Below, one piece after another: positions 1 to 64,000 of a stretch of 64,000 bases of DNA. Positions within the stretch are counted from its first letter, which is position 1. Each line of letters starts with the position of its first letter. The notes under the pieces are model-generated. The model saw only the letters and a list, made by a program, of their open reading frames with translations. It had not been told where the DNA came from and ran no database searches. Position numbers and translations under genes: made by a program. Source of the stretch: Methylophilus sp. (GTDB taxonomy: Bacteria; Pseudomonadota; Gammaproteobacteria; Burkholderiales; Methylophilaceae); the NCBI RefSeq assembly GCF_008015755.1, contig NZ_SSGF01000006.1, positions 1-64,000 of the forward strand, in the 5' to 3' direction.

Positions 1-156
1 ACTTTGGGTTCAACTTTGGGTTCAACTTTGGGTTCAACTTTGGGTTCAACTTTGGGTTCAACTTTGGGTTCAACTTTGGGTTCAACTTTGGGTTCAACTT
101 TGGGTTCAACTTTGGGTTCAATTTTGGGTTCAATTTTGGGTTCAATTTTGGGTTGA
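1..156. repeat. 12-bp tandem repeat (actttgggttca)n, about 13 copies in view, in-frame in dedD-like gene
   Basis: Ten exact copies at 1-120 then three attttgggttca variants; minus-strand translation EPKV/EPKI. Confidence 0.97.
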
Positions 157-584
157 ATAACTGGGGAAGACTTTACTGCCACGGCGGCTGGTTCTGGTGC
201 CACCAGAGGCTTGGCAGGCTCGGTTTTAGACAATTTTTGTGGAGCAACAGCGACGCTTGCAGCGGGCGGCGTTTCTTCAATCTGCGCCTCAGGGACTTCT
301 TGTGCATTGCTTGCAGCCGCCGTGGTTTCAGGCGTATTGGCGGGCGCGACTTCGTTATCCAGCACCACTTCATCATCCGGCAACTCGAGGATAGGCTCAC
401 GGTTGGCCTGGCGGTTCACAACGGTGATTTCTACATTGTCGTGGCTAGATTCAATCACTCTGTCTTTGAGCACAAAAGGCAGCACAATCAACATCAAAAT
501 CACCAGAGTGATTGCACCTACCAACCGCCTGCGGGCCGTTTTCTTGAGCAACAATTCGTTGTCTGTCAAAGCATCTCTCGCCAT
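1..584 (-). CDS. dedD: DedD/SPOR-type cell division protein, N-terminal part, runs off left edge
   Basis: Minus-strand ATG at 584: MARDALTDNELLLKKTARRRLVGAITLVILMLIVLPFVLKDRVIES..., single N-terminal TM helix then (EPKI)3(EPKV)n; directly downstream of folC as in many beta/gammaproteobacteria. Open at window edge so absent from ORF track. Confidence 0.82.
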   Translation of the reverse strand, partial: MARDALTDNELLLKKTARRRLVGAITLVILMLIVLPFVLKDRVIESSHDNVEITVVNRQANREPILELPDDEVVLDNEVAPANTPETTAAASNAQEVPEAQIEETPPAASVAVAPQKLSKTEPAKPLVAPEPAAVAVKSSPVIQPKIEPKIEPKIEPKVEPKVEPKVEPKVEPKVEPKVEPKVEPKVEPKVEPK

Positions 585-619
585 TATGTTTTGAAGTTCT
601 TACTCAGATCCATGTGCAT

Positions 620-1915
620 TTATGCGCGCCATTGATCAGGCGTTAATTCCAGTATTGCAGCCACGGTAAAGAATGAGCCGAACACGATAATTTTATCATT
701 TTTTGCTGCTTTTTTATAAGCGCTCTGCAATGCAGCTGCTAAATCACTATGCGGATAAATATGTGCCAATGGGACCCTCTGGCTTAAACACGATTGCAAA
801 TAATCCATGCTGGCGGCGCGAGGATGGTCGATGGCGGCAATATGCCACGCATGAATCACCGGATGCAGAATATCCACCACGCTACCAATATCCTTGTCAG
901 ACAACATCGAGAAAACAGCAATCACCTGGCCGCCATCAGCACTCAGGCGCTGCAGGTTATCATGCAATGCACGCGCGGCATGCGGGTTGTGCGCAACATC
1001 CAGAATCACGTCAGGCGACTGTTGTAGGTATTGAAAGCGGCCAGTGACTTCAGTCGCCGTTAATGCATGCAGTAGTTGCGCTTGTGCAACGGGTAAACGG
1101 TTCTGCAAGGCGCGCACGGCAAAGATCACATTAGCGGCATTGTTCCACTGGTAGTGACCAAATAAGCGCAAGTTGCCAATGTCGAGCGCGCCTTGCGCGT
1201 CATGATAATGCGCACGCTGCGTGTCAGAAAGGTCAATCTGATAATCGAGACCAAAGCGGTTTAATTTCACGCCCAGCGCCTCGGCGTAAGCCAATAACGA
1301 GTCTGGCGGTAAAGCATCGCCACAAATGGCGACTTGTTTCTGGCGATAAATACCGGCCTTTTCGTGACCAATCAACTCGCGGGTATCGCCAAGAAATTCC
1401 ATATGGTCAAGGTCGACATTGGTCACAATGGCGCAATCGGCATCGACAATATTGACCGCATCCAGGCGACCGCCCAGGCCGACTTCGAGAATGACTACAT
1501 CCAGCGGTTGTTGCTCAAACGCCCACAATGCCGCCAGTGTGCCCATTTCAAAATAGGTCAGCGTGACATCTCCACGCGCCTGCTCTACGGCGGCAAAAGC
1601 GTCACACAGCAGCGCATCGGCAATCACATGGCCATTAAAGCGCACGCGCTCCTGATAATGCACTAAATGGGGGGAGGTGTAACAGCCGACCTGGTGACCG
1701 GCAGTGCTGTAGATGCGCTCCAGCATGGCGCAGGTAGACCCTTTGCCATTGGTGCCACCAACGGTGATCACGGTAAACGGAAATTGTAGCTGCAAACGCG
1801 CTGCAACCGTTTGCACCCGCCCCAAACCCATTTCTATGGATTTGGGATGTAACGATTCAATGTAGCCAAGCCAACCATCAACAGTTTGCGGAAGCCCGGA
1901 TATCACTGGTGGCAT
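620..1915 (-). CDS. folC: bifunctional folylpolyglutamate synthase/dihydrofolate synthase
   Basis: GGTNGKGSTCAMLERIY Mur-ligase-like P-loop; DVAHNPHAARAL; overlaps accD stop. Confidence 0.95.
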   Translation of the reverse strand: MPPVISGLPQTVDGWLGYIESLHPKSIEMGLGRVQTVAARLQLQFPFTVITVGGTNGKGSTCAMLERIYSTAGHQVGCYTSPHLVHYQERVRFNGHVIADALLCDAFAAVEQARGDVTLTYFEMGTLAALWAFEQQPLDVVILEVGLGGRLDAVNIVDADCAIVTNVDLDHMEFLGDTRELIGHEKAGIYRQKQVAICGDALPPDSLLAYAEALGVKLNRFGLDYQIDLSDTQRAHYHDAQGALDIGNLRLFGHYQWNNAANVIFAVRALQNRLPVAQAQLLHALTATEVTGRFQYLQQSPDVILDVAHNPHAARALHDNLQRLSADGGQVIAVFSMLSDKDIGSVVDILHPVIHAWHIAAIDHPRAASMDYLQSCLSQRVPLAHIYPHSDLAAALQSAYKKAAKNDKIIVFGSFFTVAAILELTPDQWRA

Positions 1916-2781
1916 CAGGCAGCTTTGGTAATATTCAAGAAATTAGCCAGCAACTGGCTCAATTTGGTACGCATCTCACGACGGTCAATGATCATGTCAA
2001 TCGCGCCATGCGTCAGTAGAAATTCTGCGCGTTGAAAGCCTTCAGGCAAGGTTTCACGCACGGTTTGCTCAATCACGCGTGGGCCGGCAAAGCCGATCAG
2101 TGCATTCGGCTCAGCCACAATCACATCGCCTAGCATCGCAAAGCTGGCTGATACGCCGCCCATGGTCGGGTCCGTCAACACTGAAACATATGGCAACCCT
2201 GCTTCAGACAGCTTGGTCAATGCAGCGCTGGTTTTAGCCATTTGCATCAATGACAGCAAGCCCTCTTGCATACGTGCGCCGCCACTAGCAGAAATACAGA
2301 TAAAGGCAGACTTGTGCTGAATCGCATCTTGTACGCCACGCACAAAACGCTCGCCGACCACAGAACCCATGGAGCCGCCCATAAACTTGAATTCAAACAC
2401 AGCGGCGACGACAGGCACACCATCAATTGCGCCGCGCATCACAATCAGCGCATCTTTTTCTTTCACATCACGCTGAGCCGCTTTCATGCGCTCGGCGTAT
2501 GTTTTACTGTCTTTAAACTTGAGCGCATCAACCGGGCTCACATCAGCACCGATTTCAACCCGGCCCTCAGCATCCAACAACACATTCAGGCGATCACGCG
2601 CACCGAGACGGTGATGATGGCCACACTGCGGGCATACTTCCAGATTGGCATCCAGGTCAGTACGATAAAGCACCGTTTGGCAGGCATCACATTTATGCCA
2701 TAAGCCTTCAGGCACATTACGCTTTTGTACAGAACCAACAGCACGTTTAATTTTTTGTGGAATCTTGTCTAACCAACTCAT
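1915..2781 (-). CDS. accD: acetyl-CoA carboxylase carboxyltransferase subunit beta
   Basis: [14 protein letters not shown]..., CxxC zinc ribbon, [18 protein letters not shown] before ATG at 2781. Confidence 0.96.
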
Positions 2782-2832
2782 AGCTTCTCCTGCTTTGATA
2801 TTGCGATATTCTGAGGACATAGATTTAACGCC

Positions 2833-3633
2833 CTATACAGAGTCAATCGCAGCACGCAACTCATGCATTAATGCCTGCACATTCGCAACCAGATTGCCGG
2901 CGTCAGAACTTTCAATCGCCAGCACCATGCGACTACCGACCACGACGGCATCCGCAATCGCAGCTACTTCACGTGCTGTGGCAGCATCTTTCACGCCGAA
3001 TCCAACACCTATCGGCATGCTGGTTTGTTTACGGATGTCTGCCACGCGTTTTTTCACTTCTACAATATCCAGGTTAGCTGCCCCGGTCACGCCTTTAAGC
3101 GAGACGTAATATAGGAAGCCCGTGGCCTGCTTCACAATCAATTCAGTCCGGGATGGTTCGGTGGTCGGCGATAGCAGAAAAATGCTGTCAATATCGGCGG
3201 CAGCCAGTTGCTGATTAAATACCTCGCACTCCTCAGGTGGATAATCCACCGTCAGTACACCATCCACGCCCGAATCTTTGGCCAACGCTACGAACTGCGC
3301 GCTGCCCATGGCTTCGATTGGGTTGGCATAACCCATCAATACGATAGGGGTTGTTTGATTGGTTTCGCGAAACGCTTTGACCATCGCCAGCACTTTACGC
3401 AGGCCCATTTTGTGTACCAATGCACGCTCACTGGCGCGCTGGATCACCGGACCATCTGCCATAGGATCAGAAAAAGGCACGCCTAGCTCGATCATGTCGG
3501 CGCCCGCCTCTACCAAGGCATGCAACAAAGGCACGGTATGATCTGGATGTGGGTCACCGGCCGTAATGTAGGGAATCAGTGCCTTTTTACCTTGCGCCTT
3601 AAGCGTGGCGAATACAGATTGAATGCGAGACAT
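2833..3633 (-). CDS. trpA: tryptophan synthase subunit alpha
   Basis: ITAGDP, ELGVPFSDPMADGPVIQ motifs. Confidence 0.96.
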   Translation of the reverse strand: MSRIQSVFATLKAQGKKALIPYITAGDPHPDHTVPLLHALVEAGADMIELGVPFSDPMADGPVIQRASERALVHKMGLRKVLAMVKAFRETNQTTPIVLMGYANPIEAMGSAQFVALAKDSGVDGVLTVDYPPEECEVFNQQLAAADIDSIFLLSPTTEPSRTELIVKQATGFLYYVSLKGVTGAANLDIVEVKKRVADIRKQTSMPIGVGFGVKDAATAREVAAIADAVVVGSRMVLAIESSDAGNLVANVQALMHELRAAIDSV

Positions 3634-3727
3634 AAGAGTGCTTTTTAAATTAATTCAAATAAAGACCGAAGAATTGTCGTGCTGTTTGCGCTGGATAATC
3701 TTTTTCCAGCGCAAACAGCAGCAGAGG

Positions 3728-4930
3728 TTACAAGCTAATATTAGCTAAACGCGCTACGGTGTTGATGTCTTTGTCACCGCGACCGGAAAGGTTTACCAGT
3801 ACGACTTGGTCCGGAGACATGGTTTTGGCAAGCTTTTCTGCATAGGCCAGTGCATGACTGGATTCCAAGGCAGGAATAATGCCTTCAGTGCGGCACAGAT
3901 TATGAAATGCAGCCATAGCTTCTTCGTCAGTAATCGCCACATATTCAGCACGATTGATGTCTTTTAACCAGGCATGCTCTGGGCCGACGCCTGGATAGTC
4001 CAAGCCTGCAGAAATAGAATGTGTTTCGATGATATTGCCGTCCTCATCTTGCATCAGGTAAGTACGGTTGCCGTGCAACACGCCGATCGGACTATTGGCG
4101 GTTAATGGTGCGGCGTGCTGACCAGTACTCAATCCATGACCACCGGCTTCAACACCTATTAAGCGCACACCTTCTACATCAATGTATGGATAAAAAATCC
4201 CCATAGCGTTAGAGCCACCACCAACACAGGCGACAACCGCATCTGGCTGGCGGCCTATCATTTCCTGCATTTGCTCTTTGGCTTCAATGCCAATGATCGC
4301 TTGAAAATCACGTACCATCATCGGGTAAGGATGTGGGCCAGCCACGGTGCCGATAATGTAAAAAGTATTGGAAATATTGGTCACCCAGTCACGCATGGCT
4401 TCATTCAATGCGTCTTTGAGGGTTTTGGAGCCACTCTCGACGGGTACAACCGTAGCACCGAGCAGCTTCATACGGAATACATTAGGCGCTTGACGCTTCA
4501 CGTCTTCCGCGCCCATGTACACCACACATTCCAGGCCCAAACGTGCAGCAATGGTTGCTGTCGCCACACCATGCTGGCCTGCGCCAGTTTCTGCAATCAC
4601 GCGTGGCTTACCCATGCGTTTGGCCAACAATGCCTGACCAATGGTGTTGTTGATTTTATGCGCACCGGTGTGGTTTAAATCTTCACGCTTGAGATAGATT
4701 TGCGCGCCACCGACTTTGTCGGAGAGGCGCTTCGCGTGGTAAATCGGGCTAGGACGACCGACAAAATGCTTAAGGTCATAAGCATACTCAGCCAAAAACT
4801 CAGGGTCGTGACGATACTTCTCATACATCACCCGCAACTCATCCAGAGCTTCAACCAACGTTTCTGAAACAAAAACGCCACCAAAAGGGCCAAAATGACC
4901 GTGCTCATCTGGCATGTCATAGACTTGCAT
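3728..4930 (-). CDS. trpB: tryptophan synthase subunit beta
   Basis: [22 protein letters not shown]. Confidence 0.97.
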
Positions 4931-4980
4931 GCATTACTCCGTCTCTCGTTTTTTACTCAAACCGCCCATTACGTTCTGCA

Positions 4981-5610
4981 TCACACTGCATCACACTGCA
5001 TCACCTGCTGCATGAATGCAGCTATCTTTTGCGGGGACTTAATCCCCTTTTGCGCTTCCACCCCGCCACTCACGTCCAGCGCATAAGGCTGCACCTGACG
5101 TGCGGCTTGCATGACATTGTCAGGATTCAAACCACCCGCCAATATGATTGGCTTTTGCAAACCGGCAGGAATCAAAGACCAGTCAAATGCTTCACCAGTG
5201 CCGCCTACCGCTTTTTCGGAGTAAGTATCCAACAACAAAGCAGTCGCTGACGCAAAATCAAGCTCGCATTGTACCAAATTTAGCCCTGGTTTGACGCGGA
5301 TTGCTTTGTAATATGGCAGATTAAATTGCGCGCAATAGTCTGCAGATTCATCGCCGTGAAACTGCAAACAATCCAGACCTGCAACGGCAATCACCTGTTG
5401 CACCTCTTCGACCTCCGCATTCACAAACAAGCCGACCTTACTCACAAACGGCGGCAAGCTGGCGGTGATGTTTGACACTTGCGCTGCAGTCACCGCTCGC
5501 GGACTAGGGGCATAAAATACAAAGCCCAAAGCATCTGCCCCTGCTGCAATGGCCGTCAGCGCATCGTCCAAACGGGTGATTCCGCAAATTTTAACCCTAG
5601 TTCTTGTCAT
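4981..5610 (-). CDS. trpF: phosphoribosylanthranilate isomerase
   Basis: VKICGITRLDDA..., LDVSGGVEAQKGIKS; start chosen at internal Met 5610 (longer start 5643 possible). Confidence 0.92.
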   Translation of the reverse strand: MTRTRVKICGITRLDDALTAIAAGADALGFVFYAPSPRAVTAAQVSNITASLPPFVSKVGLFVNAEVEEVQQVIAVAGLDCLQFHGDESADYCAQFNLPYYKAIRVKPGLNLVQCELDFASATALLLDTYSEKAVGGTGEAFDWSLIPAGLQKPIILAGGLNPDNVMQAARQVQPYALDVSGGVEAQKGIKSPQKIAAFMQQVMQCDAV

Positions 5611-5630
5611 GTTTTTTTGAGTCACTCTCT

Positions 5631-6404
5631 TTAATCCCAGCAAGCCTCAGAAGACGGCAATTCCCAGCTGGGGTCATAATCGACACCGGTAAAATACAGG
5701 CCATCCGGCATAAATGTGGGCGGTGAAAGACGTCTATCCTGGTGCTGCAACAAGTCAGCAAATTCGGCGACGCTTAATTTGCCTTGGCCAACATAGACCA
5801 GGGCACCAACCATATTGCGAATCTGATGTTGCAAAAAGGCATTCGCCTGAAAGCTAAAAATAATGTAACGACCGTGTTGCCTCACCTCTGCGCGATGCAT
5901 GGTACGCACAGGCGTGCTGGCCTGACATTCACTGGCGCGAAATGCACTGAAATCATGCTCGCCTAGCAGCACTGGGACGGCCTGCTGCATCGCTTCAAGC
6001 TTGAGCGGCCGGTGGTACCAACCCACACGTCCATGCTGGCTTGCGGGTGCCACGGCATGATTGTAGAGCACGTACTGGTAACTACGGGCACGGGCACTAA
6101 ACCTGGCGTGAAAATCATCCGCAACCTCAGCCGCCCACAACACCCTTACCCAGGCAGGCAAATGGGCATTGGCCCCTCGTACCCAAGCGCTCAATGGCCT
6201 GACCACAGAGGTTTCAAAATGCGCCACCTGCATCAAGGCATGCACGCCAGAGTCGGTACGCCCGGCCGCATGCAAACGTACTTTTTCGCCACCGACCGCG
6301 GCAATCGCAGACTCAATCGCATCCTGTACGCCCAATGCATTCGGCTGACTTTGCCACCCCTGAAAATAGGCGCCGTGATATTCAATGCCAATCGCAATTT
6401 TCAT
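5631..6404 (-). CDS. truA: tRNA pseudouridine(38-40) synthase
   Basis: AAGRTDSGVHA motif, HQIRNMVG. Confidence 0.96.
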   Translation of the reverse strand: MKIAIGIEYHGAYFQGWQSQPNALGVQDAIESAIAAVGGEKVRLHAAGRTDSGVHALMQVAHFETSVVRPLSAWVRGANAHLPAWVRVLWAAEVADDFHARFSARARSYQYVLYNHAVAPASQHGRVGWYHRPLKLEAMQQAVPVLLGEHDFSAFRASECQASTPVRTMHRAEVRQHGRYIIFSFQANAFLQHQIRNMVGALVYVGQGKLSVAEFADLLQHQDRRLSPPTFMPDGLYFTGVDYDPSWELPSSEACWD

Positions 6405-6478
6405 GGCGCCTAGTATAAGGGCTGCCTGCGATTACGCCAAATCAGGCCACCCCTGCTTTGTGCTAGCCCATAAATGAA

Positions 6479-6500
6479 CAAGGCCGGAAACCCGGCCTTG
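6479..6500 (-). terminator. stem-loop downstream of fimV
   Basis: caaggccgg-aaac-ccggccttg, 9-bp stem; weak U tract. Confidence 0.6.
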
Positions 6501-6502
6501 AT

Positions 6503-9427
6503 TTACACGATTTTTGCAAGCAGTTCACTCGCTCGCTGCCGTTGCCGTTCACCACCTTCGGCAAGCACTTCATCAATCAGTTCCTTGGCACCCACCACAT
6601 CTTCCATATCGATATAAGCCTGAATCAAGTCCAGCTTGGTGTTCACTTCTTCTGGCTCATCGGCAATCGCGTCAGTGTTGCTTGCCGCAGCTTCAGCCAC
6701 ATCTAGCGAAATCTCAGGAAATGCAGCACTGTCTGCTGCCATCTCTTCCATGGCTGGCGCCTCATTTAATGCTGCTTCAGCAGAGCCGAGGCTGATTTCT
6801 TCAATCTCTAGCGCATCCTCATCTATGGCGCCAGCCTTAACCGCGTCATTAGGGCCGCCCAATTCCAGCGACAACTCAGGCAAAGATTCAAACACAGCAT
6901 CTTCACTGGACAATGTTGGCTCACCTGGCGCGGTAGACAAAGACTGACTCATCCCAGCATCAGCACTTTGCGCACTGTCATCCAGATTCAGAGAAGGTAA
7001 GTCTAGCGCCTTAGGCTTCAATGCCAAATCAGTCTCTACACCTGCATCATCAGCCAAGCGATCAGCTACCGGTGTCTCGACAACAGAGTCAACCTCAAAG
7101 CGCAGCGGATTGGCCGCAGCTGCCAGTTCGGCTGACTGCGTTTGCGCAAATTCAATTGCTGTGTCAGTCGCTTGTGGCGTTGCCACATCAGCAGGTACGT
7201 CCACTGAAAAGGTTTCTGCATCACTCGCGACAGCGGGTGTTTCGGCCAAGGATGATATTGTTGCTGCCTCTGCAGCTGCGGCGACATTGACCGGGCGTAC
7301 AGCCGATTCTTCGCTAGCCGCCACAGCTTCTGACGCACCATCAAACTCTAATGCAGGCGCCTCAAAATTAAAATGATAGGCATCCTCTTCGTTTTCGTTT
7401 TGCGCCTCCGTCACTGGCAAGGCGGCTGTTGAAGCCACTATAGAAGCATCGCTAGCGCCCGATGGCACGCTTTGGTAGAACGCATTATCAGGATCCAGCT
7501 TTTGACCCATCGCACTGATTTTTGCCCAGGTAGCATCTGCAGACCCGGCTTTGGCATAAACGTCGCCAGCCAAAGACTCAAATGCCGCTTTATTGCCAGT
7601 TGTTTGATAAATTTCCAGCAACTTCAATTTGAGTTCCTGACGCTCAGGGTCTTTTTGAATCGCATCTTTAAGGATCTCTTCGGCTTGGGCGTCACGACCA
7701 TAGGCCATATACACCTCTGCCTCGGCAATCGGGTCTACGTCATGCGAATCTATCATGCCGCCGACACCGCTTTGAGAGAAGTCAGTTAAGAATGAGGTGT
7801 CGCCAGAGGCCGCTGCCTGTGTATCGCCGAACACGGTATTGTTCTGCATTTCGGTGGCGGGTGACGTCACGATGACGTCTTCAAAATTATCAATCTGCTT
7901 TTTACGACGGATACGGATCAACGCCCACACACAAAGCAACACAGGCAATGCAATTAAGGCCAAGGGCAAGACTGGGCTAATATTTTTTAGCCGCTCAAAC
8001 AACACATGCATAAAGGACGGCTGCGGCACCGCAACGTCTGTCGCTGAAGCGTCAACCGCGACTTCGGGCTTCGCTGCTTCGGCGACAGGTGCAGGTTTCT
8101 CTGCAACAGCAGGCACTGGGGATGCGGGCTGCGCTGTGGCTTTATCCTCAGTAGCGGCTTTAGGCGTAGCCTGCGCTTCTGGTTTTGCCTCTACTTTAGG
8201 TTCGTTTTTTGCCTGGGCAGCTGCATTTTCTTCTGCTTGCGCCATGGCACTATTCTTCATGTCCATCAACTTCTTCATGTCTGCGACTTGTTTCTCAAGC
8301 GCAGCAGCACGAGACTGTTCTTCTTTAATGGCATTTGCCTTGGCAGTGGCATCTTCTTGTGCCGCAGTCGCTGAGGCCTTAGACGCCGTTTTATCCGCTT
8401 GAGTGGTCGACTTTTCATCACCAGCAGACAGTTTCAAGACATCTTTACCTGGCTTGGCCTGAGGCGCTGGCTTCTCACCTGCCGCGCCAATTTTGCCTGC
8501 GGATTGCTGTGTATTGCCACCTGTTTGACTAGCTGCGCTCTCCTTAACCACTTTCGCCAGTGAATTTTTGTAGGCTTGCCAATTTGTCGCATGTTCAGCA
8601 ATCAAGGTTTTTGCTTGTGGACGGCTAATGCTATCTAAGGTTGCCTGGTCTGGCAGGCGAATAATTTTGCCCACCTTTAAGCGGTTCATGTTTTTACCAT
8701 CAAACGCCTGCTGGTTAGACTGGTAAAGTGCCACCAGCATTTGCTCAACGCTGACGTTGTCCGGCTTCATTTGCCTGGCAATCGCATACAAAGTATCGCC
8801 ACGCTCTGTCGTCAAGGCATCTTTTGTGTCCGCTAGCGTCTCGTCAGCGACAGCTTTAGGCACTGACTTGGTGATTGCTGACTTGGATGGTAGTGGCTTT
8901 CTGGCTTCTGGCGCAGTGTTCTGCGTTACCTCGCGAGGGATGGCGGCCGGAGCGCTACTCGTGGGCGCAGGTGTCACTGTCCGAGCACTTTGCGGCAGCC
9001 CGCCAGATTCAGACACATAGTTAGAGTTAAAGCCAGGGGGATCCAGCAACAAGGTGTATTCCTTGACCAGGCGGCCGGTCGGCCAATCTACCTGAATTAA
9101 CATATCCAAAAAGGCTTCGGTAATCGGTTGCGAGCTGGTCAGCTTAAGGATGGGCTGACCTTTGGTATTGTTGCCAACTTCAATTTTAATAAAAGGGTAA
9201 GAAGCCGGTTTTTCCAGCATCTGGTCCTGATAGACCTGTTCGCTCGCCAGCGCAGCTTGAATGCTGTTGAGTTCGCTGGGCGTGACTGCCAACAGCTCAA
9301 TTTCCGCATTAAGCGGCTCCCCGAGTTTTGAGCTGGAAATCATGCCCCCCAAACCGGCGGCATGCGCCGAGAGGGCCGTACTCAAACTCAAGGCAAAGGC
9401 TATTTTTTTTAATTGAAATTTACTCAC
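6503..9427 (-). CDS. fimV: FimV-like pilus assembly / polar hub protein
   Basis: N-terminal AAGLGGMISSSKLGEPLNAEIEL, LysM-like region, TM, acidic repeats and C-terminal KLDLIQAYIDMEDVVGAKELIDEVLAEG. Confidence 0.93.
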   Translation of the reverse strand: MSKFQLKKIAFALSLSTALSAHAAGLGGMISSSKLGEPLNAEIELLAVTPSELNSIQAALASEQVYQDQMLEKPASYPFIKIEVGNNTKGQPILKLTSSQPITEAFLDMLIQVDWPTGRLVKEYTLLLDPPGFNSNYVSESGGLPQSARTVTPAPTSSAPAAIPREVTQNTAPEARKPLPSKSAITKSVPKAVADETLADTKDALTTERGDTLYAIARQMKPDNVSVEQMLVALYQSNQQAFDGKNMNRLKVGKIIRLPDQATLDSISRPQAKTLIAEHATNWQAYKNSLAKVVKESAASQTGGNTQQSAGKIGAAGEKPAPQAKPGKDVLKLSAGDEKSTTQADKTASKASATAAQEDATAKANAIKEEQSRAAALEKQVADMKKLMDMKNSAMAQAEENAAAQAKNEPKVEAKPEAQATPKAATEDKATAQPASPVPAVAEKPAPVAEAAKPEVAVDASATDVAVPQPSFMHVLFERLKNISPVLPLALIALPVLLCVWALIRIRRKKQIDNFEDVIVTSPATEMQNNTVFGDTQAAASGDTSFLTDFSQSGVGGMIDSHDVDPIAEAEVYMAYGRDAQAEEILKDAIQKDPERQELKLKLLEIYQTTGNKAAFESLAGDVYAKAGSADATWAKISAMGQKLDPDNAFYQSVPSGASDASIVASTAALPVTEAQNENEEDAYHFNFEAPALEFDGASEAVAASEESAVRPVNVAAAAEAATISSLAETPAVASDAETFSVDVPADVATPQATDTAIEFAQTQSAELAAAANPLRFEVDSVVETPVADRLADDAGVETDLALKPKALDLPSLNLDDSAQSADAGMSQSLSTAPGEPTLSSEDAVFESLPELSLELGGPNDAVKAGAIDEDALEIEEISLGSAEAALNEAPAMEEMAADSAAFPEISLDVAEAAASNTDAIADEPEEVNTKLDLIQAYIDMEDVVGAKELIDEVLAEGGERQRQRASELLAKIV

Positions 9428-9570
9428 CGATTAACCCTTATTCATTCATGGCGTTTGTCAAAATAGCATCATTCAGACAGCCACGCAAGCGCGCCCAGGC
9501 GGCTTTGGAGCAATAAATACACCGATTTGAAGCTATAGTCCCCATTAAACAGGATTATATAAAAAGTAAA

Positions 9571-9618
9571 AGCCCGAAAAGACCATGATTTCATTAATAA
9601 ATCATGGCTTTACGGGCT
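9571..9618. terminator. nested stem-loop between asd and fimV
   Basis: agcccg...ccatgattt-n7-aaatcatgg...cgggct. Confidence 0.5.
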
Positions 9619-9635
9619 GCTACTTAAGCAATTAC

Positions 9636-10748
9636 TTAAGCTTCGACCAGAATTCTCAACATCCGGCGCAAAGGCTCTGCCGCACCCCACAACAATTGGT
9701 CACCCACAGTGAACGCCGACAGATATTCACCGCCCATCGCCAGCTTGCGCAAACGGCCAACTGGCGTGGTCAATGTGCCGGTAATGGCCGCAGGGGTCAG
9801 TTGAGTCATGCTGTCCATACGCTGATTTGTCACCACTTTAGCCCAGTCGTTGGCCTCAGAGAGCATCTGATGGATTTCATCCATAGGCACATCCTGACGC
9901 AACTTGATGGTCAAGGCCTGTGAGTGACAGCGCATGGCGCCGATGCGCACACACAAACCGTCAATTACAATCGGATTAGCTTCACGCCCTAAAATCTTGT
10001 TAGTCTCGACGCCGCCCTTCCACTCCTCTTTGCTCTGGCCATTGCCCAGGTCTTTATCAATCCATGGGATCAGGCTTCCAGCCAGTGGCACACCAAAATT
10101 GGCATGTGGCAAATCATCACTGCGGATGGTATCTGCAACGGTTTGATCAATCTGCAGAATCGCTGAAGCTGGATCTGCGAGCAAACCAGCAACAGAAGCA
10201 TTGATCACACCCATCTGGCTAATCAGTTCACGCATATTCTGCGCACCCGCGCCTGAAGCGGCCTGGTAAGTCATAGACGTTGCCCACTCCACCAGATCAG
10301 CCTTAAACAGGCCATTCAGCGCCATCAACATCAATGACACAGTACAGTTGCCGCCGATCCAGTTTTTGCCGCCTTTGGCCAAGGCATCCTTAATCACATG
10401 CATGTTGACCGGATCCAAGACAATTACCGAGTCTTGCTCCATGCGCAAGGTAGAGGCCGCATCAATCCAGTGCCCTTGCCAGCCCGTGGCGCGCAATTGC
10501 AAAAACACTTCGCTGGTGTAGTCACCACCCTGACAGGTGACAATGACATCCATCTGACGCAATGCATCAATATTTTTAGCATCTTTCAGCGCAGGAGAAT
10601 CCTTGCCTACCTGAGGCGCAGCGCCACCTGTTTGCGAGGTGGTAAAAAACTGCGGCTCAATATCCGCAAAATCATTTTCCTGCATCATGCGCTGCATCAG
10701 CACGGATCCAACCATGCCACGCCAGCCTACAAACCCTACTTTTAACAT
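9636..10748 (-). CDS. asd: aspartate-semialdehyde dehydrogenase
   Basis: [30 protein letters not shown] active site. Confidence 0.96.
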
Positions 10749-10790
10749 AGTGACTCGATATTTCAGCCGGTACTCCCGGCATTAAATTGA

Positions 10791-10910
10791 TTATTTGGAA
10801 GATTTCTGAACCGCTTCGCCCGCTTGTTCAATATCTTTACCCATACCATTAATGGTGTTGCAACCTGCCAATACCAACACCGTCAATACTAATGTCACCC
10901 ATTTCGCCAT
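10791..10910 (-). CDS. entericidin-like small lipoprotein (39 aa)
   Basis: MAKWVTLVLTVLVLAGCNTINGMGKDIEQAGEAVQKSSK; lipobox LAGC; RBS GGAGAGAAGC; missing from ORF track (short). Confidence 0.85.
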   Translation of the reverse strand: MAKWVTLVLTVLVLAGCNTINGMGKDIEQAGEAVQKSSK

Positions 10911-10926
10911 GCTTCTCTCCCAATGA

Positions 10927-11421
10927 CTAATCTCTGAAATTACCGTATTTTAAAGGGAAATCGGTAATGTTTTTTTTCACAAAAGCAATCGCCTCTTGCA
11001 GCACATCGCGTTTGGCGCCATTCACACGCACCGTGTCACCCTGAATCGTCGCCTGCACCTTCATGCCGCTATCTTTAATCAGCTTGGTGATTTTTTTGGC
11101 CAGATCGCTATCAATGCCATCCTGCACGCGCAGATCCTGTTTCACCTTATTACCAGAGACCTTCTGCACATCCTTGTGTTCCAGACGTTTGGAAGACTCG
11201 GGCTCTTTCTTTTCCATGGATGGCAACAGAATATCTTTCACCTGATCCAATTGGAAATCATTATCACCAAACAGGGTGATGACTTTGTCTTTTTCGTTGA
11301 AATCAATTTTGGCCGACGTGCCCTTGAAGTCATACCGATTGGTGATCTGCTTGCTGGCAGCATCAATCGAGTTCTTCAAGTTCACCATATCGACTTCAGA
11401 CGTAATATCAAAGCTTGGCAT
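10927..11421 (-). CDS. YajQ family nucleotide-binding protein
   Basis: MPSFDITSEVDMVNLKNSIDAASKQITNRYDFKG. Confidence 0.94.
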   Translation of the reverse strand: MPSFDITSEVDMVNLKNSIDAASKQITNRYDFKGTSAKIDFNEKDKVITLFGDNDFQLDQVKDILLPSMEKKEPESSKRLEHKDVQKVSGNKVKQDLRVQDGIDSDLAKKITKLIKDSGMKVQATIQGDTVRVNGAKRDVLQEAIAFVKKNITDFPLKYGNFRD

Positions 11422-11542
11422 ATATACTCTCTCCTACACCAACTAGAAATTGCGCAGCTTGAGCAAGGCATACGCCCACAGGCAGTACATTAAGTACGAC
11501 AAGAGCGTATAACACCGCTCAAGCAAGCAAGTTTGGTTGGAC

Positions 11543-11854
11543 TTATTCGAAGTGGCAGACGTAGTCTACAGTTTCTAAAACCTCAATATCAAAACTGGAG
11601 TTACCAGGCACCGTAAACTTCTCGCCGCCTTTATAAGTGGTCCAGTTTTCTTCGTCTTTTTGACGTACCTTGCAGACACCGTCATTAATTTCCATCAGCT
11701 CAGGTGAGCCGGTGTTAAATGTCAGTGTGCTAGGGAAAATTACGCCCACGGTACAGCGCGTACCATTAGGGAACAATACGGTGTGGCTAACACATTTGCC
11801 ATCGAAATAAACGTTGGCTTTCTTTTTTACGCTGACATTATCAAATTGCGCCAT
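11543..11854 (-). CDS. ppnP: pyrimidine/purine nucleoside phosphorylase (PpnP/YaiE family)
   Basis: small cupin, [23 protein letters not shown]...[12 protein letters not shown]. Confidence 0.85.
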
Positions 11855-11954
11855 TTTAAATTCCTAATTAATTCCAGTTACTACAATCATAGTGACGACT
11901 ATATCTTAAAACCAGGCGGACGGCATGCACAGTCATTCGCCCGCGCAGCCAGTG

Positions 11955-13025
11955 TTACATAGCAGCGACGATCTGGTCACCCATTTCAGAGCAAGAAACT
12001 TTCTTCGTGCCCTCTTCATAGATGTCACCCGTGCGGTAGCCTGCAGCCAATACTTTTTTCACTGCGTTTTCAATGCGGGTTGCGGCTGCTTCGTTGTCAA
12101 AGCTGTAACGCAACATCATAGCCGCCGACAAGATGGTCGCAATCGGGTTCGCCAGGTTTTTACCTGCGATATCTGGTGCTGAGCCGTGTGATGGCTCGTA
12201 CAGGCCTTTTTTGCTTTCATTCAATGAGGCAGATGCCAGCATGCCGATAGAGCCAGTCAACATGGAAGCTTCGTCAGACAAGATGTCACCGAAGATGTTA
12301 CCGGTCACCATCACGTCAAATTGTTTTGGGTTGCGGATCAGCTGCATGGCAGCATTGTCGACATACATATGGCTCAGCTCCACTTCCGGGTACTCTTTCG
12401 CCACGTCAATGACGATTTCTTTCCAGAACTCGGTCGTTTCCAGCACGTTGGCTTTGTCGACAGAACACAGCTTCTTGCCGCGTTTCATGGCAATTTCAAA
12501 TGCCACATGCGCAATACGACGCACTTCAGGCTCGCTGTAAATCATAGTGTTAAAGCCTTCGCGTACGCCCTGCTCGTTGGTACGCATACCACGTGGCTGG
12601 CCAAAATACACGTCACCAGTCAATTCACGCACAATCATGATGTCTAGACCGGCAACTACTTCTGGTTTCAACGTTGAGGCATTTGCCAGCTCGGGGAACA
12701 GTACAGCCGGACGCAGGTTAGCGAACAAACCCAAATCCTTACGAATCGCCAGCAAGCCACGCTCAGGACGCAAAGGGCGATCCAGGGTGTCGTACTGCGG
12801 GCCGCCAACGGCACCTAATAATACGGCGTCCGCTTTGCGACAGATGTCCTGCGTGAACTCAGGATATGGATGACCGTATTGATCATACGCCTGGCCGCCC
12901 AGTGGCGCTTCCGTAAAGGTCATGTCCAGACCTTCTTTTTTCAATACTTCGAGCACGCGCAACGCTTGCGCAATAATTTCCGGGCCGATGCCATCACCAG
13001 GCAACACAGCGATATTTAACGCCAT
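11955..13025 (-). CDS. leuB: 3-isopropylmalate dehydrogenase
   Basis: [37 protein letters not shown]. Confidence 0.97.
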
Positions 13026-13078
13026 TGTAGAGTTCCTTTATTTTAAAACCCACGCCTATGCATGGGAGATTAATTCAA

Positions 13079-13717
13079 TTAAGCAAACAACCAAGGTTGT
13101 GCCGCTTGATGTTTTTGCTCAAAGGCTTTGATCGCGTCGGCATGCTGCAAGGTCAGGCCGATTTCGTCCAGGCCGTTGAGCAGGTTGTGCTTACGGGTGG
13201 GCGTAATATCAAAGCTGAATGACTGGCCAGACGGCGTGGTCACGACTTGCGCTTCCAAATCAACGTTCAGTGTGTAGCCTTCATTCGCCAAGCACTCTTT
13301 AAACAGGCTATCCACTTGTTCGGAAGAGGCCACAATCGGCAAAATGCCATTTTTGTAGCAGTTATTAAAGAAAATATCGGCAAAGCTAGGCGCAATGATC
13401 ACGCGGAAGCCTTGGTCCTCAATCGCCCATGGCGCGTGCTCACGGGAAGAGCCACAGCCGAAATTGTCACGTGCCAGCAATACTTGCGCGCCTTGGTAAC
13501 GCGGCTGGTTGAGAACAAAGTCCTTATTCAATGGGCGTGTGCTGCAATCCATGCCTGGCTCACCATAGTTGGTGTAACGCCACTCATCAAACAGATAAGG
13601 ACCAAAACCGGAGCGCTTGATGGACTTTAAAAACTGCTTGGGAATAATGGCGTCGGTATCGACGTTAGCGCGGTCAAGCGGACAAACCAGGCCATTTAAA
13701 GTAGTAAATGCTTTCAT
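13079..13717 (-). CDS. leuD: 3-isopropylmalate dehydratase small subunit
   Basis: [15 protein letters not shown]. Confidence 0.97.
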
Positions 13718-13729
13718 AGTGTTCTCCTC

Positions 13730-15136
13730 TTACGCGCTACGCACGTCCACAAAGTGACCGGCAATCGCAGCAGCAGCAGCCATTTCCGGGCTGACCAGGT
13801 GGGTACGACCACCCGGGCCCTGGCGGCCTTCAAAGTTACGGTTGGAGGTGGAAGCACAACGCTCACCTGGACTCAGGCGATCTGAATTCATGGCCAGGCA
13901 CATGGAACAGCCTGGTTCACGCCATTCAAAACCGGCTTCAATAAAAATCTTGTCCAAGCCTTCAGCCTCAGCCTGGCGCTTGACCTGGCCAGAGCCTGGC
14001 ACCACCATTGCCAGCTTGATATTGCTAGCGACTTTTTTGCCTTTGGCGACACCAGCCGCAGCGCGCAAGTCTTCAATACGTGAGTTCGTGCATGAGCCAA
14101 TAAAAATCTTATCCAGCTGAATTTGATCTAGCGGCGTATTTGCAGTCAGGCCCATATATTTCAAGGCATTTTCGATACTGGTACGCTTGGTCGCATCGGC
14201 TTCTTGTGCCGGATCAGGCACAGTAGAACCAATCGGCAGCACTTGCTCAGGCGACGTGCCCCAAGTCACTTGCGGGGCGATCTCTGCACCATTCAATACC
14301 ACTACCGTGTCAAATGTAGCGTCCGCTTCTGACTTCAGTGTGCTCCAGTAAGTCACGGCCTTGGTCCAGTTGTCGCCTTTAGGCGCATGCAGGCGGCCCT
14401 CAAGGTAAGCCGCTGTTTTCTCGTCCGGCGCCACCAGACCTGCGCGTGCACCGGCTTCAATCGCCATGTTACACAGCGTCATACGACCTTCCATGGACAA
14501 ACCACGAATCACTTCACCACCAAACTCAATGGCATAACCAGTACCGCCAGCGGTACCAATCTTGCCGATAATCGCCAGCGCGACGTCTTTCGCTGTCACG
14601 CCTTTCCCTAGTTGGCCATCTACGCTTACCAGCATGCTTTTAGACTTTTTAGCCACCAGCGTTTGTGTTGCTAAAACATGTTCGACTTCTGAGGTGCCAA
14701 TACCGTGCGCCAAGGCACCAAATGCACCATGGGTAGAGGTGTGGCTATCGCCGCAGACCACAGTCATGCCTGGCAGTGTGGTGCCATTTTCAGGCCCGAT
14801 GACATGAATAATGCCCTGGTCTTTGTTTTTAAACGGGAAATACACCAACGCACCAAACTCTTTAATGTTGTTATCAAGTGTTTCCACTTGCAGGCGAGAG
14901 ATCGGATCTTCAATGCCTTTATCCCAATCTTTGGTCGGTGTATTATGGTCTGGGTTAGCCACAATACTAGAATTACGCCAAGGCTTCCGGCCAGCCAGTC
15001 GCAGCCCTTCAAAAGCCTGTGGGCTGGTGACTTCGTGAACCAGGTGGCGGTCAATGTAAATCAAGCAGGTGCCATCTGCTTCTTCATGCACCACGTGCGA
15101 TTCCCACAATTTGTCGTACAGCGTTTTACCAGCCAT
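13730..15136 (-). CDS. leuC: 3-isopropylmalate dehydratase large subunit
   Basis: [42 protein letters not shown]. Confidence 0.97.
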
Positions 15137-15215
15137 GACAGTTCCTTTCTTACCACACAAATATTGATAAATCTTGCGCAGAATACCTAAGTTTTAATAC
15201 CCTTACAAGAAGATA

Positions 15216-15233
15216 GTTTATACTAGTATTAAC
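15216..15233. promoter_or_regulatory. palindromic operator candidate between leuC and MmyB-like regulator
   Basis: GTTTATACTAGTATTAAC, 8 of 9 base pairs symmetric, core ATACTAGTAT perfect. Confidence 0.5.
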
Positions 15234-15255
15234 ACTAACAGGATAAACAAATCAA

Positions 15256-16056
15256 ATGGATACGAGACGACAGGAACTCGCAGAATTTCTACAAGCCATG
15301 CGCCAGCGCGGCTCCCCGGAAGAATTCGGATTCCCGTCCGGTTCGCGCCGCCGCACACAAGGATTACGGCGTGAAGAAGTCGCACAACTGGCAAGCATCA
15401 GTGCCACCTGGTACACCTGGATTGAACAGGCTCGTGAAGTTAATGTCTCAGCTGAAGCGCTGGACAGGCTGGCAACCGCCTTGAAGTTGAGCAAGTCTGA
15501 GCGCAGCTATTTATTTGACATGGCAGACAGACGTGATCCACAAGCACATCAAAGTGAAGTCGACACAGCGCCGGAAACACTCGTTGCCATGCTCGACCAG
15601 ATGCTGATACCCGCCTATGTCATGGGGCGTACCTGGGACATTCTGGCCTGGAACCAGCCAGCAGGCAGATTGTTCACCGGCCTGCTGGATGTGCCGTGGC
15701 CGACGCCTCAGCGCCCTAACCTACTGCGATTTGTATTTACCAATCCGCAAGCCCGTCAGTTTGTGGTTAATTGGGAGATGCGTGCACGTCGACTGGTCGC
15801 AGAATTCCGTGCCGACTGCCGCTCAAGGTTAGAGGAACCTGAGGTCAAGCAACTGGTCAGTGAATTAAGTACCGCCAGCGTGGAATTTACCCAATTTTGG
15901 AAACAGCACGATGTACTGGAAAGACAGGGCGGACAACGTGAATTCCAACATCCAGTGGATGGATTGATTCACTTTCAGCAAGTTACCCTGAAGCCAGTAG
16001 AGCAAGAGCAACTGAAAATGGTACTTTTGCAACCAACAACTACAGCAATTCTGTGA
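15256..16056 (+). CDS. XRE-family HTH regulator with MmyB-like ligand-binding domain
   Basis: RELAEFLQAMRQRGSPEEFGFPSGSRRRTQGLRREEVAQLASISATWYTWIEQAR; PNLLRFVFTNPQAR. Confidence 0.9.
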   Translation: MDTRRQELAEFLQAMRQRGSPEEFGFPSGSRRRTQGLRREEVAQLASISATWYTWIEQAREVNVSAEALDRLATALKLSKSERSYLFDMADRRDPQAHQSEVDTAPETLVAMLDQMLIPAYVMGRTWDILAWNQPAGRLFTGLLDVPWPTPQRPNLLRFVFTNPQARQFVVNWEMRARRLVAEFRADCRSRLEEPEVKQLVSELSTASVEFTQFWKQHDVLERQGGQREFQHPVDGLIHFQQVTLKPVEQEQLKMVLLQPTTTAIL

Positions 16057-16093
16057 GAAAATGTTAACTAAAAATTAGACTGTTAACCATGTT

Positions 16094-16693
16094 ATGAAAA
16101 TTTATGCGCTCATATTCATCACCACCTTCAGCCTGCATGCAATCGCAGAGCCAGCTGGTGTAGAAACCTCTGCTCCAGACAGACTGACTGATCAAACTCC
16201 TCGCCCGGAAACGCATGACTCCTGGTACGGCATGCTTAAAAACCACCTGAAGGATGTATGGCAAAAATCAGATCAAACTGATTTATATGTGCCGCTCGTT
16301 ACTTATCACAACAGAAGCATGTATTCAAAAGAGAAAATCGACTCTTTTAATGAGCGGCCATGGGGCTTGGGTATCGGCAAATCATATCGAGATGCCAACA
16401 GCAATTGGGATGGCTATTATGTGATGGCATTTAAAGACTCGCATGATGACTGGGAGCCTATTATCGGTTACGGACACGTTAAGAACCTGCTCGGGCAGGC
16501 AAGTGGTTTAAACGCAGGGCTTGGATTGACTGCAGGTTTTACAGCAAGAAGTGACTACAACTACAAGCCACTGCCAGTACTACTGCCAATTGCAGCTGTC
16601 GGCTACGATAAAGTAATCCTTAACGCCACCTATGTACCTGGCACCAAGGGCAATGGCAATGTACTGTTTATGTGGTCAACCGTGGCGTTTTAA
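16094..16693 (+). CDS. pagP: lipid A palmitoyltransferase PagP-like outer membrane enzyme
   Basis: DLYVPLVTYHNRSMYSKEKIDSFNERPWGLGIGK..., C-terminal GNGNVLFMWSTVAF. Confidence 0.88.
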   Translation: MKIYALIFITTFSLHAIAEPAGVETSAPDRLTDQTPRPETHDSWYGMLKNHLKDVWQKSDQTDLYVPLVTYHNRSMYSKEKIDSFNERPWGLGIGKSYRDANSNWDGYYVMAFKDSHDDWEPIIGYGHVKNLLGQASGLNAGLGLTAGFTARSDYNYKPLPVLLPIAAVGYDKVILNATYVPGTKGNGNVLFMWSTVAF

Positions 16694-16711
16694 CGTGTGC
16701 TTTCTAATGAG

Positions 16712-18280
16712 TTAAACACGAATCAGCTTATACTCCAACGCATCCTTTAACGCCAGCCAGGACGCCTCAATAATGTCTGAGGACACGCCTATGGTGGTCC
16801 AATTGCTTTGCTGGTCTGTAGACTCAATCAGCACGCGCACTTTTGCCGCTGTGGCCTGATTGGAGTCCAGTACCCGCACTTTGTAATCGACCAGTTTAAT
16901 GTCTTTAATCACTGGGAAAAACTGCTCTAGTGCCAGACGCATGGCTTTATCGAGTGCATTCACCGGGCCATCGCCTTGCGCCGTCGCACTCGATGCCTGA
17001 TCATTGACGCAAATCTGAATCGTCGCTGTTGAGTTCTGGCCATCGACTGAGGGTTCATCAATATTGACGTTGTAGTGCTTGAGGCTGAAAAACGGCTCAA
17101 ACTTGCCTAATAGTTTTTGCATCAGCAGGTCAAATGAGCCTTCAGCATTTTCAAACTGGTAACCTTCATGCTCCAGCGCTTTCAACTGTTCCAATATATG
17201 CACTGCGGCCGCAGATTCTTTGGTCAGGCTAGGGTCAATCTGCTGCAACTTGCGCAAAATGGCACCACGACCGGCGACTTCGGACACCAGAATCTGCCGC
17301 TCGTTGCCTACCGTACCAGGATTGATATGCTCGTAGGATTTGGGGTTTTTATTCACGGCGTCAATATGCATACCGCCTTTGTGGGCAAATGCATCCTGCC
17401 CTACATACGGCGCCTTGTCATTAAAGGCAACGTTGGCGACTTCACTGACATACCTTGCGGCAGCGGTTAACTCAGACAACTGCGCCGATGAAATGCAATC
17501 AAAGCCCAGCTTTAACTGCACATTGGGGATGATAGACACCAGGTTTGCATTGCCGCAGCGCTCACCAATGCCATTGATTGTACCCTGCACCTGCGTTGCG
17601 CCTGCCTGCACTGCAGCGACCGAGTTTGCCACCGCCATTTCACAATCATTGTGGCAATGTATGCCGATTTGCACGGATGGGAACCGTTTAACCACTGTCT
17701 CGGTGATGGCCAATACTTCGTTCGGGAACGTGCCGCCGTTGGTATCACACAAGGCTAGCACATCCGCGCCAGCATCCACCGCCGCTTGCAAGGTTTGCAA
17801 CGCATAATCAGCGTTGTCTTTGTAGCCATCGTAAAAATGCTCTGCGTCAAACACCACTTCTTTGCCCTGCGCTTTTAAATAGGAAATGGTGTCACCTATC
17901 ATGGCCAGGTTTTCTGGCAAGGTCGTGCGCAGAATATCCGTGACCTGATAATCCCAGCTTTTGCCAAAAATCGCCACGGCTTGCGTGTTGGCAGACAGTA
18001 ATGACTGCAAGTTTTTATCTTCAGCCGCAGAAATACCGATACGACGCGTGCTGCCAAAAGCAATGATTTTGGCATGTTGCAACTGCAATTCGCCGACGCG
18101 GGCAAAGAACTCTAGGTCTTTAGGATTAGAGCCTGGATTACCTGCTTCGATATAGCCGATGCCCAACTGGTCCAGACGCTGGACCACCTTTAGTTTGTCT
18201 TCTACCGAAAAAGAAACCCCTTGCGCCTGCGCGCCATCACGCAGGGTGGAGTCATAGGCAATCACGCGTCGACTGGCCAT
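16712..18280 (-). CDS. cimA: citramalate synthase
   Basis: IAYDSTLRDGAQAQGVSFSVEDKLK; HMGL-like TIM barrel; C-terminal LeuA dimer/regulatory domain. Confidence 0.9.
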   Translation of the reverse strand: MASRRVIAYDSTLRDGAQAQGVSFSVEDKLKVVQRLDQLGIGYIEAGNPGSNPKDLEFFARVGELQLQHAKIIAFGSTRRIGISAAEDKNLQSLLSANTQAVAIFGKSWDYQVTDILRTTLPENLAMIGDTISYLKAQGKEVVFDAEHFYDGYKDNADYALQTLQAAVDAGADVLALCDTNGGTFPNEVLAITETVVKRFPSVQIGIHCHNDCEMAVANSVAAVQAGATQVQGTINGIGERCGNANLVSIIPNVQLKLGFDCISSAQLSELTAAARYVSEVANVAFNDKAPYVGQDAFAHKGGMHIDAVNKNPKSYEHINPGTVGNERQILVSEVAGRGAILRKLQQIDPSLTKESAAAVHILEQLKALEHEGYQFENAEGSFDLLMQKLLGKFEPFFSLKHYNVNIDEPSVDGQNSTATIQICVNDQASSATAQGDGPVNALDKAMRLALEQFFPVIKDIKLVDYKVRVLDSNQATAAKVRVLIESTDQQSNWTTIGVSSDIIEASWLALKDALEYKLIRV

Positions 18281-18285
18281 AAAAA

Positions 18286-19509
18286 TTATTTTTTACGGTT
18301 ATGCAGGTTTGCTGCGATGCGCATACGTAAGGCATTGAGTTTGATAAAGCCGCCAGCGTCTTTTTGATCGTAAGCGCCTTTATCGTCTTCAAACGTCGCA
18401 ATGGTCGAGTCAAACAATGAATCTGTCTTGCTGTCACGGCCAACCACTATCACATTGCCCTTATACAGCTTGACGCGCACCCAGCCATTCACGGTGGCTT
18501 GTGTATGATCGATCAGCGTTTGCAATGCTACGCGCTCCGGACTCCACCAGTAACCGTTGTAGATCAGGCTGGCGTAACGTGGCATCAAGTCATCTTTCAG
18601 ATGCGCCACTTCACGGTCTAATGTAATACTTTCAATCGCACGGTGTGCTTTGAGGATAATGGTGCCGCCTGGCGTTTCGTAGCAGCCGCGTGACTTCATG
18701 CCCACATAACGGTTTTCAACCAGGTCCAGGCGACCGACACCGTGTTTACCACCGATGCGGTTCAATTCAGCCAAAATCTCGTGCGCTTTCATGGATTTGC
18801 CATTCAAAGCCACAATGTCACCATTCTTGAACTCGATATCCAGGTACTCAGGCGCATCGGGTGCTTTTTCCGGTGACACAGTCCAGCGCCACATATCTTC
18901 TTCCGCTTCGGCAGACGGGTCTTCCAAATGTCGGCCTTCGTAAGAGATATGCAACAGGTTAGCATCCATAGAATATGGGCTACCGCCTTGCTTATGTTTC
19001 ATCTCAACTGGAATACCATGTTTTTCGGCATAAGCCAGCAGCTTTTCACGCGACAGCAAATCCCACTCGCGCCATGGAGCAATGATTTGGATATTTGGGT
19101 TCAGCGCATAAGCACCCAGCTCAAAACGTACCTGGTCGTTGCCTTTACCGGTGGCGCCGTGAGAAATCGCATCGGCCTTGGTCTCGTTGGCAATTTCAAT
19201 CAGCCGCTTGGCAATCAATGGACGTGCAATCGAGGTACCCAACAGGTATTCACCTTCATAAACCGTGTTGGCGCGGAACATTGGGAACACAAAGTCACGC
19301 ACAAACTCTTCACGCAGGTCATCAATGTAAATCTCGCTGACGCCAAATTTTTTGGCTTTTTCACGTGCTGGCTCCAACTCTTCACCTTGACCCAAGTCAG
19401 CGGTAAATGTCACCACTTCACATTGATAGGTATCTTGCAACCACTTCAAAATTACCGAGGTATCCAGGCCGCCGGAATAGGCCAATACCGCTTTTTTAAT
19501 ATCGCTCAT
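18286..19509 (-). CDS. argG: argininosuccinate synthase
   Basis: [18 protein letters not shown]. Confidence 0.97.
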
Positions 19510-19547
19510 CTAAATTATCCCAAACTGAATTCATCAGGCCTGTGAAA

Positions 19548-20465
19548 TCAAGCCACTTTTCCTAACAACAAATATTCCATCAATGCTTTTTGCGTGTGCA
19601 ATCTGTTTTCTGCTTCATCCCAGACTACGCTTTGCGCGCCGTCAATCACCTCGGCAGACACTTCTTCGCCGCGGTGCGCTGGCAGGCAATGCATAAATAC
19701 CGCATCGGCTTTCGCCACTTTCATCATGTCAGCATCAACTTGCCAGTCGGCAAAATCTTTGCGACGCTCTTCGTTTTCGGCTTCAAAGCCCATCGAGGTC
19801 CACACATCTGTAGTCACCAGGTCTGCGCCACGAGCGGCTTCCATCGGGTCAGCAAACGACTCGAAGTGAGAAGTACCATACAAGTTGGCACGTTCAGGCT
19901 CAACTTCATAGCCAGGAGGCGTCGACACATGTACATTAAAGTCCAGCACCTCAGCGGCTTGCAGCCAGGTATTGCAGACATTATTACTATCGCCAATCCA
20001 GGCCACGGTTTTGCCTTGAATCGAACCACGGTGCTCGATAAAAGTAAAAATATCAGCCAGAATCTGGCACGGGTGATATTCATTGGTCAGACCATTAATC
20101 ACCGGCACACGCGAGTTTTGCGCAAAACGCTCGATAATGCTTTGCTCAAAAGTACGGATCATGACAATGTCGCTCATGCGTGAAATCACTTGCGCGGCAT
20201 CTTCAACCGGCTCACCGCGTCCCAATTGTGAGTCACGCGTATTAAGATAAATAGCTGAACCGCCTAGTTGCTGCATACCCGCCTCAAACGACAAACGAGT
20301 GCGCGTACTGGCTTTTTCAAAAATCATGACCAGCGTGCGATCCACCAGTGGCCAGTATTGTTTGTAGTCTTTAAACTGCGATTTGATCCACTTAGCACGC
20401 TCAAAGATGTGTTCGATCTCATCACGGGTCAGATCATTAAATTGCAGAAAATGTTTAATACTCAT
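19548..20465 (-). CDS. argF: ornithine carbamoyltransferase
   Basis: FEKASTRTRLSFEAGM; FMHCLPAHRGEEV. Confidence 0.97.
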   Translation of the reverse strand: MSIKHFLQFNDLTRDEIEHIFERAKWIKSQFKDYKQYWPLVDRTLVMIFEKASTRTRLSFEAGMQQLGGSAIYLNTRDSQLGRGEPVEDAAQVISRMSDIVMIRTFEQSIIERFAQNSRVPVINGLTNEYHPCQILADIFTFIEHRGSIQGKTVAWIGDSNNVCNTWLQAAEVLDFNVHVSTPPGYEVEPERANLYGTSHFESFADPMEAARGADLVTTDVWTSMGFEAENEERRKDFADWQVDADMMKVAKADAVFMHCLPAHRGEEVSAEVIDGAQSVVWDEAENRLHTQKALMEYLLLGKVA

Positions 20466-20487
20466 AATGTGTTGGGCGCTTGTTAAA

Positions 20488-21678
20488 TCAAGCACTTGCC
20501 TTTAAAAAATTCAATATCAGCGGCGTCAATCTGCTCACCAGTTCATCGGCCTCTTGTTTGCTCATCACCAGAGATGGCAACAAACGAATCACTTTTTCAG
20601 ACGTGACGTTGATCAGCAACTTGGCCGCCAGCGCCTGCTTGACCAGGTCTGCACAAGGTCTATCCAGCTCAATACCTATCATCATGCCCGCGTTGCGGAT
20701 GTTGATCACGCCCGGTTCACCTTTGAGCGCTGCAGTAAATTGTTCGCGGATATAGTCGCCGACCATCTGAGCATTTTCGCGAAGTTTCTCTTCTGTAATG
20801 ATCTCCAGCGTCGCCAAACCGGCTGCGGTCGCTAACGGGTTACCGCCGAAAGTAGAGCCGTGTTTACCTGGGGTAAATGTCTCTGCAGCGACGCCACGCG
20901 CCACACATGCACCAATCGGCACGCCTGAGCCGAGACCCTTGGCCAAAGTCATCACATCCGGCACGATGCCGGTATGCTGAAAAGCAAACCAAGTACCGGT
21001 TCTGGCGATACCAGATTGCACTTCGTCCAGCATCAGCAACCAGCCATTGGCATCACAAATTTCACGCAGGCCTTGCAAATAAGCCTTGAGACTGGCCGGA
21101 ATATGTATGCCGCCTTCACCTTGCACCGGCTCGACCAAAATAGCCACCACATTGTTTTTGTGTGAGGCAATGGTTTTCACCGCATCAATATCATCGAATG
21201 CCACACGCAAGAAACCACTCACCAGTGGCTCAAAGCCAGCTTGTACTTTGCGGTTACCAGTGGCAGACAAGGTTGCCATGGTTCTGCCGTGGAAGCTTTG
21301 ATCCATCACAATGATTTCAGGATGGTCTATGCCCTTGTTGTGGCCATACAACCTTGCCAGCTTGATGGCGGCCTCGTTGGCTTCACAGCCTGAGTTACAG
21401 AAGAACACGCGGTCCATGCCCGACAACTCAGCCAATTTATCGGCCAACGCAGATTGCTCGGCAATCTGATAGATATTAGACACATGGATCAGCTTGGCGA
21501 TTTGCGCATTGAGCGCTGCTACAAACTTTGGATGGGCATGACCCAATCCATTCACTGCGACACCTGACAGTGCATCCAGATAGCGATCACCGGCAGTATC
21601 TGTTAGCCATACGCCCTCGCCTTTGACAAAAGTCACAGGCTGCCTGCCATAGGTGTTCATTAAGTGTTCCGAATGCAT
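20488..21678 (-). CDS. argD: acetylornithine/succinylornithine aminotransferase
   Basis: FCNSGCEANEAAIKLAR; LDEVQSGIARTG. Confidence 0.95.
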   Translation of the reverse strand: MHSEHLMNTYGRQPVTFVKGEGVWLTDTAGDRYLDALSGVAVNGLGHAHPKFVAALNAQIAKLIHVSNIYQIAEQSALADKLAELSGMDRVFFCNSGCEANEAAIKLARLYGHNKGIDHPEIIVMDQSFHGRTMATLSATGNRKVQAGFEPLVSGFLRVAFDDIDAVKTIASHKNNVVAILVEPVQGEGGIHIPASLKAYLQGLREICDANGWLLMLDEVQSGIARTGTWFAFQHTGIVPDVMTLAKGLGSGVPIGACVARGVAAETFTPGKHGSTFGGNPLATAAGLATLEIITEEKLRENAQMVGDYIREQFTAALKGEPGVINIRNAGMMIGIELDRPCADLVKQALAAKLLINVTSEKVIRLLPSLVMSKQEADELVSRLTPLILNFLKASA

Positions 21679-21740
21679 TTCAAACCCTTTTTCAAAAAAC
21701 AAAAACGGCGGCTTAAGCCGCCGTAAACGTCTTAAAACCG

Positions 21741-22232
21741 TTAAAATCCTAATACTGCGCGATGACTCAAGCCATTAGCCATAAAAAACAGCATGGGCAA
21801 TGACAGTACCAGATTGGTTCGCGATGCCAGCATGGCGACGCGTCGCGCTTTGTTTTTGGCCGCATCATCCGCAGGCACAAAACCAAGAATTTTTTTCTGG
21901 TTAGGCCAAATCAGCACCCACACATTAAACAGCATCATGGTGCCCAACCAGGCCCCCACACCAATCAGTTCAAAGCCGTTGCGCAACGCAAAAGCATCAC
22001 TAAAATGCGGGCCTAATAAGGCCGCACCTGCTAACCAGGTGACCACTGCAGACCAGCGGAACCAGAGCAGTGCACGCGGCGCGATATGCTTGTTAATGCC
22101 TGCTGCCGTGCCATCAGCTGCAGCCGCTTTCAATCCGGCCATCTGTACCAGATTAAAGTAATACAGCAATCCGACCCAGGTAATGCCAGCCAGAAAGTGG
22201 ATCCATCTTGCCAGTGCAGGAAGCAGTTCCAT
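21741..22232 (-). CDS. membrane protein related to the urate hydroxylase PuuD family
   Basis: LPALARWIHFLAGITWVGLLYYFNLVQ, multiple TM segments. Confidence 0.7.
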   Translation of the reverse strand: MELLPALARWIHFLAGITWVGLLYYFNLVQMAGLKAAAADGTAAGINKHIAPRALLWFRWSAVVTWLAGAALLGPHFSDAFALRNGFELIGVGAWLGTMMLFNVWVLIWPNQKKILGFVPADDAAKNKARRVAMLASRTNLVLSLPMLFFMANGLSHRAVLGF

Positions 22233-22235
22233 GGA

Positions 22236-22340
22236 TTAGCCCCCAGCCACAATAAAATTCTTAAGAAAAAAAACCAGAGCCAGGGTTAATATCAACCCTG
22301 AAATGATGGACCCCGTTACAGATTCCAGCGGATTTTTCAT
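22236..22340 (-). CDS. small membrane protein (34 aa), hypothetical
   Basis: MKNPLESVTGSIISGLILTLALVFFLKNFIVAGG; single TM; directly upstream of the PuuD-like gene; absent from ORF track. Confidence 0.5.
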   Translation of the reverse strand: MKNPLESVTGSIISGLILTLALVFFLKNFIVAGG

Positions 22341-22687
22341 ACGCACCCCAATCATGTGTTCCACAATGAGCCCGACTATTGATAGCGTCTCGGGGAACAC
22401 CGACCGCACAGGACACCTGATTTACAACCCGATGATGCTTGCGAACTGTTCACCCTAACCTCAAGTCAGGATTCGTTTTTTTCTAGTTTTATAGCATTTC
22501 TGACGAATGCTAGAGATTACCGCAAAAGCCTTTTCTTGACAAGTTGGCGTCATCGCGATTGCAGTTGCTTTACAAGCAATTGAATGTCGCCCATGCAGCG
22601 TGTTTTTCGATTTATATTATAATGCGCGGCGGCATTATGATTGTGCGTTTGACATCCAGGCGCCTCAACACAGGGGAATCAAAAACC

Positions 22688-24175
22688 ATGGCAACAACTG
22701 ATCTCGATGTATTGTTGGTTGGTGGCGGCATTATGAGCGCTACGCTGGCAGTTCTGCTACATCGACTCGACCCAAGCCTGCATATTTGCATGGTAGAGCA
22801 ACTTGATGATGTTGCCCTCGAAAGTTCGGATGCACTGAACAATGCCGGCACCGGTCATGCCGGTTATTGTGAGCTCAACTACACCCCTAAAGATAAACAT
22901 GGCGAGATTCATATTCGCCGCGCGCTTGAAATCAATGCCGCCTTTGAGGTCTCGCTGCAATGCTGGTCTAGCCTGGTGAAAGAAGGCGTATTAAATGCCG
23001 CCGACTTTATTCAGCGCGTACCGCACCTGAGCGCCGTGTGGGGTGAGAAAGATGCGGCATTTTTGCGCAAGCGTTTTGACGCCTTGCAAGCACACCCCCT
23101 GTTTGCCGACATGCAATGGAGCGACCAGGCCAGCACATTGAATGACTGGATGCCGCTGATGATGGCTGGCCGCCAAAGCACCGACAACATGACTGCCACC
23201 CGCGTTGCCCATGGCTCGGATGTGAATTTTGGCGCGCTGACGCGCCAACTGGTCGCTTACCTCAAAACACGCCCTAACTTCACCTTGCTCACGCAGTCAC
23301 GCGTGAGCAAACTCAAACAGCAACAGCACCGTGAGCAAACTAGCTGGCAAGTGCATATCCAGCATCAACCTACGGCCCAGTCACAAAGCTATCAATCCAA
23401 ATTTGTCTTTTTGGGCGCTGGCGGCGGCGCATTGCCTTTGCTGCAACAGTCAGGCATCCCAGAGGCGCATGGTTATGGTGGTTTCCCAGTCAGCGGCCAA
23501 TGGCTGATTTGCAACAACGCTAAACTGATTAACACGCATCATGCCAAAGTCTACAGCCAGGCGGCTGTCGGCGCGCCGCCGATGTCTGTGCCACATTTAG
23601 ACACACGCATGATACAAGGCCAGCCTGCTCTGCTGTTTGGCCCCTATGCTGGGTTTACTACCCGTTTTCTCAAACAAGGTTCGCGTTTTGACCTGGCAAA
23701 GTCGGTCAAATTAAAAAACCTGAAGAGCTTATTAGGCGCTGGGCGCCACAATATGGACTTGACCAAATACCTGATTAAAGAAGTCTTTCAAAACCATGAG
23801 CAACGCATGGCCTCTTTGCGCGTCTTTTTGCCAGATGCCCGCAGTGAAGACTGGCAGTTAGCGCATGCCGGGCAACGTGTACAGATTATCAAACGCTGCC
23901 ACCAGCACTGGGGCAAGCTGGAGTTTGGCACAGAGATTGTGGCCAGCAGCGATGGCAGTTTAGCCGCCCTGCTGGGGGCCTCACCAGGGGCGTCGGTGAG
24001 CGTAAAAGCCATGCTGGATGTTCTGCAACGTTGCTTTGCCAACCGCATGCAAAGCCAACAATGGCAAGACACACTCAAAGCCCTGATTCCCTCGTTTGGG
24101 GAGTCGCTGATTGACGACGCTCCATTACTTTCTCGCGTGCGCAGTGACACGCTGAGCACGCTAAATCTCGGCTAA
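22688..24175 (+). CDS. mqo: malate:quinone oxidoreductase
   Basis: DVLLVGGGIMSATLAVLLHRLDP; ALNNAGTGHAGYCELNYTP; start at MATTDL. Confidence 0.95.
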   Translation: MATTDLDVLLVGGGIMSATLAVLLHRLDPSLHICMVEQLDDVALESSDALNNAGTGHAGYCELNYTPKDKHGEIHIRRALEINAAFEVSLQCWSSLVKEGVLNAADFIQRVPHLSAVWGEKDAAFLRKRFDALQAHPLFADMQWSDQASTLNDWMPLMMAGRQSTDNMTATRVAHGSDVNFGALTRQLVAYLKTRPNFTLLTQSRVSKLKQQQHREQTSWQVHIQHQPTAQSQSYQSKFVFLGAGGGALPLLQQSGIPEAHGYGGFPVSGQWLICNNAKLINTHHAKVYSQAAVGAPPMSVPHLDTRMIQGQPALLFGPYAGFTTRFLKQGSRFDLAKSVKLKNLKSLLGAGRHNMDLTKYLIKEVFQNHEQRMASLRVFLPDARSEDWQLAHAGQRVQIIKRCHQHWGKLEFGTEIVASSDGSLAALLGASPGASVSVKAMLDVLQRCFANRMQSQQWQDTLKALIPSFGESLIDDAPLLSRVRSDTLSTLNLG

Positions 24176-24279
24176 ATATCTCGTGTCATCGTGTTGTCAA
24201 AAGCGCTTGGCAATGGTTAGAAAATAAAAAAAATGGAATTTCGTGCGCCGTATGACGGTCATTCATGAAATGAATTAGA

Positions 24280-26043
24280 TTGAAAGCATCTTTTATTATG
24301 CGTCCTTTTTTGCCAGCTTGCTCAACACTCAAAACGCTTAGCGCCGGATTTGCCGCCTTACTATTAGTGGGTTGCCAGGCAACTGACGCAAAAAAAGTGC
24401 AGCCAGAGACACCAGATTTTGGCTCGAATGTGATGATTCTGGACCCCGGGATGTCACCTGAGGTCATCCAAACCAAACTCGATAATTTATTCAAGCAACA
24501 AGAAAGCAACCAGTTTGGGCCTGAGCGCTATGCTGTGCTGTTTAAACCTGGCGTGTATCACAACAAAGTCAAACTCGGCTTTTATACGCAACTGCTAGGT
24601 TTGGGGCAGTTTCCAGATGATGTGATGCTGCAAGGCGGCATCCAGGTCGAAGCCGCCTGGCATGAAGAAGATGCCACGCAAAATTTTTGGCGCAGCGTAG
24701 AAAACCTATCGGTCACGCCAGACAACGGCACCATGCAATGGGCCGTCTCACAAGCAGCGCCGCTGCGTCGCATTCATGTGCGTGGCAACATGCTACTCGA
24801 TGACAACGGCGGCTGGTCCAGCGGCGGCTTTATTGCCGACAGTCTCATTGACCAGCAAATCAACTCTGGCACCCAGCAGCAATGGCTGACAAGAAACTCA
24901 AACATGGGCAGCTGGACCAATGCCAACTGGAACATGGTGTTTGTCGGCGTGAAAAACGCGCCGGATGACGAACACTGGCCGACGCCGCCTTACACGGTGG
25001 TAGAACAAACGCCGGTTGTGCGCGAAAAACCGTTTTTAACCCTGGACAACGCTGGCGCTTACCAGGTGTTTGTGCCTGCACTGCGCAACAACACACAGGG
25101 TATCTCCTGGCAAGAAACACACCCACAGGGTGAGACGGTACCACTCACGCAATTTTATATCGCCAAAGCGGCCACCGATACAGCCGCAACTATCAATGCA
25201 GCCCTAGGCAAAGGCAAACACCTGCTGTTAACGCCCGGCATTTATCACCTGGACAAACCCTTGCAAATCACCCTGCCTAACACCATTGTGCTGGGCTTGG
25301 GCATAGCCACCTTGCAACCAGTGGCGGGTAATGTAGCCATGACCATCGCCGATATCGACGGCGTTAAACTCGGTGGTGTCTTATTTGATGCCGGTGAAAA
25401 GAACTCTGAGGTATTGCTACAATTCGGCGACAGCAAAAGTAACATCAGCCATGCACAAAACCCCACCACGCTGCACGACGTGTTTTTTAGGGTAGGCGGC
25501 GCGGCGGTGGGCAATGCCACGCACAGCGTCATCATTAACAGCAACCATGTGATTGGCGACAACCTTTGGGTATGGCGCGGCGACCACGGCAACGGCATCG
25601 GCTGGGCAACCAATAAAACCAAACATGGCATCGTCGTCAATGGCGATGACGTCACTATGTACGGCCTCTTTGTCGAGCATTTTCACAACTACCAAACCGT
25701 CTGGAATGGTGAGAATGGCGCAGTCTACTTTTACCAAAGCGAAGCGCCTTATGACGTGCCTAACCAGCCAAGCTGGATGAATGGCAACGTTAATGGATTT
25801 GCCTCTTATAAGGTAGGCGATCAGGTCACTAATCACAAAGCCATAGGCATGGGGGTTTATTGCTTCTTTAACGAAAACCCTGAAGTCAAACTCAATAGCG
25901 CAATTGAAGCTCCAGCAGGCGAGAACATTCATTTCAACCGTGTCACCAGCGTGTCACTTGGGGGTACGGGGGAGATTACGCATGTGATGAATGAGATTGG
26001 TGAAACTGCTAAACCTGGTCACGAAGTATCTCGCATGCCTTAA
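24280..26043 (+). CDS. secreted lipoprotein with right-handed beta-helix (pectate-lyase/GH55-like) fold
   Basis: LLLVGC lipobox; repeated beta-helix segments; GDHGNGIGWATNKTKHGIVVNGDDVTMYGLFVEHFHNYQTVWNGENG. Confidence 0.75.
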   Translation: MKASFIMRPFLPACSTLKTLSAGFAALLLVGCQATDAKKVQPETPDFGSNVMILDPGMSPEVIQTKLDNLFKQQESNQFGPERYAVLFKPGVYHNKVKLGFYTQLLGLGQFPDDVMLQGGIQVEAAWHEEDATQNFWRSVENLSVTPDNGTMQWAVSQAAPLRRIHVRGNMLLDDNGGWSSGGFIADSLIDQQINSGTQQQWLTRNSNMGSWTNANWNMVFVGVKNAPDDEHWPTPPYTVVEQTPVVREKPFLTLDNAGAYQVFVPALRNNTQGISWQETHPQGETVPLTQFYIAKAATDTAATINAALGKGKHLLLTPGIYHLDKPLQITLPNTIVLGLGIATLQPVAGNVAMTIADIDGVKLGGVLFDAGEKNSEVLLQFGDSKSNISHAQNPTTLHDVFFRVGGAAVGNATHSVIINSNHVIGDNLWVWRGDHGNGIGWATNKTKHGIVVNGDDVTMYGLFVEHFHNYQTVWNGENGAVYFYQSEAPYDVPNQPSWMNGNVNGFASYKVGDQVTNHKAIGMGVYCFFNENPEVKLNSAIEAPAGENIHFNRVTSVSLGGTGEITHVMNEIGETAKPGHEVSRMP

Positions 26044-26209
26044 ATTCATCCACATTAAAAAATTCAGCGCTCGTTTACAACCCATCATCTTGATGGTTAC
26101 TTAAATGGTTAGGCATTTCAGGTTTAAGCAAATAAACAGCGAGCAATAATGTCAGATTTAATCAATAAGTGCTAATTTTATCGTAATCAAGTATTCGCTG
26201 TTACAGATC

Positions 26210-26384
26210 ATGGTGGGAACTTAGGACTGAAAGGAAAAACACTCAACAACTTCGGTGGCTACATGACACCAAAATCTTCATCAAGCTCTACCCTCCAGGC
26301 AGGTGTAGTTTCACTATAAATAATGGCAAGCTCATGGTGAAAAAAGGCGAAACCAACATCTGGATACCTTTGCACACAAAGTAA
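26210..26384 (+). pseudogene. possible decayed 3' end of an unidentified gene
   Basis: Two frames give NLGLKGKTLNNFGGY and DTKIFIKLYPPGRCSFTINNGKLMVKKGETNIWIPLHTK*; no intact ORF. Confidence 0.25.
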
Positions 26385-26485
26385 ACGGAATAGAGCCTTA
26401 ATGGATATGCCGACCCCATACACTAAGCAGGGCGCGCTTAAGTACACCCTTTATGTCAAATTAGGGTAAGCTTTAATGTGCAATA

Positions 26486-28258
26486 CTACCCTTGCTGACC
26501 ATACAGCCGTTGATACACACTACCTGCCTGCTGTACCAGCGTCTCGTGCTGCCCTTCTTCTATAATACGGCCACCATCAAACACCAATACACGATCAGCC
26601 TCTTTCACTGCTGATAAGCGGTGGGCAATGATAATCGTTGTACGGCCGCGCAAAAATGTGCGCATGGCCTTATGGAGCAAGGCTTCGGTGTGTGTGTCGA
26701 GCATAGAAGTCGCTTCATCTAAAATCACGATTTGTGGCTGTTTGAGCATCATGCGCGCAATGGCCAGACGCTGGCGCTGGCCGCCGGACAAGCGCACACC
26801 ACTGCGGCCTAATTGTGTGTCCAGGCCTTCCGGCAGGTCGCGGACAAATTGTGCCAATTGGGCGACTTCTAGCGCTTGCCACAAGGCATCGTCGGCATAG
26901 GGGTGGTCTAAACTCAGGTTTTGTCGCACGCTATCATTAAACAGCATGGGCTGTTGCAACACGACGCCAAGGTGTTCGCGAATTTGAGCGTAGCCTAGTT
27001 GCTCGATGGCTTGCCCGTTAAACAAAATGTGACCACTGCTTGGGGCATAAAAGCCAAGCAGTAATTGCACCAGCGTGGATTTGCCTGCGCCTGAGACACC
27101 AACCAGCGCCACTTGCTCGCCAGGGGCAATATTCAGGGTAACGTCGTCAAGGATGGCACTACCTTCGCCATAAGCAAAAGAGACATTTTGCAAGCGAATG
27201 GCCGCCGGGCTTTGTGCAGAAAAACCTTGCACTTGCGCAGGGTAATGTGGCTCTTCATCCGCATCTAGCACCTGATTAATCCTCCCTAATGCGGCTTTGG
27301 CTGCGTAATAAGACACTTGCACCGAGAGCAGTTCTTGCACAGGCCCCATCATGAACCATAAGTAGCCAAACACGGCGATCATTTGCCCGACTGACAGGTT
27401 TGAAAACACCACCATCAGCATAGCAACAGCGCGGAAAATTTCGAAGCCAAATAGGAAAATACCGAAAGACAAGCGCGATAACGCATCTGACTTCCACCCA
27501 GATGCTGTGGCCGCGGCACGCACGGCTTCGGCAGCTTGCTTGGCTTTATCTAAAAAGCGTTTATCACTGTTGCTGGCACGCAGTTGTTGCATGACTTCGA
27601 GAGTTTCGGTGACGGATTGCGACAACAGTTCAAAGGCACTATTTTCGCGTTGCTTCCACACTTTGACCTTTTTACCCAGAACCATGGTTAGCCCGATGAC
27701 AAATGGGTTTAGCAGCAAGATAATCAACGCTAATTGCCAATGCATCCACAGCAACACTGCAGCAACACCAATCACACTAAGTACAGCGACGATCACTTTG
27801 GCGATGGTTTCGCCCAGAAATTTGTCCAGCGTTTCAATATCCGTTAGCAGGCGCGCTGTAATCTGACCTGCGCCCAGCGTTTCATAAACCTGCATGCGAA
27901 TGCGAGCGAGTTTGTCGAGCAATGTCTGGCGCACACCCAGCGTCACTTGCTTGGATAAGCCAACAAAGATGCGTGTAGTGGCGACCCCCAGCAACACGCT
28001 GGACAGACGTAAAGTCATTGTCAGCAGTGTTACGCACAGGATAATACCAATCGGCCCCACCCAATCCGCAGGTAATAACCAGCGCATGAGTTGCGTAAGC
28101 TTGCCTGGTTGATGCAACAGTACTTCATCAACTAGCAAGGGCATCAGCAAAGGAATAGGCACCGCGACAATGGCGCCCAGAAACGCTAGCGACTGGCCCA
28201 GCCATAAACGCCGGGCGCGTTGGCGGAGTTGCAGCCACAAATCTTGCAAGGTCAACAT
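26486..28258 (-). CDS. ABC transporter, fused permease/ATPase
   Basis: GVSGAGKSTLVQLLLGFY; LSGGQRQRLAIARMML; 6-TM exporter domain; start MLTLQDLW. Confidence 0.93.
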   Translation of the reverse strand: MLTLQDLWLQLRQRARRLWLGQSLAFLGAIVAVPIPLLMPLLVDEVLLHQPGKLTQLMRWLLPADWVGPIGIILCVTLLTMTLRLSSVLLGVATTRIFVGLSKQVTLGVRQTLLDKLARIRMQVYETLGAGQITARLLTDIETLDKFLGETIAKVIVAVLSVIGVAAVLLWMHWQLALIILLLNPFVIGLTMVLGKKVKVWKQRENSAFELLSQSVTETLEVMQQLRASNSDKRFLDKAKQAAEAVRAAATASGWKSDALSRLSFGIFLFGFEIFRAVAMLMVVFSNLSVGQMIAVFGYLWFMMGPVQELLSVQVSYYAAKAALGRINQVLDADEEPHYPAQVQGFSAQSPAAIRLQNVSFAYGEGSAILDDVTLNIAPGEQVALVGVSGAGKSTLVQLLLGFYAPSSGHILFNGQAIEQLGYAQIREHLGVVLQQPMLFNDSVRQNLSLDHPYADDALWQALEVAQLAQFVRDLPEGLDTQLGRSGVRLSGGQRQRLAIARMMLKQPQIVILDEATSMLDTHTEALLHKAMRTFLRGRTTIIIAHRLSAVKEADRVLVFDGGRIIEEGQHETLVQQAGSVYQRLYGQQG

Positions 28259-28265
28259 GGATAGA

Positions 28266-29027
28266 CTAGGCTTTGCCGCCCGCCAGCACGCGCTGACGGC
28301 GAATCTCATAGAGCGCAATGCCACTAGCTACACTGACATTCAGGCTTTGCACCGATCCGAACATAGGGATGGTGATTAGCGCATCGCAGGTTTCCTGAGT
28401 TAAACGACGCATACCATCGCCTTCTGCACCCATAACCAGTGCAATCGGGCCTTCCAGCTTGGTATTATGCAATGAGCTAGGCGCATCCATGGTGGTGCCG
28501 ACGATATGCACACCAGCTTCTTTCAACTCACGAATGGTCCGGGCCAGATTGGTGACCGAAATAAACGGCACGGTCTCTGCGGCACCACTGGCTACTTTAC
28601 GAACAGTACCGTTTAAGCCCACAGAACGATCTTTAGGCGCAATAATCGCGTGTACACCCATAGCATCGGCCACGCGCAAACAAGCACCCAGGTTATGCGG
28701 ATCCTGCACGCCATCCAGGATCAGGAAAAATGGTGGCTCATCGAGGTCGGACTCCAGCACATCATGAATATCTTTATAAGGCATAGGCGTTTCAACGACC
28801 CGGGCAATCACGCCTTGGTGTCGGCCATGGGCGCCAATAAAGCCATCCAAACGATGACGCTCGGCTTGAATCACGCGGATATTTTGTGACTTGGCCATTT
28901 CAAGCAAATCGCGCATGCGTGCATCGACACGATCTTGATCAATAATAATTTCCTGAATGCTGATACCGTGCTGGCGCATGCGACTCAACACCGCATGAAA
29001 ACCGAACAGAATGCGGGTTTCTGACAT
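28266..29027 (-). CDS. rlmB: 23S rRNA (guanosine-2'-O)-methyltransferase RlmB
   Basis: SpoU motifs LDGVQDPHNLGACLRVADAMG, VMGAEGDGMRRLT, SLNVSVASGIALYE. Confidence 0.95.
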   Translation of the reverse strand: MSETRILFGFHAVLSRMRQHGISIQEIIIDQDRVDARMRDLLEMAKSQNIRVIQAERHRLDGFIGAHGRHQGVIARVVETPMPYKDIHDVLESDLDEPPFFLILDGVQDPHNLGACLRVADAMGVHAIIAPKDRSVGLNGTVRKVASGAAETVPFISVTNLARTIRELKEAGVHIVGTTMDAPSSLHNTKLEGPIALVMGAEGDGMRRLTQETCDALITIPMFGSVQSLNVSVASGIALYEIRRQRVLAGGKA

Positions 29028-29172
29028 AGTGACTCCTTATTTTTTGATTACTTTTGCCTACGAGCAGCAAAAGATAAAAACACGAATCGCGCAGCCCCAG
29101 CAATGAAATAAACATTGCCAAGCACTGCGCGAATGGATTGCTTAAAAACGCAAAAACTTACTCAAGCCGATA

Positions 29173-31641
29173 TTATCGGGCTTTTGCTTTGGGTTTGCCT
29201 TTATTTTTTTGTGCCGAATGACGACCTTTGTCTTTAGCCGAGCGTGATTTATCGGCTGCGGCCTTGCCTGCAGCTGGTTTTTCACCTGACTTGCGAGATG
29301 GCTTAGCTGCGGTGGATGACTTGGCAGGCGCAGTTGCCGATTTGGCCCAAGCCGCTGGCGCAGCTTTAACATGATCTGCCTTAGAGGGGCGACTTCGGCT
29401 GCTTTTTGGCTTGTCATCACCACCCAACAAAGCTGGCTCGGCGGGCTCAGAAGCGGCCTCCATGGACCCAACTAAGGTGAAGTCGATGCGAGAGGTTTCC
29501 AAATCCACGCGCACTACTTTTACCGTCAAGCGGTCGCCTAAGCGGTAGCGCACACCAGTGCGCTCTCCGACCATTTCATGTCGTGCCTTATCGTGAATAA
29601 AATAGTCGTTGCCCAGGTCCGTCACGTGTAACAGCCCCTCAACATAAACTTCATCTAGCGCCACAAACAAGCCAAAGCCGGTCACCCCGGCAACAGTGCC
29701 ACTGAAGACTTCACCCACTTTGTCTTGCATATAAAAACATTTGAGCCAGTTGGTGACGTCACGCGTGGCATCATCAGCCCGGCGTTCCGTCATCGAACAA
29801 TGCATGCCCAACTGATGCCAGTCTTTGGCCTGATAACGTTTGCCTTCGACCACCGCCTTGATGGCGCGATGAACTAGCAAGTCAGGGTAACGGCGGATGG
29901 GCGAAGTGAAATGGGTATAGGCCTCATACGCCAGCCCAAAGTGGCCGACGTTATCTGGGCTGTAAACTGCTTGCTGCATGGAACGCAACATCACCGTTTG
30001 CAACAATTGCGCATCTGGCCGCGCTTTGATGCGCTGCATGAGCTTGGCATAATCTTTGGCGCTTGGGTTCTCGCCGCCACCTACGCCAAAGCCAAACTCG
30101 CCCATAAACAGGCGCAAGGCTTCGAGTTTTTCTGGGGTCGGGCCTTCGTGGATACGGAACAAGCAGGTTTGTTCGTTTTTAAGTAAAAAGTCTGCCGCAC
30201 AGACGTTAGCCGCCAACATGCACTCTTCAATCAACTTATGAGCGTCATTACGGACCACGGGTACAATCTTGTCGATTTTGCCGTTGTCGTTAAACACCAT
30301 CATAGTTTCGGTCGATTCAAACTCCACCGCACCGCGTTTTTCACGCTGAGTGAGCATCAGTCTGAATAAGCTGTTTAAGTTTTGCACATGTGGCAACAAC
30401 CAGGCGTACTCTTCAGTTAAAGCCGCATCTTCACCTTGCAGTAGCGCCGCCACTTTGGTGTAGGTCATGCGCGCTTTAGACAACATCACTGACGGGTAAA
30501 ATTGGTATTGCTTGACTACGCCTTGGCTATCAATTTGCATATCGCACACCATGCACAAGCGCTCAACATCGGGGTTGAGCGAGCATAGGCCGTTAGATAA
30601 TGCCTCTGGCAACATGGGGATCACGCGGCGTGGAAAATAGACCGAGTTGCCGCGGTCGTAAGCGTCTTTATCCAACGCATCACCAGGCTGCACATAAAAG
30701 CTCACATCGGCAATCGCTACTACCAGACGCCAGCCTTTACCCTGCGGCTCGGCAAACACGGCATCATCAAAATCACGCGCCGTTTCGCCATCAATCGTAA
30801 TCAATGCCAGTTCGCGCAAATCCTTGCGGCCTTTGTAATCCTTGGCTTGTACGGTTCTGGGGAAGTCTTCAGCCTGCTTAACAGCAGCGGGATTAAACTG
30901 GTGCGGCAAATGATGCTTGCGCAACGCGATTTCTATCTCCATGCCGCTATCAGCATAGTTTCCCAAAATCTCTACAATTTTGCCCATTGGGCTAGAGTGT
31001 GACGAGGGATACTCGGTGAGCTCGACAGTGACAATCTGCCCGACTTGCGCATCCATATCTAGGTGATAAGGAATCAGCACATCCTGGCTGATACGCTTGT
31101 CTTCTGCCGCCACAATGGTCACGCCCTGCGCCCGAATCACGCGCCCCACCAATGTTTTATTGGCGCGCTCCAGCACCTCGACCAGCTTGCCCTCAGGGCG
31201 ACCCTTTCGATCAACGCCCGCCAAACGCACCATGGCGCGGTCGCCGTGCATCACCAGTGTCATCTCTTTCGGGCCGAGAAAAATATCTTCCGGGTTCTTG
31301 GTTTTATCATCCGGCACCAAAAAGCCGAAGCCATCACTATGGCCAAAGACCGTGCCGGCGATCAGATGAATCTTATCCGGCAGACAAAATGCACCCTTAC
31401 GGTTGCGCATGAGCTGGCCATCGCGTTCCATGGCACCCAGCCTGCGGTTAAAAATATCTCGCTCATCATGGCCGATGTCGAGCAACACATAAATCTGGTC
31501 AGCACTCAGGGGCACGCCTTGGTCTGACAGCAACTGCAACACCAGTTCACGACTAGGCAATGGTGTTTGATATAACTCAGCTTCTCGCTGGGCCTGCGGG
31601 TCATTTGCACGCAGGGATTTTTTCGTTTTTCTGGTTGACAA
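29173..31641 (-). CDS. rnr: ribonuclease R
   Basis: RNB motif ITIDGETARDFDDAVFA; S1 domain; basic C-terminal tail. Confidence 0.96.
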   Translation of the reverse strand: MSTRKTKKSLRANDPQAQREAELYQTPLPSRELVLQLLSDQGVPLSADQIYVLLDIGHDERDIFNRRLGAMERDGQLMRNRKGAFCLPDKIHLIAGTVFGHSDGFGFLVPDDKTKNPEDIFLGPKEMTLVMHGDRAMVRLAGVDRKGRPEGKLVEVLERANKTLVGRVIRAQGVTIVAAEDKRISQDVLIPYHLDMDAQVGQIVTVELTEYPSSHSSPMGKIVEILGNYADSGMEIEIALRKHHLPHQFNPAAVKQAEDFPRTVQAKDYKGRKDLRELALITIDGETARDFDDAVFAEPQGKGWRLVVAIADVSFYVQPGDALDKDAYDRGNSVYFPRRVIPMLPEALSNGLCSLNPDVERLCMVCDMQIDSQGVVKQYQFYPSVMLSKARMTYTKVAALLQGEDAALTEEYAWLLPHVQNLNSLFRLMLTQREKRGAVEFESTETMMVFNDNGKIDKIVPVVRNDAHKLIEECMLAANVCAADFLLKNEQTCLFRIHEGPTPEKLEALRLFMGEFGFGVGGGENPSAKDYAKLMQRIKARPDAQLLQTVMLRSMQQAVYSPDNVGHFGLAYEAYTHFTSPIRRYPDLLVHRAIKAVVEGKRYQAKDWHQLGMHCSMTERRADDATRDVTNWLKCFYMQDKVGEVFSGTVAGVTGFGLFVALDEVYVEGLLHVTDLGNDYFIHDKARHEMVGERTGVRYRLGDRLTVKVVRVDLETSRIDFTLVGSMEAASEPAEPALLGGDDKPKSSRSRPSKADHVKAAPAAWAKSATAPAKSSTAAKPSRKSGEKPAAGKAAADKSRSAKDKGRHSAQKNKGKPKAKAR

Positions 31642-31676
31642 TATTTATTCTTCCTTTAAAATGCACAGCTTCTTTA

Positions 31677-31761
31677 GCCCAGATGGCGAAATTGGTAGAC
31701 GCGCTAGTTTCAGGTACTAGTGTTTAACGACGTGGAGGTTCGAGTCCTCTTCTGGGCACCA
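31677..31761 (+). tRNA. tRNA-Leu(CAG)
   Basis: gcccaga...tctgggcacca; anticodon loop ttCAGgt; variable arm tgtttaacgacg; CCA encoded. Confidence 0.95.
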
Positions 31762-32618
31762 TCAAGCGACTTAAAAATCGCGACAAATATAGACTCCCAA
31801 GAAATCTTTTTTGTACCGTTATTTGTTCTTAAAAGACTTTGCTCGGTTGTTTTTTGTATTAACATAAAGCAAGTTTAACATCCTTTAAGCTTCATTCCAG
31901 TTTTACCTCAAACTTTCTCTTCCGACATTCTTAATGCTTAATTGTTTAAGCTCAGACTTTTAAAAGCTTTTGAGTTTAGGTGTTATTTCTGCTTGTAAAT
32001 GTATGACTGTCGTTAGTCCATTAAATAAACTTGATGACAAACATACTAAAAAAAGTGCAAATATTTTTTCCACTCGAAATAGATCCATCACAAAAAAGTT
32101 ATTAGATTATTAAATTTGATGAAAAGGCTTATCTACAAAGGATCGTAAATTTGCACAATCGAAAAATACTTTTTTCCTATTTGCTATCTACTGATTAAAA
32201 AAGTGTATTTCTCTGAGCTGAAATATACTTTTACTCAGTATTCTATATTTAATCTCAGCCAATCATTTAGAACACTCAAACAACCCCTTTAATTGAGCGC
32301 CATGTTCAACAGCGAAAAACATGGCTATGCATACTCAATTACTCAACACCTCTCAAGGCGGTCATTTTCTTGGCTTATCAAAAGCTATTTTCGGAGAGAG
32401 TGACCGCTGGGCGGTTGCAAAATTCCCATTCATTTAAAGCGGTGATCGTACAGTTCGAGATTGCCCTGAAGACTTCAACTCTTACATCTAGTCACGTACT
32501 TGTAAATCTTCAAACGACAATGGCAAACGTTAGCGACTCAAAATACGTTACGCATCGGGTTTTATACGTGCTACTAAAGATTAAATTAAACTTTTTGAAT
32601 ATTGTTACGTTAACCACC

Positions 32619-32647
32619 TGTAATGTAATAAAGATTTTTACATTACA
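32619..32647. promoter_or_regulatory. perfect 10-bp inverted repeat upstream of KfrA-like gene
   Basis: TGTAATGTAA-n9-TTACATTACA, ends 15 bp before ATG at 32662. Confidence 0.7.
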
Positions 32648-32661
32648 TATCGGGAGTACCA

Positions 32662-33099
32662 ATGAAAGAATCAAAAATTAAGTATGAAGATATCAAAATC
32701 ATCTGCGAGAAATTAGTGGCAGAGGGGGAAAAGCCCACAGCAGGCCTTATCAGAAATATTCTAGGTTATGGTAGCTACACAACAATTACAGATCATTTAC
32801 GTAGATGGAATAAAACGCTGCCCACCATCAATCTCGACAGAGACGAGATTGCCGAGGAAATAATAACGCCATTAAAAAATCTTTTTCAAAAAAAGTTTGA
32901 TAACTGCTTTAGAGACTATCAATTCAAAATCATTGAATTGAATAAACAGCTAAATGAAACATATGATGAGAAAATTCAAGCAGAAGTTTTGTACGAGGCT
33001 CAGGCTGTCCTAATAGATAAGCTTAGCACAGAAAATATAGCGTTGAGGTCAGAAATTGATTTATTGAAAGCTAAGTTAACCATTCTAGACGACAAGTAA
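32662..33099 (+). CDS. KfrA_N-like DNA-binding protein with coiled coil
   Basis: YEDIKIICEKLVAEGEKPTAGLIRNILGYGSYTTITDHLRRWNK then long coiled coil. Confidence 0.75.
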   Translation: MKESKIKYEDIKIICEKLVAEGEKPTAGLIRNILGYGSYTTITDHLRRWNKTLPTINLDRDEIAEEIITPLKNLFQKKFDNCFRDYQFKIIELNKQLNETYDEKIQAEVLYEAQAVLIDKLSTENIALRSEIDLLKAKLTILDDK

Positions 33100-33215
33100 A
33101 TAGCGGAGATTTGATCGCTTGGATGACAAGAAAAAGGGAGACTTAGTATTAAAGGTATGTCGAATTGAGTAGATATCTTCATCGACCAAACAGGTAAACC
33201 AATACAACATTACGA

Positions 33216-33237
33216 TTATCTACATGCATGCAGATAA
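33216..33237. promoter_or_regulatory. 22-bp near-perfect palindrome upstream of recombinase
   Basis: TTATCTACATGCATGCAGATAA, 10 of 11 pairs. Confidence 0.5.
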
Positions 33238-33322
33238 CGGGGTGGCAGTCATAAGTTAGGTGTTATTTTTTAGCGTAAGCAAAAAGATTACAGCTGACTT
33301 TTGACTGGTGTAGATATGTTGG

Positions 33323-33363
33323 ACTGTTTGGCATGTTCGACCTCGTAGCATGTGCCAGACAGT
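33323..33363. promoter_or_regulatory. second inverted repeat upstream of recombinase
   Basis: ACTGTTTGGCA ... TGCCAGACAGT, 10/11 match between arms. Confidence 0.45.
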
Positions 33364-33455
33364 ACGGAATATTGGAACGTACCACTGCCGCGCTGGGGGC
33401 GTGATATTAAATATGCCAGCGCTGGAGTCTGCTTTAGCAGAGAGAAGGGTTCACC

Positions 33456-34526
33456 ATGACAAACACTGATAAGCTTGAACTACACGACAAGATAAAGGCA
33501 GCAAGGGATGCATTAAAACCGACGCACCAGGATGCAGCCACTACAGAAACTAAATTAACAGAAAAAACTGAAGCAGAATATTTAAAGATCGCCAAAAGAT
33601 TCTACGGAGTTGGAAAAGATCAAAACAACCTTTTTCCTCATGACGTAGAATCCATAATCGCTAAAATACGCTCTGTATCTAAATTTTCAACATTGAGGAA
33701 GTATGCACGTGCAGTTCGGCATGTTGCACTGAACGAGTTATCAAAAATATTACAAAAGCTTGATAAAGCGCTAAGTAATAATCAACATGAATTAGTAAAG
33801 AATGTGGTCATACAACCATCATTCGACGCCTATATTACATTAGCGAAAATGCTACCCGCAGATTACAAGGAAGGATGGACTCCTAAGTCCAAACGAAAGA
33901 GCAAAAAAGTCTCACTTAGAGGCTTGCCTGATGATTGGCGAGAACAGATGGCTAATAACTCTGTGGGACAATATCATATTCCAATGTTAATCACCTTAGC
34001 GACCGGCTGTCGGCCAGCAGAGCTTAAAAATGGAGTTAAGCTAATACTTAAGAATGGTGCGTTTTATGCTGTTATCAAAGGTGCAAAAATAACCGAACAC
34101 TCTGGGCAAGAAAAACGTGTTTTAAAGTTGGCCAATAATGAGATTACTGAAAAGCTAAAGGCTTACTTAGTTAAAGATGACGGCAATCCAATAATTAAAG
34201 TTAAGGTGCCAAATTCTATTAGTACACATATGCGAAGCGTTGGGAAACGCATTTGGCCAAAAAGGAAAGAGAGTATTACTGCGTATACAGCACGTCATGC
34301 TATGGCTGCGGATTGCAAGGCTTCGCCGCTGAACGAGACTTATCCTGATTTTGTTTCTGAAGTGCTTGGTCATCAAGCAGATGATACAAAAAGTTACTAT
34401 GGCACTCGAAGTCAAAGCTCTTCAGATCGATTTGTACCTTTAGCTGTTAAATCAACGAAACCTGTTAAAAAGAAAAATACAACCAGCTTTAAGAAAATAT
34501 CAAAAAGAATAATAAATAATTATTAA
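33456..34526 (+). CDS. tyrosine-type site-specific recombinase/integrase
   Basis: TGCRPAEL (Arg I), AYTARHAMA (box II), VLGHQADDTKSYYG (LGH...Y). Confidence 0.82.
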   Translation: MTNTDKLELHDKIKAARDALKPTHQDAATTETKLTEKTEAEYLKIAKRFYGVGKDQNNLFPHDVESIIAKIRSVSKFSTLRKYARAVRHVALNELSKILQKLDKALSNNQHELVKNVVIQPSFDAYITLAKMLPADYKEGWTPKSKRKSKKVSLRGLPDDWREQMANNSVGQYHIPMLITLATGCRPAELKNGVKLILKNGAFYAVIKGAKITEHSGQEKRVLKLANNEITEKLKAYLVKDDGNPIIKVKVPNSISTHMRSVGKRIWPKRKESITAYTARHAMAADCKASPLNETYPDFVSEVLGHQADDTKSYYGTRSQSSSDRFVPLAVKSTKPVKKKNTTSFKKISKRIINNY

Positions 34527-34530
34527 ATAC

Positions 34531-35168
34531 GAGGGTGTCCTGAATTTTGTGTAAACGGCGGTTGATTACTGCCGAGGCATTCTTTCATCAAACAGTATGG
34601 TAAACCTGTTTAGCGCAGGTTTCCAACCTCTCAGTGGCATAGCCCCCTTCTCACTGATGTTCTGCAAGGCGATATAGACGATAGGATAAATGCTGTCGAA
34701 TGGGCGAGATTGCCACAGCTTAAACTCGTCAATCACTGCATCGGTGACATTAGAAATCAGCGTCGGTGAAATATCTGTGCCATACATTTCAGACAAATGC
34801 TGTTGAATCTCACGTACTGTCATGCCTCTGGCGTATAGCGAGATAATCTTCTCATCAAAACCTGTCCAGAGCGTTTGATGTTTCGGGATCAGTTGTGGCT
34901 CGAAGCTACCTGCTCTATCACTAGGCACTTCAATCGGCAGTTCGCCAAAATCCCCTTTGAGGGTCTTGCGGCGTTTACTGTTGCGGGTATTGCCAGTCGC
35001 ATTCTTCACTGACTCATGCTTGTCATGGCCAAGATGTTCAGCCATCTCTGCTTCAAGCGCTCGCTCAACCAAGGCTTTGGTTAATTGCTTGAACAATCCA
35101 TTCTCACCAATTAAATCTTCGGGCTTTTTATAGTTCGCCAACAATTCCTTTATCAGATCGTTGGGTAT
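34531..35168 (-). mobile_element. IS256-family remnant: transposase with internal in-frame deletion of catalytic core and truncated 5' end
   Basis: NDLIKELLANYKKPEDLIGENGLFKQLTKALVERALEAEMAEHLGHDKHE...WQSRPFDSIYPIVY fused to IALQNISEKGAMPLRGWKPALNRFTILFDERMP; terminal-repeat-like gagggtgtcctgaattttgtgtaaac at 34531. Confidence 0.88.
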
Positions 35169-35610
35169 TTAATTTAATTTCTAGGAGTTAACTCATCATG
35201 CATAAATTACAGATTGGTGAAAGGCCTATGATCGTCAATTAGAAAAACACATAAAATCGTACTCCGCTAAAAACTGAACCCCTCAATACTCTTTCAGTAT
35301 CGTGATAATAAAAACGGCTCACATTTCTGCAAGCGGCATTTATAAAATTTTGGTAAGGTGTGAAGGTATGATCTAAATTTCGTCAAATTTAATAGATCTT
35401 TCGACGCCCACCACTTCGCAGCACTGGCTATATAACAATCACATTCAAGTTACGCATCTGTAGCAGATAAAGAAATAAAATAATATGTTGACAACAATAA
35501 AAAAAACGCGCCAGAGGTATGAAGTTCCGTTTAGTCTAAAAAACGCACATGCATATAAAATTGTTTTGAATTAGTTAGTTACCCTTTTTACCAATACGCA
35601 ATCCACCGAG

Positions 35611-35632
35611 TTATCCACAGATTTTGTGGAAA
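35611..35632. other. DnaA-box-like dyad
   Basis: TTATCCACAgatttTGTGGAaa; one perfect TTATCCACA. Confidence 0.35.
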
Positions 35633-35652
35633 TGAAAAAGAATTATGCTTAT

Positions 35653-35687
35653 AAAAAAAGCTGTGTATTTCTACACAGCTTTTTTTA
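35653..35687. terminator. Rho-independent terminator
   Basis: aaaaaaagctgtgt-atttct-acacagcttttttt. Confidence 0.9.
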
Positions 35688-35700
35688 TCATGCGCTCTTA

Positions 35701-36069
35701 TTAACGGTTATTGAAAAACCCAATATTCATCACGCGGTCATTGACAAAAGTCACTTCAGTTTCTTTGTAGGTGTTTTTGCCATCGTATTTGACCAGGTTT
35801 TTGTAGTACCACATCTCGACCTGCACCGGCTTGGAGTTATCCTGTTGTTTGCCCATGTTGCCGATCATGTTGTTAGCGTTGCTGGGCTTAACAGACTGTT
35901 GCTTTTTAAACGGCTGCCCAAGTTTTTCTATAATGATTTTTTTTGATTTGCCGCTAAAGCCGCTAATAAATTCGTCTTCACTGTAGGTTTTACCAGCAAA
36001 AGCAGCAGTGGCTGCGAATAGCAATGAGGTGGCGACCATTGCAGCTGAAATTTTTGCGTATAACTTCAT
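35701..36069 (-). CDS. secreted hypothetical protein, possibly BamE/SmpA-like fold
   Basis: Signal peptide AATAAFAGKTYSEDEFISGFSGKSKKIIIEKLGQPFKKQ...MWYYKNLVKYDGKNTYKETEVTFVNDRVMNIGFF. Confidence 0.7.
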   Translation of the reverse strand: MKLYAKISAAMVATSLLFAATAAFAGKTYSEDEFISGFSGKSKKIIIEKLGQPFKKQQSVKPSNANNMIGNMGKQQDNSKPVQVEMWYYKNLVKYDGKNTYKETEVTFVNDRVMNIGFFNNR

Positions 36070-36215
36070 GTTTTAATTCCTGTTATCCAAAATCCAACGT
36101 ATTAAATTTTCTAACCAAGTAACGATATCGCTCTCAGTGATTTTTGTTTAGTGAAAGTATAACTGTTTATCACGCCATTCGGTTGACCTGCCCCGACATC
36201 ATCACTAGGACAAGT

Positions 36216-36983
36216 CTATACAAGCTCAAGTTGCATGCCGTCGTAGCCAACTGCAATATTGGCACCGACACTGGCTTGCAAAGAATGATATTCGAGCTCA
36301 TGAGTCATATGTATCAGCACATTGCGCTTGGCGCCTATGCGCGCAATCAAGGCCAGCGACTGCTCAATATTCACATGCGTAGGATGTGGCTTCTCACGCA
36401 GGCAATCAATCAGCAAAAGGTCTACGCCTTGCAATAAATCGTAAGATTGTTCGGGAATCTCCGATACATCGGTCATATAAACCAGGTTGCCGATACGGTA
36501 TGCGTAAATACGGATTTTGCCATGCATGACGGGGATGGGCGTGACCCACTGCCCAGCCGCTTCAAATGGCGCGTCAACCACGTGCGCGGCCAACACTGGC
36601 AAGTCCCAAAACTGGGGGATAGGGTCGCGCAAGGTGTAGCCAAACTTTTCCTGGATATGCGTGACGGCTTCGGAATAACTATAGAGCGGAATCTGGCAGC
36701 GATTAAGCTGGCAAAAAGCGCGCAGATCATCTATCCCATGTAAGTGATCGGCATGAGTATGCGTGTATAAGACGGCATCGACTCGACGCATATTTTCACG
36801 CAAAGCTTGCTGCCTTAAATCGGGTGAAGTATCGATCAGAATCACCCTGTCATCGTCCAGCGTGATCATGCTAGAGCAACGCGTGCGTTTATTGCGCGGG
36901 TCTGTTGAGCTGCAGGTTGCGCATGTGCAGCCAACGGCGGGTGTACCAGCACTGGAACCGGCACCTAAAATGGTTAATTGCAT
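36216..36983 (-). CDS. MBL-fold metallo-hydrolase (PhnP-like)
   Basis: LTILGAGSSAGTPAVGCTCATC; YTHTHADHLHGID. Confidence 0.9.
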   Translation of the reverse strand: MQLTILGAGSSAGTPAVGCTCATCSSTDPRNKRTRCSSMITLDDDRVILIDTSPDLRQQALRENMRRVDAVLYTHTHADHLHGIDDLRAFCQLNRCQIPLYSYSEAVTHIQEKFGYTLRDPIPQFWDLPVLAAHVVDAPFEAAGQWVTPIPVMHGKIRIYAYRIGNLVYMTDVSEIPEQSYDLLQGVDLLLIDCLREKPHPTHVNIEQSLALIARIGAKRNVLIHMTHELEYHSLQASVGANIAVGYDGMQLELV

Positions 36984-37750
36984 GGCTGTGCGTGCTTGAA
37001 CAAATTGAAAAAGTTTTCCGTGGTGGCCGTCATGATGTGCTGTAATGGCACGTCTCGCAATCGCGCAATTTCTTCTGCCACATGCCGCACATAGGCGGGC
37101 TGGTTGGTTTTTCCACGAAACGGGATTGGTGCGAGGTAAGGCGAATCTGTCTCGACCAGCATGTGATCCAAGGGCACTTTTTGCGCCACCTCTTTCAAGG
37201 CTTGTGCATTTTTAAAGGTGACAATGCCAGAAAACGAGACATAAAAGCCCATCGCAATCGCCGCCTGCGCAACCTCCCAGCTTTCGGTAAAGCAATGCAT
37301 CACGCCACCCACTTCTGCCGCGCCCTCTTCCTGCATAATGCGCAAGGTATCTTCGGCCGCGTTGCGGGTGTGAATAATCAGCGGCTTGCCAGTGGCTTTT
37401 GCAGCGCGGATGTGGGTGCGAAAACGCGCCCGCTGCCATTCCAGATCGCCGGTGAGGCGAAAATAATCGAGGCCAGTTTCGCCAATCGCCACCACGCGGG
37501 CATGATCAGCCAAGCTGACCAGGCCGTCTACGGTCGGCTCCTCGATGTCTTCATAATCAGGATGCACGCCCACAGACGCGTAAATGTTAGGGTATTGTTC
37601 GGCAATCGCCAGCACTTCCGGGAACTTGTCCAGCGTCACCGACACACACAAGGCATGCCCAACCTGGTTGCTTTGCATGCCCTCCAGCACCTGGCCCATG
37701 TTTTGCACCAGTTCAGGGAAATTAAGATGACAATGCGAATCGACTAACAT
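36974..37750 (-). CDS. TatD family DNase/hydrolase
   Basis: MLVDSHCHLNFPEL; AIGETGLDYFR; VETDSPYLAPIP. Confidence 0.94.
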   Translation of the reverse strand: MLVDSHCHLNFPELVQNMGQVLEGMQSNQVGHALCVSVTLDKFPEVLAIAEQYPNIYASVGVHPDYEDIEEPTVDGLVSLADHARVVAIGETGLDYFRLTGDLEWQRARFRTHIRAAKATGKPLIIHTRNAAEDTLRIMQEEGAAEVGGVMHCFTESWEVAQAAIAMGFYVSFSGIVTFKNAQALKEVAQKVPLDHMLVETDSPYLAPIPFRGKTNQPAYVRHVAEEIARLRDVPLQHIMTATTENFFNLFKHAQPCN

Positions 37751-37799
37751 AGGGTTTCCAGCAAAAAATGTGACTCAGGCCTGTGTAACATAGCAGCCA

Positions 37800-38162
37800 T
37801 TAAATGGTGTTGGACGGTCGGCTGGATTTCAGTGCCGCCCCAAGAATCGTCTCAATGCGCTTTTTGGCCTCAGCACCGCCATCTTTATCCATAAACTGGA
37901 TACCTATGCCCTGCGGCTTGTGATTCACCGCCTGCGGTGTGATCCAGATCACCTTGCCCACCACCTTGAGCTTGTTGGGGTCATTCAACAAAGTGAGTAG
38001 CATAAACACCTCTTCGCCCATTTGAAAAGGCTTACTGGTGGGAATAAACAACCCGCCACCTTTGACAAAAGGCATGTAGGCGGCAAACAATGCAGCTTTT
38101 TCACGTATCGCCAATGACAAAACACCAGGTTTTGCAGCGGCGGATGGTTGTGTGTCGTTCAT
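37800..38162 (-). CDS. PilZ domain protein
   Basis: GGLFIPTSKPFQMGEEVFMLLTL...VNHKPQGIGIQFMD; next to holB. Confidence 0.88.
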   Translation of the reverse strand: MNDTQPSAAAKPGVLSLAIREKAALFAAYMPFVKGGGLFIPTSKPFQMGEEVFMLLTLLNDPNKLKVVGKVIWITPQAVNHKPQGIGIQFMDKDGGAEAKKRIETILGAALKSSRPSNTI

Positions 38163-38202
38163 GAGCTAAGCTCCAGAATAATGAAGTGTACTGACCTCAT
38201 AT

Positions 38203-39195
38203 TTAGCCAAAGATCTTTTTATATTGCAGTAATAACTGTTCCAGTTGCAGCTCCTGATTAAGCGGATGCTGCGCGGTCATTTTAAAGCGATTTAGCTGTT
38301 GTTGAAACGCCAGTAAACGCGACAGATTAACCGCCGCTGCCAAGGCCTGCAATGGGCCTGTCTCACCATGATGATAGCGCAAAGGCTGCTGATGGCAACA
38401 TAACCAGAGATCCAGCAGCCATTTCTGCAAAGCCTGTATCGCCTGCTCCATGCCTTGCTTGATCAGGAGCGGCACCGCGGCAGCAATATCGATTGTCGCG
38501 CCATTCACCAAATGCGGGCGAAACTGCTGGTACCAGGCATACCAGTCGGGTGCATCCTGTTGTACCGTTGTCGGTGCGCCACCACTGTAATGCCACACCC
38601 ACTCTGGATTGGGCACAGATTGTGTTTGTAGCCAATGCAAGCCCTGCTCAAGACTGGGCACTGGCATCTCAACCTGCATGCAGCGGCTTAAAATAGTGGG
38701 CAACAAGGCTTGGCGCTGATGAGATACCAACAAGAACTGAGTACGCGGTGGCGGCTCCTCCAAGAGCTTTAACAACGCATTGGAGGCCGCTACATTCATG
38801 GCCTCCAGTGGGTGAATCAAGACTACACGAATGCCATTTACGCGGTGAGAACTCAGTGATAAGTAGTCATGCAACAAACGTATCTGGTCAATTAGGATTT
38901 GCTGACGTTTGCGTGTTTTTTTCTTGCCGCTGTCAGCGTTGTCATCATCCTCGGGCGTCACTTCCCTAAAATCCGGATGCGCCCCTTCTGACAACCAGTG
39001 GCAGGACTGGCATACGCCACACGCAAACCCTTGCTGCGGCTCTAAACACAGCAAAGCCGCGCTCATGGTATGCGCAAAATCCAATTTACCAATGCCGGCT
39101 TTACCATGCAACAACAAGGCATGGTGACGCGTTTCACCGGCTTGCATCCATTGTGAAAACAAAGATTCTTGCCATGGATAAAGCTTATTAATCAT
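38203..39195 (-). CDS. holB: DNA polymerase III subunit delta'
   Basis: HALLLHGKAGIGKLDFA; NALLKLLEEPPPRTQFLLVSHQ. Confidence 0.94.
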   Translation of the reverse strand: MINKLYPWQESLFSQWMQAGETRHHALLLHGKAGIGKLDFAHTMSAALLCLEPQQGFACGVCQSCHWLSEGAHPDFREVTPEDDDNADSGKKKTRKRQQILIDQIRLLHDYLSLSSHRVNGIRVVLIHPLEAMNVAASNALLKLLEEPPPRTQFLLVSHQRQALLPTILSRCMQVEMPVPSLEQGLHWLQTQSVPNPEWVWHYSGGAPTTVQQDAPDWYAWYQQFRPHLVNGATIDIAAAVPLLIKQGMEQAIQALQKWLLDLWLCCHQQPLRYHHGETGPLQALAAAVNLSRLLAFQQQLNRFKMTAQHPLNQELQLEQLLLQYKKIFG

Positions 39196-39797
39196 AAGGA
39201 TGAAATAATTTCTTCAACTGATTTCTTCACTTCTTCGATTGAGCAATTGGCATCAATCACGCGAAACCGCTGCGGGTATTGAGCCGCTCGGGCTAAATAT
39301 TGTTCGCGTAAACGGACGAAAAATGCAGCACCCTGCGCTTCAAATTTATCTGGCGTGCGTGCACCCGCCAGGCGTTGCAAACTCACCTCCACCGGCACAT
39401 CAAATAACAAGGTGACATCCGGCTGCAAACTGCCTTGCACCCATTGTTCCAATTGCTGCATTTTATGCAAAGGCAGGCCGCGGGCGCCACACTGATAGGC
39501 ATAAGAAGCATCGGTAAAACGGTCTGACAGCACAATCGCATCACGCTTCAACGCTGGCAATATCACCTGCTGCAAATGCTCGGCACGGGCGGCAAACATC
39601 AGCAATGACTCGGTATGCACATGCATCTCCTGATGTAGCAACAGTTCACGCAGCATTTCACCCAGTGGCGTACCGCCTGGTTCGCGTGTCGAAACCACTT
39701 CGCGGCCACGACCAGCCAGCAGTTGCAAAATCGTTGGGATATGCGTGCTTTTGCCTGCACCGTCCATCCCCTCAAGCGTGATAAACAAGCCCGCCAT
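39192..39797 (-). CDS. tmk: thymidylate kinase
   Basis: LFITLEGMDGAGKSTHI; REPGGTPLGE. Confidence 0.96.
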   Translation of the reverse strand: MAGLFITLEGMDGAGKSTHIPTILQLLAGRGREVVSTREPGGTPLGEMLRELLLHQEMHVHTESLLMFAARAEHLQQVILPALKRDAIVLSDRFTDASYAYQCGARGLPLHKMQQLEQWVQGSLQPDVTLLFDVPVEVSLQRLAGARTPDKFEAQGAAFFVRLREQYLARAAQYPQRFRVIDANCSIEEVKKSVEEIISSL

Positions 39798-39830
39798 TAT
39801 TTAAATTCCCCCATGTGTATCGTAAGTTGC

Positions 39831-40838
39831 CTAGTGTTTTTTTAATTGATACGCACGCACAGCCTGGTTATGCGCTTCCAGCGTGCTGGTAAACACATGC
39901 CGGCCCTGGCCGTTCGCCACAAAATACAAGGCATTGGTTTTGGCCGGATGCAGCGCCGCCTGTATCGAGGCCAGCCCCGGCAACGCAATCGGTGTCGGTG
40001 GCAAGCCACTGCGCGTATAGGTATTGTAAGCCGTGTCCGTCAGCAAGTCTTTTTTAGAGATATTGCCGCGATAGCGCGAGCCCATGCCGTAAATGACGGT
40101 TGGGTCGGTCTGCAAACGCATGCCTTTAAGCAAGCGATTCACGAATACGCCAGCAATTTGCGGGCGCTCTTCCTCTACCCCGGTTTCTTTTTCGACAATA
40201 GAGGCCATCACAAGTGCCTCATACATGGAGCGATAAGGCAGCCCTGGCTGGCGTGTCTCCCAGGCAGCTGACAAATGTCGCACCATTTTTTGGTAAGCCC
40301 GTTTGTAAAGGTCGGCATCACTGCTCTGCGCATCTAGATAATAAGTATCTGGGAAAAACCAGCCCTCGGGATGCATGGCTTGCCCACTGATTTGCTGCAT
40401 TAGTTCGCTATCAGACAACGTCACGGTGTCATGGCGTATACCTGGCATCTGTGCCAGTTTTTGCCTGAAGTCGGCAAAAGTTTTACCTTCGATCAGTTGC
40501 AACTTAAATTGGTCAAAAGTGCCATGCTTGAGAATATCTATAAGTGACATGGCTTGTAACGGGGTGTTTAAGGCGTAATCGCCAGCCTGCAATTGACTAC
40601 CGCTACCGGTCAGCTTCACCAACAATAAAAAGCTATAAGGCTCTGTCAGCACGCCTGCCGACACTAACTGGTCGGCGATACCGCGCACACTGGCGCCTGC
40701 CGGAATCTGCATACCAATGGTTTCTGAGGCCATGGGCAAAGGTCGAATGGTGAAAATTACCATCCAGATCGCCAGCGCTAGCGCGCTCGCAGCCACCATC
40801 GCTGCGCCGTATTTCATGCCCTGCTTAATGAACCACAT
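39831..40838 (-). CDS. mltG: endolytic transglycosylase MltG
   Basis: EGWFFPDTYY; MASIVEKETGVEEERPQIAGVFVNRL. Confidence 0.95.
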   Translation of the reverse strand: MWFIKQGMKYGAAMVAASALALAIWMVIFTIRPLPMASETIGMQIPAGASVRGIADQLVSAGVLTEPYSFLLLVKLTGSGSQLQAGDYALNTPLQAMSLIDILKHGTFDQFKLQLIEGKTFADFRQKLAQMPGIRHDTVTLSDSELMQQISGQAMHPEGWFFPDTYYLDAQSSDADLYKRAYQKMVRHLSAAWETRQPGLPYRSMYEALVMASIVEKETGVEEERPQIAGVFVNRLLKGMRLQTDPTVIYGMGSRYRGNISKKDLLTDTAYNTYTRSGLPPTPIALPGLASIQAALHPAKTNALYFVANGQGRHVFTSTLEAHNQAVRAYQLKKH

Positions 40839-41664
40839 AAGCTAACGCTGACCTGAGTTGTTTGGCCCAATGGTTACTGGCAATCACCTGCTCGTCGATC
40901 TGCGTGACTTGCAGCACGCCATAAACGCTATTGGCAACCACCACGGCATCGGCAGTCAACAGGTTTTCCATCAACAGGCTAGTCGATACCACGGTCTGAC
41001 CTTGGGTTTTATACCAGTCAAGTATTTTTTGCCGCATCACGCCTGCCACGCCACACTGCTCAAGCGCAGGCGTCATCACCAGGCCGTCTTTGTGAATAAA
41101 TAGATTGCCACTGACGGCTTCAATCACGTGGTCCTCGTAATCACGCAAGACGCCATCAAAAAAACGCGGGTCTTTAAGCTCGGCCCGAGCCAGCACGTTT
41201 TCCAGGCGATTAAGGTGTTTGATACCTGCCAGCAAGGGCTGAGAAGCGAGCCGTGTCTGGCAAGTGTACAAGGCCACCCCAACGTCGTAAATATTAGTTG
41301 GATATACTGGCAATGCACTATGTATTAGGACTCGTGTTGGCTCGCAGATGGCCGGTGGCGCATAACCACGGGCGCCATCGCCACGGGTGATGATGACTTT
41401 AACGATACCGGACGACAAGTCAGCATCCTCTGCAGATGCCATGAGATGTTTAAATTCCTGCATCAGCAGTTCGGCCGAGGGGCAGACAATGTTGATTTTG
41501 CTGCAATCTGCCACCAGGGTTTGGTAGTGCAATGGCCAGTCTTGCAACTCGCCATTGAGCAAACGCATGGTACGAAAAATGCCATCGCCATAAGCGAAAC
41601 CGCGATTGGTCGGCGCAACGCCTGAGACCAATTTACCATTGACACAATAGCGGACGGAGGACAT
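40825..41664 (-). CDS. pabC: aminodeoxychorismate lyase
   Basis: class IV PLP fold: RGFAYGDGIFRTMR; RGDGARGY; ENVLARAEL. Confidence 0.88.
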   Translation of the reverse strand: MSSVRYCVNGKLVSGVAPTNRGFAYGDGIFRTMRLLNGELQDWPLHYQTLVADCSKINIVCPSAELLMQEFKHLMASAEDADLSSGIVKVIITRGDGARGYAPPAICEPTRVLIHSALPVYPTNIYDVGVALYTCQTRLASQPLLAGIKHLNRLENVLARAELKDPRFFDGVLRDYEDHVIEAVSGNLFIHKDGLVMTPALEQCGVAGVMRQKILDWYKTQGQTVVSTSLLMENLLTADAVVVANSVYGVLQVTQIDEQVIASNHWAKQLRSALAYVVH

Positions 41665-41866
41665 GTGATAACAGAGAAACTAGTGATGTCTAACAAGGCT
41701 GAAACCATACCATAAATCGAGGCAAACCGACGCGCTAAGTGACAAAAACCAACCAATCACAGCGGCTTAAACACTGAAATAAAGCATTTATTAAAGTTTG
41801 TTATAACGATGCCGTTAACATGATACGGAGTAATGTATTTGTATCATTTTTTAATAAGGGATATCC

Positions 41867-42322
41867 ATGTCGATTTCCAATATTCCAAGCAATGTCTCGG
41901 CACTGTTGAATAAAGCTTATAACACCGACGCCAGCGCGACGTCCTCGACCACGAACACGACTGATGCCACCGAGCAGAGCACGCTAGAAACAACAGGCAG
42001 CGAGACTAATAGCAATGCCTCAGCCAGTGCACAGGTGACATTGGGCCAGACAGGCACCACTCCTGAAACTTATACCGCCAAAGGCTTGATGCAACAACTG
42101 CGCCAATACCAGTTGAGCAATGCCTCACTCATCTTTGGCAATGGCGAGGATAGCAATGAGGACAGCACGGGCTTCACCGGCATGATGGGCACGTCATCCA
42201 ACAGCGATCTGGAAAGTATTAGCCAGGACTGGGTGAGCACCATCAGCGAAAACCCAGGCAAAGCCTCTGTGATGGTCGCGAGCAGTAAAAACAATACCCT
42301 CAATACTATTTTGGGTAATTAA
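41867..42322 (+). CDS. hypothetical Ser/Thr/Asn-rich protein
   Basis: Good ORF with upstream AAGGGATATCC; no recognised domain. Confidence 0.55.
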   Translation: MSISNIPSNVSALLNKAYNTDASATSSTTNTTDATEQSTLETTGSETNSNASASAQVTLGQTGTTPETYTAKGLMQQLRQYQLSNASLIFGNGEDSNEDSTGFTGMMGTSSNSDLESISQDWVSTISENPGKASVMVASSKNNTLNTILGN

Positions 42323-42591
42323 GCGGCTCAACATCTGTTCAGCAATGCCCTAAACACCTTAGATAAAAAGCCCGGGCTGTCGGGGGTTTTTATTTTTGTG
42401 GCGCGTGAAGTTTCACCAAATGCACAAGAAAATAATCCAGTAAATCTCTAAAGTTTCGGCATGATTAAATTCGTGCTGAAACACCCCTCTCAATATCTCA
42501 AACGCATCGGCTCCACAGGCCGAATGCGTATCTCAACTCCAATCCTTTAAATCAATTAATAGATTGCTTCATGCAATCTAATGGAGTTGTC

Positions 42592-43120
42592 ATGTCAAAG
42601 AAAACCGTACCAATCGTTAACCACGATAAGCTTGTTGAACTCATTAAATCACACGACAGAAGAGCAAGTGATATCAAGAGCAGGCTTGCACCTGTTCTCA
42701 AAGGTCTATGGGAGTCTAGAAGGGCTTACCGAACAGGAGTTTTTTAACAAACATGGGCACTTAGTTCCGCCACTGCCAACAGACGACGGCGTCTTGCTTC
42801 GCAAAGCCCTGCTATCTGAGGACTGTATGAATGAGTTGGTTAAACCTTTGCGAGATGCCGGTTGGAGTGTGGAAGTTCATGAGCCTGACGATAAAGCGCT
42901 ATACATGACCGTCAGTGCCTCACATGGTGACAAGACTTTCAGTGTTGCCTTGCTGTATAGCTGCGCTACTGATAATCAAACCTATAAAATGCTTGAAAAG
43001 AATTGCGCGGCCGTTCTATATCGGGGAGCTCCATATAAACAGAGTTCGTATACTCATGGACTCATGGTGCATGTAGGCCCGGTCTTGGGCTGGCAGCCTC
43101 CCAAAGCATTCTTTGAGTAA
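42592..43120 (+). pseudogene. frameshifted unknown gene
   Basis: RBS-linked ATG at 42592 gives MSKKTVPIVNHDKLVELIKSHDRRASDIKSRLAPVLKGLWES..., ends early; the +1 frame continues with SLEGLTEQEFFNKHGHLVPPLPTDDG...PPKAFFE to 43120. Confidence 0.6.
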
Positions 43121-43161
43121 TCAGTAAGCCTAATCTTGGCATATCACCCTAATGCACAAGA

Positions 43162-43458
43162 TTAACTCCCTGGTGAAGCTTTCTTAATATGGCTTAACTC
43201 ATTGGCAACTTTGTGCTGAAGATCATCCATATTAGACGTTCCATCCATTTGCAAATAGGCAAGCGCAAATATCGTCAGCGGGTGGACTCCGATTGAGGTT
43301 GCTAAGGCATTAATTTTGGAAACCGATGCCTCTTTTTTTCCATTCTCAAGATCAGACAAGTATGTCCTACTCGAAAAAGCGCTGATTGATTCTTGAGTTA
43401 TATTTTTAGACTCTCTTGCCTCTCTGATGGCCATGCCAAGTGCTTTTTTGAATTCCAT
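43162..43458 (-). CDS. XRE-family HTH regulator
   Basis: LGMAIREARESKNITQESISAFSSRTYLSDLENGKKEASVSKINALATSIGVHPLTIF. Confidence 0.88.
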   Translation of the reverse strand: MEFKKALGMAIREARESKNITQESISAFSSRTYLSDLENGKKEASVSKINALATSIGVHPLTIFALAYLQMDGTSNMDDLQHKVANELSHIKKASPGS

Positions 43459-43609
43459 TTTTTATTCCTCTATCGAGGACTAAATAAAGCCTGCATGTAC
43501 CCATAATGACTATGCTCTATAGAGTACATTTGGAGGTAGAATGCTCAGATGTACTCGTAAGGGTACATTTAAGTGCGTTTTACTAACTAAGAAAAATAGA
43601 GAGGTACTA

Positions 43610-44281
43610 ATGAGAGGTATTTTTAATAAATTGGCAATCACACTGGCTATGGCAACTTCTTTTGGCGCACATGCTGCGACTACAACTACTGAAGTGCTGT
43701 CATACAACTATGGCAACTACACATTCTTCGGTGAGTTCAATTCAGATGCTTATACTGCCAATGTTGCTTCACGCTTGGTTAACAACTTCTTCGTATTTGA
43801 CTTGACTGGTGTGAATCTTCAAAACATCGAATCTGCACACCTGTGGGTTGACAACAATTACGCTGAACTGCGTCCAGGATACTCAATGACATACACTATG
43901 TATGACGTTGTAACTCCACTGAACGTGTTGATGGAAAGCGGTACATCTAAGTTCTCAGTGTTCAAAGACTTGCAACAAGGCGTTAAATACGGTTCACGTA
44001 CATTGAACAACCTGGATGGCTTTGATACAGATTTCACTGTGGATTTCGACGCAACTGGTATCGCTGCAATCTCAAATGCAAATGGCTTGTGGGCATTCGG
44101 CGGCGCTTTGGTAACAAACGACCCAAGCAACCAAGCCATGATGTTCGGTGACGTGTACACTGCAAAATTGGTGCTGAACTACTCAACAGTTACTACGCCT
44201 GTACCAGAAGCTGATAGCTCAGCAATGATTCTGGCTGGTTTGGGCCTGATGGGTTTTATCTCACGTCGTCGTTATAGATAA
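43610..44281 (+). CDS. PEP-CTERM sorting domain protein
   Basis: Signal peptide ...SFGAHA; C-terminal VPEADSSAMILAGLGLMGFISRRRYR. Confidence 0.85.
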   Translation: MRGIFNKLAITLAMATSFGAHAATTTTEVLSYNYGNYTFFGEFNSDAYTANVASRLVNNFFVFDLTGVNLQNIESAHLWVDNNYAELRPGYSMTYTMYDVVTPLNVLMESGTSKFSVFKDLQQGVKYGSRTLNNLDGFDTDFTVDFDATGIAAISNANGLWAFGGALVTNDPSNQAMMFGDVYTAKLVLNYSTVTTPVPEADSSAMILAGLGLMGFISRRRYR

Positions 44282-44299
44282 ATCCTTAAACACTTGCAA

Positions 44300-44318
44300 A
44301 GCCAGCTCAGCGCTGGCT
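44300..44318 (+). terminator. stem-loop downstream of PEP-CTERM gene
   Basis: agccagc-tcagc-gctggct. Confidence 0.6.
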
Positions 44319-44413
44319 TATTGCTTATTAATTCCCATAATCAAAGTATCACGCTTAACATCACATGCATGAGATGCAGCTATTCATTGAGTATACGAAT
44401 GCAAAAAACAGTT

Positions 44414-44436
44414 TGGGGTATCCTGAGTTTTGTGTA
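44414..44436. mobile_element. orphan IS256-like terminal repeat
   Basis: tggggtatcctgagttttgtgta matches gagggtgtcctgaattttgtgta (34531) at 19 of 23 positions. Confidence 0.6.
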
Positions 44437-44491
44437 GCTAGGTATTCAGAAGTTACTAGATTTTTTTTTGAATCAAAAAACTTTAATTAGC

Positions 44492-45025
44492 TTACTTCAT
44501 GTCTGACTTGCTCAACAATAACGCCTTTGCAAGATCGACAGAGTATTGATGATTCAAGTTTGCCTGTGGCGTGTGATTCATAAGCCAGATAATCTTAGTG
44601 AGATCACACTTAGCAATACCACCGTTGTATGCAATGTTTACCTGGTAGAGGTGTGCAAGATCGTTCATGTTTCCTAGCAGCTTTTTACTGGCAGTCTTGC
44701 TGTAGCCATATTCCAAGTAGTCATCCATGACCTGATTAAGCCCGTCTAGCGGCAACTCTAGCAATTTATATAGATTAAATAGGTGATGAATAAATACCTC
44801 GTACACATCATGCTTAAGTCCTTCTGACTTTTTAAAGCCAGTTGCAAGAAAGGACAGCAAGGTCCGATCATTCATGAACAGTAGACATTTACGTCTATCA
44901 ATCACAATCAGATTGACATACCAGTCACCCAATACGCTGTCACTGTTTACCTCATAATCAGTTAGCTCATCAGGCGCTAATGACAAATAGTCTCGTACCT
45001 TCTGGGTACATTTGAATGTCAGCAC
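44492..45025 (-). CDS. DUF6933-like domain protein
   Basis: MLTFKCTQKVRDYLSLAPDEL...LGDWYVNLIVIDRRKCLLFMNDRTLLSFL. Confidence 0.55.
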   Translation of the reverse strand: MLTFKCTQKVRDYLSLAPDELTDYEVNSDSVLGDWYVNLIVIDRRKCLLFMNDRTLLSFLATGFKKSEGLKHDVYEVFIHHLFNLYKLLELPLDGLNQVMDDYLEYGYSKTASKKLLGNMNDLAHLYQVNIAYNGGIAKCDLTKIIWLMNHTPQANLNHQYSVDLAKALLLSKSDMK

Positions 45026-45101
45026 AATTCGTCTTCGAAAAAGTTTGTTATTGAAGAATTATATCTCTTCAATCAACATTTTTTATTGTTACAATAATCA
45101 A

Positions 45102-45740
45102 ATGGAAAATGAAAGAGACAATCAAGCCCCTAAAAAAGCCGGTGGACGTCGGCCTGGTTCAGGCCGCAAATTGGGAACGGGTAACTACCTTGAGCCAACC
45201 ACCGTATTACGTGTACCGGTGAGTCAGAAACTTGTATTAATCGACTTTTTAGAAGCTTATGCTAAAAAACAGCGGGCTCAATCAAGCCGGGCCAATCTGG
45301 ATGGCATCGGTGAGTTTGAGCAATTGCCTGAAGCGTTATCCAAGTTAGATATTTCACTGTATCAGTCTAAAGTAGCAGCTGGCTTTCCTTCTCCTGCTGA
45401 CGACCATGTCGAAAAGCGGCTGGACCCAAACGAATATTTGATTGATCAGGAAGAAAGTACTTTTTTTATCACGATTCAAGGTGAGTCCATGCTTGAGGCT
45501 GGGCTACTACCTGGTGATAAGGCGGTGGTTGATAAATCTAAGACGGCTGAGGTAGGCGACATCGTGCTGGCCATGGTGGATGGTGAATTCACCATTAAGA
45601 CTTTGGCCAAGCAGAAAGATGGAAATCCTAAATTGCTGCCTGCGAATTCGAGCGGGAAATACACGCCCATCATTATTACCGGGGAAATGCAGTTTGAAAT
45701 CTTTGGTGTGGTGATTGGATCATTCAGACGGTTTAAATAG
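45102..45740 (+). CDS. umuD: UmuD-like S24 autoprotease with basic N-terminal extension
   Basis: GGRRPGSGRK; FFITIQGESMLEAGLLPGDKAVVDKS; DGEFTIKTL. Confidence 0.9.
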   Translation: MENERDNQAPKKAGGRRPGSGRKLGTGNYLEPTTVLRVPVSQKLVLIDFLEAYAKKQRAQSSRANLDGIGEFEQLPEALSKLDISLYQSKVAAGFPSPADDHVEKRLDPNEYLIDQEESTFFITIQGESMLEAGLLPGDKAVVDKSKTAEVGDIVLAMVDGEFTIKTLAKQKDGNPKLLPANSSGKYTPIIITGEMQFEIFGVVIGSFRRFK

Positions 45741-45754
45741 CTCGTACAGTTAAC

Positions 45755-45785
45755 AAAAAACCCGGTGTTCTAACCGGGTTTTATT
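45755..45785. terminator. bidirectional terminator between umuD and pqqA
   Basis: aaaaaacccggt-gttcta-accgggtttta. Confidence 0.88.
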
Positions 45786-45807
45786 AACGACAAGTCAATC
45801 GAGTCGA

Positions 45808-45879
45808 TTACTTGTTCATCACGTACATGGTTACTTCAAAGCCAAAACGCATTTCGGTAGCAGCTGGTTTAGTCCACAT
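45808..45879 (-). CDS. pqqA: PQQ precursor peptide PqqA, copy 1
   Basis: [23 protein letters not shown] with E-x3-Y core; RBS AAGGAGACGATT; 23 aa, absent from ORF track. Confidence 0.95.
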
Positions 45880-46023
45880 AATCGTCTCCTTGGGTTTTCG
45901 ATTTAAAACCGACAACGTGTCGTGTTTCTATGTATCTATGTTGCCCGACTTCATATTCATTTGCATGCGCAAAGCGTGTAAGACACCCTAAGTATTTTAC
46001 GTAAATCAGACCAAGGAAATTTC

Positions 46024-46200
46024 ATGCAGCCAAGCAAAGGTAATACTGCATATCGTGCAATCGCGCTGGTGGATGTGAAGAACTTCTATGTGAGCTGTGA
46101 GCGGGTATTCAACCCAAAGCTATGTAATAAGCCGGTAGTCGTGCTCAGCAACAACGATGGCTGTGCCGTGGCCAGAAGCAATGAAGTTAAAGCGCTCGGA
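46024..46200 (+). pseudogene. umuC: truncated umuC (Y-family polymerase, N-terminal ~59 codons only)
   Basis: [50 protein letters not shown] then unrelated sequence and stop at 46230. Confidence 0.9.
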
Positions 46201-46439
46201 GGCACACACACATACTGTTCTTGCTCGTAGAGCTGAAGACATAGCATTTTTTAATCCTGGAGCCTTATGTGATGGTGGATATGCAGGGTATTGTGTGCTT
46301 GATACTTAAATCTCTGAGTTGCAGATTTATCGATTCTGGAAAGAAAAAAGACGCCTAAATGGTCCGATAAGAATTTCCATTTGAACAATCAGCTTATGGA
46401 AGGCTATTAAATTCTATCTCTCTATAACTTACCTATTCC

Positions 46440-46959
46440 ACACAAGGGGGGGTGCGCAATAATGTGATTTTTGAACTTGGCCTGTTTATCGGCCGCCTCG
46501 GCGTTGGGCGATGCCTTTTCATCACGCCAGACCATGTGGCTGATTTACGGCTAAAGACTGATCTTAATGGGGATAATATCTGGTCAATATGAAGCAAACC
46601 GCCAGGATAAAAACTGGCTGGCAGCAACCAAAACGGTCTGCATGCAAATCCACGACAAGCTGATGGAACTGAAGTCGTTTCAGGATACTAGCATCAGCGT
46701 ACTCAAGGCGGTGGCCTTAACAATCCATCACGAGATACCACAGGAACCAACTCAGAATCACACGACAACAGATGACCATTTCGGGCTAGAGCCACAAGGC
46801 ATAGCTTATGCGCTAACCGGTAATACGTACAGACATAAAGAGGCGATTAAACAAGCCGGTGCTAGTTGGGACAAGGGCATGAAGAAGTGGATTATTCGCG
46901 GCAGTGACAAAGCCAAATTTGAACGCCTGATTCCTAGCGTGAACAGCAGCGCATCGTAA
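46440..46959 (+). pseudogene. decayed TIR-like nucleotide-binding (CBASS/defence-type) protein, C-terminal part, with frameshift
   Basis: VRNNVIFELGLFIGRLGVGRCLFITPDHVADLRLKTDL in one frame, continuing in ORF 46567-46959 as MGIISGQYEANRQDKNWLAATKTVCMQIHDKLMEL...GNTYRHKEAIKQAGASWDKGMKKWII. Confidence 0.72.
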
Positions 46960-46985
46960 GTGCCTATGCTTATGTTAAGAGGCTG

Positions 46986-47498
46986 TTACGCTTTGACAAA
47001 CTGACCGCGTGCTTTGCCACTGAGGAATTGCAGCAAATCTGCAGAATGTACTGCCAGGGCATAGCCTAATACACCGCTGCCTATCACCACGGTTTCATAG
47101 CTGGCAACGCTGTCATCCACCAATACCGTGAGGCCTGCAGGCAAGGCAATTGGCGGCACCGCACCGACCACATAGCCGGTCGCTTCCGGCACTTCGTCAT
47201 ATTCCGCCATGCGGCATTTGCGCTCCCCCAAATGGGCGCGCAACAGTGCCCAATCGGCGCGACCGCCACCAGCAACGGCCAACAGGCAAAACCCTGTGTT
47301 TTCACCTTTAAACACCACACTGCGCACCACCGATTGCGGGTCTAATCCTTGCGCATTTAGTAACTCTTCAAGCTGGCGAATAGGCTTCTTATCTTCACTA
47401 AGGGGGATTTCAATCACTTGAAATAGAATCTGTTGCTGCGCAAGCGACTCAGTCACCGGCGAGTTTAAATGCATATTCACGACACCCTCCTTCATCAA
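46986..47498 (-). CDS. YbaK/EbsC (aminoacyl-tRNA deacylase) domain protein
   Basis: VVRSVVFKGENTGFCLLAVAGGGRADWALL...ATGYVVGAVPPIALPAGLTVLVDDSV. Confidence 0.85.
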   Translation of the reverse strand: MMKEGVVNMHLNSPVTESLAQQQILFQVIEIPLSEDKKPIRQLEELLNAQGLDPQSVVRSVVFKGENTGFCLLAVAGGGRADWALLRAHLGERKCRMAEYDEVPEATGYVVGAVPPIALPAGLTVLVDDSVASYETVVIGSGVLGYALAVHSADLLQFLSGKARGQFVKA

Positions 47499-47525
47499 TA
47501 AAAAACTTTAAATGATTAATATAAT

Positions 47526-47879
47526 CTATTGATATTTCGTATATTTATCGTTACTACCCTTGCATTTTTCAACCGGATATTTTTGCGCATTTAGGTCAAT
47601 TTTGGCATTGGCGGCCGCAATTAAATCGATGCCACAGACCTCCGCAATCCGCATCAGATAGACAAAGGTATCTGCCAACTCCTGGCCAACCTGCACTTTG
47701 GTCTCAGCATCCAGTTGTCGGCTGTCGGACTCTGTCATCCACTGAAAATGCTCAACCACCTCGGCAGCTTCTACAATCATCGCCATCGCCAGGTTTTTAG
47801 GCGAATGAAACTGTGCCCAGTCGCGCTCTTCAACAAAAGCATTCACCCGCGCCCGCAACTCATCAATACTATCAGTCAT
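47526..47879 (-). CDS. MazG-like nucleotide pyrophosphohydrolase
   Basis: RDWAQFHSPKNLAMAMIVEAAEVVEHFQW...ELADTFVYLMRIAE. Confidence 0.93.
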   Translation of the reverse strand: MTDSIDELRARVNAFVEERDWAQFHSPKNLAMAMIVEAAEVVEHFQWMTESDSRQLDAETKVQVGQELADTFVYLMRIAEVCGIDLIAAANAKIDLNAQKYPVEKCKGSNDKYTKYQ

Positions 47880-48003
47880 CTGTATTACGCCTGTTATTAG
47901 TTAACACAAAGTGAATAAAACATTCTTGCCGAAGATAAACGCGGATGCACGCACATAAACTCAACACAAATAATCAGCTGATCAAAAATATTGTATCCGC
48001 GGT

Positions 48004-49191
48004 TTATTCTTGTTTGTCTGCGGCAGGTTGTTCTGGCTTGTCTTTACGGTTACTGCCTGCCACCATTTTAATTTCAAACAAACGGCACTCTAAGGGTCCG
48101 TTATACAACAATGTTTTTTTGCTTGGGCTTAAGCGCATGAGTTTAGGCATGCGCAGATCGTTGGTCAGAAAATAGGCATTCCAGCCTGAAAAACGTTGTT
48201 TCAGTGCTGCTGCCATTAGGGGATACAGCTCGGCCAAAGTGTCATCCTCGCCGATACGCACGCCATATGGCGGGTTGGCTACCAGCACGCCACTCTCAGC
48301 GGGCGGTACAACTTTGGTAAACTCCCAGTGACTGAGTTGCACGGCGTCCAACCAGCCAGCCATTTCTAAATTCTGCTTGGTAACGCGTACAGCACGTAAA
48401 TCCATGTCTGAACCATAAATGCCCTGAAAGCTTACGGGTTTCACCGCCTTGGCTGCGGTATTTCGCACTTTTTTGAAGGTATCTGATTCAAAGTTTTTGA
48501 GCTTTTCAAAGCCAAAATTGCGGTTGAGGCCTGGCGCAATATTCAGCGCGATCATCACCGCTTCAAGTAAAAAGGTTCCGCTACCGCACATAGGGTCGAG
48601 CAAGGCCTGACCTGGCTGCCAGCCGGTGAGTTTTAAAATGCCCGCGGCCAGGTTTTCACGCAATGGCGCCTCAATGCTGTTTTTACGATTACCGCGCTGA
48701 TATAAGGGATTACCAGAGGTATCTACGTAAAGCTGGTAACTGTCAGCGGTCAGGTAGACGTGTACCCTAACGCCGGGCTCCCGTGTATCAATATTCGGAC
48801 GGCTACCCACACTTTGGCGGAATCTATCACAAATGGCGTCTTTAACCCGCAAGGTAATAAACTCCAGACTTTTTAAGGGGCTGCGCACTGCAGTGACCTT
48901 AACCATCATGCTGTGTTTAACGTCAAACCAGTTTGGCCAGTTTATTTTTAACGCACCCTGGTAAATATCTTCTTCTGTGAGATATTTACCACGACCAACC
49001 TGCATCAAAATCCGTGTCGCCACCCGTGAGTGTAAATTGGCGTAATAGCACACCGAGAGCTCGCCACTAAAACTGGCACCGCCTTCAGTTGCCTTGATGT
49101 CTCGTGCCCCGCCCTGCTTAAGCTCTTCGACGAGGATGGATTCGAGCCCACGTGGGCAGGTTGCAAAATATTGGTTCTGAAAATTAGCCAC
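48004..49191 (-). CDS. THUMP-domain class I SAM RNA methyltransferase (RlmL N-terminal/YpsC-like)
   Basis: ATCPRGLESILVEEL; LLDPMCGSGTFLLEA; LVANPPYGVRIGE. Confidence 0.92.
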   Translation of the reverse strand: MANFQNQYFATCPRGLESILVEELKQGGARDIKATEGGASFSGELSVCYYANLHSRVATRILMQVGRGKYLTEEDIYQGALKINWPNWFDVKHSMMVKVTAVRSPLKSLEFITLRVKDAICDRFRQSVGSRPNIDTREPGVRVHVYLTADSYQLYVDTSGNPLYQRGNRKNSIEAPLRENLAAGILKLTGWQPGQALLDPMCGSGTFLLEAVMIALNIAPGLNRNFGFEKLKNFESDTFKKVRNTAAKAVKPVSFQGIYGSDMDLRAVRVTKQNLEMAGWLDAVQLSHWEFTKVVPPAESGVLVANPPYGVRIGEDDTLAELYPLMAAALKQRFSGWNAYFLTNDLRMPKLMRLSPSKKTLLYNGPLECRLFEIKMVAGSNRKDKPEQPAADKQE

Positions 49192-49975
49192 CGAGTGTGA
49201 ACTCCTTACCGTTATTAGGATTTGCGCCCTGTAAACGGTCTATTAAATCTATAAAGTTAATGTCATGCGACTGCATGGCATCTTGTGCGCGCTTACGCAA
49301 CGCAGCCAAATCTGGCATGGCCAGCTCTGGTTTAAAGCCAAACACAATGATGTTACCGGGCTTACCGGTAGGCATCATTAACACGCGCTGCTCAAAGGTT
49401 TGCTCCATCCGCTGCATGTAAATATCAAACTTTTTGTCTGACCCCCAGAGGTTAATGGTAAACAGACCATCAGGCGTCAACGCCTCAGCACAATCATCAA
49501 AAAATGACTGTGTACAGAAGTCTGGTGGCAAGCCATTACTGCCAAACGCATCCATCATTAACCAGTCTGAGCCACCCGGGTGTTGCTGGATATGAGCAAT
49601 GCCATCGCCCTCAATAATCTGCAAACGCTCATCATCATCAGGCACAAAAAAATGACTGCGGGCGACCTGGATCACCTGCGGGTTAAGCTCAATCACGGTT
49701 TGCTGAATCTGCGGGCAATATTTCCATACGTATTTGGCAATTGAGCCGCCGCCTAAGCCGACAAGCGTTAATTGTCGGCTATCAGGTTTGAATAATAGGC
49801 TGCTCAGCACGCCCCATGAATAGGCCAGCACCAGTGCATAAGGATCTTTGACTTTCATGCTGCTTTGAATCGTCGGCGAGCCCAGGTGCATAGAGCGTAC
49901 GCCATCGGTTTCAGTGACTTCGACCATCTCGAAGTCTGACACCGCTTTGTGAATTTTTCGGTTAAATTTAAACAT
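49184..49975 (-). CDS. spermidine synthase-like methyltransferase-fold protein
   Basis: LTLVGLGGGSIAKYV...QTVIELNPQVIQVAR; DWLMMDAFGSNGLP. Confidence 0.85.
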   Translation of the reverse strand: MFKFNRKIHKAVSDFEMVEVTETDGVRSMHLGSPTIQSSMKVKDPYALVLAYSWGVLSSLLFKPDSRQLTLVGLGGGSIAKYVWKYCPQIQQTVIELNPQVIQVARSHFFVPDDDERLQIIEGDGIAHIQQHPGGSDWLMMDAFGSNGLPPDFCTQSFFDDCAEALTPDGLFTINLWGSDKKFDIYMQRMEQTFEQRVLMMPTGKPGNIIVFGFKPELAMPDLAALRKRAQDAMQSHDINFIDLIDRLQGANPNNGKEFTLGG

Positions 49976-51915
49976 TATGCGTTCTCTGCCACATCAGGCT
50001 GACTGTCGGCTGTCGAAGTTTCTGCAAGCGCCATGGGCTCTTCAGCACCAATAGCCTCGTCAACACCAGTCGTACTCACCTCTTCAATCACGCTCACAAA
50101 CTTGCACTCGAGCTCCATGAGTAAAGTATCTATTTTTTGGATAGTCAGGCGTACCTTGCTGCCAGGTTTGGTGGCCGGCAAGCTATGCACCTTGGTCATA
50201 TAAGGCAATCGCTCCAGGCGCACCAGATTTTCGCGCCACACGGTGGCGTCGATTTCAGTGATACTTTCCTGGATCAGGTATTGCAAACACCAATAGCGTT
50301 CCATGCGCGTCTGGAACTCATTGTAAGCATTGTAGGTTTGGTCAAAATTGCGCATATGGCCGACAATTTCATCGCCATTTGAGGCATACACCGGCGGCTG
50401 CAAGGTCAACACGCTGATCAATTGTCGCTGGTTGATTAAATCCACCGCACGGCGCAAAGGCGAGGTACACCAGGCATATTGCGCCACGCCCAGGCCCTGA
50501 TGACCTTCGGCTTTGGTCGTCATATACACTTTACCGCCATTTTGCGCCCGGTAAATCCCTGGCACATCATTTTCGGCCAACAACAATCCCCATTGGCTAT
50601 TCGCTGCAATCATCAGCTCGGCCACCAGTTTATCCATCGGCGACCCGCGCTGGCGATTGACAATATTGACGATGCCATCGCTGACATAAAAGTTGTAATC
50701 CACTGGCTGCGGTCTGGTCGGGTCATATTTGCCGCGGGCTTTTTCCAGGCTTTCGGCAAAGTGAAACAAAAACACCAGCGACGACCACAGCGGATGGCCG
50801 CTATCTTGCGCCAAGGTGGTTTCATTGAAATAAGGCTCCAGCGTGTCGTGACGCAAGTTTTCCGCAATCTGCACGCGCTCTAAGCAACTATGCTGGTGGA
50901 CAATGCTGAAGTCAAGCGCCACCTCCAAATACAATGACAACGCAGGTTTGGTTTCACCCGCATCCAAGCTAAAGGGTCGGATCGCCGCTTCTGGCAACAT
51001 AGTGATTTTGTGCCCAGGCATATACACTGTAGACAAACGCTTCATCACCTCGTGATCCAGCGCTTGGTGTGGCGCCACACCCAAGGCCGGCGCGGCGATA
51101 TGAATACCGACCTGCGTATTACCATTGGGCAGGGCCGTCACCGACAAGGCATCATCAATCTCCGTGGTGGTGCTGTCATCAATACTAAATGCCTGCACCG
51201 TAGACAACGGTAGATCAGAAGGCAAATCTGCCAGTGAAAAATCAGGGAACGCCGTGCCTGAGGCAAAATACTCGCGTAAAAATGCCCCCAAGTGGTAATT
51301 ATGCACAGAAGGGATCGCCCCGGCCGCATGCAACACTTGCACGGGCAACTGCTTGAGCTCAGCCGCCGCTTGCTCCAGCGCCTTCCACTCCATGCTGTTT
51401 TTATCAGGTGCATATAACAAGGCATCGAGTTTGGCAGCAAAACTCTCTGGCAAGGCCTGCGCCTTGAGTTGTGCCACCATTTGCGCCATGAGTTCAGCTT
51501 GCTGGCGTTTTTTTTCCAGCCCGGCCATGGCGGCTTTCAGGGTCTCTTCAGGCGCAGCTTTATAACGACCTTTGCCTTTGCGGTAAAAATACATGGGCGC
51601 CGCGTGCAGCTTGAGCGCAATGGCGGCTGCTTGCTGGCGACTCGGCTTGCCACCGTAATACTCTTGCGCCAAATCCTCAAAAGCAAACTCCGGCTCACCA
51701 CAGCATTCCCACAAAAAGTCCGTATCCAGTGTATCGGACTCAGCCTGAGCGGCCTCAAGAAAGCCAGACAAGCTGCCTTCAAAGCGCATCAATACATTAG
51801 CGGTTTTGATCTTGCTGCGTTTACCAGTGCTGGCTTCAACTTGCATGCTGCTGTCAGCCTCAGACATGAGGGAAGCGACTTTAAAGCCACCGTCTTCTTC
51901 GTAAAAAACATTCAT
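49975..51915 (-). CDS. RNB-domain exoribonuclease (RNase II family)
   Basis: AFSIDDSTTTEIDDALSV; CTSPLRRAVDLINQRQL. Confidence 0.92.
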   Translation of the reverse strand: MNVFYEEDGGFKVASLMSEADSSMQVEASTGKRSKIKTANVLMRFEGSLSGFLEAAQAESDTLDTDFLWECCGEPEFAFEDLAQEYYGGKPSRQQAAAIALKLHAAPMYFYRKGKGRYKAAPEETLKAAMAGLEKKRQQAELMAQMVAQLKAQALPESFAAKLDALLYAPDKNSMEWKALEQAAAELKQLPVQVLHAAGAIPSVHNYHLGAFLREYFASGTAFPDFSLADLPSDLPLSTVQAFSIDDSTTTEIDDALSVTALPNGNTQVGIHIAAPALGVAPHQALDHEVMKRLSTVYMPGHKITMLPEAAIRPFSLDAGETKPALSLYLEVALDFSIVHQHSCLERVQIAENLRHDTLEPYFNETTLAQDSGHPLWSSLVFLFHFAESLEKARGKYDPTRPQPVDYNFYVSDGIVNIVNRQRGSPMDKLVAELMIAANSQWGLLLAENDVPGIYRAQNGGKVYMTTKAEGHQGLGVAQYAWCTSPLRRAVDLINQRQLISVLTLQPPVYASNGDEIVGHMRNFDQTYNAYNEFQTRMERYWCLQYLIQESITEIDATVWRENLVRLERLPYMTKVHSLPATKPGSKVRLTIQKIDTLLMELECKFVSVIEEVSTTGVDEAIGAEEPMALAETSTADSQPDVAENA

Positions 51916-52034
51916 GTAGGGAAATTAAACGTGTGGAAATCACACTTGAGTGTATTAAAACGCTATTTTACCCGAGAAGACCGCAGTTTTTTGGCAAGCA
52001 ATGAACTTTAGCCAAGGATAATGACTAAAATAGC

Positions 52035-53624
52035 ATGATGAAGCCCCTGACATTTGACAACCGTTTTACCCGCGAACTTCCCGGGGACCCGATCTCAGAA
52101 AATTACACCAGGCAAGTCAGTGACTGTTTGTGGTCGCCAGTACAACCGACCCCAGTCAAAAACCCGCAATTACTGGCTTATAGCCCTGAAGTTGCTGAAC
52201 TCCTGGGTTTTTGCGCCGCGGACATGCAGGACCGTGACCTGATACAGACGTTGGGCGGCAATGGCATCTTGGATGGCATGTTCAGTTATGCCACCCGTTA
52301 CGGCGGTCACCAGTTTGGGCACTGGGCCGGGCAACTCGGCGATGGCCGTGCCATTTACCTGGGTGAACTCATCCACGCGGGCCAACGCTTTGAGCTGCAA
52401 CTGAAAGGCGCTGGCGAAACCCCTTACTCCCGTTCGGCAGATGGCCGTGCGGTGCTGCGCTCCAGCCTGCGTGAATTCTTGTGCTCAGAAGCCATGCATC
52501 ACCTCGGCGTGCCGACCACGCGTGCCTTAAGCCTAGTGACCACCGGCAACCAGGTGGTACGCGATATGTTTTATAACGGCAATCCGCAGCTAGAGCCCGG
52601 CGCGATTGTCTGCCGTGTCGCACCTTCATTTACCCGTTTTGGCCATTTTGAAATACTGGCCAGCCGCAACGAATTAACGTTATTAAAACGCCTGGTCGGC
52701 TTTACCATCGACCGCGACTTTGCTGACTGGTGGCCAACGACCGGCTTGGCGTTAGACATGAACGACCCATCTGCCGAACTGATTGAAACATGGTTTGAAG
52801 AAGTGTGTTCGCGCACAGCCAGCATGGTCGCGCACTGGATGCGTGTTGGTTTTGTGCATGGCGTGATGAACACCGACAATATGTCGATATTAGGCCTGAC
52901 CATCGACTATGGCCCGTATGGCTGGGTGGATAACTTTGACCCGGGCTGGACACCAAACACCACCGACGCACAAGGTCGCCGCTACTGTTTTGGCCGTCAG
53001 CCAGATATCGCACGCTGGAACCTGGAGCGGCTGGCAGAAGCACTCGGCACCTTACTGCCAGACACGCAAGGCCTGGCGGATGGCTTAGCGACTTATGACC
53101 AGACCTACATCCGCGCCTTGACCACTAGCCTGGCAGCCAAGTTTGGCTTTGATCGCTGGCAAGACGGCGATGGCGAGCTGATTAACCATATTTTTGAGCT
53201 GATGCAACGCGCTGAAGTCGATCAGACCCTGTTCTTTACCCTGTTGGCGAAACTGGACATCGCACAGCCTCAACTGGCAACGCTGGCAGAAGCGTTTTAT
53301 ACCGAGCAAGGTCAGCAACAGTTTGGCACTGATATTCAAGCCTGGTTGCAACAATATAGTCTGCGTTTACAACAATCGGCATTAGCGCCGGAGCAGCGCT
53401 TGCAAAAAATGGCGGCAGCCAACCCGATTTACGTGCTGCGTAACTACCTGGCGCAAGAGGCGATTGACTTGGCAACTCAGGGCGACAACAGCCGTTTGCT
53501 GGAGCTATTAGACGTATTACGCCACCCCTACACCTTACAACCAGGCAAAGCAGCCTTTGCGCAAAAGCGCCCGGACTGGGCGCGGCAAAAGGCCGGTTGC
53601 TCGATGCTATCGTGTAGTTCATAA
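52035..53624 (+). CDS. selO: protein adenylyltransferase SelO (YdiU/UPF0061)
   Basis: RYGGHQFGHWAGQLGDGRAIYLGE; LKGAGETPYSRSADGRAVLRSS; HGVMNTDNMSILGLTIDYGPYGW; C-terminal SCSS. Confidence 0.96.
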   Translation: MMKPLTFDNRFTRELPGDPISENYTRQVSDCLWSPVQPTPVKNPQLLAYSPEVAELLGFCAADMQDRDLIQTLGGNGILDGMFSYATRYGGHQFGHWAGQLGDGRAIYLGELIHAGQRFELQLKGAGETPYSRSADGRAVLRSSLREFLCSEAMHHLGVPTTRALSLVTTGNQVVRDMFYNGNPQLEPGAIVCRVAPSFTRFGHFEILASRNELTLLKRLVGFTIDRDFADWWPTTGLALDMNDPSAELIETWFEEVCSRTASMVAHWMRVGFVHGVMNTDNMSILGLTIDYGPYGWVDNFDPGWTPNTTDAQGRRYCFGRQPDIARWNLERLAEALGTLLPDTQGLADGLATYDQTYIRALTTSLAAKFGFDRWQDGDGELINHIFELMQRAEVDQTLFFTLLAKLDIAQPQLATLAEAFYTEQGQQQFGTDIQAWLQQYSLRLQQSALAPEQRLQKMAAANPIYVLRNYLAQEAIDLATQGDNSRLLELLDVLRHPYTLQPGKAAFAQKRPDWARQKAGCSMLSCSS

Positions 53625-53626
53625 TT

Positions 53627-54097
53627 TTGGCCATGCAAACCGCCGAACAACTGATCACCGATGCTGGCCTGCGCCCGACGAAAGCACGCTTAGCTGTGTT
53701 AAACACTTTGCTCAACTCCCCAACGGCGCTTAGTCACACTGAAATCCTAGCTGCGTTGCAAGGTATCAAGGAAATTGACCGGGTGACGGTTTACCGCGTA
53801 CTGGACTGGCTACAAGAAAACACCTTAATTCATAAAATATCCACCGATGACCGCGCCTGGAAGTTTCAGCTCAATATGCCGCCTAGTCGCAGCTATAAAG
53901 CCGCAGAAACCAGCAACACAGGCTTATTAAACAGTCACGGACATGCCCATTTGCAATGCCAGCGCTGTGGTACCGTGCTGTGTATCCATGAGTTAGCGGC
54001 GCATATTCCGCCAGCCATTTTCGCCACCTATCAGATATCGCACATTGAAATCAACCTGAAAGGCCTTTGCTTGCAATGCCAGCAAGCTGTGGCCTGA
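53627..54097 (+). CDS. Fur-family regulator, probably Zur
   Basis: LRPTKARLAVLNTLLNS; DRVTVYRVLDWL; CxxC pairs; upstream of zinc-type GTPase. Confidence 0.85.
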   Translation: MAMQTAEQLITDAGLRPTKARLAVLNTLLNSPTALSHTEILAALQGIKEIDRVTVYRVLDWLQENTLIHKISTDDRAWKFQLNMPPSRSYKAAETSNTGLLNSHGHAHLQCQRCGTVLCIHELAAHIPPAIFATYQISHIEINLKGLCLQCQQAVA

Positions 54098-54169
54098 TCG
54101 AGTAAGCCACATCGCCAATACAGTCTGTTTCACTTAGCACGCACTGGCACAGCCGTGCACATCAAAAAA

Positions 54170-54184
54170 TGCAACTAAGTTGCA
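54170..54184. promoter_or_regulatory. palindrome 1 upstream of GTPase gene, putative Zur operator
   Basis: TGCAACT-A-AGTTGCA perfect. Confidence 0.55.
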
Positions 54185-54205
54185 ATAAAAACCATCCCAG
54201 CCTAA

Positions 54206-54224
54206 AATGCAACAAAATTGCATT
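54206..54224. promoter_or_regulatory. palindrome 2 upstream of GTPase gene, putative Zur operator
   Basis: AATGCAA-CAAAA-TTGCATT perfect. Confidence 0.55.
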
Positions 54225-54241
54225 TAATGAAAGGATGCGAA

Positions 54242-55471
54242 ATGAACAAGCTGCCAGTCACCGTACTTTCCGGCTTTTTAGGCGCCGGCAAAACCACCCT
54301 GCTCAACCATATTCTCAATAACCGCGAAGGCAAACGTGTCGCCGTGATTGTGAATGATATGTCTGAGGTCAATATTGACGCCCAGTTGGTGCGTGACGGC
54401 GGTGCCGAGCTCTCGCGCCAGGAAGAAAAACTGGTGGAGATGAGCAATGGTTGCATCTGCTGCACCTTGCGTGAAGACTTGTTGGTGGAAATCACGCGCC
54501 TGGCCAAAGAGGGGCGTTTTGATTACCTGCTGATAGAAACGACCGGCATCTCAGAGCCATTGCCCATTGCCGAAACCTTTACCTTTGCCGATGAAGAAGG
54601 CGTCTCACTTGGCGATGTCGCCCAATTGGACACTATGGTGACGGTGGTAGATGGCTACAACTTTCTAAAAGACTATAGCTCGCAAGACATGCTGCAAGAC
54701 CGCGGCGAATCGCTAGGCGAAGAAGATGAACGTACTGTGGTGGATTTGCTGGTCGACCAGATCGAGTTTTGCGATGTATTAGTGTTGAATAAAACTGACC
54801 TGATGACGCTGGATGAAATTGCCCGGCTGGAGGGGATTCTCAGAACGCTGAACCCACGTGCGCAGATCATTCATAGCAGTTTTGGCAAAGTACCTTTGCA
54901 CCGCATGATGAATACAGGCCTGTTCGACTTTGACCAGGCCGCCGAAGCGCCGGGCTGGCTGCAGGAGTTACGTGGCGAGCATGTACCAGAAAGTGAAGAA
55001 TACGGCATCTCCAGCTTTGTGTACCGCGCTCGCACACCATTTCACCCGCAACGCTTATGGCAATGGTTTAACCAGGCATGGCCGGGCGTCGTCCGTTCTA
55101 AAGGCCGTTACTGGATTGCCTCGCGGCCTGAGTTCTGCGCCACCTGGTCGCAAGCGGGCGCCGTCACCCGCACCGAGCTGGCGGGCATGTGGTGGGCGGC
55201 TACGCCCAAGGAATATTGGCCTGAGGATGCTGAGACCCTGCAGCATATACACTCGCGCATGCAAGGGCCGTATGGTGACCGCCAGCAAGAGCTGGTCCTC
55301 ATAGGCATAGCGATGGATAAAACCGCGCTCACCGCTGCGTTTGATGCCTGCCTCATGACAGAAGCTGAGGTCGCAGCTGGCATGGATGCCTGGCGCACGC
55401 TCAGCGACCCGTTTCCGCAATGGTCTATCCATACGCAAAACCAATCGGAGGACACCTTCGTAGAAGCCTAA
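54242..55471 (+). CDS. COG0523 GTP-binding metal (zinc) chaperone, ZigA-like
   Basis: [33 protein letters not shown]. Confidence 0.93.
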
Positions 55472-55610
55472 GCTGATAAGCAAACTACGTAAAATCATGA
55501 GCCGCTTTTACGGATTCGCTTCAGGGTGGTTTTGCAACATCGGCGTATATTGTGAGTCATACAAGCACATCAAGCACGATGTACTTAACAAACAACTTAA
55601 GGAGATCATT

Positions 55611-55682
55611 ATGTGGACTAAACCAGCTGCGACTGAAATGCGTTTTGGCTTTGAAGTGACCATGTACGTCATGAACAAATAA
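55611..55682 (+). CDS. pqqA: PQQ precursor peptide PqqA, copy 2
   Basis: [38 protein letters not shown]; own terminator. Confidence 0.95.
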   Translation: MWTKPAATEMRFGFEVTMYVMNK

Positions 55683-55711
55683 TCAGCCTCATCGACTAAG
55701 ATAGGTTGAAC

Positions 55712-55742
55712 AAAAAACCGCCGGATTCCGGCGGTTTTTTTA
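55712..55742 (+). terminator. Rho-independent terminator of pqqA copy 2
   Basis: aaaaaaccgccgg-att-ccggcggttttttt. Confidence 0.93.
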
Positions 55743-55765
55743 TTGCTTTAGATCACATTGGTGCC

Positions 55766-58765
55766 TTAAAACTGCGCCCACTCGCTATTATCAGTCCCCG
55801 TACGCAATCCGGCAGTCTGTGAGCCGCTGCCATGGGTGCCCTGCTTACTCGCATGCGTGTGCAGATGGCGTACGGTCGAACGTTTGCCTGCATGAGCATC
55901 GTTCGCCAGTTTGAACACACTGACCGCATCCACCAGGTTTTCTGCCTGATCCACCAAGGATTCAGAAGCGGCAGCCGCTTCTTCAACCAAGGCCGCATTT
56001 TGTTGCGTCACTTCATCCATGGTCATCACTGCCTGATTCACCTGATTGATGCCAGTACTTTGCTCGACAGAAGCCGCCGCAATCTCACTCATGATATTGG
56101 TCACTTGTTGCACCGAGAGCACCACCTCTTGCATGGTCTTACCCGCTTGCGACACCAACTCGCTACCACGGGCGGTTTTTGCCGCAGAGTCGTCAATCAG
56201 CACTTTAATTTCCTTGGCAGCTGAGGCAGAGCGCTGGGCAAGGTTTCTCACTTCGGCTGCCACCACAGAGAACCCGCGCCCTTGCTCACCTGCCCTGGCG
56301 GCTTCGACGGCTGCGTTCAAAGCAAGAATATTGGTTTGGAACGCAATCCCATCAATCACCGAAATAATATCTTCTATCCGTTTTGCACTGTCATTGATGG
56401 CACTCATGGTATCTACCACCTCACCCACCACGACGCCACCTCTGGAAGCAACCTCGGAGGCATTCATCGCCAGTTGGCTAGCCTGCTTGGCGTTATCAGC
56501 GTTTTGCTTCACGGTAGACGCTAACTCTTCCATGCTGGCGGCGGTTTCTTCAAGGCTAGAGGCTTGCTGCTCAGTACGGCTGGAGAGATCATTGTTGCCC
56601 CCAGAAATTTCAGTGGCCGCCGTATTAATGGTCACCGTGGCTTCGCGTACCTGCAAAATCACTTCGCTCATTTTGTCGACCAGCGCGTTCACGCCTTCAC
56701 ACAAGGCGGCAATATCACCGCTTTTTCCTGCCAGCGATACCCGGCTAGTTAGATCCCCCGCTTTGGCGCCTTCAATCATCGCTTTAGTCTCTTGCACAGC
56801 GCGGGCCAGTGCTTCTGCACTTTCATGTTGCTCGGTGATGTCGGTGGCATATTTGACCACTTTAAATGGCTTGCCATTCATATCCAGAATCGGGTTGTAA
56901 ATGGCCTGCATCCACACCACCGCGCCACCTTTTTTAATTCGTTTAACTTGCCCGACCTGCGCCTCGCCGCGTCGCAAAGCCTCCCAAAAGGCTTTGTAAT
57001 CATGGCTAGCGCGATAAACAGCATCAACAAACATGCTGTGATTTTTGCCGACAATCTCGGCTTCTGTGTAGCCAGAGAGTTGTAAAAATAAATCGTTTGC
57101 CGAAGTGATTGTGCCATCGAGTTCAAACGCAATCACGCCTTGTGTTCTATGAATACCAGAAATCTGACCGGCATTGTCCGCCGCAATCAACTTGGACTCA
57201 GTAATGTCCATGGTGTAATTCACAATTTTGCAGGGCTTGCCCTTTAAATCGTAAATCGGGTTATAAGAAGCCTGTATCCATACCTCAGTGCCATTTTTTG
57301 CAATGCGTTTATATTGCCCCATATCAGACCCGCCATTGACCAGCTTATTCCACAAGGTTTTGTAGGCCTCGCTGCCAGCAAACCCTGGTTCCAGCACTTT
57401 GCTTACATGTTGCCCGACCAGTTCATGCTCTGCATACCCCAGCATCTGCAGATAAGTTTGATTCACCTTGAGCACCGTGCCATCCAGGCCTAACTCAATC
57501 ACCCCTTGTGATTTGCCGATGGCGGTAATCTGACTTTCAAAGTCGGCGTTTCTGAGCTTTTGTGCGGTGATATCGGCGGCATATTTCACCACTTTATAAG
57601 GCTTGCCGTCAGCATCTAAAATCGGGTTGTAGGTTGCGTCCAGCCAGATTTCCTGGCCTTGCTTGCCTAAACGCAAAAACTCACCAGCGATAGATTCCCC
57701 GCGTCTCAGGCGTTGCCAGAAGGTCTCATACTCGCCACTGCTGACAAACGCCGGTTCAACCAGTTGACGATGCGACAGGCCGACCAGCGCATCACGCGTG
57801 TAACCCAGCACCTCCAGAAAAATATCATTCACGGCAAGAATCTTGCCTTCCAGGTCAAATTCTATCGAGCCGGTAGAGCGGTTAATCGCCGCCAGTTGAT
57901 TTTCAAACAAAGCGGCCTGCTCACGGGTTTCGACGGCAGATTCTTTTAACGCGTTTTCACTCACGCTAAGCAGCGTCTGCATTTTCTTCAACGCCTGCAA
58001 CACTTCACTGAGCTCATTGCTGCCACGTGCATCAATGTAGGTGCTGTAGTTGCCGGTGGTGATTTCCTTCACTGCATGCAGCGTTTGCGCCAGCGGTTGA
58101 GTCACTGAGCGTGCAATCAACACCGCCAAGCCTAGCAACAGAGGCAAGGCCAACCCCAGGCTGGCAAACATCATGGCAGGTGATGACGCGGGATGGGCAA
58201 CGCTGAGTCCGGCTTGCACAGCCATGCATGCAAAAGCCATGACCGCCAGACCGATTAAGCGCTGCTTGACGGTAATCGCCCCCAGTCTGTCTTTTAGGGT
58301 GTTGACCCACGACACATTGACCACCTTGCCATCAACAATCGCCAGACCCTTGGCATTGCCTGACGTAAATAAGGCATAAGCGGCAGAGGCCTCATTAATT
58401 TGTTCGCGCGTCGGTTTTCGGCGCGCCGATAAGTAGCCCACCACCTGATTGTTTTCGGTCACAGGCGTGGCATTCGCCACCACCCAGTAAAAGTCACCAT
58501 GCTTGGTACGGTTTTTGACTAAACCAGTCCATGGCTTGCCCGCTTTCAAGCTACGCCACATATCAGCAAAAGCGGCGGCAGGCATGTCGGGGTGGCGCAC
58601 AATATTGTGACTGCTGCCGACCAGCTCAGCTTCACTAAAACCACTCACTTGAATAAAGTCTTTGTTCGCATAAGTAATCACGCCCTTGAGGTCTGTTCTG
58701 GTCAGCATAAACTGGGCATCATCAAACTGCACTTCTGTCGTAGTCACTGGCAAATTTAATTTCAT
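55766..58765 (-). CDS. methyl-accepting chemotaxis protein with N-terminal Aer-like PAS and three further PAS repeats
   Basis: [41 protein letters not shown]; three PAS/PAC repeats; HAMP; MCP hairpin [17 protein letters not shown]. Confidence 0.94.
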
Positions 58766-59044
58766 CGTTAATCGCTTTCTATCCCTGAGTCATTGAGACA
58801 ACTTCATTGAATAATTGAGAGTCCATGTGTTCTTTATTGCCGCCCTGCCAACATGTTCATATTTCAGTGGCAACGCAAAATAAACACCTGATTCTTTGCT
58901 TTTCCTAGCGGGATAGCCGTCACTTCACACATCAAAAAACCCGTGACTGATTATCCGTTTTGTCTGTTCGCCATGTCAGAATCTGTCTTACAAAAAACAT
59001 TACTTTTATTTTTAAATACAATAACTTAATTAACAAATGACATA

Positions 59045-59058
59045 TTGAGATAGATCAA
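59045..59058. promoter_or_regulatory. FNR/Anr-like site
   Basis: TTGAGATAGATCAA versus TTGATNNNNATCAA, one mismatch. Confidence 0.45.
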
Positions 59059-59164
59059 TAAATCTGCCGAATCATTAACGCTATTGACACTAAGATGACG
59101 CGGCTGACGTTTGTGGCGCCAGGAACCTAATGCCATTGCAGCTCACTAATAAGGAGTCCCTTCT

Positions 59165-59236
59165 ATGATTAATAGGCTCCGGCCAATATCAAGCCAGCGT
59201 GCATTTTGGCTTTATAATCGTGTCAAAATTTTGTGA
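59165..59236 (+). CDS. possible 23-aa small ORF
   Basis: AAGGAGTCCCTTCT-ATG: MINRLRPISSQRAFWLYNRVKIL; strong RBS only. Confidence 0.3.
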   Translation: MINRLRPISSQRAFWLYNRVKIL

Positions 59237-59258
59237 TGTTGTTTTTATGGAGTGTCCC

Positions 59259-59573
59259 ATGCGTTTACAAGCCCTTGCCGTTTTATGCCTGATCGCCACA
59301 CTGAGCCAGCCAGTGTTTGCGCGCAATATTCTGAATGAACAAACGGACGCCGCTACTGCGCGGGATGCCGTCGGTGATGCCATGAGCAAGCTGACCGACC
59401 TCGAGCAAAAAATCAAATCCCAGGAAGCCTTGGTCGCCCAAGAACAGGCGAAGTTAAAACAATATCAATCCGATAAAGCGCAGGCCGAAAAAGACCTCGA
59501 GAATAAAAAAGTGATTTTTGAGCAAAAATCAAAACTGCTGGATGATGCCTGGAAACAGCGCAACGATTATTAG
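59259..59573 (+). CDS. small periplasmic coiled-coil protein, hypothetical
   Basis: MRLQALAVLCLIATLSQPVFA signal peptide; Lys/Glu/Gln-rich heptads. Confidence 0.7.
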   Translation: MRLQALAVLCLIATLSQPVFARNILNEQTDAATARDAVGDAMSKLTDLEQKIKSQEALVAQEQAKLKQYQSDKAQAEKDLENKKVIFEQKSKLLDDAWKQRNDY

Positions 59574-59756
59574 TTTTAGCGACTAGTTTCACCAAAGCAC
59601 GCTTGCGCGGGTCGCCACACCGCGCTATCCCATCCCCCTCCCTTTAGGTGTGTTCACACAGCACAAAGCTGTGTCGAGTTGATGTGGGTCAATACCAGGT
59701 TTAGCCAGCAACCCTACAATGACCCTAAATTCAATGCACCTAATGGAGTGATCATA

Positions 59757-60458
59757 ATGAAAAAAACCGCAATCAGTTTAATGTTGGCCGCCTTGTTGCC
59801 TGCCATGAATGCCCATGCAGAACAAGGCGACTGGGTTGTACGTCTGCGTGCGACGAATGTCAGCCCGAATGAAAGCAGCCGTCTCGGCAGCACCGTGAAC
59901 AAAGCGGTAGGCGCGAATGTGATGACACCTAGTGCAGACCTCAAAGTGGATAGCAATACCATCCCAGAGCTGGATATTAGCTATTACTGGACTAAAAACA
60001 TCGCCACCGAGCTGATTCTGGCGCTGGGTAGCAAACATGATGTCAAAATCAGTGGCGACAGCGCGGGGGTCGTTGGTAACCAGCATCTGGGTAGCATTGA
60101 TGCATTGCCACCAACACTTACCGTGCAATGGCACTTTAACCCCGACCAGACCATAGACCCTTATGTGGGCGCAGGCTTGAACGCCACCTTTATGCTGGAC
60201 CGTAACCTGCGCTTCACCTCTGGCGCGACCGCTGGCGAGAAAATCAAAATTGACCGTAGTAGCTTTGGCCCTGCTTTGCAAGCCGGTGTAGACGTCAATT
60301 TGAAAGATGGCTGGTTATTAAATGCGGATGTGAAGTATGTCTGGATGGATACCGACGTGGAAATGAAGAGTGCGACCACGGGTAATCGCTGGGCAAAAAT
60401 CGACTCGCTCGACATTAACCCATGGGTGATCAGCCTGGGTATCGGCAAACGTTTCTAA
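59757..60458 (+). CDS. OmpW family outer membrane protein
   Basis: Signal peptide; GDWVVRLRATNVSPNESS; ELDISYYWTKNIATELIL; C-terminal WVISLGIGKRF. Confidence 0.92.
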   Translation: MKKTAISLMLAALLPAMNAHAEQGDWVVRLRATNVSPNESSRLGSTVNKAVGANVMTPSADLKVDSNTIPELDISYYWTKNIATELILALGSKHDVKISGDSAGVVGNQHLGSIDALPPTLTVQWHFNPDQTIDPYVGAGLNATFMLDRNLRFTSGATAGEKIKIDRSSFGPALQAGVDVNLKDGWLLNADVKYVWMDTDVEMKSATTGNRWAKIDSLDINPWVISLGIGKRF

Positions 60459-60508
60459 CCGAATACGCTTTAAAGTCTCTTCCCTGGGGCAAGTTACACG
60501 CTCCATTC

Positions 60509-60544
60509 GCCTCTGATGCCTTCCCGGTATCAGAGGCTTTTTTA
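60509..60544 (+). terminator. terminator of ompW-like gene
   Basis: gcctctgat...atcagaggcttttttt. Confidence 0.88.
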
Positions 60545-60590
60545 TGGCTGGTCGCGTTTATGGCTAGTAGTGTTTATGGGTGGTTCGCGA

Positions 60591-61424
60591 TTACTGCAAA
60601 TGAAAGCGTGACGAGAGGCTGGTTAAGTTCAGCTGTTCCAGCAGTTGTTGTCCGCGCTCACGGGCGCTACGTTTGCGCTGCCCCGTATATTTGGCAATGA
60701 TCAGTTCATTTTTCATCGAGTGTTCCCAGCCAACCAATTCGGTCACGGTCACCTGATAACCATGTGCTTCCAGCGCCAAACAGCGCAACACGTTGGTCAC
60801 CTGGCTGCCAAACTCCCGGGTGTGAATAGGATGCCGCCACAACTCGCTGAGAAACGTCTGCGCCAGGGTTTCAGCTTTATGCTGACGCATGACTTCTGCC
60901 ACCTCAGCCTGGCAACAGGGCACCAGCACCATAAATTGCGCCTGTTTTTGCAAACCAAACGCAATCGCATCATCAGTGGCCGTATTACAGGCATGCAAGG
61001 CCGTGACAATATCCACCGTTGCTGGCAATTGTTGTGACTGCATCGCCTCGGCCACGGTTAAATGCTCAAACTGCATGCGGTCAAAGCCGCATTCTTGCGC
61101 CAGTTGGCGTGATTTTCCAATCAGCTCGCCGCGGCTTTCAATGCCAATCACTTGTCCAGCGGCATGTTGCTTGAGCAACAAATCATACAAAATAAACCCA
61201 AGGTAAGACTTGCCCGCGCCGTGGTCGACCAATACAGGTTGTGAATGTTTATCCATCACCGCCTGCATCAATGGCTCGATAAAGTTCACCAGGTGATACA
61301 CCTGCTTGAGTTTACGGCGACTGTCCTGGTTGAGTTTGCCATCACGCGTCAAAATATGCAGTGCCTGCAATAGCGGGAGGGATTGGCCAGGTTTGATTTC
61401 TGGCGGTAGATTTGGCTTGACCAT
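60591..61424 (-). CDS. class I SAM-dependent methyltransferase
   Basis: VLVDHGAGKSYLGFILYDLLL; IGIESRGELIGKSRQLA; VTALHACNTATDDAI. Confidence 0.85.
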   Translation of the reverse strand: MVKPNLPPEIKPGQSLPLLQALHILTRDGKLNQDSRRKLKQVYHLVNFIEPLMQAVMDKHSQPVLVDHGAGKSYLGFILYDLLLKQHAAGQVIGIESRGELIGKSRQLAQECGFDRMQFEHLTVAEAMQSQQLPATVDIVTALHACNTATDDAIAFGLQKQAQFMVLVPCCQAEVAEVMRQHKAETLAQTFLSELWRHPIHTREFGSQVTNVLRCLALEAHGYQVTVTELVGWEHSMKNELIIAKYTGQRKRSARERGQQLLEQLNLTSLSSRFHLQ

Positions 61425-61679
61425 GCGTGTTGCTGTTTTAAAATACTAAACAATCAGTTTAACATGCAGCCGCTTTAACGGCATGGGTTGCTTGGGTGTG
61501 CCGGGCAAGCGCTCGGGAACTCACAGGCTGTTTTAGTAATCATGTTTATCATGATGACATCATGGTGGCCCATGTTAAGCCGTGCAATCCAGCACGCCCA
61601 CCACTGCAGCGACGTTAGTTAGCGCTGCATCAATTCGCTGCCCAGCAGCGCAGTTGTTCAATCGTATGAGGGAGTATCT

Positions 61680-62747
61680 ATGCCACAGCGCTTAGCCAAA
61701 AGGGCTTTTTTATATCTAGACAAGACGGTTAAGTTCACGCTCTTTCCGCTCACCACCTTCTCTCTGCTCGCTACGCCTGTGCTTGCAGATACCATCTGGC
61801 TCAAAAATGGCGACAAAATCACCGGCACGCTAGGCGTAAAAATCTCCAACAAACTCACCGTCAAAACCACTTATGCCGACGAAGTGAAAATCAACTGGAA
61901 CGATATTCACAGCATAGACGCCGACAAGGCGATCCTGATGCAATTGTCTGACGGCAGCATAGTTAATGGCCGCTTGGTTCACACAGACGAAGGCCAGGTG
62001 ATTCTAGATGAAGAAACCAACACGCCCCTGGTCGATACCGAGTTAGACGAAATTCATTACATTAACCCCAGCCGCGACCTGATTGGCGAAGGTTATGTCT
62101 GGACCGGCAACTTAAGTCTGGGCGGCGCCTTTAACAATGGCAACAGTACCAACCGCAACATGCAATTTAACGGTGAGTCGGTGTTACGTGGCCTGGAGAA
62201 TCGTTACACAGTACAAGGCTATTACTACTGGGCCGAGGATAACGACCAGCAAACACAAAACAACGCCCGCGTGCGCGGCCAGTATGACCACTTTTTCACC
62301 AAAAAATGGTTTAGCTACCTCAACACCATTCAAGAAAAAGACCGCTTCAGAGATATTAAATTACGTAGTACTTACGGTGTGGGGTCGGGTTACCAGATTT
62401 TTGAAGGTGAAAAACTGAATCTGTCGGTCGAAGGCGGTGTGTCGCTGATCAAGCAGGATTATTACGAAGAGAGTGATGACAACCATGCTGCGTTGCGCTG
62501 GGCGGTCAACTACAACCAATATCTATTTAACTCCTTTGTACAGGCATTCCATCGCCATGAGGTGCTTTACACGGCAAGATCGCCGTCACAAATTCTGGTT
62601 TACAGCTCCACCGGCCTGCGTTTTCCGTTTATTTTTGGCTTGAGTGCCTCCACGCAGGTTGACTACAACTATGATAGCCGCCCGGTGGATGACCGCGTCA
62701 AAGGTGATACCCGCGCCCTGTTTACTTTGGGTTATAGCTGGAAATAA
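61680..62747 (+). CDS. DUF481 domain outer membrane protein
   Basis: signal peptide ADTIWLKNGDKITGTL; beta-barrel segments. Confidence 0.88.
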   Translation: MPQRLAKRAFLYLDKTVKFTLFPLTTFSLLATPVLADTIWLKNGDKITGTLGVKISNKLTVKTTYADEVKINWNDIHSIDADKAILMQLSDGSIVNGRLVHTDEGQVILDEETNTPLVDTELDEIHYINPSRDLIGEGYVWTGNLSLGGAFNNGNSTNRNMQFNGESVLRGLENRYTVQGYYYWAEDNDQQTQNNARVRGQYDHFFTKKWFSYLNTIQEKDRFRDIKLRSTYGVGSGYQIFEGEKLNLSVEGGVSLIKQDYYEESDDNHAALRWAVNYNQYLFNSFVQAFHRHEVLYTARSPSQILVYSSTGLRFPFIFGLSASTQVDYNYDSRPVDDRVKGDTRALFTLGYSWK

Positions 62748-62917
62748 AATCAAGAGTATCGGCAACATTTAGGGAGTTGCCGCATCAATGTTAAAATAGG
62801 CGCTTATGTTGATTTAACCCATTGCAATCACCGCATTGCAAGCCTGGGATAAACCAATACCGAGTACGGCAAAGGGCATTGATACCGTATTTTTTGAGTT
62901 GAGGATGGAGCAAAAAT

Positions 62918-63859
62918 ATGGCGATACAATGGTTTCCTGGGCACATGACGTCTGCGCGCAAAAAGGCAGAAGAAACACTAGAGCATATTGACGTGGTGAT
63001 TGAGGTGCTGGATGCGCGCGTGCCAGCCGCCAGCCATAACCCGATGATTGAGGAAATGCGCAACTTCCGCCAGCGCCCTAACCTTAAAATCCTCAACAAG
63101 GCAGACTTGGCCGACCCGCAAGTCACCCAGGCCTGGCTGAATTACTTTAATAAACAACCTAATACCAAAGCCGTCGCGCTGTCTTGCAAAAAGCCAGGCG
63201 ACGCAAAAAAAATCCCCGGCTTGTGCCGCCAACTGGCCCCGCACCGTGGCACGCCGCTCAAACCATTGCGCATGATGATTATGGGCATCCCTAACGTTGG
63301 TAAATCCACGCTGATGAACGCCCTGCTCAATCGCCGCGCAGCTAAAGTGGGCGACGAACCTGCCGTGACCAAAAGCCAACAACGCTTTGATTTAAATGAT
63401 AGCCAGAATATTACCGACACCCCCGGCATGATGTGGCCAAAAATCGAGCATGCGTCAGATGGTTATCTGCTGGCTGCCAGCCATGCCATTGGCCGTAACG
63501 CGGTGATTGATGAGGATGTGGCTGAGTTTTTGGGCAACGTATTATTAAAGCAATATCCAGAACTGATGAACACGCGTTATAAACTGGATGTGATGAAGCT
63601 GGATGTCAGCAACATGGACGGCATTGATTTGCTGCAAGCGATTGCCAAACGCCGCACCTACAAACGAAATGATGGGCAATGGGATATGGAACGCACGGCA
63701 ATGGCTTTGCTGACCGATTACCGCAGCGGGGCGATAGGCCGCGTCAGCCTGGAATCCCCTCAAAGCCGGGCCGAGATGTTGGCACTGGCTGAAGAACAGG
63801 CCGCGGCAGCGAAAAAAGCCAAAGAAGATCAGGCAGCCCCAGAGCCTGATACTCTATAA
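62918..63859 (+). CDS. ylqF: ribosome biogenesis GTPase YlqF/RbgA
   Basis: IQWFPGHMTSARKKAEE; circularly permuted G motifs NKADLAD, GIPNVGKSTLMN, DTPGMMWPKIE. Confidence 0.95.
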   Translation: MAIQWFPGHMTSARKKAEETLEHIDVVIEVLDARVPAASHNPMIEEMRNFRQRPNLKILNKADLADPQVTQAWLNYFNKQPNTKAVALSCKKPGDAKKIPGLCRQLAPHRGTPLKPLRMMIMGIPNVGKSTLMNALLNRRAAKVGDEPAVTKSQQRFDLNDSQNITDTPGMMWPKIEHASDGYLLAASHAIGRNAVIDEDVAEFLGNVLLKQYPELMNTRYKLDVMKLDVSNMDGIDLLQAIAKRRTYKRNDGQWDMERTAMALLTDYRSGAIGRVSLESPQSRAEMLALAEEQAAAAKKAKEDQAAPEPDTL

Positions 63860-63867
63860 CTTGTTTA

Positions 63868-64000
63868 TCAGGCAATCAGGCTGGCGTGCCGCTTGGCAGG
63901 CTTGGCTTCTTGAGGCGGCTTAGTCAGCAGCTGGTCAATATTGCTGGCAATCCGATTGCGGCCGTTCTGCTTGGCTTTATACAGATTTTGGTCGGCCCCG
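63868..64000 (-). CDS. GGDEF-domain protein (diguanylate cyclase), C-terminal end, runs off right edge
   Basis: GADQNLYKAKQNGRNRIASNIDQLLTKPPQEAKPAKRHASLIA*. Confidence 0.8.
   Translation of the reverse strand, partial: GADQNLYKAKQNGRNRIASNIDQLLTKPPQEAKPAKRHASLIA

Follow-up and report, generated by a model that had tools for sequence, protein, structure and literature searches.

Within the 64 000-nt Methylophilus window (the whole stretch of DNA analysed here), two pqqA genes on opposite strands encode the same 23-aa PqqA. We think it quite probable, from comparison of sequences, that such copies are under common control and supply a consumed precursor by gene dose, and that phages tap the same circuit. 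The window genes would be ordinary PqqA precursor genes in ~280-bp units (operator, promoter, leader, gene and terminator), eight of which would together feed one pqqBCDE in trans; because one PqqA molecule is consumed per PQQ made, extra copies would raise precursor supply.

Anatomy of the two window units

The two genes (Table 1) differ in DNA at exactly five positions, all synonymous, and their product scored 42.4 bits against Pfam PqqA PF08042 (cut-off 21.1) and 40.4 bits against NCBIfam TIGR02107 (cut-off 20), so that the match is not a chance one. Distinct flanks, distinct DNA and these profile scores rule out both a chance or artefactual origin of the pair and assembly duplication as the source of the copies. 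The initial annotation had described identical peptides, five synonymous third-position differences, AAGGAG just upstream of both ATGs, downstream terminators and a window lacking pqqBCDE, and we find the same on each point. The terminator of copy 2 was called by the terminator tool; that of copy 1, absent from the tool's output, was read from the sequence as a hairpin with T run, the stem probably absorbing part of the run.

umuD and a umuC stump flank copy 1, which is antisense to them. The copy 2 dyad scored 28.8 bits and was the sole site above 11 bits in the motif scan of the window; in the offset scan a spacing of 23 was best in two independent sets, with the tandem site being presumptive for copy 2 taken alone. 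The leader hairpin was rejected as a general pqqA feature, since its covariation is real in one promoter class only and it is thus class-specific; an Rfam scan of the region gave no match.

Table 1. Features of the two pqqA units and their surroundings, in window coordinates
Feature	Position	Strand	Evidence
pqqA copy 1, 23 aa	45808..45879	-	sequence, genome search, Pfam/NCBIfam
Shine-Dalgarno AAGGAG, copy 1	45886..45891	-	sequence
Leader hairpin, copy 1, CGACA-CGT-TGTCG	45910..45922	-	folding, z = -1.3, weak
Dyad operator TTACGTA-AAA-TACTTAG, copy 1, 125 nt before ATG	45988..46004	-	genome-wide dyad scan and de novo motif
Intrinsic terminator, copy 1, AACCCGGT-TAGAAC-ACCGGGTT plus T run	45755..45780 (hairpin 45759-45780)	-	read from sequence
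pqqA copy 2, same 23-aa peptide	55611..55682	+	sequence, genome search
Shine-Dalgarno AAGGAG, copy 2	55599..55604	+	sequence
Dyad operator CTACGTA-AAA-TCATGAG, copy 2, 126 nt before ATG	55485..55501	+	motif scan and genome-wide dyad scan
Second, weaker dyad TTACGGA-TTC-GCTTCAG, putative tandem site 23 bp downstream of the first	55508..55524	+	offset scan
-10 hexamer TATATT, copy 2, 61 nt after dyad start	55546..55551	+	fixed-spacing analysis
5' leader hairpin, copy 2, AAGCACATC-AAGCAC-GATGTACTT	55563..55586	+	folding z = -2.3; covariation across 17 copies
Intrinsic terminator, copy 2	55712..55740	+	terminator tool
umuD-like gene (S24 peptidase) flanking copy 1	45012..45740	+	
umuC 5' remnant, first ~56 codons then unrelated sequence	46030..46200	+	tblastn, comparison with L111

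Many precursor genes and a single operon

The search with the peptide that the initial annotation had proposed recovered eight pqqA copies in the genome, all encoding the identical peptide, and one pqqBCDE operon, outside the window on contig C33 (PqqE, 506.5 bits, with adjoining reading frames consistent with PqqB, C and D). No pqqA belongs to this operon, and all eight copies therefore work in trans, as expected if the units are stand-alone cassettes supplying a single pqqBCDE. In 61 of 75 family loci pqqB has a pqqA directly upstream; in G000 and in the named Methylophilus relatives it has none, and neither window copy is so placed.

Multiplicity is the rule in the family. Counts were 3-10 per genome in all 22 genus genomes and 1-12 in all 120 family genomes (at least two copies in 114), and a single pqqE was found in 109 of the 112 family genomes having a pqqE match. 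Multi-copy dispersed pqqA in Methylophilaceae is already known: Table 4 of PMC4109929 lists 3-12 dispersed copies ('noted before') with the other pqq genes as a single set, the arrangement of our genome, and gives Methylophilus five. The earlier statement that multi-copy pqqA is known in methylotrophs is thereby borne out, and dispersal as cassettes, which it took to be less ordinary, is real but normal for the family, in our 120 genomes as in that table. The table gives counts; the shared operator, the pqqU link and the loss of pqqBCDE-linked pqqA in Methylophilus come from the present analysis.

Across 13 genomes, 83 pqqA copies comprised 65 DNA variants and only six peptides, indicating strong purifying selection on diverged copies, as had been proposed; amino-acid change in relatives is almost nil. 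Two of the observations that the initial annotation named as refuting it, a genome lacking pqqBCDE and nonsynonymous decay in close relatives, are thus contradicted. Residues EVTMY, containing the Glu-x3-Tyr pair that PqqE cross-links, were conserved in 83/83 host copies. It is hard to credit, and the least probable of the readings we weighed, that a single copy works while the remainder are drifting duplicates, a reading to which the one dominant copy reported for Methylovorus (by the title of Ge et al. 2015, cited in PMC9851590) lends some weight: the eight genomic copies show no amino-acid change despite up to eight synonymous changes between pairs, and start codon, Shine-Dalgarno and stop are maintained throughout.

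We also consider it very unlikely that the dispersed genes are selfish elements, or cassettes brought in by phages, of no dosage value. In favour of this, the same operator accompanies pqqA in phages, copy 1 moves together with a umuDC module and the copy 2 cassette is shared with another locus, but no terminal repeats were found beyond the cassette itself, several copies occupy the same genomic place across the genus, the peptide is under the selection just described, and codon usage differs in the phage copies, many of which encode Arg by AGA/AGG, as 0 of the 83 host copies do. The sole pair resembling a recent tandem copy was C16:73334/73798 (92% over 312 bp).

A putative dyad operator before pqqA, pqqBCDE and pqqU

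A 17-bp dyad of the type CTCATGA-AAA-TCATGAG (as a DNA bait, CTCATGAAAATCATGAG) is common to pqqA copies, and its distance from the -10 box is constant, with the core-to--10 spacing held at 55/56 nt. Counted from the inferred start, it falls in nearly all units near -65, near -42 or at both, where activators usually bind, and activation is the presumptive sign of a regulator that would bind it. De novo motif finding recovered the dyad from Methylophilus pqqA and, in independent runs, from pqqA linked to the operon in other genera and from pqqA of viruses (LLR 558 vs 52-60 for shuffled sequences). A function-blind genome scan placed it before pqqBCDE and pqqU too, and the Methylophilus pqqBCDE keeps it despite the missing linked pqqA; a shared cis element thus stands at promoters of unlinked genes, one of the marks of a coordinated regulon. 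Its occurrence before all three suggests that one putative DNA-binding protein probably coordinates them, setting precursor, enzymes and uptake together. A response regulator adjoins the C16:59611 copy and was weighed as a candidate for this protein; the neighbour of that copy differs in some relatives, and no tie to the dyad was found. A literature text search for the dyad core returned no matching paper, and the operator is apparently undescribed.

Pattern searches, on which all operator counts rest, found the exact core at 105 places across 22 genomes; pqqA follows at 77 of them and pqqB at 10. The reversed pattern had no occurrence. Among 20 sites initially unassigned, two proved to be pqqB sites, one lay at a contig end, two preceded a glycine-zipper gene and most of the rest were within coding genes. 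That the dyad is instead a global regulator's site or a general promoter element seems distinctly unlikely: it does precede a divergent glycine-zipper/pentapeptide-repeat pair in five genomes, but 71 of the 79 degenerate-dyad places in the 22 genomes are pqqA, pqqB or pqqU sites (the pqqU sites partly assigned via identical site sequence), and six methanol-dehydrogenase-family loci scanned had no comparable promoter site, by which we rejected an operator common to methanol dehydrogenase genes.

The initial annotation had suggested that the copies are perhaps under different regulation, each answering its own condition. We regard this as unlikely. It accords with the classes formed by operator halves, -10 boxes (TATAGT vs CATACT) and leaders, with a copy class whose dyad is degenerate, and with unequal expression by qPCR of five pqqA copies in a methylotroph PQQ-producing strain (PMC9851590). 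Likewise Methylovorus sp. MP688, a Methylophilaceae strain with several pqqA as here, has copies that respond differently with one dominating, according to the title of Ge et al. 2015, and such dominance would limit equal contribution of copies. Against it, both window copies, most others and pqqBCDE share the dyad at similar promoter distance and spacing. Promoter anatomy thus favours one control for the copies, whose operators and -10 boxes vary in quality. Counted against our main reading are the lack of a clear -10 at canonical spacing for window copy 1, the degenerate dyad of the C23:52809 copy class, an in-frame stop interrupting pqqU in this assembly, and the roughly half of viral pqqA copies with no dyad match at the threshold used.

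The operator-linked receptor, outside the window, is a full-length homologue of E. coli YncD/PqqU (phmmer E = 1e-125, residues 35-714), the TonB-dependent PQQ importer (PMC12124388; PDB 6v81, 9c4o). NCBIfam PqqU was its best family, at 531 bits, below the equivalog cut-off of 1200, and we therefore term it 'PqqU-like'. Independent regulation of pqqU and pqq operons was inferred as the general case from lack of synteny (PMC12124388), whereas here the two, although not syntenic, have an operator in common.

Phage pqqA minigenes

Minigenes of pqqA occur in methylotroph phages, including the isolates Venkman, P19250A, MEP301 and Melnitz, and are mostly unannotated: several isolate records, among them those of Venkman, P19250A and MEP301, have no gene annotated at the site. 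The operator-pqqA minigenes would be too short for gene callers, and PHROGs had no family match for the peptide. EVTMY also occurs in the viral copies found, for which the search pattern itself required the Glu-x3-Tyr residues. The dyad stands near -90 in roughly half of the viral copies; the host-only matrix matched 50 of 101 viral leaders vs 2.8% expected, and 24 of 52 in a second set (P = 1.7e-23), with no match for MEP402 pqqA. Methylophilaceae phages whose pqqA has the host operator would thus probably draw on the same circuit, perhaps to their benefit. The Lake Baikal virus VP_266, which carries PqqA together with methanol dehydrogenase (PMC7678222), is a similar case, though a single virus population whose operator was not described. 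The Melnitz paper, searched for PQQ, mentions it as a medium component only (PMC9004378).

Implications

On balance we lean slightly towards a dedicated PQQ-homeostasis regulon in Methylophilaceae, as read from the genomes, in which mostly 3-12 pqqA cassettes, pqqBCDE and pqqU would share one dyad operator and a putative regulator, and into which the operator-pqqA minigenes of diverse phages would plug, raising PQQ and methanol oxidation during infection. Instead of why there are two pqqA genes, the question becomes which factor reads the operator that they share, and because this short palindrome is conserved in hosts and viruses alike, a regulator controlling PQQ is directly within reach of a pull-down. 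Also exposed are very small metabolic genes of viruses, a class that annotation misses, and the operator suggests that in this family PQQ synthesis and uptake are coordinated in trans.

The pqqA genes of the window and their multiplicity

The initial annotation had proposed two pqqA genes on opposite strands of the window with identical 23-aa products, and both are present (table), each preceded directly by AAGGAG and followed, 3' of the stop, by a hairpin and a run of T, as described there; sequence comparison bore out the five differences between them, all synonymous. In a profile search the peptide scored twice the curated cut-off for Pfam PqqA and for TIGR02107. The annotation had also called for a genome-wide count of copies and the location of pqqBCDE: the assembly (2.75 Mb, 40 contigs) carries eight pqqA genes, all encoding the same 23 residues (the window and contig C23 have two each, C13 one and C16 three), and one pqqBCDE operon, on contig C33, whose pqqB has no preceding pqqA.

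The central experimental work on multiple pqqA genes is reportedly that of Ge et al. 2015. All 22 genomes of the genus, which its named relatives identify as Methylophilus, had 3–10 copies and all 120 sampled family genomes had 1–12 (two or more in 114), with a single pqqE in 109 of the 112 family genomes with a pqqE match; pqqA was present in 20 of the 140 genomes of a class sample, where the other 19 carry 1–4 copies. A passage of an earlier paper gives Methylophilaceae 3–12 pqqA copies with the other genes single-copy, described there as noted before (PMC4109929); multi-copy pqqA in the family is in that outline already known.

The 83 copies from 13 genomes comprised 65 DNA sequences and only six peptides, with the codons GAA and CGT fixed and CCA nearly fixed across copies; the window's genes use alternatives. 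Such conservation and codon pattern would be expected of a peptide that is highly translated and under functional constraint, and from sequence they suggest high pqqA expression.

Dispersal of the pqqA units

Homology between copies spans operator to terminator and ends there; for instance, copy 2 and C23:51056 share 85% identity from −129 to +135/151. Copy 1 lies antisense between an intact umuD and a umuC 5' stump. In another Methylophilus genome (L111) the equivalent region has full umuC and is 95% identical over 1184 bp, as far as the break. The umuD-pqqA-umuC arrangement recurs at the C23:52809 copy. The C13 copy is among those holding position in many genomes of the genus. Directly upstream of copy 2 are a Fur-family gene and a ZigA-type zinc metallochaperone gene; relatives have a different neighbour there, but on the opposite flank the chemotaxis gene is retained. 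A tandem pair on C16, 464 bp apart with 92% identity over 312 bp, looks like a recent local duplication.

In other Methylophilaceae, pqqA lies 140–330 bp upstream of pqqB in 61 of the 75 loci where the start of pqqB was identified. The pqqB-linked copy is absent from Methylophilus, apart from a divergent clade of the genus set (e.g., genomes G009 and G020) where the linkage is kept, and the genus therefore seems to have lost its operon pqqA and to rely on dispersed copies.

A putative operator shared by pqqA, pqqB and a PqqU-like receptor gene

Motif finding showed CTnnnnAAAATCATGAG, a 7-3-7 dyad with perfect form CTCATGA-AAA-TCATGAG, to be common to the upstream regions of Methylophilus pqqA copies. 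Of the 65 copies whose core is clear, 52 have it starting 55 or 56 bases 5' of the -10 hexamer, placing the dyad centre near −65, and a second, weaker dyad lies exactly 23 bp downstream, near −42, in two independent sets; copy 1 has the dyad and lacks a clear -10 at the usual spacing. On reading the sequence, no good -35 was evident. Dyads near −65 and −42 without a good -35 have the geometry of activator-dependent promoters; a regulator would bind at the dyad, probably as an activator.

Unseeded motif finding recovered the dyad again, as TCATGA-AWW-TACTTAG or TCATGAG, from the regions 5' of 53 operon-linked pqqA genes, of which nearly all belong to genera other than Methylophilus. The perfect palindrome GCTCATGAAAATCATGAGC precedes pqqBCDE, with TATGAT 55 bases 3' of its core. 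Exact-pattern matching, which misses degenerate sites such as C23:52809, found 105 cores in 22 genomes (77 before pqqA, 8 before pqqB and 20 unassigned, of which two were further pqqB sites), and a reversed control pattern had no occurrences in these genomes. One core site on C16 without downstream pqqA is a remnant or chance. Five genomes also carry the dyad, perfect or nearly so, at a gene for a glycine-zipper protein and one for a pentapeptide-repeat protein, either between the two or in front of them; the pair has no known PQQ link.

A degenerate dyad scan blind to function led back to pqqA and pqqB and to a single additional target, conserved in 14 genomes (read in five, the remainder assigned by identical site sequence): a TonB-dependent receptor gene between coaBC-like and dut-like genes, with the palindrome CTCAGTATTTTCATGAAAATACTGAG starting 39 bases 5' of TACAAT. 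Its best solved relatives were YncD (6v81) and the PQQ transporter (9c4o), at E = 1e-125, and its best NCBIfam family was PqqU, with a score below the equivalog cut-off. Thus an operator derived from pqqA leads to a putative PQQ importer. Independent regulation of pqqU and pqq operons has been argued in general from absent synteny (PMC12124388), whereas here a pqqU-like gene and pqq genes share an operator without synteny. In the window's own genome an in-frame stop, real or an assembly error, splits this gene, intact in relatives, into two same-frame ORFs of 133 and 577 aa.

pqqA in methylophages

PqqA has been described in one virus population from Lake Baikal (PMC7678222). By tblastn against phage records we found pqqA in the Methylophilales phages Venkman, P19250A, MEP301, MEP401, MEP402 and Melnitz and in ctXG6705, mostly without an annotated gene; ctXG6705 and Melnitz have a gene annotated there on the opposite strand. 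PHROGs had no family for the peptide. Two IMG/VR scans gave at least 203 distinct pqqA stretches in total, with neighbours including major head protein genes, exonuclease and ribonucleotide reductase, so that the closely read contigs are viral. Adjacency to a major head protein gene (phrog_371) in several contigs suggests a preferred site.

Among the matches listed, unseeded motif finding in 101 viral upstream regions placed the dyad about 90 bases 5' of ATG (LLR 558 vs. 52–60 in shuffles), and a matrix derived exclusively from host sites matched 50 of these 101, vs. 2.8% expected; in a second, non-overlapping set, also among the matches listed, 24 of 52 matched (P = 1.7e-23). Viral spacings from dyad to -10 form two clusters, 38–39 and 60–62, which match the two host dyad positions. 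An Acinetobacter phage record contains a stretch that weakly matches PqqA (78% over 18 aa), and similar matches occur in Acinetobacter records of a plasmid collection.

Coordinates of the pqqA genes, operator sites and neighbouring features
Feature	Location	Strand	Remark
pqqA copy 1	window 45808-45879	-	read from sequence
pqqA copy 2	window 55611-55682	+	read from sequence
umuD, pqqA copy 1, umuC stump	window 45012-46200		stump end ~46200
Fur-family and ZigA-type genes	window 53627-55471		directly upstream of copy 2
Tandem pqqA units	C16:73334 and 73798		L007, L008
Core operator AAAATCATGAGCT	C16:69176-69188	-	L020
PqqU-like receptor gene	L435:4985-7144		contig C5
Glycine-zipper/pentapeptide-repeat dyad sites	L443:3286-5164, L439, L440, L441, L206, L207
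Methylophage pqqA minigenes	L346-L351: MW202481, MT375522, KX815270, MW452941, OP830907, MZ577097		unannotated or overlapped by wrong-strand hypothetical protein
Viral pqqA beside phrog_371	L263, L305, L278, L259, L290, L294
Weak PqqA-like match	CAKLQF020000010.1:108210-108263		Acinetobacter phage record

Proposed mechanism

The genes and their copy number, the dyad with its spacing and targets, and the carriage by phages are read directly in the sequence. Several strong, short pqqA transcripts would most likely supply the precursor peptide, one being consumed per PQQ, from which a dosage benefit may follow, and a single regulator at the dyad would most likely tune precursor, enzymes and import jointly. 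Phages bringing the same operator-pqqA unit would, most likely to their own benefit, provide more PQQ for methanol dehydrogenase in infected cells.
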